Of a stretch of DNA of 64,000 bases, positions 1-64,000 are shown piece after piece. Position 1 is the first letter of the stretch. Each line of letters opens with the position of its first letter. Position numbers and translations under genes: made by a program. The notes beneath the pieces are model-generated. The model ran no database searches and had not been told where the DNA came from. It was given only the letters and a program-made list of their open reading frames with translations. The stretch is from assembly GCF_004795255.1 (NCBI RefSeq), contig NZ_SSBQ01000002.1, positions 2,172,001 through 2,236,000 of the forward strand, read 5' to 3'. The stretch is from Streptomyces sp. RKND-216. GTDB taxonomy: Bacteria > Actinomycetota > Actinomycetes > Streptomycetales > Streptomycetaceae.

Positions 1-1046
1 GCCAGCAGCGGCCGCAGGCCCGCGTACACGCCCTCCACGTCGTCCCGCGTCAGCGGAGTGGCGAGCACCGAATTGACGTGTTCGAGCAGGTAGTCGATGT
101 CCGCGCTCGATGCGGCGGGGTGCGCCTTGTCCAGGTCCCAGTCCGTGTCCGTGGTGCCGACGACCCAGTGCCGGCCCCACGGGATGACGAAGAGGACGCT
201 CTTCTCGGTCCGCAGGATCAGGCCGGTGGTGGAGTTGATGCGGTCCTTGGGCACCACCAGGTGGATGCCCTTGGACGCGCGGACGTGGAACTTGCCGCGC
301 TCGGCGATCAGCGCCTGCGTGTCGTCCGTCCACACGCCGGTCGCGTTGACGACCTGCTTGGCGCGGACCTCGTACTCGCCGCCCTGCTCCAGGTCCTGCA
401 CGCGGGCGCCGACGACGCGTTCACCCTCGCGCAGGAAGCCGGTCACCCGGGCCCGGTTGGCGGCGTGCGCGCCGTAGCGGGCGGCCGTACGGACGAGCGT
501 GGCGACGTAACGGGCGTCGTCCATCTGCGCGTCGTAGTACTGCAGAGCGCCGACGAGAGCGTCCTTCTTCAAGCAGGGGGCCACGCGCAGCGCGCGCCGA
601 CGGGAGAGGTGACGGTGCATCGGCAGCCCGCGTCCGTGCCCGGAGGACAGCGACATCGCGTCGTAGAGCGCCACGCCCGAACCGGCGTAGAACCGCTCCC
701 AGCCCTTGTGCTGCAGCGGGTAGAGAAACGGCACCGGCTTCACCAGGTGCGGCGCGATCCGCTCCAGCAGCAGCCCGCGTTCCTTCAGTGCCTCCCGGAC
801 CAGCGCGAAGTCCAGCATCTCCAGGTAGCGCAGACCGCCGTGGATCAGCTTGCTGGAACGGCTGGACGTACCGGAGGCCCAGTCCCGCGCCTCCACGATG
901 CCGGTGGACAGGCCGCGGGTCGCCGCGTCCAGAACGGTGCCCGCGCCGACCACGCCCGCGCCGACGACGAGCACGTCCAGCTCGCGCTCGGCCATCCTCG
1001 CCAGCGCCTCGGTGCGCTGCTCCGGTCCCAGTGTCGCTGTCCTCAC
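1..1046 (-). CDS. glpD: Glycerol-3-phosphate dehydrogenase, C-terminus beyond window
   Basis: FAD-dependent, membrane-associated enzyme that oxidises sn-glycerol-3-phosphate to dihydroxyacetone phosphate and passes electrons to quinone. The reverse-strand reading starts with GTG at 1046, preceded by GAGGAGG. It shows an N-terminal dinucleotide fold (VVGAGVVGAG, about residues 21-30) followed by the family motifs TSSRSSKLIHGGLRYLE and LVREALKER. About 348 codons lie inside the window; the frame is still open at base 1, so the C-terminal part is missing only because the window ends. It is transcribed away from the dehydrogenase-like gene at 1335. Confidence 0.93.
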   Translation of the reverse strand, partial: MRTATLGPEQRTEALARMAERELDVLVVGAGVVGAGTVLDAATRGLSTGIVEARDWASGTSSRSSKLIHGGLRYLEMLDFALVREALKERGLLLERIAPHLVKPVPFLYPLQHKGWERFYAGSGVALYDAMSLSSGHGRGLPMHRHLSRRRALRVAPCLKKDALVGALQYYDAQMDDARYVATLVRTAARYGAHAANRARVTGFLREGERVVGARVQDLEQGGEYEVRAKQVVNATGVWTDDTQALIAERGKFHVRASKGIHLVVPKDRINSTTGLILRTEKSVLFVIPWGRHWVVGTTDTDWDLDKAHPAASSADIDYLLEHVNSVLATPLTRDDVEGVYAGLRPLL

Positions 1047-1227
1047 CGCGTCCTCCTCGGGGTTCGGTCCGGTCGTCCTCGGCCGCTGTCGTTGCGGTGT
1101 CTCGGTGTCGCTACCCGCGTCACATCGGGTGACGCTGTCGTATCCCTTCCCCGTCACTGTCGATGGTCCCCCATTCGCGCCACTTCGGCTGTTCACCGGG
1201 ACTGCCACGCGGAGCAATACCACATAT

Positions 1228-1254
1228 CTGTCATATAGGCCCTTAACCTGACAG
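1228..1254. promoter_or_regulatory. Candidate operator, CTGTCA-N15-TGACAG
   Basis: A perfect inverted repeat of 6-bp arms (1228-1233 and 1249-1254) lies in the 288-bp divergent spacer between glpD and the dehydrogenase-like gene, in an unusually AT-rich patch. A regulator of glycerol genes could bind here, but nothing in the window shows which protein does. Confidence 0.3.
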
Positions 1255-1334
1255 AGCTGTCTTCGCCACTCGGCTCCGCGCCGGGCCGGTCAGCGCCGGT
1301 CCGCACGCGTCGCCACCGATCACCGGGGAAGGGG

Positions 1335-2612
1335 ATGCCCGCAACCATGCGCGCAGATCTCGCCGTACTCGGTCTGGGCCATTCGGGTCTCCCGCTGGCC
1401 CGGGCCGCGACCGCCGCAGGTATCGGCACCATCGGCTGCGACCCGGACCCGCGCACCGTCGCCGACCTGGCCGCCGGCCGGGCGCCCGCCGACGGCTCGC
1501 TCACCGCGCCCGCACTGCGTCGGATGCTCTCCCAGGGCTTCCGCACCACCGGCGACCCGGCCGTCCTCGGCCGCGTCCGCACCGTCGTGATCTGCGTCGA
1601 CACCCCGCTCGGCGCCGACCGCACGCTCGACCTGCGCCCGGTCCGGGAGGCCGCCCGCACGCTGGCACCGGTACTGCGGCCGCGCACCACCGTGGTGCTC
1701 CAGTCCACCGTCTACCCCGGCAGCACGGAGGAGTTCCTGCGCACCGTGCTGGAGGACGGCTCCGGGCTCGGCGCCGGTCGCGACTTCCACCTCGCCTACG
1801 CCCCCGACCGTCTCGACCCGGGGGACGGGGCGGGGGCCGACCTCGCCCGCATCCCCCAGGTGATCGGCGGCCTCACCCCCGCCTGCACGGAGGCCGCCGC
1901 GGCCTTCTACGGCCGGCTCACCGAGAAGGTCGTCCGCGCGCGCGGGCCGCGCGAGGCGGAGACGGCCGCGCTGCTGGAGACCAACTACCGGCAGATCAAC
2001 ATCGCGCTGATCAACGAGATGGCCGTCTTCTGCCACGACATCGGTGTCGACCTGTGGGACGTGATCCGCTGCGCGGAGACCAAGCCGTTCGGCTTCCATG
2101 CCTTCCGGCCGGGGCCCGGAGTGGGCGGCCACAGCGTGCCCATCGACCCCAACCACCTGTCATACCCGAGCCGTTCGCTCGGCTACCCGCTGCGGATGGT
2201 GGAACTGGCACAGGAGGTGAACGCCCGCATGCCGCGCTACGTGACGCAGCGCGCCGCCGCGCTCCTCAACGAACACGGCAAGTCCGCGCGCGGCGCGCGA
2301 GTGCTGCTGCTGGGCGTCACCTACAAGGCCGACCTGGCGGACCGGGCCGGCTCGCCCGCCGAGGAGATCGCGAGCCGGCTGCGCGACCTGGGCGCGGAGG
2401 TCGGCTTCCACGACCCGTACGTGCAGCGCTGGGAGGCGGGAGGGGTCGCCGTCCCCCGCGCCGACTCGCTGTACGAGGCCGCGGGGGCGGCCGACCTGAC
2501 GGTGCTGCTGCAGAACCACCGCGTCTACGACCTCCAGGGTCTGGCGGCCAAGTCCCAGCTCCTGCTGGACACCCGCGGCGTCAGCCCGACGGGCGCGGCG
2601 CACCGGCTCTGA
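1335..2612 (+). CDS. Nucleotide-sugar dehydrogenase-like protein with altered catalytic residues
   Basis: 425 aa with the three-part layout of the UDP-glucose/UDP-ManNAc dehydrogenase family: an N-terminal NAD fold (LGLGHSGLP, residues 12-20), a central helical region (ETNYRQINIALINEMA, about 215-230) and a C-terminal UDP-binding domain (LLLGVTYKAD). Canonical members oxidise an NDP-sugar twice through a catalytic Cys in GGHCxPxDP. Here that motif reads GGHSVPIDP with Ser267, the usual PER motif reads PDR, and the Lys normally in the aKllxN helix is absent. The fold is kept but the classical four-electron oxidation is doubtful. ATG 1335 and ATG 1347 are both possible; the GGGGAAGG signal favours 1335. 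Confidence 0.75.
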   Translation: MPATMRADLAVLGLGHSGLPLARAATAAGIGTIGCDPDPRTVADLAAGRAPADGSLTAPALRRMLSQGFRTTGDPAVLGRVRTVVICVDTPLGADRTLDLRPVREAARTLAPVLRPRTTVVLQSTVYPGSTEEFLRTVLEDGSGLGAGRDFHLAYAPDRLDPGDGAGADLARIPQVIGGLTPACTEAAAAFYGRLTEKVVRARGPREAETAALLETNYRQINIALINEMAVFCHDIGVDLWDVIRCAETKPFGFHAFRPGPGVGGHSVPIDPNHLSYPSRSLGYPLRMVELAQEVNARMPRYVTQRAAALLNEHGKSARGARVLLLGVTYKADLADRAGSPAEEIASRLRDLGAEVGFHDPYVQRWEAGGVAVPRADSLYEAAGAADLTVLLQNHRVYDLQGLAAKSQLLLDTRGVSPTGAAHRL

Positions 2613-2633
2613 GCCGCGACGACGGCACCAGGA

Positions 2634-3749
2634 TCAGCGCGAGCGCGCGACCGTGACCTCGACGCGCTGGAACTCCTTGAGGTCGGAGTAGCCGGTCGTC
2701 GCCATCGCACGCCGCAGGGCTCCGAAGAAGTTCATCGACCCGTCCGGCGTGTGGGAGGGCCCGAGGAGGATCTCCTCCGTCGTGCCGACGGTGCCCAGGT
2801 CCATCCGCTTGCCGCGCGGCACGTCCTCGTGGACGGCCTCCATGCCCCAGTGGTGGCCGCGGCCGGGCGCGTCCGTGGCGCGCGCGAGCGGGGAGCCCAT
2901 CATCACCGCGTCCGCGCCGCAGGCGACCGCCTTCGGGAGGTCGCCGGACCAGCCGACGCCCCCGTCGGCGATCACGTGCACGTACCGGCCGCCGGACTCG
3001 TCGAGGTAGTCGCGCCGTGCGGCAGCGACATCGGCGACGGCCGTGGCCATCGGCACCTGGATGCCCAGCACGTTCCGCGTGGTGTGCGCGGCACCGCCGC
3101 CGAAGCCGACGAGCACGCCCGCCGCGCCGGTCCGCATCAGGTGCAGCGCCGCGGTGTAGGTGGCGCAGCCGCCGACGATCACCGGGACGTCCAGCTCGTA
3201 GATGAACTGCTTGAGGTTCAGCGGCTCGGCCCGGCCCGACACGTGCTCGGCGGAGACGGTGGTGCCGCGGATGACGAAGAGGTCGACGCCGGCGTCCACC
3301 ACGGCCTTGGAGAACTGCGCGGTGCGCTGCGGCGACAGCGCGGCGGCGGTGACGACGCCCGCGTCGCGCACCTCCTTGATGCGGCGGCCGATCAGCTCCT
3401 CCTTGATCGGCTCGGCGTAGATCTCCTGCATGCGGCGGTTGGCTTCGGCCTCGTCCAGTTCCGCGATGTCCGCGAGGAGCGGCTCGGGGTCCTCGTAACG
3501 GGTCCACAGGCCCTCGAGGTTGAGCACGCCGAGGCCGCCGAGTTCGCCGATGCGGATGGCGGCCCGCGGGGAGACGACGGAGTCCATGGGGGCCGCCAGG
3601 AAGGGCAGCTCAAAGCGGTAGGCGTCGATCTGCCAGGCGATCGAGACCTCCTTCGGGTCGCGCGTGCGCCGGCTCGGGACGACGGCGATGTCGTCGAACG
3701 CGTACGCCTTGCGGCCGCGCTTCCCGCGTCCGATCTCGATCTCAGTCAC
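2634..3749 (-). CDS. guaB3: GuaB3-type IMP dehydrogenase-related protein
   Basis: 371 aa. It has the IMPDH-type (beta/alpha)8 barrel without the CBS pair. The start (EIEIGRGKRGRKAYAFDDI) and the block LPFLAAPMDSVVSP are typical of the actinobacterial GuaB3 family (called IMP dehydrogenase 3 in mycobacteria). The loop that carries the catalytic Cys in true IMPDH reads GSGGGAAHTTR-like sequence around residue 220 without a cysteine, so it probably lacks ordinary IMPDH activity. It lies downstream of guaB on the same strand, separated by a strong hairpin, so it is probably transcribed separately. Its role is inferred only from family and position. Confidence 0.9.
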   Translation of the reverse strand: MTEIEIGRGKRGRKAYAFDDIAVVPSRRTRDPKEVSIAWQIDAYRFELPFLAAPMDSVVSPRAAIRIGELGGLGVLNLEGLWTRYEDPEPLLADIAELDEAEANRRMQEIYAEPIKEELIGRRIKEVRDAGVVTAAALSPQRTAQFSKAVVDAGVDLFVIRGTTVSAEHVSGRAEPLNLKQFIYELDVPVIVGGCATYTAALHLMRTGAAGVLVGFGGGAAHTTRNVLGIQVPMATAVADVAAARRDYLDESGGRYVHVIADGGVGWSGDLPKAVACGADAVMMGSPLARATDAPGRGHHWGMEAVHEDVPRGKRMDLGTVGTTEEILLGPSHTPDGSMNFFGALRRAMATTGYSDLKEFQRVEVTVARSR

Positions 3750-3799
3750 GTGTGGGCCCTTCCGTCTGCGAGTGCGGTGCCAGTATCCCCGACGCGCCG

Positions 3800-3827
3800 C
3801 AGCCCGCGGCCGGACGGCCGCGGGCTG
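3800..3827 (-). terminator. Intrinsic terminator downstream of guaB
   Basis: An inverted repeat with 12-bp arms and a 4-nt loop lies in the 99-bp gap between the end of guaB and the start of guaB3. As is usual in Streptomyces it has no strong U-tract. Confidence 0.7.
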
Positions 3828-3848
3828 GGACGAGCCGGTACGGGCGGC

Positions 3849-5450
<1,602 letters not shown>

Positions 5451-6026
5451 CTACTGCTCGGCCAGCGCACGCAGTCTGCTGAGCGCCCGGTGCTGGGCGA
5501 CGCGCACGGCCCCCGGGGACATGCCGAGCATCTGGCCGGTCTCCTCGGCCGAGAGCCCCACCGCGACCCGGAGCAGCACCAGTTCGCGCTGGTGCTCCGG
5601 GAGGTTGGCGAGGAGTTTCTTCGCCCACTCGGCGTCGCTGCTCAGCAGGGCGCGCTCCTCCGGGCCGAGCGAGTCGTCGGGCCGCTCGGGCATCTCGTCG
5701 GAGGGGAAGGCCGTGCTGCCGGGGTGGCGCATGGCGGCCCGCTGAAGGTCGGCGACCTTGTGCTGGGCGATGGCGACCACAAAGGCGTCGAAGGGCTTGC
5801 CGGTGTCGCGGTAGCGGGGCAGCGCGCAGAGCACCGCCAGGCACACCTCCTGCGCCAGGTCGTCCACGAAGTGGCGGGCGTCGCCGGGCAGCCGGGTCAG
5901 CCGGGTGCGGCAGTAGCGCAGAGCGAGAGGGTGCACGTGGGCGAGAAGGTCGTGCGTGGCCTGGTCGTCCCCCTCGACGGCGCGCTGGACGAGGGCGCCG
6001 ATCGGCGAGTTCTCGTCGTCGCGCAT
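5451..6026 (-). CDS. shbA: Sigma-70 family factor ShbA (SigD-like)
   Basis: 191-aa group 4 sigma factor. Region 2 spans about residues 30-95 ([15 protein letters not shown], then [18 protein letters not shown]); region 4 has the [31 protein letters not shown]. Its place between guaB and bldM matches shbA, whose product in S. griseus transcribes the principal sigma gene hrdB; the mycobacterial counterpart in this neighbourhood is sigD. The start at ATG 6026 ([10 protein letters not shown]) fits remembered orthologues, but an in-frame GTG at 6125 has a much stronger ribosome-binding site (GAGGGGAGGG, 8-nt spacing) and would add 33 residues. No anti-sigma gene is adjacent. Confidence 0.85.
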
Positions 6027-6236
6027 CGGTCCATGGTGCACCGGGCCCCTGCGTTTCGCCGCATCGCGGCCCTGGTTCTGCACAGAAGCGTTATGCGCAC
6101 TGTGAGCGGTCGCACTCGCGGTCACTTCCCGTGCCCTCCCCTCACGCCTGTCCGGCCGGTTCCGAGGAACTCCATACCTCAAGCATGCGGCACGCGCGAG
6201 TGTTCCGGCCCGGCCCGGCGCCGGTCGGCCCCCGGG

Positions 6237-6271
6237 CCGACGGGTGCGGGAGGGCTTCCCGCACCCGTCGG
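6237..6271 (-). terminator. Terminator downstream of bldM
   Basis: A perfect 14-bp stem (6237-6250 with 6258-6271) and a 7-nt loop lie in the gap between the bldM stop and shbA. It should insulate shbA from bldM transcription. Confidence 0.75.
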
Positions 6272-6329
6272 GGAGACCGGGCGACGTACGCGACCTGCGA
6301 GAAGTTGCCGGGCTGGGGCGCGTGGTGTC

Positions 6330-6941
6330 CTAGCGGACGAGGCCCCAGCGGAAGCCGAGGGCGACGGCGTGCGCGCGGTCGGAGGCGCCGAGCTTCTTGA
6401 ACAGCCGACGTGCGTGGGTCTTGACCGTGTCCTCGGAGAGGAACAGCTCGCGGCCGATCTCGGCGTTCGAACGGCCGTGACTCATGCCCTCCAGCACCTG
6501 GATCTCCCGGGCGGTGAGGGTGGGAGCCGCGCCCATCTCCGCCGACCGCAGCCGCCGCGGGGCGAGCCGCCAGGTCGGGTCGGCCAGGGCCTGCGTGACA
6601 GTGGCCCGCAGTTCGGCGCGTGAGGCGTCCTTGTGCAGGTAGCCGCGGGCACCGGCGGCCACCGCGAGGGCGACGCCGTCCAGGTCCTCGGCCACCGTCA
6701 GCATGATGATGCGGGCGCCGGGGTCGGCGGACAGCAGCCGCCGGACGGTCTCCACACCTCCCAGGCCGGGCATCCGGACATCCATGAGGATGAGGTCGGA
6801 GCGGTCGGCACCCCAGCGGCGGAGGACTTCCTCACCGTTGGCGGCCGTCGTCACTCGCTCGACGCCGGGCACGGTCGCGACCGCGCGGCGGAGCGCCTCT
6901 CGGGCAAGCGGGGAGTCGTCGCAGACGAGGACGGACGTCAT
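6330..6941 (-). CDS. bldM: Developmental response regulator BldM
   Basis: 203-aa NarL/FixJ-type regulator needed for aerial development in Streptomyces; in the known system it acts as a homodimer and as a heterodimer with WhiI. The receiver domain (residues 1-120) has the acidic pair D8-D9, the phosphorylatable-position D54 (LILMDVRMPG) and K104 region (YLHKDAS). The C-terminal LuxR-type HTH is LTAREIQVLEGMSHGRSNAEIG. The frame is open further upstream, but MTSVLVCDDSP at 6941 gives the exact 203-aa length of BldM. It is divergent from whiD, with a sigma-BldN promoter in the spacer. Confidence 0.95.
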   Translation of the reverse strand: MTSVLVCDDSPLAREALRRAVATVPGVERVTTAANGEEVLRRWGADRSDLILMDVRMPGLGGVETVRRLLSADPGARIIMLTVAEDLDGVALAVAAGARGYLHKDASRAELRATVTQALADPTWRLAPRRLRSAEMGAAPTLTAREIQVLEGMSHGRSNAEIGRELFLSEDTVKTHARRLFKKLGASDRAHAVALGFRWGLVR

Positions 6942-7068
6942 GACCACCCTCCACCACTGATGCGCATCACCTTGAGCCTCCAGGCTGTTGCAGAACGTCA
7001 CCTGTGTGCGGCCGACGACTCCGGGAACCCGCGGTTCCCGACGGTTCTCGTCGACCACCTCCGCACTC

Positions 7069-7096
7069 TCAACGACGGTCACCCAAAAGAGTTACG
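7069..7096 (-). promoter_or_regulatory. Sigma-BldN-type promoter of bldM
   Basis: On the reverse strand CGTAAC (7096-7091), a 16-nt spacer and CGTTGA (7074-7069) match the published sigma-BldN consensus exactly. It points towards bldM, leaving a leader of roughly 120 nt. bldMp1 is a known BldN target in S. coelicolor. Confidence 0.88.
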
Positions 7097-7116
7097 GGCT
7101 GCCGCGGCCGCCTCCG

Positions 7117-7133
7117 ACACTCTACGTGAGTGT
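7117..7133. promoter_or_regulatory. Palindromic operator candidate, ACACTC-N5-GAGTGT
   Basis: A perfect inverted repeat lies 20 bp upstream of the bldM -35 box, within the 357-bp bldM-whiD spacer. It is well placed for a regulator of bldM or of both genes. The binding protein is not identified. Confidence 0.4.
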
Positions 7134-7298
7134 ACGGACACGGTCGGGTGAGATCACGCAGCCGCGCTGCTCGTTCACGAATGCCCTGTTTGGTCGGGAT
7201 TCCTTCCGTTTCGGTTGGGTAATAGCTAGATTCGGCAAGGGATCATATTTACCGATGAGTGACACATCAGTCGCACTACGCCACTGAGGGGACACGCA

Positions 7299-7613
7299 AT
7301 GGCAGATTTCTCCCGCCTCCCGGGCCCGAACGCCGATCTGTGGGACTGGCAGCTGCTGGCCGCCTGCCGGGGCGTCGACAGTTCCCTGTTCTTTCACCCC
7401 GAGGGTGAGCGCGGAGCGGCCCGAAGTGCGCGTGAGGCATCCGCGAAAGAGGTCTGCATGCGCTGCCCCGTCCGCTCCGAGTGTGCGGCGCACGCGCTCA
7501 CGGTCCGCGAACCGTACGGCGTGTGGGGCGGCCTGACCGAGGACGAGCGCGAGGAACTGATGGGCCGGGCACGCCACCGCCTGATCGCGACGTCGTCCGG
7601 CTCGGGCGGCTGA
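7299..7613 (+). CDS. whiD: WhiB-like iron-sulfur regulator WhiD
   Basis: 104 aa; a Wbl protein needed for spore maturation in Streptomyces, binding an oxygen-sensitive [4Fe-4S] cluster. The four ligands are visible as C23 and the CxxC plus Cys set in VCMRCPVRSEC (C53, C56, C62), followed by the Wbl turn GVWGG and a basic C-terminal helix. The N-terminal sequence MADFSRLPGPNADLWDWQ is what I remember for WhiD. It is slightly shorter than the 112-aa S. coelicolor protein, with a Ser/Gly tail. ATG 7299 follows GAGGGG. Confidence 0.95.
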   Translation: MADFSRLPGPNADLWDWQLLAACRGVDSSLFFHPEGERGAARSAREASAKEVCMRCPVRSECAAHALTVREPYGVWGGLTEDEREELMGRARHRLIATSSGSGG

Positions 7614-7714
7614 GCAGAAACGATTCATCATCCGCGCGGCCGGGGTGACCCGCCTCGCGCGGAACAGGACCTGTGCGGTCGCCCCGGCGACGGCCCCGGG
7701 GCTAGCGTGCGTCC

Positions 7715-8380
7715 ATGATGCAGCTGCTGTCCGTGAACCTCGCCCGGCCGCGCACCGCGGACTACACCGATTCGCCCTCCCACGTCACCGGTATCGACAA
7801 GCGCCCGGCCGACGGCCCCGTCTCCGTCACGGCACCGGGAGCCAAAGGGGTCGGCGGCAGCGGGCTGACCGGCGACACCATCGGCGACCTGCGCCACCAC
7901 GGCGGGGACCACCAGGCCGTGTACGCCTACGCGCGCGAGGACCTCGACGTCTGGGCGCGCGAGCTGGGCCGCGAGTTGACCGGCGGCGTCTTCGGCGAGA
8001 ACCTCACCACCTCGGGCGTCGACGTGAACGGCGCACGGATCGGCGAACGCTGGCGGATCGGCGCCGACCTGCTGCTGGAGGTCAGCAGCGCCCGCATCCC
8101 GTGCCGCACGTTCGCCGGCTGGCTCGGGGAGAAGGGCTGGGTGAAGACCTTCACGCAGCGCGCCGTCCCAGGCGCCTACCTGCGGGTGATCGAACCGGGC
8201 GAGATCCGCGCCGGGGACCCGATCGACCTCGTGCACCGGCCCGGCCACGACGTCACCGTCTCCCAGCTGTTCCGGGCGGTCACCACCGAGCCCGACCTGC
8301 TGCCGAAACTGCTCGACGCGGGCGACGCCCTGCACCCCGAGGCGCGGAGCAAGGCGATGCGCCGGACGGCGTCCTCCTGA
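7715..8380 (+). CDS. MOSC domain protein (YiiM-like)
   Basis: 221 aa. The MOSC beta-barrel is recognisable from the blocks LTGDTIGDLRHHGG, YAYAREDLDVWARELG and GGVFGENLTTSGVDV, and the conserved Cys in ARIPCRTFAGWLG. MOSC proteins handle molybdenum-cofactor sulfur or reduce N-hydroxylated substrates with Moco; the YiiM type stands alone, as here. TAGCGT (7703-7708) lies 6 nt before ATG 7715 with no Shine-Dalgarno, suggesting a leaderless mRNA. The substrate cannot be read from sequence. Confidence 0.85.
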   Translation: MMQLLSVNLARPRTADYTDSPSHVTGIDKRPADGPVSVTAPGAKGVGGSGLTGDTIGDLRHHGGDHQAVYAYAREDLDVWARELGRELTGGVFGENLTTSGVDVNGARIGERWRIGADLLLEVSSARIPCRTFAGWLGEKGWVKTFTQRAVPGAYLRVIEPGEIRAGDPIDLVHRPGHDVTVSQLFRAVTTEPDLLPKLLDAGDALHPEARSKAMRRTASS

Positions 8381-8413
8381 CGGCGCCTTCCTGACGGCCG
8401 ATACCGTGCCCGC

Positions 8414-9187
8414 ATGACGACTGCACTGATCACCGGGGCCACCGCGGGCCTCGGCGCCGCGTTCGCCGAACGGCTCGCCCGGGACGGGCACCACCTGGTG
8501 CTGCTCGCCCGCGACACCGAACGGCTGCACGAGCGGGCCACCGACCTGCACGACCGGCACGGCGTCGAGGTCTCCGTCCTCACGGCCGACCTCGCCACCG
8601 AGAAGGGCATCGTCGCGCTGGAGGAGCGCGTCGGCGACCGCGACCGCCCGGTGGACCTGCTGGTGAACAACGCGGGCTTCGGCAACAAGGGGCGCTTCCT
8701 CGACGTGCCGATGGCCGACGAGCTGACGATGCTGCGGGTGCACTGCGAGGCGGTGCTGCGCTCCACGGCGGCGGCCGCGGAGGCCATGCGGGAGCGCGGG
8801 CGCGGCGGCGTGGTCAACGTCGCCTCGGTCGCCGCGTTCCTGCCGCGCGGCACCTACGGCGCGTCCAAGGCCTGGATCACGCAGTTCACCCAGGGCGTCG
8901 CGGCCGACCTGGCGGGTTCCGGGGTACGGCTGATGGCGCTGTGCCCGGGTTTCGTGCGCACCGAGTTCCACCAGCGGGCGGGCATGGACGCCGGGAACGT
9001 GCCGGGATGGATGTGGCTGGACGCGGGGCGCGTCGTGGACGCCGCGCTCGCCGACCTGGCACGGGGCCGCGCCCTGTCCGTCCCGGACCCCCGGTACAAG
9101 GCGCTGGCGGGACTCATGCGGCTCGCCCCACGCGGCGTGCTGGCCCGCGCGAGCACCGGAACGGGCCGGAAGTACGGACCGAGGTGA
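8414..9187 (+). CDS. Short-chain dehydrogenase/reductase
   Basis: 257 aa, classical SDR. It shows the nucleotide-binding motif TGATAGLGAAFAERL (residues 7-21), NNAGFG, a catalytic Ser in the strand VVNVASVAAFLP, and YGASKAW with the YxxxK pair. The motif TGxxxGxG followed by an Arg-rich stretch (LLARDTERL) fits NADP(H). A TACCGT box (8402-8407) sits 6 nt before ATG, again suggesting a leaderless start, only 33 bp after the MOSC gene. The substrate is unknown; it could be a fatty acyl or sterol-type reductase. Confidence 0.88.
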   Translation: MTTALITGATAGLGAAFAERLARDGHHLVLLARDTERLHERATDLHDRHGVEVSVLTADLATEKGIVALEERVGDRDRPVDLLVNNAGFGNKGRFLDVPMADELTMLRVHCEAVLRSTAAAAEAMRERGRGGVVNVASVAAFLPRGTYGASKAWITQFTQGVAADLAGSGVRLMALCPGFVRTEFHQRAGMDAGNVPGWMWLDAGRVVDAALADLARGRALSVPDPRYKALAGLMRLAPRGVLARASTGTGRKYGPR

Positions 9188-9333
9188 CCGCATGAGACCT
9201 GCCGCGAACCGGCCTAAGCTGGAAGGGAAAGGGCCGCCGCCGGCGTCCGTCGGTCCCCTCCCCGGCACCGGGACGACCTCCGACCAGCGAGGCCCCGCCT
9301 GCTGACGGGACCTCCGCCAGCGCGGGAGGCGCC

Positions 9334-10035
9334 ATGACTTTCCTCCAGCTCATCGACTGCCGGACCGACAGGTTCGAGGAGATGAACCGGCTCATGGACA
9401 CCTGGGCCGAGCAGACCCGGGGCAAGCGGACGGCGACGCACGAGGTGGTGGGCCGGGACCGTTCGGACGGCGCGCACTTCGTCGAGATCGTCGAGTTCCC
9501 GTCGTACGAGGAGGCGATGCGCAACTCCGAGCTCCCGGAGACCGACCGGGTGTTCCGGGAGATGGTGGCGCTCTGCGACGGCATGCCCACCTTCACCGAC
9601 CTCGACGTGGTGCGGGACGAGACCTTCAACGCGGAGACCATGCGCCGCTTCTACGAGGAGGTCGCCGTCGGCGGCAACATCGACGTCATCGACGAGCTGT
9701 ACATCCCGGACCACATCGACCACGACGTGGCCAAGGAGGCGAACACGACCGTCGGCAGGGACGTGCTGAAGGCCGACATCACGCGCTGGCGGGAGGCGTT
9801 CGACTTCGACTTCACCCTCGACCGGCAGGTGGCCGAGGGGGACACCGTGGTGACGCTCTGGACGTGGCGGGGCCGGCACCGCGGCGACTTCATGGGCATC
9901 GCGCCCACCGGCCGGGAGTGCACCATGACCGGCACGACCGTGTGCCGGTTCCAGGACGGGAAGATCCACGAGAGCTGGTGGCACTACGACATCCCGCGGC
10001 TGATGCGCGAACTCGGCGCCGAGGCATCCGCCTGA
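9334..10035 (+). CDS. Two-domain protein: monooxygenase-like ferredoxin fold plus SnoaL-like domain
   Basis: 233 aa. Residues 1-95 look like a small dimeric alpha/beta-barrel domain (FLQLIDCRTDRFEEMNRLMDTW, FVEIVEFPSYEEAM). Residues 100-233 have the SnoaL-type ester-cyclase pattern: RFYEEVAVGGNIDVIDELY, a HIDHD motif, GRDVLKADITRWREAF, the conserved strand VVTLWTWRGRHRGDFMGIAPTG and WWHYD. The two families usually occur as separate proteins. A TAAGCT box at 9215-9220 and GGGAGG before the ATG suggest its own promoter with a leader of about 110 nt. No polyketide cluster is nearby, so a general hydrolytic or isomerase role is as likely as cyclisation. Confidence 0.75.
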   Translation: MTFLQLIDCRTDRFEEMNRLMDTWAEQTRGKRTATHEVVGRDRSDGAHFVEIVEFPSYEEAMRNSELPETDRVFREMVALCDGMPTFTDLDVVRDETFNAETMRRFYEEVAVGGNIDVIDELYIPDHIDHDVAKEANTTVGRDVLKADITRWREAFDFDFTLDRQVAEGDTVVTLWTWRGRHRGDFMGIAPTGRECTMTGTTVCRFQDGKIHESWWHYDIPRLMRELGAEASA

Positions 10036-10075
10036 CGGCGCCCGGGCACCCCTCACGGAACGGGTTCCGGGAACG

Positions 10076-10119
10076 GACGAGGCCCGGTGCACCCCTCACG
10101 GGGTGCACCGGGCCTCGTC
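10076..10119. terminator. Bidirectional terminator between the SnoaL-like gene and groEL
   Basis: A perfect 20-bp stem with a 4-nt loop lies between two convergent genes, 40 bp past one stop and 24 bp past the other. It can serve both strands. Confidence 0.9.
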
Positions 10120-10142
10120 ACCGGCTCGCGGAGCGGGCAGGC

Positions 10143-12227
<2,085 letters not shown>

Positions 12228-12303
12228 TCAGCGGGGTCATGAATGTCTGGGGTGGCGACCTGGAAGACCCGTCGTCGCGGGTGCCGGATCTGCCCGTCGC
12301 GCT

Positions 12304-12330
12304 TTGGCACTCACCGGTGGAGAGTGCCAG
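12304..12330. promoter_or_regulatory. CIRCE element 1 (HrcA operator)
   Basis: TTGGCACTC-N9-GAGTGCCAG, close to the CIRCE consensus TTAGCACTC-N9-GAGTGCTAA and with exact spacing. It is the copy nearer groES. HrcA represses groESL here in the absence of heat stress. Confidence 0.95.
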
Positions 12331-12349
12331 AACCGAGATTATGCCGCGG

Positions 12350-12376
12350 TTAGCACTCCGTCAACCAGAGTGCCAA
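12350..12376. promoter_or_regulatory. CIRCE element 2 (HrcA operator)
   Basis: TTAGCACTC-N9-GAGTGCCAA, the better match to consensus, lying 46 bp (centre to centre) from the first copy. Tandem CIRCE elements are known upstream of actinobacterial groES. It also lies about 85 bp upstream of the divergent Uma2-type gene. Confidence 0.95.
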
Positions 12377-12459
12377 CGACCGGAGTGTCCCGGGGCCTCG
12401 GCGGTACGCTGAGCGGCATCGACGCGTCGAGGTGCCCGCCCTGCGAAGGAGTGCCGACT

Positions 12460-13035
12460 GTGAGTGCGGAATCCCTGCCGGACTGGTTGTGGCCGGCACC
12501 CCCGGACGGCTGGACGGCCGACGACCTGGACAGGCTTCCGCCGTCCGCCCCGCGCACGGAGCTGATCGACGGAGCTCTCATCATGATGTCGCCGCAGACC
12601 TCTTTTCACAGCCGGGTGATGCGGCGGCTGGCCAACGCCATAGAGCTCGCGGCCCCGCACGACCTGCTGACCGAGGTGGAGATGACCATCCGTCTGGGTG
12701 AACGTCAGCGCCCGGAGCCGGACATTCTGGTCGTGGACGCGCCTCCGAAGAAGCAGCGCACCTCCTACTTGCCCGGCGAAGTCGTCCTCGTCGTCGAGAT
12801 CGTCTCGCCGGAGTCCGTCGCACGGGACCGCGAGACGAAGCCGCTGAAGTACGCCCACGCCGGCATCCGGCACTTCTGGCGCGTCGAGGAGGAGGACGAC
12901 CGGACGGTCGTGCACGCCTACGAACGGGACGACACCACGGGCGCCTACGTGGCCACCGGCATCCACCGGGACACGCTCTCGGTCGTCGTCCCGTTCCCCA
13001 TGGAGATCGACCTCACCACGCTGTACGGGCGGTGA
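12460..13035 (+). CDS. Uma2-family (DUF820) endonuclease-like protein
   Basis: 191 aa with the PD-(D/E)XK-like pattern of the Uma2 family: RTELIDGALIMMSPQTSFHSRVMRRLANAI, EPDILVVD, then VVLVVEIVSPESVARDRETKPLKYAHAGIRHFWRV. The acidic residues and the ExxS...K arrangement needed for the nuclease fold are present. The family is abundant in Streptomyces and its biological role is unsettled. GTG 12460 is preceded by GAAGGAG at 8-9 nt. It is divergent from groES, with the CIRCE region between, so it could be influenced by HrcA. Confidence 0.85.
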   Translation: MSAESLPDWLWPAPPDGWTADDLDRLPPSAPRTELIDGALIMMSPQTSFHSRVMRRLANAIELAAPHDLLTEVEMTIRLGERQRPEPDILVVDAPPKKQRTSYLPGEVVLVVEIVSPESVARDRETKPLKYAHAGIRHFWRVEEEDDRTVVHAYERDDTTGAYVATGIHRDTLSVVVPFPMEIDLTTLYGR

Positions 13036-13048
13036 GCCGACGGGCCGC

Positions 13049-14200
13049 TCACAGGTAGTCCTCCAGCCGGCCGACGGCGTAGCCCTGCTCGGCGGCGGCC
13101 TCCAGCACTCCGCGCAGCATGTCGGCCATGGTGCCGCCGTCGCCCCAGGAGGCCGGGCCGCGGTAGTGGGTGAGGATCACGGCGCCCGGGTAGAGGTCCG
13201 CGCCGGGCTCCTGGAAGTCGATGCGGTCCGCCCATGCCTCCATGCCCCACAGCACGACGGCGTCCAGGCCGCAGGCGCGGGCCGCGCGCAGGGTGTCCCG
13301 GTCGTAGGCGCCGTACGGCGGACGGAACAGGCGCGGCTGGGGACCGCCCATCTCCTCCTGGATGCGGTCCTGTTGCCCGCAGATCTCGCGGCGCTGCTCC
13401 CGGTAGGAGAGTGCCGGCAGGTAGGGGTGGGTGAGCGTGTGGTTCTGGACGGTCCCGCCGAGGACCTCCAGGCGGCGGAAGTACCCGTATCCCGGGCGGA
13501 GCACCGCCTCGTCGTCGGCGAGGAAGGACGTCACGGGGATGTCGAGGTCGTCCACCATGCGCAGGAACTCGGGGCTCTTCCGCGCGCCGTCGTCGATGGT
13601 GAGGAAGACGACCCGGTCGTCCGTGGGCACCCGGCGCACCACCGTGGCGCCTCGGACGCGTGGCTTGACGACGGGCGGCGCGGGGCGCGGTGGCGGCGGC
13701 TGAAGCCCCCAGCGGTGGTACGCGGCGACCCGCCGCTGGATGCGTGCGGCGTGCGCGGCGAGGGTGTCGGCGGTGGTCAGTGCCCGGGCGCGCGCGGCGG
13801 GGCCCACCGCGACGGAGAGCGCGAGCGGGCGGCGTGCCGGTGCGGCGACGCGGTCCGCGGCGCGCGGGCGGGCGGCCGGTTCCCCGCCCCCGTGGCCGGG
13901 GGGCCGGCCGTCGTCCCGGTGACGCGTCGCGGGCCGTGCCCCGGTCCGGCCGTCCTGTTGCGAGGTGTCCTCCCGCTCCCCGGGTGCCGCCCGGTGCTCG
14001 CGGGGTCTGGCGGTTCCGGCGTCGGTCGCCGTGGCGGCCCCGGGGCCCGCCCGCCCTGCGGCGGGCCCGTCCGCCTGCACCGGGTCGCCGGCGGCCGAGG
14101 CGGGCGGCGGCTCGTCGGCCGTTCCCGCACCGGGGGCGAGGGCGGCGAGTAGCGCGAGGGCGGAGAAAGCCAGGACGGGACGGGTCGTTCGTCCGGTCAT
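13049..14200 (-). CDS. Secreted polysaccharide deacetylase
   Basis: 383 aa. A signal peptide (about residues 1-27: TGRTTRPVLAFSALALLAALAPGA) precedes a long low-complexity Ala/Pro/Gly/Arg linker (30-180) and a C-terminal NodB-type catalytic domain. Motif 1 is FLTIDDG, motif 2 NHTLTHPYL supplies the two zinc-binding His, motif 3 is RPPYGAYD, then VVLWGMEAWADR and AVILTHY. Such enzymes remove acetyl groups from cell-wall or extracellular glycans. ATG 14200 was chosen because AAAGGT lies 5 nt upstream and the signal peptide begins there. It is convergent with the Uma2-type gene. Confidence 0.9.
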   Translation of the reverse strand: MTGRTTRPVLAFSALALLAALAPGAGTADEPPPASAAGDPVQADGPAAGRAGPGAATATDAGTARPREHRAAPGEREDTSQQDGRTGARPATRHRDDGRPPGHGGGEPAARPRAADRVAAPARRPLALSVAVGPAARARALTTADTLAAHAARIQRRVAAYHRWGLQPPPPRPAPPVVKPRVRGATVVRRVPTDDRVVFLTIDDGARKSPEFLRMVDDLDIPVTSFLADDEAVLRPGYGYFRRLEVLGGTVQNHTLTHPYLPALSYREQRREICGQQDRIQEEMGGPQPRLFRPPYGAYDRDTLRAARACGLDAVVLWGMEAWADRIDFQEPGADLYPGAVILTHYRGPASWGDGGTMADMLRGVLEAAAEQGYAVGRLEDYL

Positions 14201-14290
14201 ATTTACCTTTTGTCGCATTACTCGCATGACGCCGGATCGTGCCACCCGCTCCCGGGGACACCCCGCAGACGTTCCGGCGCGGCGGGGAGA

Positions 14291-15586
14291 ATGAGCCGTG
14301 TGGCCGTATCCGACACCCCCGACACGCCAGGTCCCCCCGACCCGCCGGACGACGCACCGGGCGCCGTACCCGACTCCCTACCGGACGACGTGCCCGAGGA
14401 CGTCGCCGCGTTCGCCGCGCTGCTGACGCCCGAGGGCGCGACGCTGCTGCACGCGCTGCGCGACCACGACCCCGCGGACGAGCTGGCCGTGGTGACCCGG
14501 CTGCGGCGGACGCATCCGCCGTCGCTGGTGACCGCGGCCGTCGCGCAGGCCCGGCTGCGGCAGCGAGCCGTCGCCAAGTTCGGCGCGGCGGACGCGGCCC
14601 GGATGTACTTCACGCCGAACGGGCTGGAGCAGGCCACCCGTACGGCGGTCGCGGAGCACCGCGCCGCCCGGTTCGCCGCGCGCGGGGCAGGCCGCGTCGC
14701 CGACCTGGGCTGCGGCGTCGGAGGCGACGCACTCGCCCTGGCCCGTGCCGGCCTGTCCGTCCGGGCGGTCGACCGCGACCCGCTGACCTGCGCCGTCGCC
14801 CGCGCCAACGCGGCGGTACTCGGGCTGGACGGCCTGATCGAGGTGCGCTGCGGCGACGTCGCCGCGGCGGACCTCACCGGCTGCGACGCCGTGTTCGTCG
14901 ACCCCGCCCGGCGCGGCGGGCGCCGGGGCGGCCGCATCTTCGACCCGGAGGCGTACTCCCCGCCGCTGAGCTGGGCGATCGACACCGCACGCGCCGCGCA
15001 GCACGCCGCCCTCAAGGTGGCGCCCGGGATCCCGCACGACGTGGTGCCGGAGGAGGCCGAGGCGGAGTGGATCTCCTGCGCCGGGGACGTGAAGGAGGCC
15101 GTGCTCTGGTTCGGCGGGCCCGCGGGCGGAGACGGTCCGCGCGTGCGGGCCACGCTGCTGCCGCAGGGCGCGACCCTGCACGGCGCCGGGCTGCCCGACC
15201 CGGAGCCGGGCCCCGTCGGCCGCTACCTCTACGAGCCGGACGGCGCGGTGATCCGCGCCCATCTCGTCGCGGAGGCAGCGGCGGCCGTCGGCGGCCGGCT
15301 GATCGACCCGACGATCGCGTACGTCACCGCCGACGCGCTCACCCCCACGCCGTTCGCGACCGCGTACGAGATCACCGACGTGCTGCCGTTCCACCTCAAA
15401 CGACTGCGCGCTCTGGTCCGCGAGCGGCGGATCGGCACGCTGACGGTGAAGAAGCGCGGCTCCGCCGTCGAACCCGAGGAGCTGCGGAGGAAGGTGAAGC
15501 CCCGGGGCCCGGGCTCGGCCACCGTGTTCCTCACCCGCGTCGCGGGCGCCCCCACCATGCTGCTCGGCCGCCCGGCGAGCGCGTAG
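14291..15586 (+). CDS. SAM-dependent methyltransferase with THUMP-like domain
   Basis: 431 aa. The Rossmann methyltransferase core is clear: VADLGCGVGGDALALA (motif I), AVDRDPLTCAVARANAAV, and VFVDPARR, an acidic-proline motif seen in RNA methyltransferases. The C-terminal part (about 330-425, ending KKRGSAVEPEELRRKVK) matches the THUMP-like domain of a conserved actinobacterial family. The target is unknown; RNA is likely. The start is uncertain between ATG 14291 (GGGGAG very close) and GTG 14300 (better spacing). It is divergent from the deacetylase. Confidence 0.85.
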   Translation: MSRVAVSDTPDTPGPPDPPDDAPGAVPDSLPDDVPEDVAAFAALLTPEGATLLHALRDHDPADELAVVTRLRRTHPPSLVTAAVAQARLRQRAVAKFGAADAARMYFTPNGLEQATRTAVAEHRAARFAARGAGRVADLGCGVGGDALALARAGLSVRAVDRDPLTCAVARANAAVLGLDGLIEVRCGDVAAADLTGCDAVFVDPARRGGRRGGRIFDPEAYSPPLSWAIDTARAAQHAALKVAPGIPHDVVPEEAEAEWISCAGDVKEAVLWFGGPAGGDGPRVRATLLPQGATLHGAGLPDPEPGPVGRYLYEPDGAVIRAHLVAEAAAAVGGRLIDPTIAYVTADALTPTPFATAYEITDVLPFHLKRLRALVRERRIGTLTVKKRGSAVEPEELRRKVKPRGPGSATVFLTRVAGAPTMLLGRPASA

Positions 15587-15666
15587 GCCGCTTCGGCCCC
15601 CCGGGGGTTCGCAGGGCGCGCGTCGCCCGGCAGGGATGGTGCCCACACGCGACACCGGGGGGCACC

Positions 15667-15849
15667 GTGAGACGAGCCGTACGCCTGATCCTGCTCACGC
15701 TCGTCCTGGTGCTCGCCGGCCCCGCCCCGGCCCTGGCCGGGGAAGGCCAAGGGCAGGTCTCCCGATCCGCCTACCTCGCACGGCAGTTGGCCGACGACCC
15801 GGTCTACGTCAGCGACCAGGTGCCGAGAGCGGTCCTGCGGTCCGCCTGA
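15667..15849 (+). pseudogene. Truncated secreted-protein ORF
   Basis: 60 codons from GTG 15667. Residues 1-24 form a good signal peptide (RRAVRLILLTLVLVLAGPAPALA), followed by SRSAYLARQLADDPVYVSDQVPRAV and an early stop. I remember longer Streptomyces secreted proteins that start this way and continue for several hundred residues, so this looks like the preserved 5' end of a truncated gene. The stop codon lies inside a hairpin that also covers the stop of the opposing gene. A genuine 36-residue secreted peptide cannot be excluded. Confidence 0.5.
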
Positions 15850-15883
15850 CGCACCACCCCCGAGGTGGTGGGCCGTCAGGCGG
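15842..15883. terminator. Shared hairpin covering two opposing stop codons
   Basis: Outer arms of 10 bp (15842-15851 and 15874-15883) and inner arms of 7 bp (15852-15858 and 15864-15870) make a near-perfect structure. The plus-strand stop (15847-15849) lies in the left arm and the minus-strand stop (15876-15878) in the right arm. Confidence 0.75.
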
Positions 15884-16133
15884 GCTGGACCTGCTCGAAG
15901 CGCCAGCGGTGCACCGGGCGGGCGATCAGCTCGGCCGGCGGTTCGGGTACTTCGGGGAGGTCCGCGTCGTAGCCCGCGTGCCACCAGGCGATGACGAGCA
16001 CCCGGTCGCCGGGCGCGCGGTAGGTCTCGCGGCGCAGCGGCGCCGGAGAGAGCACCTGGTGACGGGCCCAGGAGAGCAGCTCGTCGCCGCGGCCCTCGAC
16101 GGCCTTGGCCTCCCACATCAGTGCGACGGTCAT
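15876..16133 (-). CDS. Conserved hypothetical protein downstream of tsaD
   Basis: 85 aa, not assigned to a function. It reads [22 protein letters not shown], then [21 protein letters not shown] and a Pro-rich end with [11 protein letters not shown]. The alternation of strands and one helix suggests a small ferredoxin-like alpha/beta fold, as in ABM-type proteins. Its ATG overlaps the tsaD stop by 4 bp, so it is translationally coupled to tsaD as last gene of the tsaB-rimI-tsaD operon. Confidence 0.7.
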
Positions 16134-17266
16134 GCGTACAGGTTCTTCCTGCTCAGTTCGTGCACGTGGTCGTGGTCGTGGCGGTGACCGAGAGCATGGT
16201 CATGGCCGTCCTCCTGCCCTTCCCGGCCCGGAACGTGCGGTTCCGTGACCGGCAGGGACGAGTCGGCGGGCAGATCCCAGTCGGACGCCGCCCGGTTCCG
16301 GGCGACCATCTCCGCACCGAGCGCGGCGACCATCGCTCCGTTGTCCGTGCACAGCTTGGGCCGTGGCACGCGGAGCGTGATGCCGGCGTCCGCGCAGCGC
16401 TCCTCGGCCATCGCCCGCAGCCGGGTGTTGGCCGCGACGCCGCCGCCGATCATCAGATGGTCGACGCCCTCGTCCTTGCAGGCGCGGATCGCCTTGCGGG
16501 TCAGTACGTCGGTGACCGCCTCCTGGAAGGACGCGGCCACGTCCGCGACGGGCACGTCCTCGCCCGCGTTGCGCTTCGCCTCGATCCAGCGGGCGACGGC
16601 CGTCTTCAGGCCCGAGAAGGAGAAGTCGTACGGCGCGTCGCGCGGGCCGGTGAGCCCGCGCGGGAACGCGATCGCCCGCGGGTCGCCCTCGCGCGCGTAC
16701 CGGTCGATGATCGGCCCGCCGGGGAAGCCGAGGTGCAGGATGCGAGCGATCTTGTCGAACGCCTCGCCGGCCGCGTCGTCGATGGTCGAGCCCAGCGGCC
16801 GCACGTCGGAGGTGATGTCTGGGGCGAGCAGCAGCGAGGAGTGGCCGCCGGAGACCAGCAGCGCCATCGTCGGCTCCGGCAGCGCGCCGTGCTCCAGCTG
16901 GTCGACGCAGATGTGCGAGGCAAGGTGGTTCACCCCGTACAGCGGCTTGCCGAGCGCGTAGGCGTACGCCTTGGCGGCCGAGACGCCGACGAGCAGGGCC
17001 CCGGCGAGGCCCGGACCGGCGGTGACGGCGACGCCGTCGAGGTCGCGGGCGGACACGCCGGCCTCCTTCAGCGCCCGCTCGACGGTCGGCACCATCGCCT
17101 CCAGGTGGGCGCGGCTGGCGACCTCGGGCACCACGCCGCCGAACCGTGCGTGTTCGTCCACGCTGGAGGCGATGGCGTCCGCGAGCAGCGTGTGCCCGCG
17201 GACGACGCCGACACCGGTCTCGTCGCAGGAGGTCTCGATACCGAGGACTAGGGGCTCGTCAGCCAT
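16130..17266 (-). CDS. tsaD: tRNA N6-adenosine threonylcarbamoyltransferase TsaD
   Basis: Transfers threonylcarbamoyl from TC-AMP to A37 of ANN-reading tRNAs, with TsaB and TsaE. 378 aa, ASKHA fold: [15 protein letters not shown] at the N-terminus, [11 protein letters not shown] with the metal-binding His pair, [25 protein letters not shown] and [11 protein letters not shown]. The last 30 residues form an unusual tail rich in His and Asp ([18 protein letters not shown]) beyond the conserved domain; it could bind metal but is not part of the known active site. The start overlaps the rimI end by 8 bp. Confidence 0.97.
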
Positions 17267-17876
17267 GGCGGCTTCCTTGGGTCTCGTCGTGCGCGTCGCG
17301 CGGCGCGGGATCGCGGTGGCGCCGCATCACGTAGGCGTCGACGTTGCCGGGCTGGTAGTAGCCGCGGCGGACGCCGATGGTCTCGAAGCCGAAGCGCTCG
17401 TAGAGGCGCTGGGCGCGCGGGTTGTCGACGCGCACCTCCAGCATGACGCTGCGGCAGCCGAACGCGCCCTCGGCGGCGTCCAGCAGTGCGGCGAGCAGCC
17501 GGGAGCCGAGCCCGGTGCCCTCGTGGGCGGGAAGCACGCCGATGGTCTGGATGTCGCCGACCCCGTCGACCGCGGCGAGCCCGCCGTAGCCGACGAGACC
17601 GCCACCGGGTGCGGCGGCGACCAGGTAGCGGCGGGTGGCGTGCGGGCCGCGGGCGTGCGCCAGCTCTGACCAGAACATGCCCGCCGACCAGGCGTCCTGC
17701 GGGAAGAGCGCCCGTTCCAGCCCGAGCACGGCCTCGATGTCCCACCACCGCATCTCGCGCAGGGCGACCGTCTCCGCCGGCGTCTGCCCCCGCGTCGTTC
17801 CGGTGCCGGTGCCGGACGTCGGGGCGTCGCCCGGGGGCTTCCGGGTCTCGGCGGGGCGTGCGTTCCGGATGCTCAC
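17259..17876 (-). CDS. rimI: Ribosomal protein S18-alanine N-acetyltransferase RimI
   Basis: 205-aa GNAT acetyltransferase. A variable, Thr/Gly/Pro-rich N-terminus of about 40 residues precedes the GNAT core: [21 protein letters not shown], the acetyl-CoA loop [42 protein letters not shown] and [15 protein letters not shown]. RimI acetylates the N-terminal Ala of S18 in E. coli. GTG 17876 overlaps the tsaB stop by 4 bp; its position between tsaB and tsaD is the usual one. Confidence 0.93.
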
Positions 17877-18544
17877 CGGGGAGTGACCACCTTGTAGTTC
17901 CGGGGCACCTGCGCGTCCGGCCGCCGCAGGTACAGCGGGCGCGTCGGCAGGAACCCGGTGCCGCCGCCGGGGTCGGCGGTCAGGAGTTCCGCCGCCAGTT
18001 CGGCCAGCGCCGCGGCCGACACGTGTTCGGGCAGGTCCTCGCGTACGGCGGTGAAGGTGTCGGCGTACAGGCGGGCGCCCGCTCCGGCGGCGGGCACGCC
18101 CGCCACGGCGTCCGCGATGTCCGCCGGGCGGTCCACGGACGGTTCACCCCGCCGGGTACGGGAGTCGGCGTAGTGCGCCCAGTACACCTCTTTGCGGCGA
18201 GCGTCGGTCGCCACCACGAACGGGGTGTCCAGACCGGTGGCGTAGGCGATGCCGTCCAGCGTGCACAGACCGTGCAGGGGCACGCCGAGGGCCGCGCCGA
18301 ACGCCTCGGCGGTGGCCAGTCCGACGCGGAGGCCGGTGTACGGGCCGGGCCCGACGCCGGCCACGACGTGCGTGACGTCGGCGAGGGTGCGCTCCGCCTC
18401 ACGGAGCACCCGGTCCACGGAGGGGAGCAGCAGCTCCCCGTGGCGGCGGGCGTCGACCTGGTCGGCGCGGGCGAGTACCTGCGCACCGTCGTGCACGGCG
18501 ACGGTGACGGCGGGCGTGGCGGTGTCCAGAGCGAGCAGCAGCAC
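17873..18544 (-). CDS. tsaB: TsaB, partner subunit of the t6A enzyme
   Basis: 223-aa ASKHA-fold paralogue of TsaD without catalytic metal ligands; it dimerises with TsaD and is needed for t6A synthesis. Visible blocks are LLLALDTATPAVTVAVHDG, GVGPGPYTGLRVGLATAEAFG and VVATDARRKEVYWAHY. GTG 18544 is preceded, with a 6-nt gap, by TAGGCT (18556-18551 on the reverse strand) and no Shine-Dalgarno, so a leaderless transcript probably starts here. First gene of tsaB-rimI-tsaD. Confidence 0.95.
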   Translation of the reverse strand: MLLLALDTATPAVTVAVHDGAQVLARADQVDARRHGELLLPSVDRVLREAERTLADVTHVVAGVGPGPYTGLRVGLATAEAFGAALGVPLHGLCTLDGIAYATGLDTPFVVATDARRKEVYWAHYADSRTRRGEPSVDRPADIADAVAGVPAAGAGARLYADTFTAVREDLPEHVSAAALAELAAELLTADPGGGTGFLPTRPLYLRRPDAQVPRNYKVVTPR

Positions 18545-19023
18545 GGTGCCAGCCTACGGCCGATCGGTCGGCCTCCCGAACCACGTCTCCGCGGCGCACG
18601 TGCGCCGTCAGGGCTCCGCGGAACGCCGCGAGGGACGGCCTCACGGGGGCGGCACGTCCGTCTCACCGGCGGTCCGTCCCCCGACGTGCGGGGCTCCGGG
18701 AGCGAGACCCGGAACCGGACGGAGGCATGGTGGTGGATCACCCGCGAACGACCTCGGCCGACGGCCGTGGACGCGGCGGGCGGACCGGTCGGCTCTGCAC
18801 GGGGCGGACGCAGGGGAGGCGCCGCCGCCCCGCCCCCGTTCGGGCCCGGCCCGTCGGCGCGCGGGCCGAGGCGCGTGCAGGCCTCCGGGGCCGCGTGCGG
18901 GCCGAGGCGTCCGGCGCCCGGACGGGAGGTCGTGCGCTGACCCGGACCGTTGCGTACGGCGCCCCGCAAGGCGCGCGGCACCGGATGTGCGCCGTCGGAG
19001 GCCGACGCGCCGCCGTCGCGCAC
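18545..19023. other. 479-bp intergenic stretch, no gene seen
   Basis: The region lies between the tsaB start and the end of the ClC gene. It contains the leaderless tsaB promoter at its left edge. The rest is very GC-rich with several short inverted repeats. Open frames here lack ribosome-binding sites and recognisable protein sequence. It may be a remnant of a lost gene, but I see no positive evidence. Confidence 0.6.
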
Positions 19024-20394
19024 TCAGCGGTCCGCGGTGTCCCCCGCCGTCCCGGGAGGGCTGAGCACGGCGGTGCCGACGTAGGCCGTGACCACCGCGA
19101 CGATCACCAGCGGCATCACCGTCAGCCCGGCCTTCCCGAGCAGCAGGGTCGCCAGGAGGACCGAGGTCAGGGGCAACCGGAGCATGGCGGTTCCCATGGC
19201 GCCGATGCCGATGGCGAAGCCGGACAGCGGGGACAGCCCGGGCAGGTGGGCGAGGAGCAGCCCACCGGTGGCTCCCACGAACATCGCGGGGAACACCGGG
19301 CCGCCCCGGAAACCGGCGAGGCACAGCGCGTACATGACCGTCTTGCACACCAGCAGCAGCGCCAGGGTGGCCGCCGAGTAGCCGGCGGCGTCCGCCAGCA
19401 GCGGGCTGAGCGCGGACTGCCCGGAGTAGAGCACCTCGCTCGCCTCCCGGTCCGTACCCGCCGCATAGCCGACCGCGACGGCGCCGACGGCCAGGCCGAG
19501 GCAGACCGTGCCGGTAACCCGCCGGGGCTCGACCCACCGGCGCACCCGGACGGCGCCCCTGCGGACGAGCGCGCAGGCCAGGGCGGCGACGAGCCCGGTC
19601 AGGACCGCGTAGCCGAACTCGGGAACGGTCGGGTCCTGGGCCGGGGGCACGTCGGTCAGTTCCAGCGCGTAGGTGCCCAGCCCGGTCCAGGACCCGAGGC
19701 CGACGAAGAGCAGCGATCCGACTCCGGCCGCGAGGAGGCCGGGCACCAGCACCGGCCCCAGCATCGCCCCGGCCAGCCCGGAGGCCTCCATCAGCAGGAA
19801 CGCGCCCAGCAGCGGCGAGCCGAGCAGGGAGCTGACGGCCGCGAAGCTCCCCGCCGCGCCGAGCACGGTGCTCGCTTGCGGCGCCGGATCGCGGCGGGCC
19901 AGGCGTACGGCGTTCGCGGCCAGTCCGGCGCCCAGGGCGAGCAGTGGCGCCTCCGGCCCGAGCACCGCGCCGAAGGAGAGCGACGCCAGCGCGGCCAGCA
20001 CGATGCCCGGCAGCTCGACGGCACGCGGCGGGGCACCGGGCGCGAAGCCGGCAGAGGGCTCGTGACCGCCGTTCCCCGGCAGGTAGCGGATGGCCAGACC
20101 CGCGCACAGGCCGCCGACCGCGAGCAGCGGCAACGGCCACCACAGCGGGGTGGCGGCCAGGCCCAGGGCTTCCGGCAGGTCCTTCCACAACACGTGCTGG
20201 AGGCTCTCCGTCAGCGCGAGGAACCCGAACGCCGCCGCACAGACCGGCACTCCGAGCAGGGCCGACGCCACCAGCAGCACCGCGTAGCGGCGGCTGCGCA
20301 CCAGGGCGAGAGGATCGCCGACCGCTCCCGTCGCGGCGCCGGAACCCGGGCGGGGGCCGGGCGACGGAGAAGGGGTGCCGGACCCGGCTGCCAT
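19024..20394 (-). CDS. ClC-family chloride channel/antiporter
   Basis: 456 aa, strongly hydrophobic, about ten or more membrane helices after a short Gly/Ser/Pro N-terminus. The ClC filter motifs are present in degenerate form: GPEAPLLALGA corresponds to GxEGP with the gating glutamate kept, GSPLLGAFLLMEA to the next block, and FRGGPVFPAMFVGATGG to GGxFxP. No C-terminal CBS domains. ATG 20394 follows GAGGAGG. The tyrosine-side selectivity residues are not obvious, so ion specificity (chloride, fluoride or nitrate) and exchange mode are open. Confidence 0.88.
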   Translation of the reverse strand: MAAGSGTPSPSPGPRPGSGAATGAVGDPLALVRSRRYAVLLVASALLGVPVCAAAFGFLALTESLQHVLWKDLPEALGLAATPLWWPLPLLAVGGLCAGLAIRYLPGNGGHEPSAGFAPGAPPRAVELPGIVLAALASLSFGAVLGPEAPLLALGAGLAANAVRLARRDPAPQASTVLGAAGSFAAVSSLLGSPLLGAFLLMEASGLAGAMLGPVLVPGLLAAGVGSLLFVGLGSWTGLGTYALELTDVPPAQDPTVPEFGYAVLTGLVAALACALVRRGAVRVRRWVEPRRVTGTVCLGLAVGAVAVGYAAGTDREASEVLYSGQSALSPLLADAAGYSAATLALLLVCKTVMYALCLAGFRGGPVFPAMFVGATGGLLLAHLPGLSPLSGFAIGIGAMGTAMLRLPLTSVLLATLLLGKAGLTVMPLVIVAVVTAYVGTAVLSPPGTAGDTADR

Positions 20395-20693
20395 ACGCTG
20401 CGCCTCCTCGCCCCGGCCCCGCCGGGCCCTCACCTGCCCCCACCGGCTCTGACACGCCCTCCCGGGGCGACGACCGGAACGGGACGCGCCACTGTGGCAC
20501 GGGAGGCGGCCGGTCCGGTTCGGCGGCGCGCGGGTCCCGCCGTACCGGGCCCGAACGGCGCCGGGTAGTGCGCCCGGACGGAGCCCTCCCGCCCCGGGGC
20601 CCGGGCTCTCGGCCACGCCCGGGGGCGCGCCGCCCCCGGGCACTGCTAACGTCGGGCCGCTGGCGAACGCAGGCAGACGGAGGGTGGCAGCCG

Positions 20694-21272
20694 GTGACAG
20701 GCAAAAGCGGCCGCAGCGCGGGGACTTTCGTCGCGGTTCTCACCGCGCTGGCCTTCGCCGTGGTGTCCTTCCTCGCCTTCCAGGCGGCCGCCGCCCAGGA
20801 CGACGGGCACACGGCCCCGAACGGCGCGGGCACCGGGGCGAACGGCTCCCCCACCCCCAGCGCGTCCGCCCTGGACCGCAAGGAGTCCGAACGCGTCCTG
20901 CCCGCCGACTCCGGCACCGGGGAACGCGTCGTCTACTCGCTGCGGCGCGACCGCGTGTGGCTGGTGGGCGCCAACGAACGGGTCTCCCGCACGTACGAGG
21001 TCTGGCCGGGCACGGTGGACCCGGAGCCTGACGCGTACGAGGTGACCTCGCGCACGGCGCAGGTCACCGGCACCGACGGCGTGCCGATCGAGAACGTGGT
21101 GATCTTCGGGTACGCGGACGGGACGGTCGTGGGCTTCAGCGCCGCGGCGGACGGCTCCCGTCCGGAGCTGGACCCGGCGAAGAAGACCGGCGGCATCCGG
21201 GAACGCACCGCGGACGGCGAGGCCATGTGGCGATTCGCCACCCCGGGCACCCCGGTGGTCGTCGTCCCCTGA
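20694..21272 (+). CDS. Membrane-anchored protein with degenerate L,D-transpeptidase-like segment
   Basis: 192 aa. An uncleaved N-terminal helix (GTFVAVLTALAFAVVSFLAF, about residues 10-29) is followed by an Ala/Gly/Ser linker and an extracytoplasmic domain: VVYSLRRDRVWLVGANERVSRTYEVWPG, DAYEVTSRTAQVTG, VIFGYADGTVVGFSAA. The first strands resemble the start of YkuD-type domains (xVWLVdanGxvxrtxxv), but the HG...SHGC catalytic motif is absent and there is no cysteine. It may be a structural or binding derivative. GTG 20694 is preceded by GGAGGG. Divergent from the ClC gene. Confidence 0.7.
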   Translation: MTGKSGRSAGTFVAVLTALAFAVVSFLAFQAAAAQDDGHTAPNGAGTGANGSPTPSASALDRKESERVLPADSGTGERVVYSLRRDRVWLVGANERVSRTYEVWPGTVDPEPDAYEVTSRTAQVTGTDGVPIENVVIFGYADGTVVGFSAAADGSRPELDPAKKTGGIRERTADGEAMWRFATPGTPVVVVP

Positions 21273-21358
21273 CGGTCGGGCGCGGGCGGCGGCACGGCAC
21301 CGCAGGCGCCGGGAGCACGTGCGCGGGGACAGCCGGAAACCACCCGTACGGGCGACGC

Positions 21359-21553
21359 TCAGGCCGCGTCGCGACGCACCTGCGGCACGGCAGGACGCTC
21401 GGTGCCCGCCTCCTGCTCGGCTTCCGCCGCAGGGGCGTCCGGCGTGCGCGGCGGCCGGGAGACCGCGTCGGCGGCGACGCACGACGCGAGCAGCTCGCTC
21501 ATGGTCGGCGACTGGTGCCACGCACGGGGGCGGACCCGCTCCTCTGCCGACAT
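21359..21553 (-). CDS. Small protein behind an iron-box promoter
   Basis: 64 aa, function unknown. It begins SAEERVRPRAWHQSPTMSEL, then LASCVAADAVSRPP and an Ala/Glu/Pro-rich end. No membrane helix, signal peptide or known domain; one Cys and one His. ATG 21553 has GGAGGT at 5 nt, a strong ribosome-binding site, and a near-consensus DmdR/IdeR box lies directly upstream, supporting a real, iron-regulated gene. The ordered promoter elements are better evidence than the protein sequence itself. Confidence 0.65.
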   Translation of the reverse strand: MSAEERVRPRAWHQSPTMSELLASCVAADAVSRPPRTPDAPAAEAEQEAGTERPAVPQVRRDAA

Positions 21554-21562
21554 GGACACCTC

Positions 21563-21581
21563 CGAAGTTAGGCTGACCTAA
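21563..21581. promoter_or_regulatory. Iron box (DmdR1/IdeR-type operator)
   Basis: CGAAGTTAGGCTGACCTAA matches 15 of 19 positions of the DmdR/IdeR consensus TTAGGTTAGGCTAACCTAA, including the whole core TTAGGCTxACCTAA seen in siderophore promoters such as desA. It lies 10 bp upstream of the 64-aa gene's ATG, covering its likely promoter or transcript start. Confidence 0.78.
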
Positions 21582-21677
21582 CCAGCTCTGGGCCTCCATG
21601 GGACCACGGGCGCGCCCACCTGCGCAACCTTTTTCCGACGCGCTGTCGGAAACCTTCACCGGGTGCGCGTCGCCCGT

Positions 21678-22232
21678 TCAGCCAAGGAGGGTCAGGTCCT
21701 CCCCCGACCAACGCCCGCCCACCGCGGTGACGACGACCCGGCGCACGTCGTCCACCCCGGCGTCCGCCTCGGCCGCCTCGGCCGCCTCGGCGCCCAGCGT
21801 GCGTGCGATGACGACGTGCAACCGGTCGTCGGCCAGCTCCTCGACCTTGCCCTCGCCCCACTCCACGACCACCACCGACTCCGGCAGCGAGACGTCCAGG
21901 TCGAGGTCCTCCATCTCCTCCAGGCCGCCGCCCAGCCGGTACGCGTCCACGTGCACCAGCGGCGGCCCGTCGGACAGCGAGGGGTGGACACGAGCGATCA
22001 CGAACGTCGGCGAGGTCACCGCGCCGCGTACCCCCAGTCCTTCGCCGAGGCCGCGCGCCAGCGTGGTCTTGCCCGCCCCCAGTTCGCCGGTCAGCAGCAC
22101 CAGATCGCCGGCCCGCAGCAGCTTCGCCAGCCGCCGGCCCAGCTCCCGCATCCGGTCAGCGGTCTCGATCTCGACGGCGTGCGCGGCCCGGACGGCGTGC
22201 GGCTGGGGGGCGCTGTGCTGCGGTGCTTCCAT
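21678..22232 (-). CDS. tsaE: TsaE, ATPase of tRNA t6A synthesis
   Basis: 184 aa P-loop ATPase that stimulates the TsaBD complex. Walker A is TGELGAGKTTLARGLGEGL (about residues 51-69), then VTSPTFVIARVHPS and LVHVDAYRLGG, and VVVVEWGEG. The C-terminal part is richer in Ala/Glu than in most homologues. ATG 22232 lies inside the 3' end of the preceding hydrolase gene (77-bp overlap), indicating translational coupling. Confidence 0.95.
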   Translation of the reverse strand: MEAPQHSAPQPHAVRAAHAVEIETADRMRELGRRLAKLLRAGDLVLLTGELGAGKTTLARGLGEGLGVRGAVTSPTFVIARVHPSLSDGPPLVHVDAYRLGGGLEEMEDLDLDVSLPESVVVVEWGEGKVEELADDRLHVVIARTLGAEAAEAAEADAGVDDVRRVVVTAVGGRWSGEDLTLLG

Positions 22233-23337
22233 GGCTCCGGATGGTACGCGCCAGCAGCGCGGCGAGGTGCGCGTCGACCACCTCGGGCCGCTCCAGCGGA
22301 ACCAGGTGCCCGGCCTCCTCGACGGCCACCAGCTCCGCCGTCCCGGCGGGCAGCGCGGCGGCGATGCGCTCGCTGTGCGGGAACGGCGTGAGCTCGTCCC
22401 GGTCGCCCGCCAGCACCAGCGCCGGGACGTTCCCGAAGGCCGCAAGCGCCGTCGTCTTCTCGTGAGCGGCGAAGGCGGGATAGAACTCGGCGACCACATC
22501 GACCGGCACCGACTCGATCATCCGTTCCACGAACCGGGCCACCGCCGGGTCCGCGTCCGCCGGACTGCCGAAGGAGTAGCGGCGCACCAGGGACGCGAAG
22601 ACGTCGGAGGCCGCCTGCCGGCCGCGTTCCACCAGGGCGCTCTGCGCCGCCATCGCCCGCAGCACCCCCGGCGCCAGCCGCCGCGCAGCGCGCACCCCGG
22701 CGGCCGGCAGCCCGTAGGTGACCTCGCCCAGTTCGCCCGCCGAGGTGCTGAGCAGCGCCACGCCGGCCACCCGCTCGGCGACGTATTCCGCGTGGTGCTC
22801 GGCCAGCGCCATGACCGACATGCCGCCCATGGAGTGGCCGACCAGCACCACGGGCCCTTCCGGAACGGCCGCGTCCAGGACGGCCCGCAGGTCGTGGCCG
22901 AGCCGGTCGATGCTCACCGGGCGGCCTTCCGCGCCGCGGCCGGACCGGCCGTGTCCGCGCTGGTCCCAGTAGACGCACCGGTGCGTGCCGGCGGCGCGGA
23001 GCGCGGCGCGCTGGAAGTGCCAGGAGTCCTGGTCCAGGCAGTAGCCATGGGTGAAGACCACCGTGGGGGCGCCCGGGACCGGCGAGTCCGGCTCGTCGGT
23101 CTCGTAGTGGAGCTCCACGCCGTCGTCCGTCCACGCCGTGCCGGGGGTGCCCCGCAGCGTGCCGTACGGACCGGAGGCGTCCAGGGCGAGCCGCGCGCGG
23201 CGGCGTACGGCCCGGTTGACCGTCAGCCGCTCCGCCGCGAACCCGGCGGCGACCACGCCGACCACCGCGCCCGCGATGCCGGCCCGGCGCGCCCAGCCCG
23301 CCGGGCGCACGACGGCGCCCCCCGCCCCCTCGGCCAT
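22156..23337 (-). CDS. Alpha/beta hydrolase
   Basis: 393 aa. An N-terminal hydrophobic segment (WARRAGIAGAVVGVVAAGF, about 14-32) probably anchors it in the membrane. The catalytic fold follows: VVFTHGYCLDQDSWHFQR (oxyanion region), YWDQRGHGRSGRG, the nucleophile elbow VLVGHSMGGMSVMALAEHH, LVLAGDRDELTPF (acid) and AVEEAGHLVPLERPEVV (His). Substrate unknown. It sits 5 nt after alr and overlaps tsaE by 77 bp, a conserved neighbourhood in Streptomyces. The C-terminal tail is Arg-rich and extends over the start of tsaE. Confidence 0.9.
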   Translation of the reverse strand: MAEGAGGAVVRPAGWARRAGIAGAVVGVVAAGFAAERLTVNRAVRRRARLALDASGPYGTLRGTPGTAWTDDGVELHYETDEPDSPVPGAPTVVFTHGYCLDQDSWHFQRAALRAAGTHRCVYWDQRGHGRSGRGAEGRPVSIDRLGHDLRAVLDAAVPEGPVVLVGHSMGGMSVMALAEHHAEYVAERVAGVALLSTSAGELGEVTYGLPAAGVRAARRLAPGVLRAMAAQSALVERGRQAASDVFASLVRRYSFGSPADADPAVARFVERMIESVPVDVVAEFYPAFAAHEKTTALAAFGNVPALVLAGDRDELTPFPHSERIAAALPAGTAELVAVEEAGHLVPLERPEVVDAHLAALLARTIRSHGSTAAQRPPAARRPGRARRRDRDR

Positions 23338-23342
23338 CCCCC

Positions 23343-24572
23343 TCAGCCCCCGACCGGCTCGGTCGCGCCTGGCTCGCCGGCTTCCGGCGCCTGGGCGTGC
23401 ACGTGCACGCGGGGCACGCGGGTGCCGATGCGGGTGACGATCTCGTACCCGATGGTGCCCACCGCACGGGCCCAGTCCTCGGCGGTCGGCTCGCCCCGGT
23501 CGCCGGGCCCGAAGAGCACCGCCTCGTCCCCCGCCTGCGCGCTGTCCCCGCCGAGGTCGACGACGAACTGGTCCATGGCCACCCGCCCGGCCACCGTCCG
23601 CAGCTTCCCGGCGACCAGCACCGGACCGGTGCCCGACGCGTGCCGGGGCACGCCGTCGGCGTAGCCGGCCGGGACCAGCGCGAGCGTCGTGGCGCCCGGA
23701 GTGGTGTACGTGTGCCCGTACGAGACGCCGTGCCCGCCCGGCACCCGCTTGACGTTCGCCAGCGACGCGCTGAACGTCATCGCCGGGCGCAGCCCGAGGT
23801 CCGCGGCGACGCCCACCTCCGGCGACGGCGACAGGCCGTACACCGAGACCCCGGACCGTACGAGGTCGAAGTGCGACGCGGGCAGCGTCAGCGTGGCCGG
23901 CGAATTGGCCAGGTGCCGCACCTCCGGGTCCAGCCCGGCCCGGGCGGCGGTCGCCAGCGCCTCCCGGAAGGCGGCGAGTTGCAGAGCGATGGAGGGGTGG
24001 CCGGGCTCGTCGGCGCAGGCGAAGTGCGACCAGACGCCGGTGACCCGCACCGTGCCCTCGACCTCGGCGGCACGGGCGGCGGACACCAGGTCCGGCCAGT
24101 CGGCGGGCTGGCAGCCGTTGCGGCCCAGCCCGGTGTCGGCCTTGAGCTGCACGCGCGCCGTGACGCCGGAGGCGCGGGCGGCGGCGCGGATCTCCTCCAG
24201 CGCCCAGCGGCCGCTCGCCGACACGTCCAGGTCGGCCTCGATCGCCTCCCGCCACGGGCCGCCCGGTGTCCACAGCCAGCACAGGATGCGGCCAGTGTCA
24301 CCCGCCGCGCGCAGCGCCAGCGCCTCCTCGGGGGTGGCCGTGCCCAGCCAGGACGCGCCCGCCTGCCGTGCGGCCCGGGCACACGGCACGGCGCCGTGCC
24401 CGTACCCGTCGGACTTCAGCACGGCCATCAGGCCGGCGCCGCCCGCCGCGTACCCGCGCAGCGCACGCACGTTGGCGCGCACCGCGCCGAGGTCGATCTC
24501 GGCGCGGGCGCGCCTGGTGCCCGCCGGCGGCGGGGACGGTGCCGGGAGCGGCGTGAGGTCCGTGTCGTTCAC
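23343..24572 (-). CDS. alr: Alanine racemase
   Basis: PLP enzyme making D-alanine for peptidoglycan. 409 aa, slightly long because of a Pro-rich N-terminus. AEIDLGAVRANVRALR is followed by LMAVLKSDGYGHGAVP, where Lys53 should hold PLP (usually VVKADAYGHG). Further blocks: LKADTGLGRNG, HLANSPATLTLPASHFDLVRSGVSVYGLSP, ALVPAGYADGVPR and GRVAMDQFVVDLG. GTG 24572. The next gene starts after 5 nt, and both face tsaE. Confidence 0.96.
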   Translation of the reverse strand: MNDTDLTPLPAPSPPPAGTRRARAEIDLGAVRANVRALRGYAAGGAGLMAVLKSDGYGHGAVPCARAARQAGASWLGTATPEEALALRAAGDTGRILCWLWTPGGPWREAIEADLDVSASGRWALEEIRAAARASGVTARVQLKADTGLGRNGCQPADWPDLVSAARAAEVEGTVRVTGVWSHFACADEPGHPSIALQLAAFREALATAARAGLDPEVRHLANSPATLTLPASHFDLVRSGVSVYGLSPSPEVGVAADLGLRPAMTFSASLANVKRVPGGHGVSYGHTYTTPGATTLALVPAGYADGVPRHASGTGPVLVAGKLRTVAGRVAMDQFVVDLGGDSAQAGDEAVLFGPGDRGEPTAEDWARAVGTIGYEIVTRIGTRVPRVHVHAQAPEAGEPGATEPVGG

Positions 24573-24616
24573 GCGCCCAGTCTCTCAGGAGCCGCACCCG
24601 ACGGCTCCCGGCGACG

Positions 24617-25591
24617 TCAGCGCTCGGGCTTGGCGCCCCACACGTAGATCCGGTCGCCCTTGCCCAGCACCTGCCACAGCCGCTCCGCGTCCTCGTAACG
24701 GAGGTTGACGCAGCCGTGCGAGCCGGGGCCGGTGTAGAGGTCGTCGTACACGCCGTGCAGCGCCTGCCCGCCGTCGAAGTACTGGCTGAACGGCATCGGC
24801 GAGTCGTACAGCGTCGAGTGCTCGTGGCGCACCCGCAGGTAGACGTCGTGCCAGCCGGTGCGGGTCTCGTAGCCCGGCTTGCCGCTGCGGATCGGGACCG
24901 GGTCGTAGATCATCCGGTCCCCGTCCCGCACCCACATGATCTGCCGGCTCAGGTCCAGGCAGGCCACGACGCCGTCGCGGCGCGGACAGCCGCGCAGCTT
25001 CTCGGGGTGGGCGCGCGCCCAGCGGAGCGTCATCACCTTCCAGGTCACCGGCCCCGCGAAACCGCTGTTGGGGTAGATGCCGACCTTCGTCTGCCACTCC
25101 TGGATCGCCCTGCAGTCGGCCTTCGACTGCACACCGTCCTCCTCCAGCCCCAGGTAGCGCTCCACGAAGAGCTGGTACGGGCCCGTCGACGCGGTGCACG
25201 GCGGCAGCTTCGGCTTCGGCTCGTCCGCGCGGATCTGCTCACCCGGCGGCACGTACTCGATCAGCGAACTCCGCACGGCGTACTCGGCGCCCGGCGTGCG
25301 GGGCGTGGGACGGGCCCGCGTGGAGCCCTCCGGGGCGGCCGAGCCGGGACCGTCCCCGGCGGTGCTCGGCGGGAAGGATCCCTGGTCGGGCGTGCCCCGC
25401 TGGTACGGCTGCTTCTCCGGCAGGGGGTAGCCGGGAACGAGGTCGGCCTCGGGCACGTGGCCGCGGGGCATCGGGCCGTCGCCGGGTGCGGCGGTCGCGG
25501 CGCCGCCGGCGAGGACCAGGGGCAGGGCGGTCAGGGCGGCCAGCAGGGCCGCGCGGAGACGTGGGCGCTTGCGTGGGTTCGTCGAGTGCAC
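24617..25591 (-). CDS. Secreted L,D-transpeptidase (YkuD domain)
   Basis: 324 aa. Signal peptide with twin-arginine-free, basic start (PRKRPRLRAALLAALTALPLVLAGGAATA, cleaved near residue 34), a Pro/Gly-rich linker, a peptidoglycan-binding-like helical part (PYQLFVERYLGLEEDGVQSKADCRAIQEWQ, with YPNSGFAGPVTWKVM), then the YkuD catalytic domain: LDLSRQIMWVRDGDRMIYD and HGVYDDLYTGPGSHGCVNLR with the nucleophile Cys. It makes 3-3 crosslinks or attaches proteins to peptidoglycan. GTG 25591 follows GGGAGGGG. It lies between nnr and alr among cell-wall genes. Confidence 0.92.
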   Translation of the reverse strand: MHSTNPRKRPRLRAALLAALTALPLVLAGGAATAAPGDGPMPRGHVPEADLVPGYPLPEKQPYQRGTPDQGSFPPSTAGDGPGSAAPEGSTRARPTPRTPGAEYAVRSSLIEYVPPGEQIRADEPKPKLPPCTASTGPYQLFVERYLGLEEDGVQSKADCRAIQEWQTKVGIYPNSGFAGPVTWKVMTLRWARAHPEKLRGCPRRDGVVACLDLSRQIMWVRDGDRMIYDPVPIRSGKPGYETRTGWHDVYLRVRHEHSTLYDSPMPFSQYFDGGQALHGVYDDLYTGPGSHGCVNLRYEDAERLWQVLGKGDRIYVWGAKPER

Positions 25592-25704
25592 GCCCCACCC
25601 CTCCCGCACCCCGCGTCCGCCGTGCACGGAGTTCCCCGCGTTCACCCCGCTGCGGCCCGCCTTTCCCCCGCCGGGAGCAACCGCGGCGGGCGGCACGGGG
25701 CGGG

Positions 25705-27144
25705 TCAGGAGACGTCGGACCAGGCCCGGGGGAGGGCGGCGGCGACGTCGCCGGCGGACGGCGGGGTGGGGGCGAGGCGGCCGGCGAGTCCGTGGAGATA
25801 GGCGCCGCAGGCCGCGGCGTCACGCGGAGCGAGGCCCGCCGCCAGCAGCGAGCCGATCAGACCGGACAGCACGTCGCCCGTCCCCGCCGTGGCGAGTCGC
25901 GGCGTGCCGGTGGGGTTGACGCGCACCGGGTCGGCGCCGTCCGGTGTGGCGACCAGGGTCGTCGAGCCCTTCAGCAGGGCCGTCACGCCGAACCGGGACG
26001 CCAGTGCGCGCACGGCCTTCAGACGCCCGGCCTCGACCTCCTCGCGGGTCTCGCCCAGCAGGGCCGCCGCCTCGCCGGCGTGCGGGGGCAGCAGGGTGGG
26101 CGCCTCGCGGCGCCGCACCGCGGCGGGGTCGAGCAGTCGCAGCCCGTCCGCGTCCACGAGGACCGGGACGGGCGACTCCAGCACGTCCTCCAGCGCGCCC
26201 TGCGGTCCCGAGCCGTCGCCGAGGCCCGGTCCGATCACCCACGCCTGCACCCGGCCCGCCTTGGAGGGCGCCGCGTCCGACACCAGCGCCTCCGGAAACC
26301 GCCGGACCACGTCGTCGGCGGCCGGACCGACGTACCGCACCGCACCGGCGCCGCCGTGCAGGGCGCCCGCGACGGCCAGCACCGCCGCCCCCGGGTAACG
26401 GGCGGAGCCTGCGACCAGGCCGACGACGCCACGCCGGTACTTGTCGCTCTCCGCGGACGGCCGCGGCAGCAACGCGGCCACGTCGGGGTGCTGGAGCGCC
26501 TCCAGTTCGGGACGTTCCGGCAGGTGCGGGCCGAGGCCGATGTCCACCAGCCGCAGCGCGCCCGCGTGCCCGGCGGCCGGGTCGACCAGCAGGCCCGGCT
26601 TGTACGCGCCGAACGTCACGGTGGCAGCCGCCCGTACGGCCGCGCCGCACACCTCCCCACTGTCGGCGTCCACCCCGCTGGGCAGGTCCACCGCCACCAC
26701 CGGCACCCCGGCCTCCTCGACGCGCCGCACCAGCGCCTCCGCGTCGGGACGGAGGCCGCCCGTGCCGCCGATGCCCACGATGCCGTCCACGACCAGGTCG
26801 GCTCGCGCGACGGCCGTTCCGGCCGCGTCCGGGCCCGTCGTACGGCCGCCCGCGCCCCGGAGGGCGGCGAGTCCGCCGGGGTGCGCCCGGTCCGGTGCGA
26901 GGAGTACGGCCGTCACCCCGGCGCCGCGCCGCGCCAGCCGCGCGCCGGCGTACAACGCGTCGCCGCCGTTGTCACCGCTGCCGACGAGCAGCACCACGCG
27001 CGCACCGTAGGTCCGGTGCAGCAGGCCCGCGCAGGCCGCCGCCAGCCCGGCCGCCGCGCGCCGCATCAGCGCCCCCTCCGGCAGCTGAGCCATCAACTCC
27101 CGCTCGGCCGCCCGCACACTCTCCACGTCGTACGCAGTCCTCAT
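25705..27144 (-). CDS. nnr: Bifunctional NAD(P)H-hydrate epimerase/dehydratase
   Basis: 479-aa fusion repairing hydrated NAD(P)H. The N-terminal NnrE half (about 1-215) has VVLLVGSGDNGGDALYAGARLARRG and VAVDLPSGVDADSGEV; the C-terminal NnrD half (about 225-475) has YRRGVVGLVAGSARYPGAAVLA, LVDADGLRLLD, LLPPHAGEAAALLG and LATAGTGDVLSGLIGSLLA, the ATP/ADP-site motif. ATG 27144 was chosen at the conserved AYDVESVRAAER start rather than upstream open frame. A CACACT box 7 nt before the ATG hints at a leaderless start. Confidence 0.95.
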   Translation of the reverse strand: MRTAYDVESVRAAERELMAQLPEGALMRRAAAGLAAACAGLLHRTYGARVVLLVGSGDNGGDALYAGARLARRGAGVTAVLLAPDRAHPGGLAALRGAGGRTTGPDAAGTAVARADLVVDGIVGIGGTGGLRPDAEALVRRVEEAGVPVVAVDLPSGVDADSGEVCGAAVRAAATVTFGAYKPGLLVDPAAGHAGALRLVDIGLGPHLPERPELEALQHPDVAALLPRPSAESDKYRRGVVGLVAGSARYPGAAVLAVAGALHGGAGAVRYVGPAADDVVRRFPEALVSDAAPSKAGRVQAWVIGPGLGDGSGPQGALEDVLESPVPVLVDADGLRLLDPAAVRRREAPTLLPPHAGEAAALLGETREEVEAGRLKAVRALASRFGVTALLKGSTTLVATPDGADPVRVNPTGTPRLATAGTGDVLSGLIGSLLAAGLAPRDAAACGAYLHGLAGRLAPTPPSAGDVAAALPRAWSDVS

Positions 27145-27226
27145 GCGTCCAAGTGTGACCGCTGGGACGCGTCGGCACGCACCCTCGAAGCCACCCGCCC
27201 GGCGGGGGGACGTGACGGGGACCGGC

Positions 27227-27595
27227 TCAGCCCTCGGCGACGACGACGGCGGAGGCGACGCCCGCATCGTGGCTGAGGGACACGTGCCAGTGCCGGACGC
27301 CGAGTTCGGCGGCGCGGGCGGCGACGGTGCCGCGGACCGCGAGGGAGGGCTGCCCGGAATCGGCGACGACGACCTCCGCGTCCGTCCAGCGCAGACCCCG
27401 CGGTGCGCCGAGGGCCTTCGCCAGGGCCTCCTTGGCAGCGAAGCGCGCGGCCAGCGAGGCGACGCCGCGCGGGTCGCCGTCCGGCAACGTCCGTTCGGCG
27501 TCGACGAAGAGCCGGTCCGCGAGCTGCGGCGTGCGTTTCAGCGCGGCCGCGAACCGGTCGATCTCCGCAACGTCGATGCCCACCCCGATGATCAT
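27227..27595 (-). CDS. acpS: Holo-[acyl-carrier-protein] synthase
   Basis: 122-aa type I phosphopantetheinyl transferase that activates ACP with coenzyme [19 protein letters not shown] carries the Mg-binding Asp8, and [16 protein letters not shown] the Glu/Lys signature; [18 protein letters not shown] closes the fold. ATG 27595, 16 bp after the glmS stop, so probably co-transcribed with glmS. Confidence 0.96.
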
Positions 27596-27611
27596 GCCTG
27601 CCCGCCGACCG

Positions 27612-29459
27612 TCACTCCACCGTCACGGACTTCGCCAGATTGCGCGGCTGATCCACCTCGTTGCCGCGGGCGGTGGCCAGTTCGCAGGCAAAGACCTGCA
27701 GCGGCACGGTGGCGACCAGCGGCTGGAGCAGGGTCGGCGTCTGCGGGATCTCGATGAGGTGGTCGGCGTACGGGCGGACCGTCGCGTCGCCCTCCTCGGC
27801 GATGACGATCGTGCGGGCGCCGCGGGCGCGGATCTCCTGGATGTTGGACACGATCTTGTCGTGCAGGACGGAACGGCCGCGCGGAGACGGGACCACCACG
27901 ACGACCGGCAGGTCCTCCTCGATCAGGGCGATCGGCCCGTGCTTCAGCTCGCCGGCGGCGAATCCCTCGGCATGCATGTAGGCGAGCTCCTTGAGCTTGA
28001 GCGCGCCCTCCATGGCAACGGGGTAGCCGACGTGACGGCCGAGGAACAGCACGGTGTTCTTGTCGGCCAGGCCGCGCGCCAGCTCCCGCACGGGCTCCAT
28101 GGTGGTGAGGACCTCCTCGACATGGGTGCCCATGGCGGAGAGTTCCTTGATGACGGCGAGGACCTCGTCGCCCCACTTGGTGCCGCGCACCTGGCCCAGG
28201 TAGAGGGCCACCAGATAGCAGGCGACGAGCTGGGTGAGGAAGGCCTTGGTGGAGGCGACCGCTACCTCGGGGCCGGCGTGCGTGTAGAGCACGGCGTCGG
28301 ACTCGCGCGGGATGGTCGAGCCGTTGGTGTTGCAGATGGCGAGGACCTTCGCGCCCTGCTCGCGGGCGTGCCGCAGGGCCATCAGGGTGTCCATGGTCTC
28401 ACCGGACTGGCTGATGGCGATCACCAGCGTCCGCGAGTCCATGATCGGGTCTCGGTAGCGGAACTCGCTGGCCAGCTCGGTCTCGCAGGGGATGCGGGTC
28501 CAGTGCTCGATCGCGTACTTGGCGATCATTCCGGCGTGGAACGCGGTGCCACAGGCGACGATGACGACCTTCTCGATCTCGCGCAGCACCGGGTCGGGAA
28601 TGCGGACCTCGTCCAGCCGCAGTTCGCCAGCCGCGTCGATGCGGCCGAGCAAGGTGTCGGCGACCGCCTTGGGCTGCTCGGCGATCTCCTTCAGCATGAA
28701 GTAGTCGTAGCCGCCCTTCTCGGCGGCGGAGGCGTCCCAGTCGACGTGGTAGCGGCGCACGTCCGCGGTGGCGCCGTCGAAGTCGGTGACCGTCACACCC
28801 TCCCGGCGCAGCTCCACGACCTGGTCCTGACCCAGCTCGATGGCTTCGCGGGTGTGGGCGATGAACGCGGCGACGTCGGAGGCGAGGAAGTTCTCGCCGT
28901 CGCCGACGCCGACGACCAGCGGCGAGTTGCGCCGGGCGCCGACCACGACATCCGGGTCGTCGGCGGAGACGGCGACGAGCGTGAACGCCCCCTCCAGGCG
29001 ACGGCACACCTGCCGCATGGCTTCGGCGAGGTCGCCACTGGCGGAGAAGCACTCGGCGAGCAGGTGCGAGACGACCTCGGTGTCGGTCTCGGACAGCAGC
29101 TCGTGGCCGCGCTCGGCCAGCTCCTCCCGGAGCAGGGCGAAGTTCTCGATGATGCCGTTGTGCACGACGGCGACGCGCCCGGCGTTGTCCAGGTGCGGAT
29201 GGGCGTTGGTGTCGGTGGGGCCGCCGTGGGTGGCCCACCGCGTATGACCGACGCCCGCAGGGCCGCTCGGCAGCGGCCGGTCGCTCAGCTCCTTCTCCAG
29301 GTTGGCGAGCTTGCCCGCCTTCTTCGCCGCAGCCATCCCGCCGTCGGCGAGCACCGCCACTCCGGCCGAGTCGTAGCCCCGGTACTCCAGCCGGCGCAGG
29401 CCGGCGATGACCACATCGAGGGCGGACTGCCCTCCCACGTAACCGACGATTCCGCACAT
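27612..29459 (-). CDS. glmS: Glutamine-fructose-6-phosphate aminotransferase
   Basis: Makes glucosamine-6-phosphate from fructose-6-phosphate and glutamine, first step to UDP-GlcNAc. 615 aa. The N-terminal class II amidotransferase domain begins MCGIVGYVG with nucleophile Cys2 and HTRWATHG; two SIS isomerase domains follow ([14 protein letters not shown] and [17 protein letters not shown]); the C-terminus ends [17 protein letters not shown] on the reverse strand (29472-29467) lies 7 nt before ATG, suggesting a leaderless transcript. Its partner glmM lies about 2.5 kb away. Confidence 0.98.
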
Positions 29460-29495
29460 GCGCAGCAGCCTACGTTGCGGCGGACCGCCCGCCGG

Positions 29496-29747
29496 TCACC
29501 CCTCGCGCGACATCCGGTCGACGGCGTCCTGTATGAGGTACTGGTACTCGGCCTCCTCGCAGCGTGGCTTGCTGCCGCTGCGGTAGAGGTCGAGGGTGTC
29601 GGCGAGATCCTCCGACAGGTCCTCGTCGGGGAGTTCGGCGGCGATCTCGTCGTAGACCGCGCTGGGGCCGTGCGGGCCGGGCGGCGGACCGGCGACGTCC
29701 GTACGGCCGCGGCGCAGCCGCATGCGCGGGATGGGCACGTGGAGCAT
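29496..29747 (-). CDS. Conserved hypothetical protein
   Basis: 83 aa of unknown function, with a basic N-terminus (LHVPIPRMRLRRGRTDVAG) and an acidic, probably helical C-terminus (AVYDEIAAELPDEDLSEDL, then YQYLIQDAVDRMSREG). No signal or membrane segment. ATG 29747 follows GGGGGAG. It lies 36 bp upstream of the glmS start on the same strand, with a separate glmS promoter in between. Confidence 0.7.
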   Translation of the reverse strand: MLHVPIPRMRLRRGRTDVAGPPPGPHGPSAVYDEIAAELPDEDLSEDLADTLDLYRSGSKPRCEEAEYQYLIQDAVDRMSREG

Positions 29748-29859
29748 GTCTCCCCCCGGGAGCGTCGCGGGTGAGGGAAACGTAGTGGAAGTCCGCGCGT
29801 GCGTACACCCTTTCCCCACGCCCGTGCGTGAATGAGGGAAGCGTCACGCGGTCGGCGCG

Positions 29860-30669
29860 TCACGCCTGCGAACGGTAGGCGCGCATGGCGAGGGGGAGGA
29901 AGACCGCGGCGATCGCCGCCGCCCACACCAGCGACCACATCACCGGCTGGCCGACCTCACCGCCGACCAGCAACCCGCGGAACGCGTCGGAGAGATGCGT
30001 CACCGGGTTGATGTCCACCCATGCCTGGAGCCAGCCCGGCATGGTCTCCACCCGCACGAACGCGCTGGAGGTGAAGGTGATCGGGAAGATCAGCGTGAAC
30101 GCGAAGACCTGTACTTTCTCCGGGTCGCCCGCGAGCATGCCGATCAGCACCGCGCTCCAGGACACGGCGGCCGCGAACACCATCAGCAGCAGTGCCGCGC
30201 CGAGGAAGCCGCCCACACCCGTGGTGATCCGGAAGCCGAGCGCCGCGCCGAGCCCGATCATCAGCACCATCGCCCACAGCTGCTTCGCCAGGTCGGCGGT
30301 GATCCGCCCGAACAGCGGCGCGGACCGCGCGATGGGCAGGCTGCGCAGCCGGTCGAAGACGCCCTTGGTGAGGTCGCTGTTCAGGGACATGGCCGTGTAC
30401 ATCGACATGAACAAGGTGTTCTGCACGATGATGCCGGGCAGCGCGTACTGGAGGTACTCCTCCGGCGAACCGGCCATCTGGCCGCCGAACACGTAGGTGA
30501 ACAGGAACACGAACATGATCGGCGTGATGCTGTAGTCGACCAGTTCGAGCGGGTTGTGCTTCACCGAGACCAGGCTGCGCCAGGCCATGGTGCCGGTCTG
30601 CCGCACCGCGGCCACCGGACGCACCCGGCCGGTCTTGGTCAGCGGCGCGGTGATCGTCGCAGCGGTCAT
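29860..30669 (-). CDS. ABC-2 type transporter permease (DrrB-like)
   Basis: 269 aa with six predicted membrane helices: NPLELVDYSITPIMFVFLFTY, then YALPGIIVQNTLFMSMYTAMSL, LAKQLWAMVLMIGLGAALGF, FLGAALLLMVFAAAVSW, VFAFTLIFPITFTSSAFV (ABC-2 signature region) and the last helix near VMWSLVWAAAIAAVF. Exports a drug or lipid together with the ATPase encoded just upstream; ATG overlaps its stop by 4 bp. The substrate is not evident. Confidence 0.93.
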   Translation of the reverse strand: MTAATITAPLTKTGRVRPVAAVRQTGTMAWRSLVSVKHNPLELVDYSITPIMFVFLFTYVFGGQMAGSPEEYLQYALPGIIVQNTLFMSMYTAMSLNSDLTKGVFDRLRSLPIARSAPLFGRITADLAKQLWAMVLMIGLGAALGFRITTGVGGFLGAALLLMVFAAAVSWSAVLIGMLAGDPEKVQVFAFTLIFPITFTSSAFVRVETMPGWLQAWVDINPVTHLSDAFRGLLVGGEVGQPVMWSLVWAAAIAAVFLPLAMRAYRSQA

Positions 30670-31667
30670 GACGCACTCTCCACGGGCTCGGCAAGGGACT
30701 CCTCGGCGGCGGCTTCCTCGTCCTTCTGCGTTTCCGGCTCGGCCCGGTGGCCGGTGAGCGCCAGGAACACCTCGTCCAGGGAGGAGCGGCGCAGCGCCAG
30801 CTCTCCGACGGCGATCCCCTCCTGGTCCAGCCGCCGGACCACGGCCGGCATCAGCTCCGGCTCCATCACCGGCGCGGTGATGAACTCGCCCTCGATCTGG
30901 GTCTGCGGACCGGCCGCCTCGGCGACCAGGGCGGCGGCGGTGGCGAGGTCGGAGGCCTGCACCGGCCGCAACTGGAGCACCTGCCCGCCGACGGCCGACT
31001 TCAGCTCGTCGGGCGTGCCGTCGGCGATGACCCGGCCCTTGTCGATGACCACGATCTCGTCGGCGAGCCGGTCGGCCTCCTCCAGGTACTGGGTGGTGAG
31101 CAGCGCGGTGACGCCCTCGGCCACCAGGCCGCGCAGCATGTCCCACAGCTCTCCGCGGCTGTGCGGGTCGAGGCCGGTGGTCGGCTCGTCGAGGAAGAGG
31201 ACCCGCGGCCTTCCGACGAGGCTGGCCGCCAGGTCGAGGCGCCTGCGCATGCCGCCGGAGAACGTCTTCACGGCGCGGCCGGCCGCGTCGCTCAACTGGA
31301 ACCGCTCCAGCAGCTCGGCGGCCCGCGCCTTCGCCTCACGCCGCGATATGCCGAGGAGGCGGCCGATGAGGAGGAGGTTCTCCGTGCCCGTGAGGTTCTC
31401 GTCGACCGCGGCGTACTGGCCGGTGAGGCCGACGAGCGAGCGGACGAGGCCGGCCTCGCGCACCACGTCGTGGCCGGCGACCGTGGCCCGGCCGGCGTCG
31501 GGGCGGAGCAGCGTCGCGAAGATGCGGACGGCGGTCGTCTTTCCGGCGCCGTTGGGGCCCAGCAGGCCGAGCACCGTCCCGGTGCGGGCCGCCAGGTCCA
31601 CCCCGGCGAGCGCCTCCGTCTCCTTGAACCGCTTGGCCAGGCCCTCGGCCTGGATCGCGTAACTCAT
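30666..31667 (-). CDS. ABC transporter ATP-binding protein (DrrA-like)
   Basis: 333 aa. Walker A GLLGPNGAGKTTAVRI (about residues 35-50), signature FSGGMRRRLDLAASLVGRP, Walker B VLFLDEPTTGLDP, then the DrrA-type C-terminal domain with RRSSLDEVFLALTGHRAE and an acidic tail. Energises the downstream permease. The family contains doxorubicin-type self-resistance exporters, but no antibiotic cluster is adjacent. ATG 31667 with AAGGGA upstream. Confidence 0.93.
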   Translation of the reverse strand: MSYAIQAEGLAKRFKETEALAGVDLAARTGTVLGLLGPNGAGKTTAVRIFATLLRPDAGRATVAGHDVVREAGLVRSLVGLTGQYAAVDENLTGTENLLLIGRLLGISRREAKARAAELLERFQLSDAAGRAVKTFSGGMRRRLDLAASLVGRPRVLFLDEPTTGLDPHSRGELWDMLRGLVAEGVTALLTTQYLEEADRLADEIVVIDKGRVIADGTPDELKSAVGGQVLQLRPVQASDLATAAALVAEAAGPQTQIEGEFITAPVMEPELMPAVVRRLDQEGIAVGELALRRSSLDEVFLALTGHRAEPETQKDEEAAAEESLAEPVESAS

Positions 31668-31803
31668 GGCGTGGTCCCTTGTGGTCCGTGGGCGCCCGGG
31701 TGGCACCCACTCTCCACAACTGTGACTCCTGCGACTGACATTTCTCATCGAAGCCGGATTTGCCCGACCTTTGCGCAGGGCCCGCCGACGTCCCGTAGCA
31801 CGA

Positions 31804-31842
31804 CCGACACCCCCGTCCCGCCGAGCGGGAAGGGGGTGTCGG
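31804..31842 (-). terminator. Terminator downstream of glmM
   Basis: Outer 11-bp arms (31804-31814 and 31832-31842) with a shorter inner stem lie 75 bp past the glmM stop and upstream of the ABC exporter genes. Confidence 0.75.
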
Positions 31843-31916
31843 AGGGACGATGCGCCGCGCTCCGCGCGTGGGGCGTCGGCGGGCCCGGCGCCAGGCGGAG
31901 GCGTCAGCCGGACACG

Positions 31917-33278
31917 TCAGCCGAGGGAGCGCTTGACGGCGTCGGCGAGACGGTCGGCGACGTCGCGGGCGACGTCCAGCTCGGGAGCCTCGACCATGAC
32001 GCGCACCAGCGGCTCCGTGCCGGAGGACCGCAGCAGCACGCGCCCGGTTTCGCCGAGCTCGCGCTCGGCCTCCTGGACAGCCGTCGCGAGCTCTGCCGAC
32101 GTGCCGACGCGGGCCTTGTCCACGTCCCGCACGTTGACCAGCACCTGCGGGAGCCGTTCCATGACGGACGCGAGGTCGGTCAGCGTACGACCGGTGGCCG
32201 CGACGCGGGCGGCCAGCAACAGGCCGGTCAGCGTACCGTCGCCGGTGGTGGCGTGGTCCAGGACGATGACGTGGCCGGACTGCTCGCCGCCGAGGGTAAA
32301 GCCGTTCCGCTTCATCTCCTCCAGCACGTAGCGGTCGCCGACGGCGGTCTGGACGAGTTCGACGCCCTCCCGCTTCATCGCCAGCTTGAAGCCGAGGTTG
32401 GACATGACGGTCGCGACGACGGTCCCGCCGCGGAGCGTGCCGGCCTCCTTCATGGCGAGGCCGAGGACGGCGAGGATCTGGTCGCCGTCGATCTCGTTGC
32501 CGTCGGCGTCGACGGCCAGGCAGCGGTCGGCGTCGCCGTCGTGGGCGACGCCCAGATCCGCGCCGTGCGCGGCGACCGCGGCGCGCAGGCCGTCCAGGTG
32601 CGTGGAGCCGCACTCGTCGTTGATGTTGAGGCCGTCGGGCTCGGTGCCGAGCGTGACGACGACCTCCGCGCCGGCGCGGGCGAACGCCTCGGGAGAGACA
32701 CGGGCGGCCGCGCCGTGCGCGCCGTCGATGACGACCTTGAGGCCGTCGAGGCGGTTGGGGAGCACGCCGACGAGGTGGGCGACGTAGTTGTCGAAGCCCT
32801 CGTCGTAGTCGCGGACGCGGCCGACGCCGGCCCCGGTGGGGCGGTCCCACGGCTCGCCGGAGGCGTGCTCGCGGTACTTGGTCTCGATACGGTCCTCGAG
32901 CTCGTCCGCGAGCTTGTGACCGCCACGCGCGAAGAACTTGACGCCGTTGTCCGGCATCGGATTGTGGCTGGCGGAGAGCATCACGCCGAGGTCCGCGCCG
33001 AGCGAGCCGGTGAGGTAGGCGACCGCGGGCGTCGGCAGCACGCCGACCCGCAGCACGTCGACGCCGGCGCTGGCCAGCCCGGCCACCACGGCGGCCTCCA
33101 GGAACTCCCCGGACGCGCGCGGGTCCCGTCCGACCACCGCCACCGGGCGGTGCCCCTCGAACGTCCCCGCCTCGGCGAGCACGTGCGCCGCCGCGACCGA
33201 CAGGCCGAGTGCCATCTCGGCCGTCAGGTCCTCGTTGGCGACGCCGCGCACCCCGTCCGTACCGAAGAGTCGTCCCAC
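31917..33278 (-). CDS. glmM: Phosphoglucosamine mutase
   Basis: Converts glucosamine-6-phosphate to glucosamine-1-phosphate for UDP-GlcNAc. 453 aa. [19 protein letters not shown] at the start; catalytic phosphoserine loop [15 protein letters not shown]; metal-binding [11 protein letters not shown]; sugar-binding GGEQSGHVI; phosphate-binding [17 protein letters not shown] 33278 follows GGAGGA. It lies directly after the rplM-rpsI operon but is separated by a terminator. Confidence 0.98.
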
Positions 33279-33387
33279 GTGTGTTCCTCCGCGTTCGCGG
33301 TGCCGGAGACTCGCCGCTCCGCCACCGATGTCCGATGTCCGCCCCGTACGCCTCCGTCCCACGCCCCGGCCGTACGCCCGTACGACG

Positions 33388-33423
33388 GACGCCCCGTCGG
33401 CACCGAGGTGCCGACGGGGCGTC
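33388..33423 (-). terminator. Terminator downstream of rpsI
   Basis: A perfect 16-bp stem with a 4-nt loop, 28 bp past the rpsI stop and before the glmM promoter. Confidence 0.88.
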
Positions 33424-33451
33424 TGCAGGGCGGCTCCAGCCAGCGCGGGCG

Positions 33452-33955
33452 TCAGCGCTTGCTGTACTGCGTGCCCTTGCGGGCCTTCTTCAGACCGGCC
33501 TTCTTGCGCTCGACGGCGCGGGCGTCACGGGTCAGGAAGCCGGCCTTCTTGAGCGGGCCGCGGTTGTTGTCCACGTCCGCCTCGTTGAGGGCACGGGCCA
33601 CGCCGAGGCGCAGCGCACCGGCCTGACCGGAGATGCCGCCGCCCGCGATGCGGGCCACGACGTCGTAGCGGTCGTCGAGCTCGAGCACCTTGAAGGGCTC
33701 GTTGACTTCCTGCTGGTGCACCTTGTTGGGGAAGTAGCCCTCGAGGGTGCGACCGTTGATCTTCCACTTGCCGCTGCCCGGGATGATCCGGACGCGGGCG
33801 ATGGCGTTCTTGCGGCGACCGGTGCCGGCGGCCGGCTGCGGCTCGCCGAAGCTGGACGCCAGGGATTCGGAGGTGTACTCCGCCGGGGCCTCGGGGGTCT
33901 CGGTGGTGTACTCCTGCACGTCCTCGACAGGGGCCTCAGGGGTGGTCTCGGCCAC
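33452..33955 (-). CDS. rpsI: 30S ribosomal protein S9
   Basis: 167 aa. A nonconserved acidic, Thr/Pro-rich N-terminal extension of about 40 residues, common in actinobacteria, precedes the S9 core: [47 protein letters not shown] and the C-terminal [12 protein letters not shown] that reaches the P-site. Second gene of rplM-rpsI. Confidence 0.98.
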
Positions 33956-33996
33956 GATTCTCCTCAGATTCTCTTCGTCGTAAGGGGTGGCCGGAC

Positions 33997-34440
33997 TTAC
34001 TGCGCGACCTGGCTGATCTCGAACGGAACGGGCTGCTGGGCCGCGTGCGGGTGCTGGTCACCCGCGTAGACCTTCAGCTTCGAGAGCATCTGGCGGCCCA
34101 GGGTGTTCTTCGGGAGCATGCCCTTGACGGCCTTCTCGACGGCCTTCTCGGGGCTCTTCTCCAGCAGCTCGTCGTAGCGGACGGACCGCAGACCGCCCGG
34201 GTAGCCGGAGTGGCGGTAGGCCATCTTCTGGGTCCGCTTGTTGCCGGACAGGTGCACCTTGTCGGCGTTGATGACGATGACGAAGTCACCAGTGTCGACG
34301 TGGGGCGCGTAAACCGGCTTGTGCTTACCCCTCAGAAGGGTGGCGGCCTGAGTGGCGAGCCGGCCCAGGACGACGTCCTGGGCGTCGATGACGTGCCACT
34401 GGCGCTGAACGTCGCCGGGCTTGGGGCTGTACGTACGCAC
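33997..34440 (-). CDS. rplM: 50S ribosomal protein L13
   Basis: 147 aa, exactly the family length. [19 protein letters not shown] at the start, then [34 protein letters not shown] and [22 protein letters not shown] 34440, 41 bp before rpsI. It marks the left border of the accessory block. Confidence 0.98.
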
Positions 34441-34880
34441 GGTATTGGCCTTCGCTTCTTCAGTGAACTGTGGTCTCCCCCGGCCGCTAGGCCGTGGGGA
34501 CGGGTCCTGACAGGGCCACCTGTGCAGGTCACGACAGCATCGACCGCACGCGGATGACGCAGTCCGGGAGTGCGGTCGCCGGTGACCGGCGGTGTGGCCG
34601 GTGTAAGGGCCCCTCACGTGAGAATGAGCAAGCCAATACACACAACGAACTGGCAGAATACCGGGCCGCCGAACGCCGGTCAAAACACGGTGACGGCGTA
34701 CGCCGCGCTGCCGCCCACGGCGGGTCCCGTCGCACGGGCGCACGCGCGTGCCGTCACGCCCCTCCGCCCTTCGTTCACCGAGCTTCCGCCGGGGGCCGCC
34801 GCGGCCGACGACAGGTTCTCGGCGTGCGGCGGCGTGCGGAAGGGGCTGCGACGCCGCCCGTCGGCCCTCGCGGCTCGGAC
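34441..34880. other. 440-bp leader/promoter region of rplM
   Basis: No gene seen. Read towards rplM (reverse strand) it should contain the operon promoter and a long 5' leader; the leader includes a small GGCC-tagc-GGCC hairpin and a GGGGGAG stretch about 40 nt before the GTG. The patch at 34625-34690 is less GC-rich and likely holds the promoter. I cannot place the -10 box securely. Confidence 0.5.
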
Positions 34881-36509
34881 CTACCGCACCCGCGCGACGC
34901 GTCCCTCGTCCCAGACGGGCTCCGGCGCCTCCCGCAGGCGACCGTCGGAGCCGAAGACCAGGAAGCGGTCGAAGGAGCGGGCGAACCAGCGGTCGTGCGT
35001 GACGGCCAGCACCGTTCCCTCGTAGCGTTCCAGCCCTTCCTGCAGGGCCTCCGCGCTCTCCAGGTCCAGGTTGTCGGTCGGCTCGTCCAGCAGCAGCGCC
35101 GTCGTGCCCGCCAGCTCCAGCAGCAGGATCTGGAAGCGGGCCTGCTGCCCGCCGGACAGCTTGTCGAAGGGTTGCTCGGCCTGCGCCGTCAGCTCGTACC
35201 GGCGCAGCGCGTTCATCGCCGTGCCCCGGTCGCGGGCGTACTCCTCCCACAGGATGTCCCGCAGTCGGCGGCCCTCCAGTTCCGGGTGCGCGTGAGTCTG
35301 CGCGAAGTGCCCCGGGACGACGCGGGCGCCCAGCCGCCAGCGCCCCGTGTGGGAGACCGGGTGCTCGGGGTCCCCCGCGAGCAACCGCAGGAAATGCGAC
35401 TTGCCGGAGCCGTTCGACCCGAGCACGGCGACCCGCTCGCCGTAGAAGACCTCCAGGTCGAACGGCTGCATCAGCCCGGTCAGCTCCAGCTGCTCGCAGG
35501 TGACCGCGCGTACGCCGGTGCGGCCGCCGCGCAGCCGCATTCGGATGTCCTGCTCGCGCGGGGGCTCCTGCGGCGGGCCGGCCTCCTCGAACTTCCGCAG
35601 CCGGGTGCGGGCGGCCTGGAGACGGGAGGCCATGTCGGAGTTGAAGGCCGCCTTCTGCTTGTACATGTTCACGAGCCGCTTGAGCTGGGCGTGCTGCTCG
35701 TCCCAGCGGCGGCGCAACTCCTCGAAGCGGGCGAACCGCTCGCGCCGCGCCTGGTGATACGTGCCGAAGCCGCCGCCGTGCACCCACACGTCACTCCCGG
35801 CCGGGCTGGGCTCCACGCTGACGATCTTGTCCGCGGCGCGGGCCAGCAGCTCCCGGTCGTGGGAGATGAAGAGCACCGTCTTGCGGGTCTCCCGGAGCTG
35901 CTCCTCCAGCCAGCGCTTGCCGGGGACGTCGAGGTAGTTGTCCGGCTCGTCGAGCAGCAGCACCTCCTCGGTGCCGCGCAGCAGCAGCTCCAGGACGAGG
36001 CGCTTCTGCTCTCCGCCGGAGAGCGTGGTCACCTTGCGCCACTGCGCCTTCTCGTACGGCACGCCCAGGGCGGCGGTGGTGCACACGTCCCACAACGTCT
36101 CGGCCTCGTAGCCCTGCGCCTCGGCCCAGTCGGCGAGCGCCTGCGCGTACGCCATCTGGGCGGCCTCGTCGTCCACGGTCATGATCGCGTGCTCCGCCTC
36201 GTCCACGGCGCGGGCGGCGGTGCGGATGCGGGGCGGGGAGACGGAGACCAGCAGGTCGCGCACGGTCCGGTCGTCCCTGACCGACCCGACGAACTGCGGC
36301 ATCACGCCGAGTCCGCCGGAGACGGTGACCGTGCCGCCGTGCGGAGTCAGCTCGCCGGAGATCAGGCGCAGCAGGGTCGTCTTGCCGGCGCCGTTCGCCC
36401 CGACCAGCGCGACCGACGCGCCCTCGCCGACGCGGAACGAGGCGTCGGCGAGCAGCATCCTCCCGTCCGGAAGGAAGTACTCCACATGTGCCGCCTCGAC
36501 GTGTCCCAT
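34881..36509 (-). CDS. ABC-F family ATPase (ribosome-protection type)
   Basis: 542 aa, no membrane segment, two ABC domains. First: Walker [16 protein letters not shown] (about 38-52), signature [15 protein letters not shown], Walker [13 protein letters not shown]. Linker about 235-310 with charged helices ([17 protein letters not shown]). Second: [41 protein letters not shown] and THDRWF. ABC-F proteins act on the ribosome, either rescuing stalls or giving antibiotic resistance. CAGAAT on the reverse strand 7 nt before ATG suggests a leaderless transcript, divergent from the C-S lyase gene. Confidence 0.92.
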
Positions 36510-36564
36510 CCGGCCGATTCTGGCCGTCTGTCCCGACGCGGCCAACCGATTTACCGTGAGGCCC

Positions 36565-37734
36565 GTGACGGACACCGAGGCGATACGGACCGACCCGCTG
36601 GTGCAGTGCTCCCTGACGGAGCTGCGCCGCCGCACGAGCACGAAGTGGCGCACCCATCCCGCGGACGTGCTGCCCCTGTGGGTGGCCGAGATGGACGTGC
36701 CGCTCGCCGAGCCGATCGCGCAGGCGTTGCGCGAGGCCGTGGACCTGGGCGACACCGGGTACGCGGAGGGACCAGGCCCCTATGCGGCGGCTCTGGACGG
36801 CTTCGCCGCGAAGCGCTGGGGATGGCGCGTGCCGGCCGACCGGATCCGGCTGGTGCCGGACGTGATGCAGGGCGCGGCCGAGCTGCTGCGGCTGGTCACC
36901 CGTCCGGGCGATGCGGTGGTCCTGAGTCCGCCGGTGTACACGCCGTTCTTCCAGACCGTGGCCCGGCTCGGGCGCCGGCTGGTCGAGGCCCCGCTGGGCG
37001 CGGACGGGCGGCTGGATCTCGACGTGCTGGATGCGGCGTTCCGCACGGCCGTCACGGGCGGGGGCCGCGCAGCGTACCTCCTGTCCAGCCCGCACAACCC
37101 GACCGGCACGGTGCACACGGCCGACGAGCTGGCCGCCGTGGCGCGGCTCGCCGAGACGCACGGAGTGCGGGTGATCGCGGACGAGATCCACGCCCCGCTG
37201 GTCCCGGCGGGCGCGACGTTCACCCCCTATCTGACCGTGCCGGGCGCGGAACGCGGCTACGCGCTGTTCTCGGCGTCCAAGGCGTGGAACCTGGCCGGTC
37301 TCAAAGCCGCCGTCGCTGTGGCCGGCGAGGCGGCGGCCGACGACCTGGCCCGGATGCCCGCCGAGGTGCAGAACGGCGCCTCGCACTTCGGCGTGCTCGC
37401 GCACGTGGCCGCGCTGCGGGACGGCGGAGCCTGGCTGGACTCCCTGCTCGACGGCCTGGCGGCGAACCGCACCCTGCTCGCGGACCTGCTGGCAGAGCGA
37501 CTGCCGGACGTGCGGTGGCGGGAGCCGGAAGGCACGTTCCTGGCCTGGCTGGACTGCGCGGCACTGGGTCTCGGCGACGACCCGGCCGCGGCGTTCCTGG
37601 GACGGGGCCGGGTCGCCGTGGTGCCGGGCCACGTCTTCGGCTCCTCGGGCGCCGGACACGTCCGCCTCAACTTCGGGACGACCCCGGAGATCCTCTCCGA
37701 GGCCGTCACCCGCCTGGCCGCCACCCGGAGCTGA
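36565..37734 (+). CDS. MalY/PatB-type PLP C-S lyase or aminotransferase
   Basis: 389 aa, fold-type I PLP enzyme of the MalY/PatB subgroup (cystathionine beta-lyase, cysteine desulfhydrase). [18 protein letters not shown] and [18 protein letters not shown] are typical of the group; [24 protein letters not shown] and [16 protein letters not shown] (PLP-binding Lys in SxSKAWN) follow; the end reads [19 protein letters not shown] lies 6 nt before GTG 36565, so a leaderless start is likely; GTG 36556 is the alternative. It lies 385 bp upstream of egtA on the same strand and could supply the EgtE-type C-S lyase step of ergothioneine synthesis; that is inference. Confidence 0.88.
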
Positions 37735-38119
37735 CGCCGCCGGGCGGTAGGAGCCGTCCCGGAGCGTCCCGTGCCCCACAGCGGAGCGCTGCCCTGTGTA
37801 AGGACGGATGCCTCCCCTTCCCCGCTCCCGCGCACGCGGTCCCCCGCCCCGGCAACGAGGCGGAGCGCCGGTTCCCGGCCGACGTGCCCGGCCCGGTCCA
37901 CGCCGCGGAACGCGCCGCCCGACCGGCCCGCCGGACGCGCGGGCGGGCGGCCGGGAGGGGCCGGAATCGGTGGTCCCGCGCGGCGGGAAGTGTGCCGTCG
38001 CGGGCGAGGGGGAACCGCCATACGATGACCGAGGACGGGCGCCGGCCGGTGACCGTCCGCGACCCGCACCACGAACGCCGTACGCCACCGCGAACCGTTC
38101 ACCTGCGAGGGGAGCCTCC
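37735..38119. other. 385-bp promoter region of the egt operon
   Basis: No gene seen. A TACGAT box (38021-38026) with GC-rich surroundings is a candidate -10 for egtABCD, leaving a leader of about 85 nt. A 20-bp window upstream shows no clear operator. No terminator-like hairpin is obvious after the C-S lyase gene, so readthrough into egtA is possible. Confidence 0.45.
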
Positions 38120-39604
38120 GTGGCCCGTGCGCATCCCGTCCCGAGCGGAGGCCCGCTCACCGAGTACGAGGCCGCGGCCCACATCCGGGGCATCTGCTTC
38201 AAGACCGGCCCGCCCCGCCGTCTCGGCGTGGAGCTCGAATGGCTGGTGCACGACCTGCACGCCCCTCCGCCGGGGCGCACCGGCTCCCGACGCCCGCACC
38301 CGCGCGCCGCCACGACCCCCACCCGCCCACCGCTCGACCGCCCGCCCCTCGGCCGGCAGGGCGACCGCCCACCGCTCGACCGCACCGCCCTCGACCCGGC
38401 CCGGTTCGAGGCCGCCTACGCCGCTCTCCGCGCCACGCCGCTGCGCTCCGCGCTCACCGTCGAGCCCGGCGGCCAGATCGAGCTCAGCTCGCTGCCCGCG
38501 GGCTCCCTCACCTCCTGCCTCCGGTCCCTCCACACGGACCTGGCCGCCGTACGCGCGCGGCTGGGCGAGCACGGCCTCGCCCTCGTCGGTCACGGACTCG
38601 ATCCGTACCGTCCGTCCCGGCGCCTGCTGGACCTACCGCGCTACCGCGCGATGGAGGCGTACTTCGACCGCTCCGGACCGGCCGGGCGGGCCATGATGTG
38701 CAGTTCGGCGTCCGTGCAGGTGTGCGTGGACGCGGGCACGGAGGAGCCCGGACCGCTCGGCTACGCCCGCCGCTGGCTGCTGGCGCACCTGCTGGGCGCC
38801 GTTCTGGTCGCCGCGTTCGCCAACTCTCCGCTGCACCGGGGGCGGCGCACCGGCTGGCGGTCGACCCGGCAGGCCGTGTGGGCGGCGATCGACAACGGCC
38901 GCACCCTCGCCCCCGCGCCCGGCCGCGACCCGCGCGCCGCCTGGACCGCCTACGCGCTGGACGCCCCCGTGCTGTGCGTCCGGGCGGCGGAACCGGACGA
39001 ACCGTGGGAGCTCCCGCCGGACTGCGGCTACTCGTTCCGCGCCTGGCTGCGCGGAGCCGGTCCGCGGCCGCCCACCGTGGAGGATCTCGACTACCACCTG
39101 ACGACGCTGTTCCCTCCCGTGCGGCCGCGCGGGCACCTGGAACTGCGGATGATCGACGCCCAGCCCGGTGACGACGGCTGGATCGTGCCGACGGCGGTGG
39201 CCACGGCGCTGTTCGACGATCCGGCCGCCGCCGAGAGCGTCTACCGCACGCTGAAGCCCCTGGGGGACATGGCGGGGCCGTCGCCCGCGCCGCGCAACCC
39301 GCTGTGGCGGCGCGCCGCGCGGTACGGGCTCACCGACCCGGAGCTGCACGCCGCCGCCCGCGCCTGCTTCGCCGCCGGCCGCGAGGCGCTGCCCCGCCTC
39401 GGCGCCGGGCCGGAGGTGCTGGCGGCCGTCGACCGGTTCCGCGAGCGGTACGTCGAGCGGGGCCGGTGCCCCGCCGACGACGTGCTGGACGCGTGGCGCC
39501 CGCGGCCCCCGACCGCCCAGCGCACCCCCCGCCCCGCCGTTCTCGCTGACCCCGCAGACCCCGCCGGCACCACCACGGACGTACCGAGGGAGAGCCGCCC
39601 ATGA
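38120..39604 (+). CDS. egtA: Glutamate-cysteine ligase EgtA
   Basis: Makes gamma-glutamylcysteine, the sulfur donor for ergothioneine. 494 aa. GCS2-type core: LTEYEAAAHIRGICFKTGPP, RRLGVELEWLVHDL, ALTVEPGGQIELSSLPAGSL, then MMCSSASVQVCVDAG and HLELRMIDAQPGDDGW. A Pro/Arg-rich insertion interrupts residues 50-90, and the last 40 residues are a Pro-rich tail. GTG 38120 has GAGGGGAG upstream. The stop overlaps the egtB start by 4 bp. Confidence 0.95.
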   Translation: MARAHPVPSGGPLTEYEAAAHIRGICFKTGPPRRLGVELEWLVHDLHAPPPGRTGSRRPHPRAATTPTRPPLDRPPLGRQGDRPPLDRTALDPARFEAAYAALRATPLRSALTVEPGGQIELSSLPAGSLTSCLRSLHTDLAAVRARLGEHGLALVGHGLDPYRPSRRLLDLPRYRAMEAYFDRSGPAGRAMMCSSASVQVCVDAGTEEPGPLGYARRWLLAHLLGAVLVAAFANSPLHRGRRTGWRSTRQAVWAAIDNGRTLAPAPGRDPRAAWTAYALDAPVLCVRAAEPDEPWELPPDCGYSFRAWLRGAGPRPPTVEDLDYHLTTLFPPVRPRGHLELRMIDAQPGDDGWIVPTAVATALFDDPAAAESVYRTLKPLGDMAGPSPAPRNPLWRRAARYGLTDPELHAAARACFAAGREALPRLGAGPEVLAAVDRFRERYVERGRCPADDVLDAWRPRPPTAQRTPRPAVLADPADPAGTTTDVPRESRP

Positions 39605-40965
39605 CCACCGCCGAGGACCGGACGGTCCCGTACGACCCCGAGGTGCTGCGCGCCCGGGCCCTGGAGACGCTGCTCGCGGCCCGCGCCCGCACCACCGGAC
39701 TGACCGACTGCGTCGACGAGCACGACCTGACGGCGCAGCACTCTCCCTTGATGTCCCCGCTGGTCTGGGACCTGGCGCACATTGGCAACCAGGAGGAGCA
39801 GTGGCTGCTCCGCGCCGTGGGCGGACGCGAGGCCATCCGGCCCGACATCGACCCGCTGTACGACGCCTTCGAGCATCCGCGCGCCGCCCGCCCCTCCCTG
39901 CCGCTGCTCTCCCCCGCCGAGGCACGCTCCTATGTCGCCGAGGTACGCGGCCGGGCGCTGGACGTGCTGGAGGCCAGCCCGCTGCGCGGCACCGGTCTGC
40001 TGGACGGCGGCTTCGCGTTCGGCATGATCGCCCAGCACGAGCAGCAGCACGACGAGACGATGCTGATCACCCACCAGCTGCGCCGCGGCCCGGCGGCGCT
40101 GACCGCTCCCCAGCCGCCCCCGGCACCGGGCGACGCGGCGCTCCTCCCGCCCGAGGTGCTCGTCCCGGGCGGGCCGTTCGTCATGGGCACGGACACCGAG
40201 CCCTGGGCCCTGGACAACGAACGCCCCGCCCACCGCAGGAACGTTCCGGCGTTCTTCCTGGACACCCTGCCGGTGACCAACGCCGCCTACGCCCGCTTCC
40301 TGGAGGACGGCGGCTACGACGACCCCCGCTGGTGGACGGAGGCCGGCTGGGAGCACGTACGGCGGTACGGTCTGTACGCGCCCCGGTTCTGGTCCCGGGA
40401 GGGCGGCCAGTGGCTGCGCGACCGGTTCGGCGTCACCGAACCCGTGCCGCCCGAGGAACCCGTGCTGCACGTGTGCTGGTACGAGGCCGACGCGTACGCC
40501 CGCTGGGCCGGGCGACGGCTGCCCACCGAGTCCGAGTGGGAGAAGGCCGCCCGCCACGACCCGGCGACCGGCCGGTCCCGCCGCTACCCGTGGGGCGACG
40601 CCGACCCCGGCCCGCGGCACGCCAACCTCGGGCAGCGGCACCTGCGTCCCGCACCCGCGGGCGCCTACCCCGAGGGCGCGTCCCCACTGGGCGTACGGCA
40701 GTTGATGGGCGACGTGTGGGAGTGGACGGCGTCGGACTTCCTTCCCTACCCGGGCTTCCGCGCGTTCCCGTACCGCGAGTACTCCGAGGTGTTCTTCGGC
40801 GGCGACTACAAGGTGCTGCGCGGCGGGTCGTTCGCCGTGGACGGCGTCGCCTGCCGGGGCACGTTCCGCAACTGGGACCACCCGGTGCGGCGGCAGATCT
40901 TCTCCGGCTTCCGCACCGCGCGCGACGCGAGCCCCCGTGCCGACGGCGAGGAGGTGACCGCCTGA
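39601..40965 (+). CDS. egtB: Ergothioneine sulfoxide synthase EgtB
   Basis: Non-haem iron enzyme joining hercynine and gamma-glutamylcysteine with O2. 454 aa. N-terminal DinB-like helical domain with LVWDLAHIGNQEEQWLLR and the HX3HXE iron motif in MIAQHEQQHDETML; C-terminal formylglycine-generating-type domain with VLVPGGPFVMGTDTEPWALDNE, YARWAGRRLPTESEWEKAAR, GDVWEWTASDF and LRGGSFAVD. Overlaps egtA by 4 bp and egtC by 1 bp. Confidence 0.97.
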   Translation: MTTAEDRTVPYDPEVLRARALETLLAARARTTGLTDCVDEHDLTAQHSPLMSPLVWDLAHIGNQEEQWLLRAVGGREAIRPDIDPLYDAFEHPRAARPSLPLLSPAEARSYVAEVRGRALDVLEASPLRGTGLLDGGFAFGMIAQHEQQHDETMLITHQLRRGPAALTAPQPPPAPGDAALLPPEVLVPGGPFVMGTDTEPWALDNERPAHRRNVPAFFLDTLPVTNAAYARFLEDGGYDDPRWWTEAGWEHVRRYGLYAPRFWSREGGQWLRDRFGVTEPVPPEEPVLHVCWYEADAYARWAGRRLPTESEWEKAARHDPATGRSRRYPWGDADPGPRHANLGQRHLRPAPAGAYPEGASPLGVRQLMGDVWEWTASDFLPYPGFRAFPYREYSEVFFGGDYKVLRGGSFAVDGVACRGTFRNWDHPVRRQIFSGFRTARDASPRADGEEVTA

Positions 40966-41807
40966 TGTGCCGTCACCTCGCCTACCTCGGGCCGCCGGTC
41001 GCACTGCGCGAGGTGCTGCTGGCCCCCGCCCACTCGCTGTACCGCCAGTCCTGGGCTCCGCGCCGGCAGCGGTACGGGACCGTCAACGCCGACGGTTTCG
41101 GCGCCGGCTGGTACGCGCCCGACGACCCGGTGCCCGCCCGCTACCGCCGCTCCGGGCCGGTGTGGGGCGACCCGTCGTTCCAGGACCTGTGCCGGGTGGT
41201 CCGCTCGCACGCCGTGCTGGCCGCGGTCCGCGACACCACCGAGGGCTGCGTCGCTGACGAGTCGGCCGCCGCCCCGTACGCCGCCGGGTCGTGGCTGTTC
41301 AGCCACAACGGCGCCCTGGACGGCTGGCCCGCCTCCGTCGTCGGCCCGGCCGCCACCCTCTCCACCGCCGAACTGCTCGCCCTGGAGGCACGCTGCGACT
41401 CCGCGCTCGCCTGGGCACTGGTCCAGCACCGGCTCCGGTCCTCCGGGAGCAGCCCGGGCGACGCCCTCGCAGGCGTCACGCGCGAACTCGCCGCGGCGGC
41501 CCCCGCCTCCCGGCTCAACTTCCTTCTCACCGACGGCCGCACCATTGCCGGCACCGCGTGGGGCGACGAGCTGTGGTACCTGCACCTCGGTGACCGCTCC
41601 CTCGTCGTGGCGTCCGAGCCGTACGACGACGACCCGCGCTGGGCGACCGTGCCCGACCGCCATCTGCTCACCGGCGACCCGTCCGCCGTCCACCTCACCC
41701 CACTCGACGAGCACGCCGGAGACCGCCCGGTTCACCCCTCCGTCCACCCGCAGCACGCCCGCACGGAGCACGCCCGCCGTGCCCAGCGACAGGAGCCCGC
41801 ACTGTGA
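40965..41807 (+). CDS. egtC: Gamma-glutamyl hercynylcysteine sulfoxide hydrolase EgtC
   Basis: 280-aa class II glutamine amidotransferase-type hydrolase that removes glutamate from the EgtB product. MCRHLAYLGPP exposes the nucleophile Cys2 after Met removal; NADGFGAGWYAP, FSHNGALDGW and RLNFLLTDG complete the Ntn fold. The C-terminal 30 residues are a Pro/His/Arg tail. TGATG overlap with egtB; 4-bp overlap with egtD. Confidence 0.96.
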   Translation: MCRHLAYLGPPVALREVLLAPAHSLYRQSWAPRRQRYGTVNADGFGAGWYAPDDPVPARYRRSGPVWGDPSFQDLCRVVRSHAVLAAVRDTTEGCVADESAAAPYAAGSWLFSHNGALDGWPASVVGPAATLSTAELLALEARCDSALAWALVQHRLRSSGSSPGDALAGVTRELAAAAPASRLNFLLTDGRTIAGTAWGDELWYLHLGDRSLVVASEPYDDDPRWATVPDRHLLTGDPSAVHLTPLDEHAGDRPVHPSVHPQHARTEHARRAQRQEPAL

Positions 41808-42775
41808 GCCCCTTCTCCCTCACCCGCACCCTGCCGCCGGACGCCACCGCCGCGGCCCTCCGCGCCGACGTGCAGCAGGGCTTCGCCCTGCGGCCCAAGG
41901 AGTTGCCGCCGCGGTGGTTCTACGACGCCCGCGGCAGCGAACTGTTCGAGGAGATCACGCGGCTGGACGTCTACTACCCGACCCGCGCCGAACGGGAGAT
42001 CCTCCAGGCCCGCGCCACCGAGATCGCGGACGTCACCCGGGCCCGCACTCTGGTGGAACTGGGCTCCGGCTCCTCCGAGAAGACCCGCCTCCTCATCGAC
42101 GCCCTCACCGCGCGCGGCGGCCCCCCGCACTACGTACCGGTGGACGTCAGCGAGTCCGCACTGACCGGCGCCGGAAAGGCCCTGCTCAGCGACCACCCCG
42201 GCCTCACCGTGGACGCCCTGGTCGCAGACTTCTCCACTGCGCCCGCGCTCCCCGCCACCCCCGGCCCGCACCTGATCGCCTTCCTCGGCGGCACCCTCGG
42301 CAACCTGGTTCCAGGGGAACGCGCCGGCTTCCTCCGTATGGTGTGCTCGCTGCTCGGCGACGAGGACGCGCTGCTGCTGGGCACCGACCTGGTCAAGGAC
42401 CCGGCGACCCTGGTCGCCGCCTACGACGACGAGCAGGGCGTCACCGCCGCCTTCAACCGGAACGTGCTCGCCGTGCTCAACCGCGAACTGGACGCCGACT
42501 TCGCACCCGAAGACTTCGACCACGTCGCCGTCTGGGACGCGGAACACGAATGGATCGAGATGCGACTGCGCGCGCGGAGCGCGGTCACCGCGAAGATCCC
42601 GGCCCTGGACCTGACGGTCGACTTCGCGGCCGGGGAGGAGCTGCGCACCGAGGTCTCGGCCAAGTTCCGCGAGGCGGGCGTACGGGAGGAGCTGTCCGCA
42701 GCCGGCCTCACCCTGCGGCACTGGTGGACCGATCCGGGCGGCCGGTTCGCCCTGTCCCTCGCCTCGCCCGCGTAG
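41804..42775 (+). CDS. egtD: Histidine N-alpha-methyltransferase EgtD
   Basis: Trimethylates histidine to hercynine, the committed step of ergothioneine synthesis. 323 aa, the usual length. RPKELPPRWFYDARGSELFEEIT and LDVYYPTRAEREIL form the histidine-binding lid, VELGSGSSEKTRLLIDAL the SAM site, FLGGTLGNLVPGE and LLLGTDLVKDPATL the rest of the core. GTG start inside the egtC stop. Last gene of the operon, followed by a long palindrome. Confidence 0.97.
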   Translation: MSPFSLTRTLPPDATAAALRADVQQGFALRPKELPPRWFYDARGSELFEEITRLDVYYPTRAEREILQARATEIADVTRARTLVELGSGSSEKTRLLIDALTARGGPPHYVPVDVSESALTGAGKALLSDHPGLTVDALVADFSTAPALPATPGPHLIAFLGGTLGNLVPGERAGFLRMVCSLLGDEDALLLGTDLVKDPATLVAAYDDEQGVTAAFNRNVLAVLNRELDADFAPEDFDHVAVWDAEHEWIEMRLRARSAVTAKIPALDLTVDFAAGEELRTEVSAKFREAGVREELSAAGLTLRHWWTDPGGRFALSLASPA

Positions 42776-42804
42776 GCCGCACCCCCCGCTCCTCGGGCCC
42801 ACAC

Positions 42805-42842
42805 AGCCGTACTCCGCCGCACGCGTGCGGCGGAGTACGGCT
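42805..42842. terminator. 38-bp perfect palindrome after egtD
   Basis: A perfect palindrome with two 19-bp arms and no spacer starts 30 bp past the egtD stop. It should terminate egtABCD. It also occupies the -35 side of the next promoter: TAGGAT follows at 42844-42849, 6 nt before ATG 42856. Confidence 0.8.
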
Positions 42843-42855
42843 TAGGATGCGGCGC

Positions 42856-43707
42856 ATGAGTTTCAGCCAGGGTGATCCGTTCGGGCGCGGCGGAGCCGGG
42901 AGTCCGGGAGGTTCGGGGGGATCCACGCCGGACTGGGCCGCGCTCGCCGAGGAGTCGGAGCGCAAGCGCGCCAGCAAACGGCGCTGGCTGATGATCGGCG
43001 GCGGCGCCCTGGCGACGGTCGCGGTCGCGGGCGTCGTCGCGGTGGCCGTGGTCAGCGAGAACGGCGACCCGGAGGACAAGCCGTCGCAGTCCCTCCCCAC
43101 GCCGGAGGACCTGCCGTCGAGCCCTCCGCAGCCGGAGCCCACCTTCGAGAAGGAGCTGCCGCCCGCTCCGCCGCAGGACTACCTGAAGAACCCGGAGAAG
43201 GACAAGGCACCCATCGACACGGGCACGCTCTTCCCGGACACGACGATCACCGTCAACGGCCGCGAGTACACCCGCGAGGCCGTCGACTCCACGAAGAAGT
43301 GCACCGCCTCCGCCCAGGGCGGTCTCGGCTCGGTGCTGGAGAAGAACGACTGCCGGGAGATGTTCCGCGCCACCTTCGTCCGCGACGGGCTGGCCTTCAC
43401 CCTGGGCATCGCGGTCTTCGACTCCGAGAAGGACGCCTCCGCCGTCAAGTCCGGCTACGAGCCGAATGTCGAGTCCCTGTCCGGCGGCGACGTGCCCACG
43501 TACTGCCGCACGGTCGTCTGCCGTACCACCGTCAACTCGCTCGGCCGGTACGCCCTGTTCACCATCTCCGGCCACACCGACGGCAAGCCCGCCGGCGACG
43601 ACGACGAGCCCGCCAAGCAGGTGGCCGTCGACGGCTCCAACTACGGCTACTCCCGCCTCATCGACCGCGGCGAACGCCAGGCCGCCGCCGACGCCTCCGC
43701 GGACTGA
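42856..43707 (+). CDS. Membrane-anchored protein of unknown function
   Basis: 283 aa. A Gly/Ser-rich cytoplasmic N-terminus (about 1-35) with basic KRASKRR precedes one membrane helix (LMIGGGALATVAVAGVVAVAVV), a Pro/Glu linker (70-105) and an extracytoplasmic domain with four cysteines (in TKKCTAS, KNDCREM, PTYCRTVVC), likely two disulfides. No family recognised. The start ATG 42856 follows TAGGAT by 6 nt with no ribosome-binding site, so it is probably leaderless; ATG 42847 overlaps the promoter box and is unlikely. Confidence 0.75.
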   Translation: MSFSQGDPFGRGGAGSPGGSGGSTPDWAALAEESERKRASKRRWLMIGGGALATVAVAGVVAVAVVSENGDPEDKPSQSLPTPEDLPSSPPQPEPTFEKELPPAPPQDYLKNPEKDKAPIDTGTLFPDTTITVNGREYTREAVDSTKKCTASAQGGLGSVLEKNDCREMFRATFVRDGLAFTLGIAVFDSEKDASAVKSGYEPNVESLSGGDVPTYCRTVVCRTTVNSLGRYALFTISGHTDGKPAGDDDEPAKQVAVDGSNYGYSRLIDRGERQAAADASAD

Positions 43708-46599
<2,892 letters not shown>

Positions 46600-46642
46600 C
46601 CGGACGGCCGGGCCCGGTGACGAGGGCCCGGCCGCACCCCCC

Positions 46643-46680
46643 ACCGCACCACCGCACCACCGCACCACCGCACCACCGCA
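46643..46680 (+). repeat. 8-bp tandem repeat (ACCGCACC)
   Basis: About 4.75 perfect copies of an 8-bp unit lie in the 155-bp gap between the aminopeptidase and subtilase genes. No coding or regulatory role is apparent; it may promote slippage or recombination. Confidence 0.9.
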
Positions 46681-46754
46681 CGACGGCAACGCAGCACGAT
46701 CTCGCGGGCCGTGCCCCCCGCACGGCCCGACCCCACACATCCGAGTGAGGAAGC

Positions 46755-48290
46755 ATGCTGCACAGAAACCACCCCGCACCCCAGCCCCGCGCGAGACGCG
46801 GGCTGCTCGCGGCGTCCCTGACCGCCCTGTTCGCGGCCGGCGCCCTGGCCGCCCCCGCTCAGGCGGCCGAGGGCGAGATCCGAGCCGCGAACAGCCCCGA
46901 CCGCGTCGAGGGCCGCTACATCGTCGTCCTGGACGGCAACCCCTCGGTCGTCGACCGGGCCGAGCAGCTCACCGACCAGCACGGCGGCAAGGTGACGCGC
47001 ACCTTCTCCACCGCGCTCGACGGCTTCGCCCTGAAGGGCGACGAGAAGGCCGCCCGCGCCATCGCCGCCGCCCCGGGCGTCGCCTACGTCGAGGCCGATC
47101 AGCGTGTCGAGGCCACCGGCACGCAGAGCAACCCGCCGTCCTGGGGCCTGGACAGGATCGACCAGGCGCAACTGCCGCTGGACGACAGCTACAGCTACCC
47201 GGACACGTCCTCCGGGGTGACCGCCTTCATCATCGACACCGGCATCCGCGTCTCCCACGAGGACTTCGGCGGCCGGGCGACCTGGGGCTACAACTCCACC
47301 GGAGACGGCCAGAACACCGACTGCAACGGCCACGGCACCCATGTCGCCGGCACCACCGCGGGCGACGACTTCGGCGTCGCCAAGGAGGCCGACCTGGTGG
47401 CCGTGAAGGTCCTCGGCTGCGACGGCAGCGGCACCAACGCCGGCGTCATCGACGGCGTCGACTGGGTCACCCAGAACGCCTCCGGTCCGTCCGTCGCCAA
47501 CATGAGCCTCGGCGGCGGCAACTCCCCCGCGCTGGACGACGCGGTGCAGCGCTCCATCGCCTCCGGGATCACCTACGCCGTCGCCGCGGGCAACAGCAGC
47601 CAGAACGCCTGCACCGGCTCCCCGAACCGGGTGCCCGAGGCGATCACCGTGGGCGCCACGACGATCAACGACAGCCGGTCGTACTTCTCCAACTACGGCT
47701 CCTGCCTCGACATCTTCGCGCCGGGCAGCGACATCACCTCCGCCTGGATCGGCAGCGACACCGACACCAACTCCATCAGCGGCACGTCCATGGCGTCCCC
47801 GCACGTCGCGGGCGCGGCGGTGCTGGCCGTCGGTGCCAACCCGTCCTGGTCGCCCCAGCAGGTGCGCGACTACCTGGTGCAGAACGCCACCACCGGTGTG
47901 GTATCCGGCGCCGGCAGCGGCTCCCCCAACCGCCTCCTGCGCGTGGTGGGCGACGGCACCCCGCCCGACCCCGAGCCGGGCGCCTGCTCGGACTACGCCA
48001 AGACCAAGAACGGCACGCTGAGCAGCGGCGGCAGCGCGATCCAGCCCGACGGCAGCTACTTCCAGGCCCCCGCCGGCACCCACACCGCCTGCCTCGACGG
48101 CCCCGACGGCACCGACTTCGACCTCTACCTCCAGAAGTGGAACGGCTGGAACTGGGCCGACGTCGACAGCTCCACCAGCGCCGGCCCCGACGAGAACATC
48201 GAGTACAACGGCTCCTCCGGCTACTACCGCTACGAGGTCCACGCCTACAGCGGCTCCGGAAGCTACACCCTGGGATACGAGACACCGTGA
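46755..48290 (+). CDS. Secreted S8 subtilisin-like serine protease with PPC-like domain
   Basis: 511 aa. Signal peptide about 1-38; I9 propeptide about 50-118 (GRYIVVLDGNPS to GVAYVEADQRVEA); proteinase K-type catalytic domain about 125-405 with Asp161 (FIIDTGIRVSHEDF), His193 (NGHGTHVAGT) and Ser345 (ISGTSMASPHVAG); then a short linker and the C-terminal PPC-like domain. ATG 46755 has GAGGAAG upstream. It follows the M28 gene by 155 bp; together they would digest extracellular protein to amino acids. Confidence 0.97.
   Translation: MLHRNHPAPQPRARRGLLAASLTALFAAGALAAPAQAAEGEIRAANSPDRVEGRYIVVLDGNPSVVDRAEQLTDQHGGKVTRTFSTALDGFALKGDEKAARAIAAAPGVAYVEADQRVEATGTQSNPPSWGLDRIDQAQLPLDDSYSYPDTSSGVTAFIIDTGIRVSHEDFGGRATWGYNSTGDGQNTDCNGHGTHVAGTTAGDDFGVAKEADLVAVKVLGCDGSGTNAGVIDGVDWVTQNASGPSVANMSLGGGNSPALDDAVQRSIASGITYAVAAGNSSQNACTGSPNRVPEAITVGATTINDSRSYFSNYGSCLDIFAPGSDITSAWIGSDTDTNSISGTSMASPHVAGAAVLAVGANPSWSPQQVRDYLVQNATTGVVSGAGSGSPNRLLRVVGDGTPPDPEPGACSDYAKTKNGTLSSGGSAIQPDGSYFQAPAGTHTACLDGPDGTDFDLYLQKWNGWNWADVDSSTSAGPDENIEYNGSSGYYRYEVHAYSGSGSYTLGYETP
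48008..48256 (+). repeat. 249-bp exact duplicate, copy 2 (PPC-like domain)
   Basis: Matches 46317-46565 exactly, including all third codon positions. The flanks differ at once: the adjoining codons encode KTK- versus EGA-type sequence at the left and GSYTLGYETP versus [10 protein letters not shown] at the right. Confidence 0.97.
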
Positions 48291-48311
48291 CCCGGTGACC
48301 CACCCCTGAAC

Positions 48312-48353
48312 GCAGGGCGTCGGCGCGCGCTCCCTCGCGCGCCGGCGCCCTGC
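48312..48353 (+). terminator. Terminator downstream of the subtilase gene
   Basis: Outer 8-bp arms (48312-48319 and 48346-48353) and an inner CGGCGCGCG/CGCGCGCCG stem form a strong hairpin 21 bp past the stop. Confidence 0.8.
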
Positions 48354-48587
48354 GCACGTCCCGCCACACCGCACCGGAAGCGCCGGGCTGCCGGTCCCGG
48401 CCCGACCCACACCCCCGCGCAGGTGATGGCATCCGGTGATAACCCCTCCCCGCCCCTCCAGGTCAGCGCGGCGCCGCACACCCCGGCAGCGGGCGAAGCG
48501 CAATATTTCGATGAACGGGCATTGAGTCCCGGAAACCGGATGGTTAACCTCAGCGCGCCGTCCCGCTCGTGCTGGAGGGGGAGCCCG

Positions 48588-51521
48588 TTGACCGACCACG
48601 CCGCCGACACCACCCACCAGACCACCCGGACCACCCGGACCACCCGGACCACCCGGACCACCCGGACCACCCGGACCACCCGGACCGGCCCACACCACCC
48701 ACCCGCGGGCCGCACCGCCCTGCTCGCCGCGCTCGAAGCCCGCGTCGCCGCCGGCGGCAGCGCCGTCCTGACCGGCCCCAGCGGCATCGGCAGGTCCACC
48801 GTGCTGGAAGCCGTCGCGGCCTCCGCCACCGCCCGCGGCGAACTGGTGCTGCGCGCCTCCGGCGCGGAGACGGAACGCTGGCTGCCCTACGCCGGCCTGG
48901 CCGACCTCCTCGGCCAGGTTCCCGTCGGCCTGCTCGCCGCTCTCCCCGAGCCCCAACGCTCCGCCCTGTACGGGGTGTTGCTGCGCGACCGGCAGACCAC
49001 CGGCGCCGGCGGACAGAGCCAGTCCGTGTGCCGCCTCGCCTGGCGCGGCCTGCTCGGCCGGTGTGCCGCCGACCGTCCGGTGCTGCTCGTGGTCGACGAC
49101 GCGCAGTGGCTGGACGGCCCGACCGTGGACGCCCTGCGTTACGCGGCCCGCCGCCTCACCGGGCTCGGCGTACGGGCCGTCACCGCCGGCCGGTGGCCGG
49201 AGGGCCTGGCCGCGGGTGACGGCGGCAGCGCCACCTGGACTCCCACCCCCGCCTCCGTCGTCGTCCCGCTGCCGCCGCTCGCACCCGACGAACTCGCCGA
49301 ACTCTTCGCCCAGTACGGCCTCCCCGCCCGCGTCGCGAACACCCTGCACGCCGACTCCGGCGGCAATCCCTACCTCGCGCTCGCCCTGGCGGGGGCGTTC
49401 ACCGACCGCATCCCCCGCCACTGGCGGCCCGCACCGCTGCCGCAGCGCGTGCACGACATGATCAGCGAACGACTGGCCACGCTGCCCGACCGCTCCCGGG
49501 AGACGCTGCTCACCGCGGCGTTCACCACCCATCCGACCGTCGACCTGCTGCGCCGCGCCGGGCGCGCCGAGGCCGAGCACGACATCCGGCTCGCCGCCGC
49601 GGCCGGGCTGCTCGTCGCCGAGGGCGGCACCGTCCGCTTCACGCCCCCGGCGGTCGGCACGGTGCTCGCCGAGCACGCCGCCGCGGCGCACCGCGCGGAG
49701 GTGCACACCGCGCTGGCCACCGTGGTCCCCGACGCCGCCGGCCGGGTACGGCACCGCGCGCTCGCCGCGCCGGGCCCGGACGCCGCGCTGGTCCGTTCAC
49801 TGGTGACCGCCGCCGAGGCCGCCGCCCGGCAGGGCTCGCACCGGATGGCGGCCGAGCTGTACCTGCTCGCGGCCGACCGTACGCCCGCCGAACCGGCCGG
49901 GCAGAGCGCCCGCCTGGAGTGGCTGGTCGCCGCCGCCGAGGCGGGCGCCTCGGCGGCGCTGCCCGCGCTGGTGCACCGCGCCGCCGACGCCGTGCTCGCC
50001 GCGGACGCCTCGCGGGCACAGCGCACCCGGGTGCGGATCGCGCTGCTGGACCTGTCCGGGCAGGGGCTGTCCGAGATGGACGAGGTGTTCGCCGCCGCGC
50101 TGCTGGACGCCGACGGGGACCCCGCGCTGATGGGCCCGCTGCGGCTGCGGATCTCCTGGTCGGCGCTGGTCGACGGCCGCCCCGAACGCAGCGGGCGGGA
50201 GGCCGACGCCGCGGCCGAGCACGCCCGCGCCGCGGGCGACACCACCACCGAGGCGATGGCACTCGGCGTCCGGGCGACCGTGTCGGTGATCACGGGCCGC
50301 GACGACCACCGGGCGGTGCTCGACCGCGCGCTGCGCCTGCCCGAACCGCCGCTGAACGGCTGGCTGCACGCGTCCCCCCGGTTCGTCGCCGCCCGCTTCG
50401 CGGTGTTCGAGGACCGGCTGGCCGAGGCCCGCGAGGAACTGCTGCGCATGCTGGCGCTGGTGGAGCGCGGGTCGGGCGAGGAGGTGGTGCAGGTGCTGCG
50501 CAGCCTGGCCGAGGTGTCGGTGCGGACGGGCCGCTGCCGGGACGCCCTGGACTTCGCCGACCGCGCGGTGCGGATCACCGAGGAGGCGTCGCTCAGCCCG
50601 GGGCCCGCCTGGTGGGACGCTGCCGTCGCCGAACTCGCCGGCGGCAGCATCGAACGCGCCGTGGCGTACGCGGAGAGCGGGCTGCGGGCCTCCACGCAAG
50701 AACGGGACGCCATATACCGCGGCCGCCACCTGCATGTGCTGGGCCAGGCACGGATGCGCGGCGGCGACGTGCGGGGCGGCGTGAAGACGCTGCTGCGCAT
50801 CGAGGCCCTGGAGCGGGGGCAGGGCGTGTGCTCGCCGTTGGCGCTGCGCTGGCACGGCGACCTGGCGTCCGGGCTGGCGGCGCTGGGCGAGACCGAACGG
50901 GCCGAAGAGGTGATCCGCGCCGCCCGGGCGGCCGTGGGCTCCCGCGCCCGTGGGGTGGGCGTCACCGCACAGCTCGACCGTGCCGAGGCCGCCGTCCGTG
51001 CTGCGCGCGGCGACGCGGACACGGCACTGGAGCTGCTGGGGGGCGCGGCGCGGCGGTTCGAGGAGCTGGGCCAGCCCCTGGAGCGTGGTCACTGCCTGCT
51101 GGAACGTGCCCGTGTCCACCGCCGGCGGCGCCGGCACGCCGCCGCCCGGGCCGCCGTGGCGGAGGCGCTGGAGTTGTTCACCGAGTGCGGTGCCCGGCCG
51201 TGGGCGGAGCAGGCGGGGCGCAGCCTCGACCGGCTCGGTGCGGGCACGCCTCCCGCCCGGCAGGGCACGGGGGCCCACGAGGACCGTGCCCCGGCGCAGC
51301 GCCGCGTGCTGACGGACAACGAGGCCCGCATCGCGGCCCTGGTGGGCGAGGGGGCGACCAACCAGGAGGTGGCGGCGCGGATGTTCCTGAGCGTCAAGAC
51401 CATCGAGGCGTCGCTGACCCGCATCTACCGCAAGGTCGGCATCCGGTCCCGCACCCAGCTCGGCACGTGGCTGCGCTCGGGTGCGGGACGTGCGGACGCC
51501 GGCGTCACCTCCTCGGAGTGA
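48588..51521 (+). CDS. Large ATP-binding LuxR-family regulator (LAL-type)
   Basis: 977 aa. N-terminal AAA/STAND module: Walker A-like GPSGIGRST (residues 63-71) with Arg69 where Lys is expected, Walker B LLVVDDAQWLD, then a long TPR-like helical region (about 300-880) and a C-terminal LuxR HTH (LTDNEARIAALVGEGATNQEV, then VKTIEASLTRIYRKVG). TTG 48588 is preferred because GGAGGGGGAG lies 4 nt upstream; ATG 48540 lacks such a site. Residues 12-32 are seven Thr-Thr-Arg repeats from a minisatellite. It follows the two protease genes and may regulate them. Confidence 0.88.
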   Translation: MTDHAADTTHQTTRTTRTTRTTRTTRTTRTTRTGPHHPPAGRTALLAALEARVAAGGSAVLTGPSGIGRSTVLEAVAASATARGELVLRASGAETERWLPYAGLADLLGQVPVGLLAALPEPQRSALYGVLLRDRQTTGAGGQSQSVCRLAWRGLLGRCAADRPVLLVVDDAQWLDGPTVDALRYAARRLTGLGVRAVTAGRWPEGLAAGDGGSATWTPTPASVVVPLPPLAPDELAELFAQYGLPARVANTLHADSGGNPYLALALAGAFTDRIPRHWRPAPLPQRVHDMISERLATLPDRSRETLLTAAFTTHPTVDLLRRAGRAEAEHDIRLAAAAGLLVAEGGTVRFTPPAVGTVLAEHAAAAHRAEVHTALATVVPDAAGRVRHRALAAPGPDAALVRSLVTAAEAAARQGSHRMAAELYLLAADRTPAEPAGQSARLEWLVAAAEAGASAALPALVHRAADAVLAADASRAQRTRVRIALLDLSGQGLSEMDEVFAAALLDADGDPALMGPLRLRISWSALVDGRPERSGREADAAAEHARAAGDTTTEAMALGVRATVSVITGRDDHRAVLDRALRLPEPPLNGWLHASPRFVAARFAVFEDRLAEAREELLRMLALVERGSGEEVVQVLRSLAEVSVRTGRCRDALDFADRAVRITEEASLSPGPAWWDAAVAELAGGSIERAVAYAESGLRASTQERDAIYRGRHLHVLGQARMRGGDVRGGVKTLLRIEALERGQGVCSPLALRWHGDLASGLAALGETERAEEVIRAARAAVGSRARGVGVTAQLDRAEAAVRAARGDADTALELLGGAARRFEELGQPLERGHCLLERARVHRRRRRHAAARAAVAEALELFTECGARPWAEQAGRSLDRLGAGTPPARQGTGAHEDRAPAQRRVLTDNEARIAALVGEGATNQEVAARMFLSVKTIEASLTRIYRKVGIRSRTQLGTWLRSGAGRADAGVTSSE
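48621..48683 (+). repeat. 9-bp coding minisatellite, seven perfect copies
   Basis: Seven perfect tandem copies of ACCACCCGG, in frame, encode (Thr-Thr-Arg)7 near the start of the LuxR-family regulator. The lack of any third-position change suggests recent expansion. Loss or gain of units keeps the frame. Confidence 0.97.
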
Positions 51522-53130
51522 GTCCCCCTGCGTGGTAGCGGGCTCCGGCGTTCCAGAGGATGAAGGAGTCCATCCCGTTGTCACGGGCCGCCTTCACCTG
51601 CGCCGCCACCTCGTCGTCGCCGTAGGCGACGCCGAGCGAGAAGTCCTGGAGCCACGGCACAATCACGGCGCCGCTGCCCTTCGCCTGCTTCTCGAAGTCC
51701 GCCAGCGACCGCTTCACGATCTTGTACGGGTCGGCGTTGGGGTTGGACACGCCGTACTCGCCGGCCGCCCAGTGCGAGGGGTAGACCATGGGCGCGATGT
51801 AGTCGGAGTGCTCGGCCATGGCCGGGATGTCCTGCGCGATCTCCGTCGGGCGGGTGGCCGCCACCCCGAAGACGCAGGCGCCGAGGAACGCGCCCTCGGG
51901 GCGCACCCGTTCACGGGTCTCGGCCATGAAGGAGGCGATCCTCTCCGTCGGCCTCCGGTCGCCGAGCCCGGGGAAGGTGAAGCCGCTCATCCGGCCGTCG
52001 GGGCGGCGCACGTAGTCGTACAGGATGTCGTCGAAGCCGAGTTCGGCGGCCTCCACGGCGAGGTCCATGTTGTACTCGCGGACCTCCTCGTTCGCGAAAT
52101 TGGTGAACGACAGCTTCCCGTAGTGCCCGCCACCGCCGTACGGGGCGCCGTTCGCGTCCTGCACCACGCGCTCGCGGGCACCGGACCTCCAGGACGCCCT
52201 CGCCAGGATCGGGTCGCGGAAGGCGACGATGCGGCCCACCACGCGCACGTCCCGCTCGTGGAGTTCGCGGAGGGCCTTCTTCGCGTCGTAGTAGCCCTTG
52301 GCGGCTCCGATCTTCCGCGCCAGCGGGACCTGCGAGTCGTAGCCGATCTCGCCGTCCTCGTCCTTGATGTCGAGCTGGACGGCGTTGATCCGCCCCTCCT
52401 CGGCCATCTTCAGGATGGGATCGCGCAGGGCCTTCGACGTCCAGCCGATGGCCGTGATGTGCACCGCCCGGGTGTCGGGGTAGGGCACCAGAACCGTGGC
52501 GTTCTCGGCCGTCTCGTTACCGCCCTCGTCGACCGCGCGGACCTCGACCTCGGGGGCGGGTTCGGCGAGGCGGTGGGAGAACGCGCCGTCGTCGCCGACC
52601 TTCACCTCTGCCCCGCCGACAGTGACCGTCCGCGCGCCCTCGACGTGTCCGCGGATGGTCGCTGGCGCGCGCAGCGACTCGGCCTGCGCCTTCTCGATGG
52701 TCAGGCGCGGCGCGGTGGTGTCGACGGTGAAGGAGCGCCGGGTGGTCTGCGTGAAGCCGAGGTTCCCGTTGGCGGCGACGGTCAGTTCGTGCGCGCCGTC
52801 GTCCAGCCCGGGCGTCTCGACGAGCAGGCGGTCGCCGTCCCGACGGGTCTTCGCGGGCTCGCCGTCGAGAGAGACGGTGAGGCCGTCCAGCGACGTGCCG
52901 CCCCGCGCGACCAGCTCCAGGCGGCCGTTCTTCGTCTCCGCGCCGTTCAGCACACCACCGTTCTCCAGGCCCGCCACGCGTATCTGGGGCGGTACGGACC
53001 GGAACGCGACGGCGGCCAGGCCCGCGCAGCCGACCACCACCAGCATGACGGCGAGGATCGCGAGACGTCGGCGGCCGAGGACCTGGACGAAGCTCCTGCG
53101 CCTTCCCGCTCCGGGTGGACTGGTCTGCAC
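51505..53130 (-). CDS. Membrane-anchored glycoside-hydrolase-like protein (DUF4015)
   Basis: 541 aa. A basic start and one hydrophobic helix (LAILAVMLVVVGCAGLAAVAF) anchor it outside. Residues 50-200 look like two Ig-like modules. The C-terminal barrel (about 215-541) fits the putative glycoside hydrolase family DUF4015: AVHITAIGWTSKALRDP, INAVQLDIKDEDGEIGYDS, VRVVGRIVAFRDP, GFDDILYDYVRRPDG and YIAPMVYPSHW. A conserved Asp in LDIKDEDG and DYVR may be catalytic. GTG 53130 with AGGTGA. Its 3' end overlaps the regulator's by 17 bp on the opposite strand. Confidence 0.82.
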   Translation of the reverse strand: MQTSPPGAGRRRSFVQVLGRRRLAILAVMLVVVGCAGLAAVAFRSVPPQIRVAGLENGGVLNGAETKNGRLELVARGGTSLDGLTVSLDGEPAKTRRDGDRLLVETPGLDDGAHELTVAANGNLGFTQTTRRSFTVDTTAPRLTIEKAQAESLRAPATIRGHVEGARTVTVGGAEVKVGDDGAFSHRLAEPAPEVEVRAVDEGGNETAENATVLVPYPDTRAVHITAIGWTSKALRDPILKMAEEGRINAVQLDIKDEDGEIGYDSQVPLARKIGAAKGYYDAKKALRELHERDVRVVGRIVAFRDPILARASWRSGARERVVQDANGAPYGGGGHYGKLSFTNFANEEVREYNMDLAVEAAELGFDDILYDYVRRPDGRMSGFTFPGLGDRRPTERIASFMAETRERVRPEGAFLGACVFGVAATRPTEIAQDIPAMAEHSDYIAPMVYPSHWAAGEYGVSNPNADPYKIVKRSLADFEKQAKGSGAVIVPWLQDFSLGVAYGDDEVAAQVKAARDNGMDSFILWNAGARYHAGGLTPRR

Positions 53131-53277
53131 GCGCGATCACCTGCCGTTCGGGAGGTCGTGTCTGACGTGACGTCAGCCTGAACAGGGCTGCCGCCTCGGA
53201 CGATTCGACCACTCGACTCCCGGCAACAATGCCACTGTCGTCTCTTCATACTTCCCTGGCGCGGCAGGAGGCCAATC

Positions 53278-54345
53278 ATGGTTCGTCCACTCCGGCTCGG
53301 CGCGGCGGCAGCCGCGGCCGCGCTCCTGACCCTCGCGGGATGCGCCGGGAGCACCTCATCGGACGAGCCGGAGGACCGGAAAGCGGAACGCGCGCCGGGT
53401 GCGGCGGACACGGCCGGCGGCGAACGGGACAGCCCGTCGCCGTCCCCCTCCGCGCCCGACCCGGCCGCCGTCGACGCTGACGAACTCGGCGCCGTACCGG
53501 TGCTGATGTACCACCAGATCGTCGACGATCCGCAGAGCATCTACGACCGCACGCCCGAGGACTTCGAGGCCGAGCTGGAACGCCTCGCCCGCGAGGACTA
53601 CGTTCCGGTCACGGCCCGCGAACTGACCGGCGGCCGCATCGACATCCCTGCGGGCACCCACCCCGTCGTCCTCACCTTCGACGACTCCACCGTCAGCCAG
53701 CTCGCGCTCGACGCCGCCGGGAAGCCCGAACGGGACACCGCCGTCGCCGTCCTCCGCGACGTCGCGGAGAAGCACCCGGACTTCCGCCCGGTCGCCACCT
53801 TCTTCGTCAACGGCGACCCGTTCGCCGAACCCGGTGGGCAGCGCACGCTGGGCTGGCTGCACGACCACGGCTTCGAGATCGGGAACCACACCCTGCGGCA
53901 CACCACCCTCGGCACGGTCTCCGGCTCCGAGGTCCAGCGCGCCGTCGCCCGCAACCAGAAGGCCATCACCGACGCCCTCCCGGACGACGTCACCGTGGAC
54001 TCCCTCGCCCTGCCCAACGGCTCGATGCCGTCCGCCGCCGGGCTCGCCGTCGAGGGCTCCTCCGGCGGCACCGACTACCGGCACGCCGGAGTCTACCTGG
54101 TCGGCGCCAACCCCGCGCCGTCCCCCTTCTCCTCGGACTTCGACCCGGCGGCGATCCCCCGCATCCGCTCCCAGGGCCCGGACGGCCCCGACGCGAAATT
54201 CGCCTCCGCCGCCTGGCTCGACAAGCTCGCGGACGGCACCGTCGCCCGCTACACCTCCGACGGCGACCCGGACCGCGTCTCCTTCCCCGCCGACCGCAAG
54301 CCCTCCCTCGCCGCCCCCTTCGAGAACCGCGCCCAGCCGTACTGA
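53278..54345 (+). CDS. Polysaccharide deacetylase lipoprotein
   Basis: 355 aa. Signal with lipobox LTLAGC (Cys22), a Glu/Ala/Pro linker to about 65, then a NodB-type domain: AVPVLMYHQIVDDP, the DD motif VVLTFDDSTVSQLALD, VATFFVNGDPFAEP, and GFEIGNHTLRHTTL with the two zinc-binding His. Deacetylates a cell-surface or extracellular glycan, by family. It faces away from the hydrolase-like gene; the two may act on the same material. Confidence 0.92.
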   Translation: MVRPLRLGAAAAAAALLTLAGCAGSTSSDEPEDRKAERAPGAADTAGGERDSPSPSPSAPDPAAVDADELGAVPVLMYHQIVDDPQSIYDRTPEDFEAELERLAREDYVPVTARELTGGRIDIPAGTHPVVLTFDDSTVSQLALDAAGKPERDTAVAVLRDVAEKHPDFRPVATFFVNGDPFAEPGGQRTLGWLHDHGFEIGNHTLRHTTLGTVSGSEVQRAVARNQKAITDALPDDVTVDSLALPNGSMPSAAGLAVEGSSGGTDYRHAGVYLVGANPAPSPFSSDFDPAAIPRIRSQGPDGPDAKFASAAWLDKLADGTVARYTSDGDPDRVSFPADRKPSLAAPFENRAQPY

Positions 54346-54459
54346 CTCGTCCGGCCCCCCCACCCGAAGGGGCGAACCCGCCCCGGACACGGGCTTCCTC
54401 GCTCCCCCGGCTGAACGCCCCGGCTCCCGTGGAGGCCCCCGGCGCGCGCAGCCGAGTGT

Positions 54460-54627
54460 GCGACGATGTCCGGCGACAAGGCGACGGCGGAACGAGGAAG
54501 CCGGTGTGAATCCGGCGAGGTCCCGCCACTGTGACCGGCGAGCGGATCCCGAACAGGCCACTGCCCCCGGCGGGCGGGAAGGCCGGGACGAGCAGTGACC
54601 CGAGAGCCAGGAGACTCCCGCGGTCGC
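54460..54627 (+). ncRNA. Cobalamin riboswitch with no recognisable target
   Basis: All landmarks of the cobalamin aptamer are present in order: P1 arms GCGAC (54460-54464) and GTCGC (54623-54627), the conserved GGAAGCCGGTGTGAATCCGGC (from 54496), CCACTGTGAC, the second GCCACTG region, GGGCGGGAAGGCCGGGACGA, and the B12 box AGCCAGGAGAC (54605-54615). Downstream, a hairpin (ACTTCCCC-gga-GGGGAGT, 54648-54666) contains a GGAGGGGAG that could be a masked ribosome-binding site, as in translational control. Only short Arg/Pro-rich frames follow, and the next gene has its own promoter. Confidence 0.93.
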
Positions 54628-54879
54628 CCCTCGACGAACCGGGGCGGACTTCCCCGGAGGGGAGTGTGGGCAGCATGCCCGGGACACCTTCACTCCGCCC
54701 CGCCGTGCCACGGAACCCGAATCGGCGGCGGCGCTGCCCGGCGACGCACGCTGAGGTGAGGATCCGGCGGAGACGTATGCGGTGACAACGGACCGTACGT
54801 GAAATTTCCGCGCGTCCCCCGCTCGGCCGCTGCCTACACTGGTCGGCGCGCCACGCAGGGGTACGGAACGGGGAGACGC
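54628..54879 (+). other. 252-bp spacer after the cobalamin riboswitch
   Basis: Contains the possible expression-platform hairpin and short frames starting at GTG 54664 (31 codons) or ATG 54675 (36 codons, Arg/Pro-rich). Neither resembles CbtB, BtuF, MetE, NrdJ or any cobalamin gene. A TACACT box at 54834-54839 is a likely -10 for the next gene. Confidence 0.6.
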
Positions 54880-55221
54880 ATGACGACGCACGGGGGCGAG
54901 TTCTCGGCGAGCGCCGCATCCATCGACGGCAGTTCACACCTGCTCCTCGAGGTCGCGGGACTGCTCCACGCCGGACGGATGGACGGCGAGAACGCGACGA
55001 TGTGCCGGGTGCCGCGGTCGCATCCCGAGGTGGCTCAGTCCGTGCACCGGTTCGCGACGTTCGCCCGCGACCAGTACGCCGACGCCGTCCTGCTGCTGGC
55101 CGCCCTCGCGACGAAGCTCGAGGCGACGGGCCACGCCTACGCCCGCGCCGACGAGGACTCCCAGCGGGCCCTGGACGGCGTCCTGCAGTCCGGGCGGCTC
55201 GTCGACCCCCAGGACAGGTGA
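54880..55221 (+). CDS. Small helical protein with type VII-type YxxxD signal
   Basis: 113 aa, WXG100/EspC-like in pattern rather than strong similarity. Two amphipathic helices (about 10-32, SASAASIDGSSHLLLEVAGLL; and 50-105 with FARDQYADAVLLLAALATKLE) flank a short loop. The motif Tyr87-Ala-Arg-Ala-Asp91 (YxxxD) after the second helix is the C-terminal secretion signal of type VII substrates. No signal peptide. ATG 54880 has GGGGAGA upstream. The next gene starts 5 nt after its stop, so they are probably made together. Confidence 0.7.
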   Translation: MTTHGGEFSASAASIDGSSHLLLEVAGLLHAGRMDGENATMCRVPRSHPEVAQSVHRFATFARDQYADAVLLLAALATKLEATGHAYARADEDSQRALDGVLQSGRLVDPQDR

Positions 55222-55226
55222 CCGCG

Positions 55227-56564
55227 ATGGCCCACCGAGCCGACGTCGCGTTCCTCGCCGACGCCAACCCGGCGCTCATCGAGCGCAACGCCGACGAGTT
55301 CGCGCGGCTGCACCGGCTCGCCGACTCGACGGACGACGCCTTCCTCAAGGCCGGCCGCGTCGACTGGGTCAGCACGTCGCAGCAGCAGTACGTGAAGCGC
55401 CTGGACGAGGCGAAGCAGCTCGTGGACGGCCTGTCCGCCGGTTTCCGCAAAGCCTGGCAGGCGCTGGCCGACTACGCCGAGGCCGTGACGACGGCGCAAC
55501 GCCACTTCGACGACGGCGAGTTCTCCGAACGGAAGCTGGCCGAGGTTGTTGCACGGGAGGCGACTCTGCTCACGCGTCTGACCGGTGCGGAGAGCCCGAT
55601 GCGGGAGTGGGAGGACCTGCGCGACTCCTCCGGTCTGCTGGACCGGATCGGCGAGTTCGGCGTCGACGTCGACGCGATCCGGGAGGACGCCGAACGCCAC
55701 TACCAGCAGGCGAACGACGCCTACGGGGACGCGCAGCGCGTCGAGTCGGAGGCACGAAGCCGCTGCCTCGCCGAGCTGCGGACGGCGTACGCCTCGCTCC
55801 CCGAGTTCCGTGGCGGCTCCGGCGACTCCGCCGAGATCCTGGGCAGCCTCGGCCTCCTCCGGGAGGAGACGCGGCAGGCCGCGGACGACCCCCACGCGCA
55901 ACTTCCCGGCACCGGCGTCAAGGCCGACGCGATCCCGTCCCTCAGCGACGCGCTCGTCGTGAACGAGAAGCTGGAGCGCATCCGGTCACTGGCGGCGGAA
56001 CACCCCGACGCGAAGGGCATCAGCTACCTCCTGCCCTCGGACTCGGAAGAGACCCTCCGGGGCTACGTCGACGCCAACAGCGCGCTGATCAGGGCTGCCG
56101 CCCACCACTCCGGGCTGCCGCCCGAGATGGTCGCGGGCATCGCGTGGCAGGAGGTCGGGGGCGCGCCGGCGGTGGTGGACGACGTGGCCGACGAGGTACG
56201 GCAGCTCGTGCCCGGGACCGGGGAGGCCGACCACACGTCGATGGGGCCGCTCGCCGTGCAGGTCCGGCGAGGCGCCGAAGTCCTCGGCTACGACCCGCAC
56301 CACCTCACCGACCACCAGCGGGCGCGCGTCGAGGAGGCGATCAAGGACCCGGCGCAGAACGTCTTCATCGCCTCCGAGTACCTCGCGCAGATGAAGGCGG
56401 AGAGCGGCTTCGCGGACGTGCCGGCCGAGCAGATGACACGTGCGCAGATGCAGGAGCTCGCCGCGCGGTACAACGGCGGACCCTACTGGCAGAGCGACGA
56501 CGCCCAGGCCTACGCGCGCCGCTTCGACGCCCGGCTGGACGAGGCGACGGCGCCGCTCCGCTGA
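55227..56564 (+). CDS. Type VII-signal protein with C-terminal lysozyme-like domain
   Basis: 445 aa without signal peptide or membrane helix. The N-terminal part (about 1-110: NPALIERNADEFARLHRLADSTDDAFL, DWVSTSQQQYVKRLDEAKQLVDGL, AWQALADYAEAVTTAQ) resembles the helical T7SS-signal domain of Streptomyces polymorphic toxins. A coiled-coil-like middle (145-260) follows. The C-terminal domain (about 280-435) has SLT-lysozyme landmarks: IRAAAHHSGLPPEMVAGIAWQEVGG with candidate catalytic Glu309, TSMGPLAVQVRRGAEVLG, and LAARYNGGPYW. I infer an exported peptidoglycan-cutting effector or adaptor; ESX core genes are not in the window. Confidence 0.72.
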   Translation: MAHRADVAFLADANPALIERNADEFARLHRLADSTDDAFLKAGRVDWVSTSQQQYVKRLDEAKQLVDGLSAGFRKAWQALADYAEAVTTAQRHFDDGEFSERKLAEVVAREATLLTRLTGAESPMREWEDLRDSSGLLDRIGEFGVDVDAIREDAERHYQQANDAYGDAQRVESEARSRCLAELRTAYASLPEFRGGSGDSAEILGSLGLLREETRQAADDPHAQLPGTGVKADAIPSLSDALVVNEKLERIRSLAAEHPDAKGISYLLPSDSEETLRGYVDANSALIRAAAHHSGLPPEMVAGIAWQEVGGAPAVVDDVADEVRQLVPGTGEADHTSMGPLAVQVRRGAEVLGYDPHHLTDHQRARVEEAIKDPAQNVFIASEYLAQMKAESGFADVPAEQMTRAQMQELAARYNGGPYWQSDDAQAYARRFDARLDEATAPLR

Positions 56565-56664
56565 CCGGCGCCGGGGGGCTTGGCAGCCGCCGGGACGGCC
56601 CCGTCGGGCCGCACGGCCGACGGATCGGCGGTGGATCTCGTGGAGTTCGCCGGCACACCTCCGG

Positions 56665-57522
56665 TCAGCAGCAGCCGGAGGCTCCCGGCAGCGTGCGCTT
56701 GTTGCGGGAGGCGGCGTTGCGGGCGGCGAGGTCGGCGTCCGCGGGGTAACCGACCTCCTCGAGGGTGAGGCCGTGCGGGCGGACGACGTGCACGGCGGAG
56801 TCGCGGACGCCCGCCGCAAGGACCTTGCCGGGCCATTCGGAGGGCCGGTGGCCGTCGCCGACGAACAGCATCGCGCCGACCAGCGACCGGACCATGTTGT
56901 GGCAGAACGCGTCCGCCAGGACGGTCGCCTCCAGGACGCCGTCGCGGTGCCGGACCCAGTGCAGCCGCCGTAGGGTGCGGATGGTGGTGGCGCCCTCGCG
57001 CTTCTTGCAGTAGGCGGCGAAGTCGTGTTCGCCGAGCAGCGCGTCGGCGGCGGCGTTCATCGCGTCGAGGTCCAGGGGCCAGTTGTGCCAGAGCACGTGG
57101 CCGCGGCGCAGCGGGTCGACGCCCCCGGGATGGTCGCAGACGCGGTAGGCGTAGCGCCGCCAGATCGCGGAGAAGCGCGCGTCGAAGTGGGGCGGCGCCT
57201 CGGCGACCCGGTGCACGCGGACGTCCATGGGCAGCCGTCCGGCGAGGCGGCGCAGCAGTTGGCCGCCCTGCTCGGCCCAGAGGTGGGCGGGAAGGTCGAC
57301 GTGGGCGACCTGGCCGCGGGCGTGGACGCCCGCGTCGGTGCGGCCCGCGACGGTGAGCGGTGGTGCGGCGTCCAGGCGCAGCACGACGCGCAGCGCGTCC
57401 TCGATCTCCTGCTGGACGGTGCGCTGCCCGCCCTTCTGGCGGGCCCAGCCGGAGAAGTCCTTGCCGTCGTAGCTCAGGTCGAGCCGTACCCGGACGAGGC
57501 CGGGCTCCACGTCGTCGCTCAC
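56665..57522 (-). CDS. truA: tRNA pseudouridine synthase A
   Basis: Modifies U38-40 in the anticodon stem-loop. 285 aa. [24 protein letters not shown] at the start, catalytic Asp in [33 protein letters not shown], and [20 protein letters not shown] 57522 was chosen at the conserved start. Lies next to rplQ in S. coelicolor; here two plus-strand genes intervene. It forms the right border of the accessory block. Confidence 0.96.
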
Positions 57523-57640
57523 GCACTCGATCCTCTCACCACGCCCCGGCGCGCGTGACGGCCCTCCGCGCCCGTTCCTTACTCGAGGGTAGGCATCGCC
57601 GGGAGTTCTTGCTATACAGGCCGTCAACAAGCCACGGCGG

Positions 57641-58591
57641 ATCACGACGACGCGCATCAGGGAGCCCAGCAAGGCAGGCAGCACCGTTCGGCCGGAGAAC
57701 GGAGCCGACGCACGGCCCCGCGAGGACCGCCTCGCGCAGCGGCTGCTCGACTCCTCCGCCCGGCTCTCCTACGACCCGGCCACCGAGGTCGACTGGGAGA
57801 CGCCCCTCGACGAGGACTTCCACGGCGCCAGCCCCGAGTGGAGCACGCTCTACGGGACGCCGTACTGGAACGAACTGACCGAGGCGCAACGCAAGGAGCT
57901 GACCCGGCAGGAGGCCGCGTCGGTGGCCAGCACCGGCATATGGTTCGAGATGATCCTCCAGCAGATGGTGCTCCGGGACATCTACGCCAAGGACCCGACG
58001 GACGAGACGGTGCAGTGGGCGCTCACCGAGATCGCCGACGAGTGCCGCCACTCCCTCATGTTCGCCCGCGGCGCGAAGAAGCTGCGCGCCCCCGCCTACC
58101 GCCCGCACCGCGTCGCCGTCGAACTCGGCCGCGCCTTCAAGACCGTCGCCTTCGGCGAGGCCGCGTACGCCGCGATCCTCGTCGCCGAAGAGGTCCTCGA
58201 CGTGATGCAGCGCGACTGGATGCGCGACGAACGGGTCGTGCCGTTCGTACGCACCATCAACAACATCCACGTCGTCGAGGAGTCCCGGCACATGAAGTTC
58301 GCCCGGGACGAGACCCGCCGGCACCTCGCGCGCACCGGCCGCACCCGCCGCACGATCCACGCCTTCGTCATCGCGGTCGCCGCGTACGTGATCGTCACCA
58401 GCATGGTGCACCCCGGGGTCTACGCGAACGCCGGCCTCGACGAGCAGCGGGCGGTCCGCGAGGCGAAGGCAAACGAGCACCACAAGGCGATGATGCGCTC
58501 CAGCTGCTCGGGCCTGATGGAGTTCCTCTCCTCCTGCGGTCTGCTCACCAAGCCGGCGCTGGTCTTCTACCGGCGCGCCCACCTCATCTGA
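57641..58591 (+). CDS. AurF-like diiron oxygenase lacking a canonical start codon
   Basis: 316 aa if read from ATC 57641. The AurF-type helical diiron core is evident: WYGT-type [51 protein letters not shown] and [15 protein letters not shown] (Glu/His metal ligands). Family members N-oxygenate amines or desaturate. The coding frame clearly extends upstream of GTG 57923, yet from the stop at 57590 to 57923 there is no ATG, GTG or TTG. ATC-ACG-ACG-ACG-CGC (57641) would read MTTTR, a plausible mutated or unusual start; TATACA at 57613-57618 is a candidate -10. Confidence 0.75.
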
Positions 58592-58599
58592 GCAAACCC

Positions 58600-60123
58600 A
58601 TGGCCTACGCGATCACCCAGACCTGCTGCAACGACGCCACCTGCGTGGCCGTCTGCCCGGTCAACTGCATCCGCCCGACGCCGCAGGAACGGGCCTTTGG
58701 CAGCACCGAGATGCTGCACATCGACCCGCGGACCTGCATCGACTGCGGTGCCTGCGCGGACGCCTGCCCGGTGGAGGCGGTCTTCCCCGTGGACCGGCTG
58801 CCTCCGGCGCAGCAGGAGTACGCCGACATCAACGCCGCGTACTTCGCGGGCGCCGCCTCCCCCGGCGAGAGAGCCGACCACGGCCCCGTCTTCCACGCCT
58901 GGGGCCGGCCGACGTTCGACCGCACCTTGCCGTCCGACTTCGGGCCGCTGCGGGTGGCCGTGGTCGGCACCGGGCCTGCGGGCATGTACGCCGCGGAGGA
59001 CCTGCTGCTGCACACGCCCGCCGAGGTCACGCTGATCGACCGGCTGCCCACGGCCGGCGGCCTCGTGCGGTACGGCGTGGCACCCGACCACCTCTCCACC
59101 CGCAGGATCGGCGCGTCCTTCGCTCGGCTCCACACCCACCCCCGCGTGCGGCTGCACCTGGGCCTGGAAGCCGGCCGGGACGTCACCGCGGACGAACTCG
59201 CCGCCCACCACGACGCAGTCGTCTGGGCCGTGGGCGCCTCCGCCGACCGCCGGGTCGGCATCCCCGGCGAGGACCTCGACGGCAGCATCCCGGCGACCAC
59301 CTTCGTCTCCTGGTACAACGGCCACCCGGACGTGGCCCCGGACGCCGTCGACTTGTCCGCCGAGCGCGTCGTGGTCATCGGCAACGGCAACGTGGCGCTC
59401 GACGTCGCCCGCATCCTCGCCAGCGAACCGGAGCAGCTGGCCGCCACCGAGATCGCCGGTCACGCGCTGGCCGCGCTCCGGCGCAGCCGCGTGCGGGAGG
59501 TGGTCGTGCTCGGACGGCGCGGACCCGAGGACGCGGCGTACACCCGTTCGGAGCTGGCCGCGCTGCGGCACTTGCCGGGCGTGGACCTGGTCCTGGACGC
59601 CCACGACCCCAGGGTGGGCGCGGCGGTCGACGCGGCCGCCGGGACGCACGGCACGGCAGGCGTGCTGCGCGGCATGACGCGGGAGGCCGTGGACTGGACG
59701 CGGCCCCCGGCCGGCGACGCGCGGCGCATCGTCCTCCGCTTCCACTCGGCGCCGGTGGAGGTCTGCGGCGCGGGCGGAGCGGTGCGCGCGGTCCGTGTCT
59801 CGGGCCCGCACGGTGACGTGGAGCTCCCCGCCGGCGCGGTCCTCCGGGCGGTCGGCCACCGGGGGAGGCCGGTCGCCGGGCTCCCCTTCGACGAGGTCAC
59901 CGGAACGGTGCCGCACGAGGGCGGCCGCGTACCCGGCCGTCCGGGCACCTACGTGGTGGGATGGATCAAGCGGGGACCGTCCGGGGGGATCGGGGCGAAC
60001 CGCGCGTGCGCGGCGGAGACCGTGGGGACGCTGCTGGCCGACGCGGTCGCCGGTGCGCTTCCCCCGCCCGAACGCTCCCTGCGTGCGTTCACCCGTCTGG
60101 CCCGCCGCCGTCGCCGACGGTGA
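58600..60123 (+). CDS. Ferredoxin-NADP reductase with N-terminal ferredoxin domain
   Basis: 507 aa. N-terminal 7Fe/8Fe-type ferredoxin (about 1-80): CCNDATCVAVCPVNC and CIDCGACADACPVEA. The rest is an adrenodoxin reductase-like FprB unit: VAVVGTGPAGMYAAEDLL (FAD), GGLVRYGVAPDH, VVVIGNGNVALDVARIL (NADP), VVVLGRRGPEDAAYTRSEL and GWIKRGPSGGIGANRA. It starts 8 nt after the diiron gene, so it is its probable electron donor, passing NADPH electrons to the diiron centre. C-terminus is Arg-rich. Confidence 0.94.
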   Translation: MAYAITQTCCNDATCVAVCPVNCIRPTPQERAFGSTEMLHIDPRTCIDCGACADACPVEAVFPVDRLPPAQQEYADINAAYFAGAASPGERADHGPVFHAWGRPTFDRTLPSDFGPLRVAVVGTGPAGMYAAEDLLLHTPAEVTLIDRLPTAGGLVRYGVAPDHLSTRRIGASFARLHTHPRVRLHLGLEAGRDVTADELAAHHDAVVWAVGASADRRVGIPGEDLDGSIPATTFVSWYNGHPDVAPDAVDLSAERVVVIGNGNVALDVARILASEPEQLAATEIAGHALAALRRSRVREVVVLGRRGPEDAAYTRSELAALRHLPGVDLVLDAHDPRVGAAVDAAAGTHGTAGVLRGMTREAVDWTRPPAGDARRIVLRFHSAPVEVCGAGGAVRAVRVSGPHGDVELPAGAVLRAVGHRGRPVAGLPFDEVTGTVPHEGGRVPGRPGTYVVGWIKRGPSGGIGANRACAAETVGTLLADAVAGALPPPERSLRAFTRLARRRRRR

Positions 60124-60149
60124 GGTCTCCCCGGCCCCGCCGCACAGGG

Positions 60150-60184
60150 AACGGGCCCGCACCCCCGAGGGGTGCGGGCCCGTT
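60150..60184. terminator. Bidirectional terminator between the reductase gene and rplQ
   Basis: A perfect 16-bp stem with a 3-nt loop lies between convergent genes, 26 bp past one stop and 17 bp past the other. Confidence 0.92.
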
Positions 60185-60201
60185 CGCAGCTGCGGGTCGC
60201 G

Positions 60202-60711
60202 TCAGGCGTCCTTGGACTCCTCGGCGGCCTCGTCGGCAGCCTCGTCCTTGGTGACGTCGACCTTCTCCGCGTCGGCGGCCTTCTTCTCGTCGGCCTCCTT
60301 CACGGACCGTTTCGTCGCCGCCTCGGCCTCGCCGACAGCCTTCTGCTGCACGGTGAGGGCCTCCACCAGCTCGATGACCGCCATCGGGGCGTTGTCGCCG
60401 CGGCGGTTGCCGATCTTGGTGATGCGGGTGTAGCCACCCGGACGGTTCTCGTAGCGGGGACCGATCTCGGTGAAGAGCGTGTGGACGACACCCTTGTCCA
60501 GGACCGTGCGCATGACCTGGCGGCGGTTGTGAAGGTCACCCTTCTTCGCCTTGGTGATCAGACGCTCCGCGACCGGGCGCAGGCGGCGGGCCTTCGCCTC
60601 GGTGGTGGTGATGCGGCCGTGCTCGAAGAGGTCAGTGGCGAGGTTCGCCAGCATGGCCTTCTGGTGCGCGGCGCTGCCGCCCAGACGGGCACCCTTGGTG
60701 GGCTTCGGCAT
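60202..60711 (-). CDS. rplQ: 50S ribosomal protein L17
   Basis: 169 aa. [45 protein letters not shown] core, [24 protein letters not shown], then a Lys/Glu/Ala-rich tail of about 45 residues typical of actinobacteria. Last gene of the alpha operon. Confidence 0.98.
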
Positions 60712-60821
60712 GGTGATTCTCCTTGGTTACTGCACCGGCCGTGTCAGGTACCGGTGTCAGGGGTCCGTACGGACGGGCCGTCCGCACGGGCCCGGGACGG
60801 TCGGCGTACCGCCGCCCCGGA

Positions 60822-60845
60822 GCCGGCCGGTGCGAACCGGCCGGC
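60822..60845 (-). other. Hairpin in the rpoA-rplQ spacer (1)
   Basis: A perfect 10-bp stem with loop gcga in the unusually long 274-bp spacer between rpoA and rplQ. It could attenuate rplQ or stabilise processed mRNA. Confidence 0.6.
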
Positions 60846-60919
60846 CACCCGGCCCGGAGGCCGGAAGTCGTGCTGCGGGCGGCCGCAGCGCGTGCCGCCC
60901 GCTCGCCGCTCTCGGGCCG

Positions 60920-60945
60920 GTCCCGGCGTCCGTGGACGCCGGGAC
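60920..60945 (-). other. Hairpin in the rpoA-rplQ spacer (2)
   Basis: Perfect 12-bp arms (60920-60931 and 60934-60945) with only two bases between, 41 bp past the rpoA stop. Position suits a partial terminator or a processing site within the operon. Confidence 0.65.
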
Positions 60946-60985
60946 GGTCCGCTGTCGGCTTGCCTGCCTGCCGTTTCCGGCTGGC

Positions 60986-62011
60986 TCAGTACTGCTCGGT
61001 CTCCACGAAGCCCGGGTCGCCGCCGTCGTCGTCGGCGCCGAAGGCGTCCGCCGCGGCGGTCGGGTCGAATCCGGGCGGGCTGTCCTTGAGGGCCAGGCCC
61101 ATGCCGGCCAGCTTCGCCTTGACCTCGTCGATCGACTTCGCACCGAAGTTGCGGATGTCGAGCAGGTCCGCCTCGGAACGCGCGACGAGCTCGCCCACGG
61201 AGTGGATGCCCTCGCGCTTGAGGCAGTTGTAGGAACGGACGGTGAGCTCGAGCTCCTCGATCGGGAGCGCGAGGTCCGCCGCCAGGGCCGCGTCCGTCGG
61301 CGACGGGCCCATGTCGATGCCCTCGGCGTCGACGTTGAGCTCGCGGGCCAGCCCGAACAGCTCGACCAGGGTCTTGCCGGCCGAGGCCATCGCGTCACGC
61401 GGGCGCATGGCCTGCTTGGTCTCGACGTCGACGATCAGCTTGTCGAAGTCGGTGCGCTGCTCGACTCGGGTCGCCTCGACCTTGTAGGTGACCTTCATGA
61501 CGGGCGAGTAGATGGAGTCGACCGGGATGCGGCCGATCTCCTGGCCCACCTGCTTGTTCTGGACGGCGGAGACGTAGCCGCGACCGCGCTCGACGGTCAG
61601 CTCCATCTCGAGCTTGCCCTTGCCGTTCAGCGTGGCGAGCACCAGGTCGGGGTTGTGCACCTCGACACCGGCCGGCGGCGCGATGTCGGCGGCGGTGACG
61701 ACGCCCGGGCCCTGCTTGCGCAGGTACATCACGACCGGCTCGTCGTGCTCGGAGGAGACGACGAGGCTCTTGATGTTGAGGATGAGGTCAGTGACGTCCT
61801 CCTTGACCCCCGGCACGGTGGTGAACTCGTGCAGGACGCCGTCGATCCGGATGCTCGTCACGGCGGCACCGGGGATCGAGGAGAGGAGCGTGCGACGAAG
61901 GGAGTTGCCGAGGGTGTAGCCGAAGCCCGGCTCCAGCGGCTCGATGACGAACCGGGAGCGGAACTCGTCGACGACCTCTTCGGTCAGTGAGGGGCGCTGA
62001 GCGATCAGCAT
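60986..62011 (-). CDS. rpoA: RNA polymerase alpha subunit
   Basis: 341 aa. N-terminal assembly domain: [52 protein letters not shown]-terminal domain contacting DNA and activators: [21 protein letters not shown], then [25 protein letters not shown]. Acidic C-terminal tail. Confidence 0.99.
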
Positions 62012-62067
62012 GGGTGTGTGCCTCCAGTCTGCGGCAACCGCTATTTGATGCCGTACTGACAGGGTAC

Positions 62068-62100
62068 GGGCGGTACCGGCCGAATGGCCGAGTACCGCCC
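62068..62100 (-). other. Hairpin between rpsD and rpoA
   Basis: Arms GGGCGGTAC and GTACCGCCC with an inner GGCC-gaat-GGCC stem, 26 bp past the rpsD stop. It may modulate transcription into rpoA. Confidence 0.6.
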
Positions 62101-62125
62101 GCCCCGTTACCGAGCGTGACCCGAA

Positions 62126-62752
62126 TTACTTCGAGTACAGCTCGACGATCAGCTGCTCCTGCACCTGGGTGTCGATCACCGGGCGCTCGGGCAGCGAGTG
62201 GACCAGGATCCGCAGCTGCGAGGGGATGGCCTCGAGCCACGCGGGGACGGTCTTGTCGCCGGCCTCGGCCTGAGCCACCTGGAACGGGGTCATGTTCCGG
62301 GAGGACTCGCGGACCTGGATGATGTCGCTGGGGACGACGCGGGCGGAGGGGATGTCGGTCTTGCGACCGTTCACCTCGATGTGCCCGTGACGGACCAGCT
62401 GACGGGCGTGGTCGCGGGACTTGGCGAAGCCGGCCCGGTAGACCACGTTGTCGAGGCGGGTCTCGAGGATGCGCAGCAGGTTCTCACCCGTCTTGCCCTG
62501 CTGGCGGTTCGCCTCGTTGAAGTACCCGCGGAACTGCTTCTCCAGCACGCCGTAGATGCGAGCAGCCTTCTGCTTCTCGCGCTTCTGCAGCAGGTACTCG
62601 GAGTCCTTGGTGCGCCCGCGCCCGTGCTCACCCGGGGGGTAAGGACGGATCTCGATCGGGCACTTCGCGCTCTCGCACTTAGCTCCCTTGAGGAAGAGCT
62701 TCTGCTTCTCCCGACGGCAACGCTTGCAGTCGGCCCCGGTGTAACGCGCCAT
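62126..62752 (-). CDS. rpsD: 30S ribosomal protein S4, zinc-binding (C+) form
   Basis: 208 aa. [12 protein letters not shown] is followed by [11 protein letters not shown], so Cys9, Cys12, Cys26 and Cys31 form the zinc-binding N-terminus of C+ S4. Core [33 protein letters not shown] and the S4 RNA-binding domain [36 protein letters not shown] follow. It lies in the alpha operon, as in mycobacteria. In S. coelicolor, as I remember, rpsD is elsewhere (SCO1505) and lacks the cysteines. Confidence 0.98.
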
Positions 62753-62778
62753 TGTCTAGATCTCCTACTTCCTGATGG

Positions 62779-63183
62779 TCAGACTCGGCGACGCTTCGGC
62801 GGGCGGCAGCCGTTGTGCGGGGTCGGGGTGACGTCCTGGATGGACCCGACCTCGAGGCCGGTGGCCTGGAGGGAGCGGATCGCGGTCTCACGGCCGGAGC
62901 CGGGACCCTTCACGAAGACGTCGACCTTGCGCATGCCGTGCTCCTGAGCGCGACGCGCGGCGTTCTCCGCGGCCATCTGCGCGGCGAACGGCGTGGACTT
63001 GCGCGAGCCCTTGAAGCCGACGTGGCCGGCCGAGGCCCAGGAGATCACGTTGCCGGTCGGGTCGGTGATCGAGACGATGGTGTTGTTGAACGTGCTCTTG
63101 ATGTGAGCGTGCCCGTGGGCGACGTTCTTCTTCTCCTTGCGGCGCACCTTCTTGGCGCCGGCCGTACGGCCCTTCGGAGGCAT
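62779..63183 (-). CDS. rpsK: 30S ribosomal protein S11
   Basis: 134 aa. Basic start [61 protein letters not shown] and the conserved C-terminus [18 protein letters not shown]. 26 bp upstream of rpsD. Confidence 0.99.
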
Positions 63184-63250
63184 AGAGGTCTACTCCCGTG
63201 GAGGTGGTCGGTCCGACAGCGGGACCGCTGGTCAGCGTGTCCGCAGTGGA

Positions 63251-63631
63251 CTACTTCTTGCCCGGCTTCTTCTTGCCGGCGATCGCGCGACGCGGGCCCT
63301 TGCGGGTACGCGCGTTGGTCTTCGTGCGCTGGCCGTGGACCGGGAGGCCCCGACGGTGGCGCAGACCCTGGTAGCTGCCGATCTCGACCTTGCGGCGGAT
63401 GTCGGCCTGGATCTCACGGCGGAGGTCACCCTCCACCTGGAGGTTGTTGTCCACGTACTCGCGGATCTTGACCAGGTCCTCCTCGGCGAGGTCCCGGACG
63501 CGGGTGTCCGGGCTGACGCCGGTGGCGGCCAGGGTCTCCTGGGATCGCGTACGGCCGATGCCGAAGACGTAGGTGAGGGCGACCTCGACGCGCTTGTCGC
63601 GCGGGAGGTCAACGCCTGCGAGGCGTGCCAT
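63251..63631 (-). CDS. rpsM: 30S ribosomal protein S13
   Basis: 126 aa, family length. [25 protein letters not shown], then [43 protein letters not shown] and a Lys-rich tail. ATG 63631 at the conserved start. Confidence 0.99.
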
Positions 63632-63849
63632 GTATGTGGCTCCTGATTTCTGCGGAGGTCTGGCGCAGCACCGTTCCCGTAGGTCTCCCGGGGGAGTTAC
63701 GAGCCGGGTCCTCGGCCTCCGACCGAGGGTGTCGTCCCCACCGGCTGTGCGTTCTCGGCGAGCGGGGGGTCGGGTGACTGCGTATGTACTTTTCGCTTGC
63801 GTCGCGCGAAGAGTTGCGAGCGAGGTGCGAAGGCGAGGGTCGGCTGCGT

Positions 63850-63963
63850 TCAGCCCTGGCGCTGCTTGTGGCGCAGGTTGTCGCAGATGACCATGACCCG
63901 GCCGTGACGGCGGATCACCTTGCACTTGTCGCAGATCTTCTTGACGCTCGGCTTGACCTTCAT
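63850..63963 (-). CDS. rpmJ: 50S ribosomal protein L36
   Basis: 37 aa from ATG 63963, too short for most ORF cut-offs. The reading begins [14 protein letters not shown], with [12 protein letters not shown] and the end HKQRQG; Cys11, Cys14, Cys27 and His32 form the zinc site of C+ L36. infA normally lies next upstream, beyond the window end. Confidence 0.97.
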
Positions 63964-64000
63964 GAAAGTGAGGTTCTCCGGGTCAGTGCCGACGCCCTGC

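Follow-up and report, generated by a model that had tools for sequence, protein, structure and literature searches.

A conserved type VII secretion-type effector family of Streptomyces with a lytic transglycosylase-like domain, and its derivative in Streptomyces sp. RKND-216

Two adjacent genes of Streptomyces sp. RKND-216 raise the question of what a small helical protein and its larger, lysozyme-like neighbor do together, and whether these two make up the whole system. They lie in a stretch of 64,000 nucleotides, here called the window (C2:2172001-2236000 of a 5.61 Mb genome that is 99.89% complete). Gene A (54880..55221, + strand) codes for 113 amino acid residues and, judging by its translation, its PF10824 score and its place upstream of B, is an EspC/WXG100-like partner of type VII secretion systems (T7SS). 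Gene B (55227..56564, + strand) codes for 445 residues and, from its translation and its relatives, is a predicted T7SS-exported lytic transglycosylase effector. The genes are co-directional, with 5 nt between the stop codon of A and the ATG of B. These positions and this spacing, given in the original prediction, are borne out by the open reading frame coordinates and translations, as are the residues singled out there: YxxxD at 87-91 of A, and Glu309, SMGPLAVQ (338-345) and ARYNGG (413-418) of B. Both proteins also lack a signal peptide, as predicted; no transmembrane or signal-like segment is found, and the 19-residue hydropathy maxima are 1.07 for A and 0.79 for B.

The left neighbor of A is a polysaccharide deacetylase gene (53278-54345, PF01522), and the right neighbor of B is the convergent truA (56665-57684, PF01416). 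A cobalamin riboswitch (RF00174, 54494-54617, + strand, 87.2 bits) is located 262 nt upstream of A, and the sole open reading frame between them is 36 residues long. The riboswitch may control A-B at this locus or may have lost its own gene. Control by B12 common to the whole family is rejected, since none of 27 other B loci scanned has a cobalamin riboswitch. At three of these 27 loci the sRNA scr4677 (RF02673) lies directly upstream of the genes (L075 4132-4362, L041 4111-4339 and L023 4164-4394, all on the - strand), a neighborhood that is possibly a shared insertion place.

A total of 48 proteins match A (its own included) and at least 307 match B at E<=1e-3 (own included, 8000 candidates scored), so the gene pair is not a product of chance; A is present upstream of B at all 79 loci with B. 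The PF10824 (EspC) score of the window protein A is 14.8 bits, below the curated cut-off of 23.5. This family is matched at E<=0.01 by 8 of 32 A relatives (best 3.7e-6), a count that still includes one row in the wrong frame, L009, which was excluded from the later alignment of 31. In that alignment the export-type motif YxxxD/E (residues 87-91, 55138..55152, + strand) is invariant, with Y87 and D/E91 each in 31/31 relatives. According to the available text of PMC9600955, YxxxD/E is required for export in every tested T7SSa case, and DUF3130, the partner of LXG, carries an equivalent FxxxD. The database names of some relatives, which are abbreviated, include 'ESX-1 secretion-associated' for A, and 'WXG100 family type VII secretion target' and 'lysozyme family protein' for B. 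NCBIfam gives no match for either protein, and no PE or PPE domain is matched in either at E<=1.

The N-terminal region of B (residues 14-93, 55266..55505, + strand) is T7SS_signal-like through PF21725 matches in relatives that fall below the cut-off. PF21725 is found at E<=0.01 in 16 of 37 members of the B family; the window protein is not among them and gives no match at E<=1. The relative P0007 scores 25.8 bits against a cut-off of 27, all five B proteins with bits shown lie below that cut-off, and a precomputed PF21725 label is attached to 6 of 120 B relatives among the matches listed. A WxS/G motif (residues 47-49, 55365..55373, + strand) is conserved throughout an alignment of 55, with W47 in 55/55 and residue 49 either Ser (49) or Gly (6) in 55/55.

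The C-terminal part of B is assigned to an SLT / lytic transglycosylase domain (about residues 287-428, 56085..56510, + strand) by PF01464, by its relatives and by profile comparison. PF01464 (SLT) matches the window protein with 21.6 bits, barely over the cut-off of 21.3, with the best stretch at 367-420; the domain alone scores 25.3, the relative P0039 reaches 30.8 bits across residues 287-428, and 31 of 37 family members match at E<=0.01. The candidate catalytic acid E309 (56151..56153, + strand) is invariant together with S338, G340, Q345, Y415, N416 and G417, each in 55/55. In an hhalign comparison of B with 28 SLT-family domains from relatives (P 1.4e-4, probability 52%), Glu309 falls on the Glu of YQES in ordinary lytic transglycosylases and YNGG on YNAG, and the stretch SMGP...AEVLGYDP is left unaligned. 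By eye, SMGP..Q resembles the GLMQ-type motif of these enzymes. A profile search of the PDB with the SLT region gives no solved structure by sequence, just histidine ammonia-lyases and one small NMR-type entry at E>=0.1, and the search with whole B gives coiled-coil and designed look-alikes and nothing else. The phage family phrog_11932, of unassigned function, matches residues 283-418 with E 5.5e-10.

At one locus (L129) an RHS protein begins with a PF21725 domain (311.6 bits) which the N-terminus of B resembles, and at another (L131, 452-9106) residues 2716-2871 of a 2884-residue RHS protein are a relative of the SLT domain of B (E 4e-34). The C-terminal tip of RHS proteins is the place of the toxin in polymorphic toxins, and a B-type SLT domain at this tip supports a toxin position for the domain of B. 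SLT matches like that of L131 are also present in G325 and G258.

Among 392 genomes of the genus, at least 42 contain full-length B and 351 contain EccB. At most 4 candidates were scored per genome in both searches, and for B, matches inside proteins of about 280-3152 residues were set aside as other proteins. EccB is present in 42/42 genomes with full-length B (Fisher two-sided p=0.014, lists compared by eye), which is supportive only, because the genomes share ancestry. The source genome has one EccB, at C2:1212904, and B at C2:2227227, a long way from the ESX core. The named relatives come almost entirely from Streptomyces, a few loci being named Microtetraspora, Goodfellowiella, Streptoalloteichus and Saccharopolyspora. 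B is nearly complete on two Streptomyces plasmids (58% and 47%); on two Serratia plasmids the match, at 31%, covers residues 280-425 only. The predicted T7SS partner and substrate with an SLT/lysozyme-like C-terminus finds support at the sequence level in the PF10824-like A, the PF21725-like B, the accompanying EccB and the position of Glu309 on the transglycosylase Glu. B is very probably exported via ESX and, with equally high confidence, a wall-lytic enzyme. ESX-4 near truA is a mycobacterial-type neighborhood, and a remnant of such a locus was considered for the genes beside truA. It is rejected, EccB being elsewhere and the truA match being seen at the window locus only, among loci that mostly reach 1.5-5 kb to each side.

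The family has a third gene, C. The public loci studied were the best 80 of 107. B is full or runs to a contig edge in 79 of them and is broken in the remaining one (L094); G001 and L086, which stop at a contig edge, were left out of the counts. C lies directly downstream of B in 71 of the 78 loci where the contig continues, so the locus described originally as a two-gene module belongs to a family whose form is three genes. In the window the place of C is the gap between B and the truA stop (56565..56664, + strand), which is 100 bp long, and the C HMM finds no match anywhere in the 64 kb. The earlier statement that no immunity gene follows is thus correct for the window and fails for the family. 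A-B-C is a real conserved T7SS-type effector family with a complete form of three genes, and the window holds a derivative without the third. A second kind of three-gene T7SS set is located at C2:2612-2614 kb of the source genome (L133); it consists of an EspC-like gene with PF10824 over the cut-off, a 317-residue WXG100 protein and a third gene of 199 residues without a Pfam match.

The set of C genes comprises 74 members, namely the 71 loci with L007, L010 and L013. In 71 of 74 the C reading frame begins inside the end of B, with an overlap of 4 nt in 49, and the proteins range in size from 96 to 145 residues. Three hydrophobic helices are seen in 68 of 74. In these, helix 1 is followed by a loop with a net negative charge in 61 of 68 and a positive one in none, and the loop after helix 2 is net positive in 68/68. 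By the positive-inside rule, this pattern of charges places the first loop outside; it often holds a PxGPWD-like sequence. No Pfam family claims C, with 17 scattered weak matches over 31 members, among them PF23778 Phage_holin_2, matched weakly by 2 of 31 (best E 0.0014). There is also a weak match of one C to a phage family annotated as 'membrane protein' (E 0.0037), and PADLOC gives a single weak match for one C protein (E 0.0087). Tandem C genes are found in L076, L078 and L163. Short open reading frames with three hydrophobic segments occur downstream of the L131 RHS gene, for example one of 127 residues at 9892-10275; none of them matches C.

From these features we infer export, enzyme activity, antagonism and immunity as follows. 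A and B would be a substrate pair of ESX (T7SSa), in which A binds the helical N-terminus of B; A would supply the YxxxD/E export motif and B the WxS/G hairpin, and the pair would leave through the ESX core. The SLT domain of B would cut the peptidoglycan glycan strands of neighboring cells. C, as a three-helix membrane protein with its acidic loop on the wall side, would protect its bearer from B. The window copy would be a derivative from which C has gone, one C being kept elsewhere in the genome in a complete paralogous module. Taken as a whole chain, an ESX-exported, wall-degrading antagonism effector of the T7SS polymorphic-toxin type is slightly favored. The part of it in which B is antagonistic and C confers immunity is by itself reasonably probable.

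The fate of C where B is broken bears on this proposal. The set of broken or truncated B comprises 25 loci (L164-L184, L185-L187 and L094), including L185 and L186, the short fragments of which may be other genes. L016 and L164 of genome G025, which share a strand and are separated by 9.3 kb, were counted as one locus. C is open and adjacent in 22 of the 25, the exceptions being L185, L186 and L094, while A is intact in only one, that of G025. There, L016 has intact A and B residues 2-94 without C, and L164 has B from residue 92 followed by C; the A-B locus has apparently been split by an insertion. L168, L169, L174 and L177 match L031, L062 or L043 on both flanks, which indicates that B decayed in place. 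A one-protein search for C in 199 genomes gives 38 matches in 29 genomes. Full B is the neighbor of 14 (two of them a tandem pair) and broken B of another 6; around the remaining 18, neither A nor B occurs within 5 kb. Of these orphans, 14 have their full length without interruption, the other 4 being partial, weak or interrupted; the orphans in L155, L156, L158 and L160 occupy the same chromosomal place as A-B-C loci, with both flanks matching. The pairwise dN/dS of C, over 35 such loci and for pairs with an identity of 55% or more, is 0.18-0.64, with part of the history predating the loss of B. The retention of C, like its linkage to B, the gene structure, the motifs and the domain relationships, is read directly from the sequences. 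C kept where B is broken, together with orphan C, suggests that C behaves like an immunity gene. However, deletions from the 5' side would remove A and spare C without selection, which biases the retention counts.

The window copy shows the opposite arrangement, an intact B without C. In a tree of 84 B proteins it groups with P0003, P0004 and 21 located loci (clade support 0.997). C is present in 21/21 of these loci, so it was lost on the window branch or just before. The complete A-B-C paralogue of the source genome (C2:958536-960237) has a B that is 55% identical to the window B and holds the only C found in that genome, with 150 candidates scored per genome. A transposase-like open reading frame, recognized by inspection, lies close upstream of it (L013 41-754). 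Intact B without C occurs in three lineages: five related species (L044, L048, L049, L056 and L095, with gene neighborhoods similar by inspection), a pair of species (L087 and L088) and the window. C-less B arose at least two times besides the window. In the seven other genomes with C-less B, again with 150 candidates scored per genome, C is clear in two (G416, G418), is represented in G417 and G421 by no more than a weak partial match or one with a stop codon, and is not found in G419, G420 and G422. Such persistence of C-less B, in some genomes without any C found, weakens the simple immunity reading. The TelC/TipC precedent may offer a way out of this objection: in the available text of PMC6193138, TelC producers without TipC grow normally in liquid monoculture, the T7SS carrying the toxin past the inner wall zone.

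C-less B could also point to a role in the producer. Exported B might open or remodel the producer's own wall in the manner of EssH, with C anchoring or restraining it. T7SSb secretion depends on EssH, a dedicated wall hydrolase (available text of PMC13059805), C-less intact B is spread across five related species with similar neighborhoods, and the window B without C still has every invariant residue; all of this is compatible with such a role. However, the occurrence of B in 42 genomes against 351 for EccB indicates that ESX does not need B, B is far from the ESX core in the source genome, and many loci have retained C next to a broken B, which makes this role unlikely. A housekeeping role was originally deduced from the missing immunity gene, an argument countered by the presence of C in the family (71/78), the patchy occurrence and the decay.

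A little less likely again is that C has no part in immunity and is a small membrane protein with an independent function, linked to B through shared export or expression. Orphan C under purifying selection and C-less B do indicate that the two can live apart, but the start of C inside the end of B, its place after B, and its being left repeatedly behind a B stub speak for a closer connection. A holin-endolysin-like lysis pair, possibly of phage origin, in which C lesions the membrane, releases B and the producer lyses, would account for a small multi-helix membrane protein adjoining a wall-lytic enzyme and for the PF23778, phrog_11932 and phage 'membrane protein' matches, but it is very improbable, given that C stays open after B is broken (22/25) and persists as an orphan, as is not expected of a harmful holin, and that B has T7SS signals and the partner A. 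At the thresholds used, neither the 50,697 phage records nor the viral contigs contain a relative of B, and a phage or plasmid lysis gene was rejected as the main reading.

With antagonism as the preferred reading, A-B-C offers a testable Streptomyces T7SS effector, with an assayable enzyme, a motif-bearing partner and a candidate immunity gene that occurs with and without the toxin. Although EccB, the marker of the ESX core, is present in 351 of 392 genomes of the genus, none of the literature matches listed presents, by title or abstract opening, a Streptomyces T7SS effector with demonstrated action against other bacteria. Likewise, no paper on the A-B-C family was found by title or abstract opening among the matches listed, which are mostly outside subscription journals. 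Protection by C, if real, would reveal how a Gram-positive cell can shield its wall from a glycan-cutting enzyme delivered by a T7SS, something named as not yet found in the available text of PMC6193138.

Among known systems, the soluble lytic transglycosylases (PF01464) resemble B in the alignment of Glu309 with the YQES Glu and of YNGG with YNAG. Unlike them, B has no signal peptide, has Val instead of Ser after the Glu, and contains the unaligned SMGP...AEVLGYDP stretch. In PE/PPE and EsxA/EsxB pairs the YxxxD/E and WxG-like motifs are split between the partners, one on each, and A-B is arranged in the same way; unlike PE/PPE, A and B match no PE or PPE domain. Protection factors are also known for the secreted bacteriocins lysostaphin and zoocin A.

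The LXG modules of T7SSb, for example lapC1-lapC2-telC-tipC, are similar to A-B-C in several respects (available text of PMC9600955 and PMC6193138). They have a small helical partner with an FxxxD/YxxxD-type motif, an effector with an N-terminal export domain and a C-terminal wall-acting enzyme, and membrane-anchored immunity with orphan immunity genes, to which C would be the counterpart; TipC itself is membrane-anchored, and orphan tipC genes exist (PMC6193138). However, the hosts of A-B-C have T7SSa (ESX) and there is one EspC-like partner, B has a T7SS_signal-like domain in place of LXG and an SLT domain in place of the lipid II phosphatase, and C consists of three helices without a large soluble domain. 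A 2023 review of T7SSb, in its passages on peptidoglycan, names TelC (lipid II phosphatase) and no toxin that cuts peptidoglycan. EssH of S. aureus T7SSb (available text of PMC13059805) is a peptidoglycan hydrolase tied to T7SS, as B is predicted to be. EssH carries a signal peptide and a CHAP domain, its gene accompanies those of the T7SS, and secretion requires it, whereas B is an SLT protein without signal peptide, unlinked to T7SS genes and accessory.

The actinobacterial T7SS polymorphic toxins, with PF21725 and RHS (PMC3482391), are related to B through the RHS head of L129 and the RHS tip of L131. The available text of this 2012 survey predicts FlgJ-like peptidoglycan-cutting toxin domains; the word 'transglycosylase' is absent from its first 300,000 characters, and the index counts one in the whole paper. 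Unlike the RHS polymorphic toxins, B is compact, has no RHS repeats and is provided with its own partner A.
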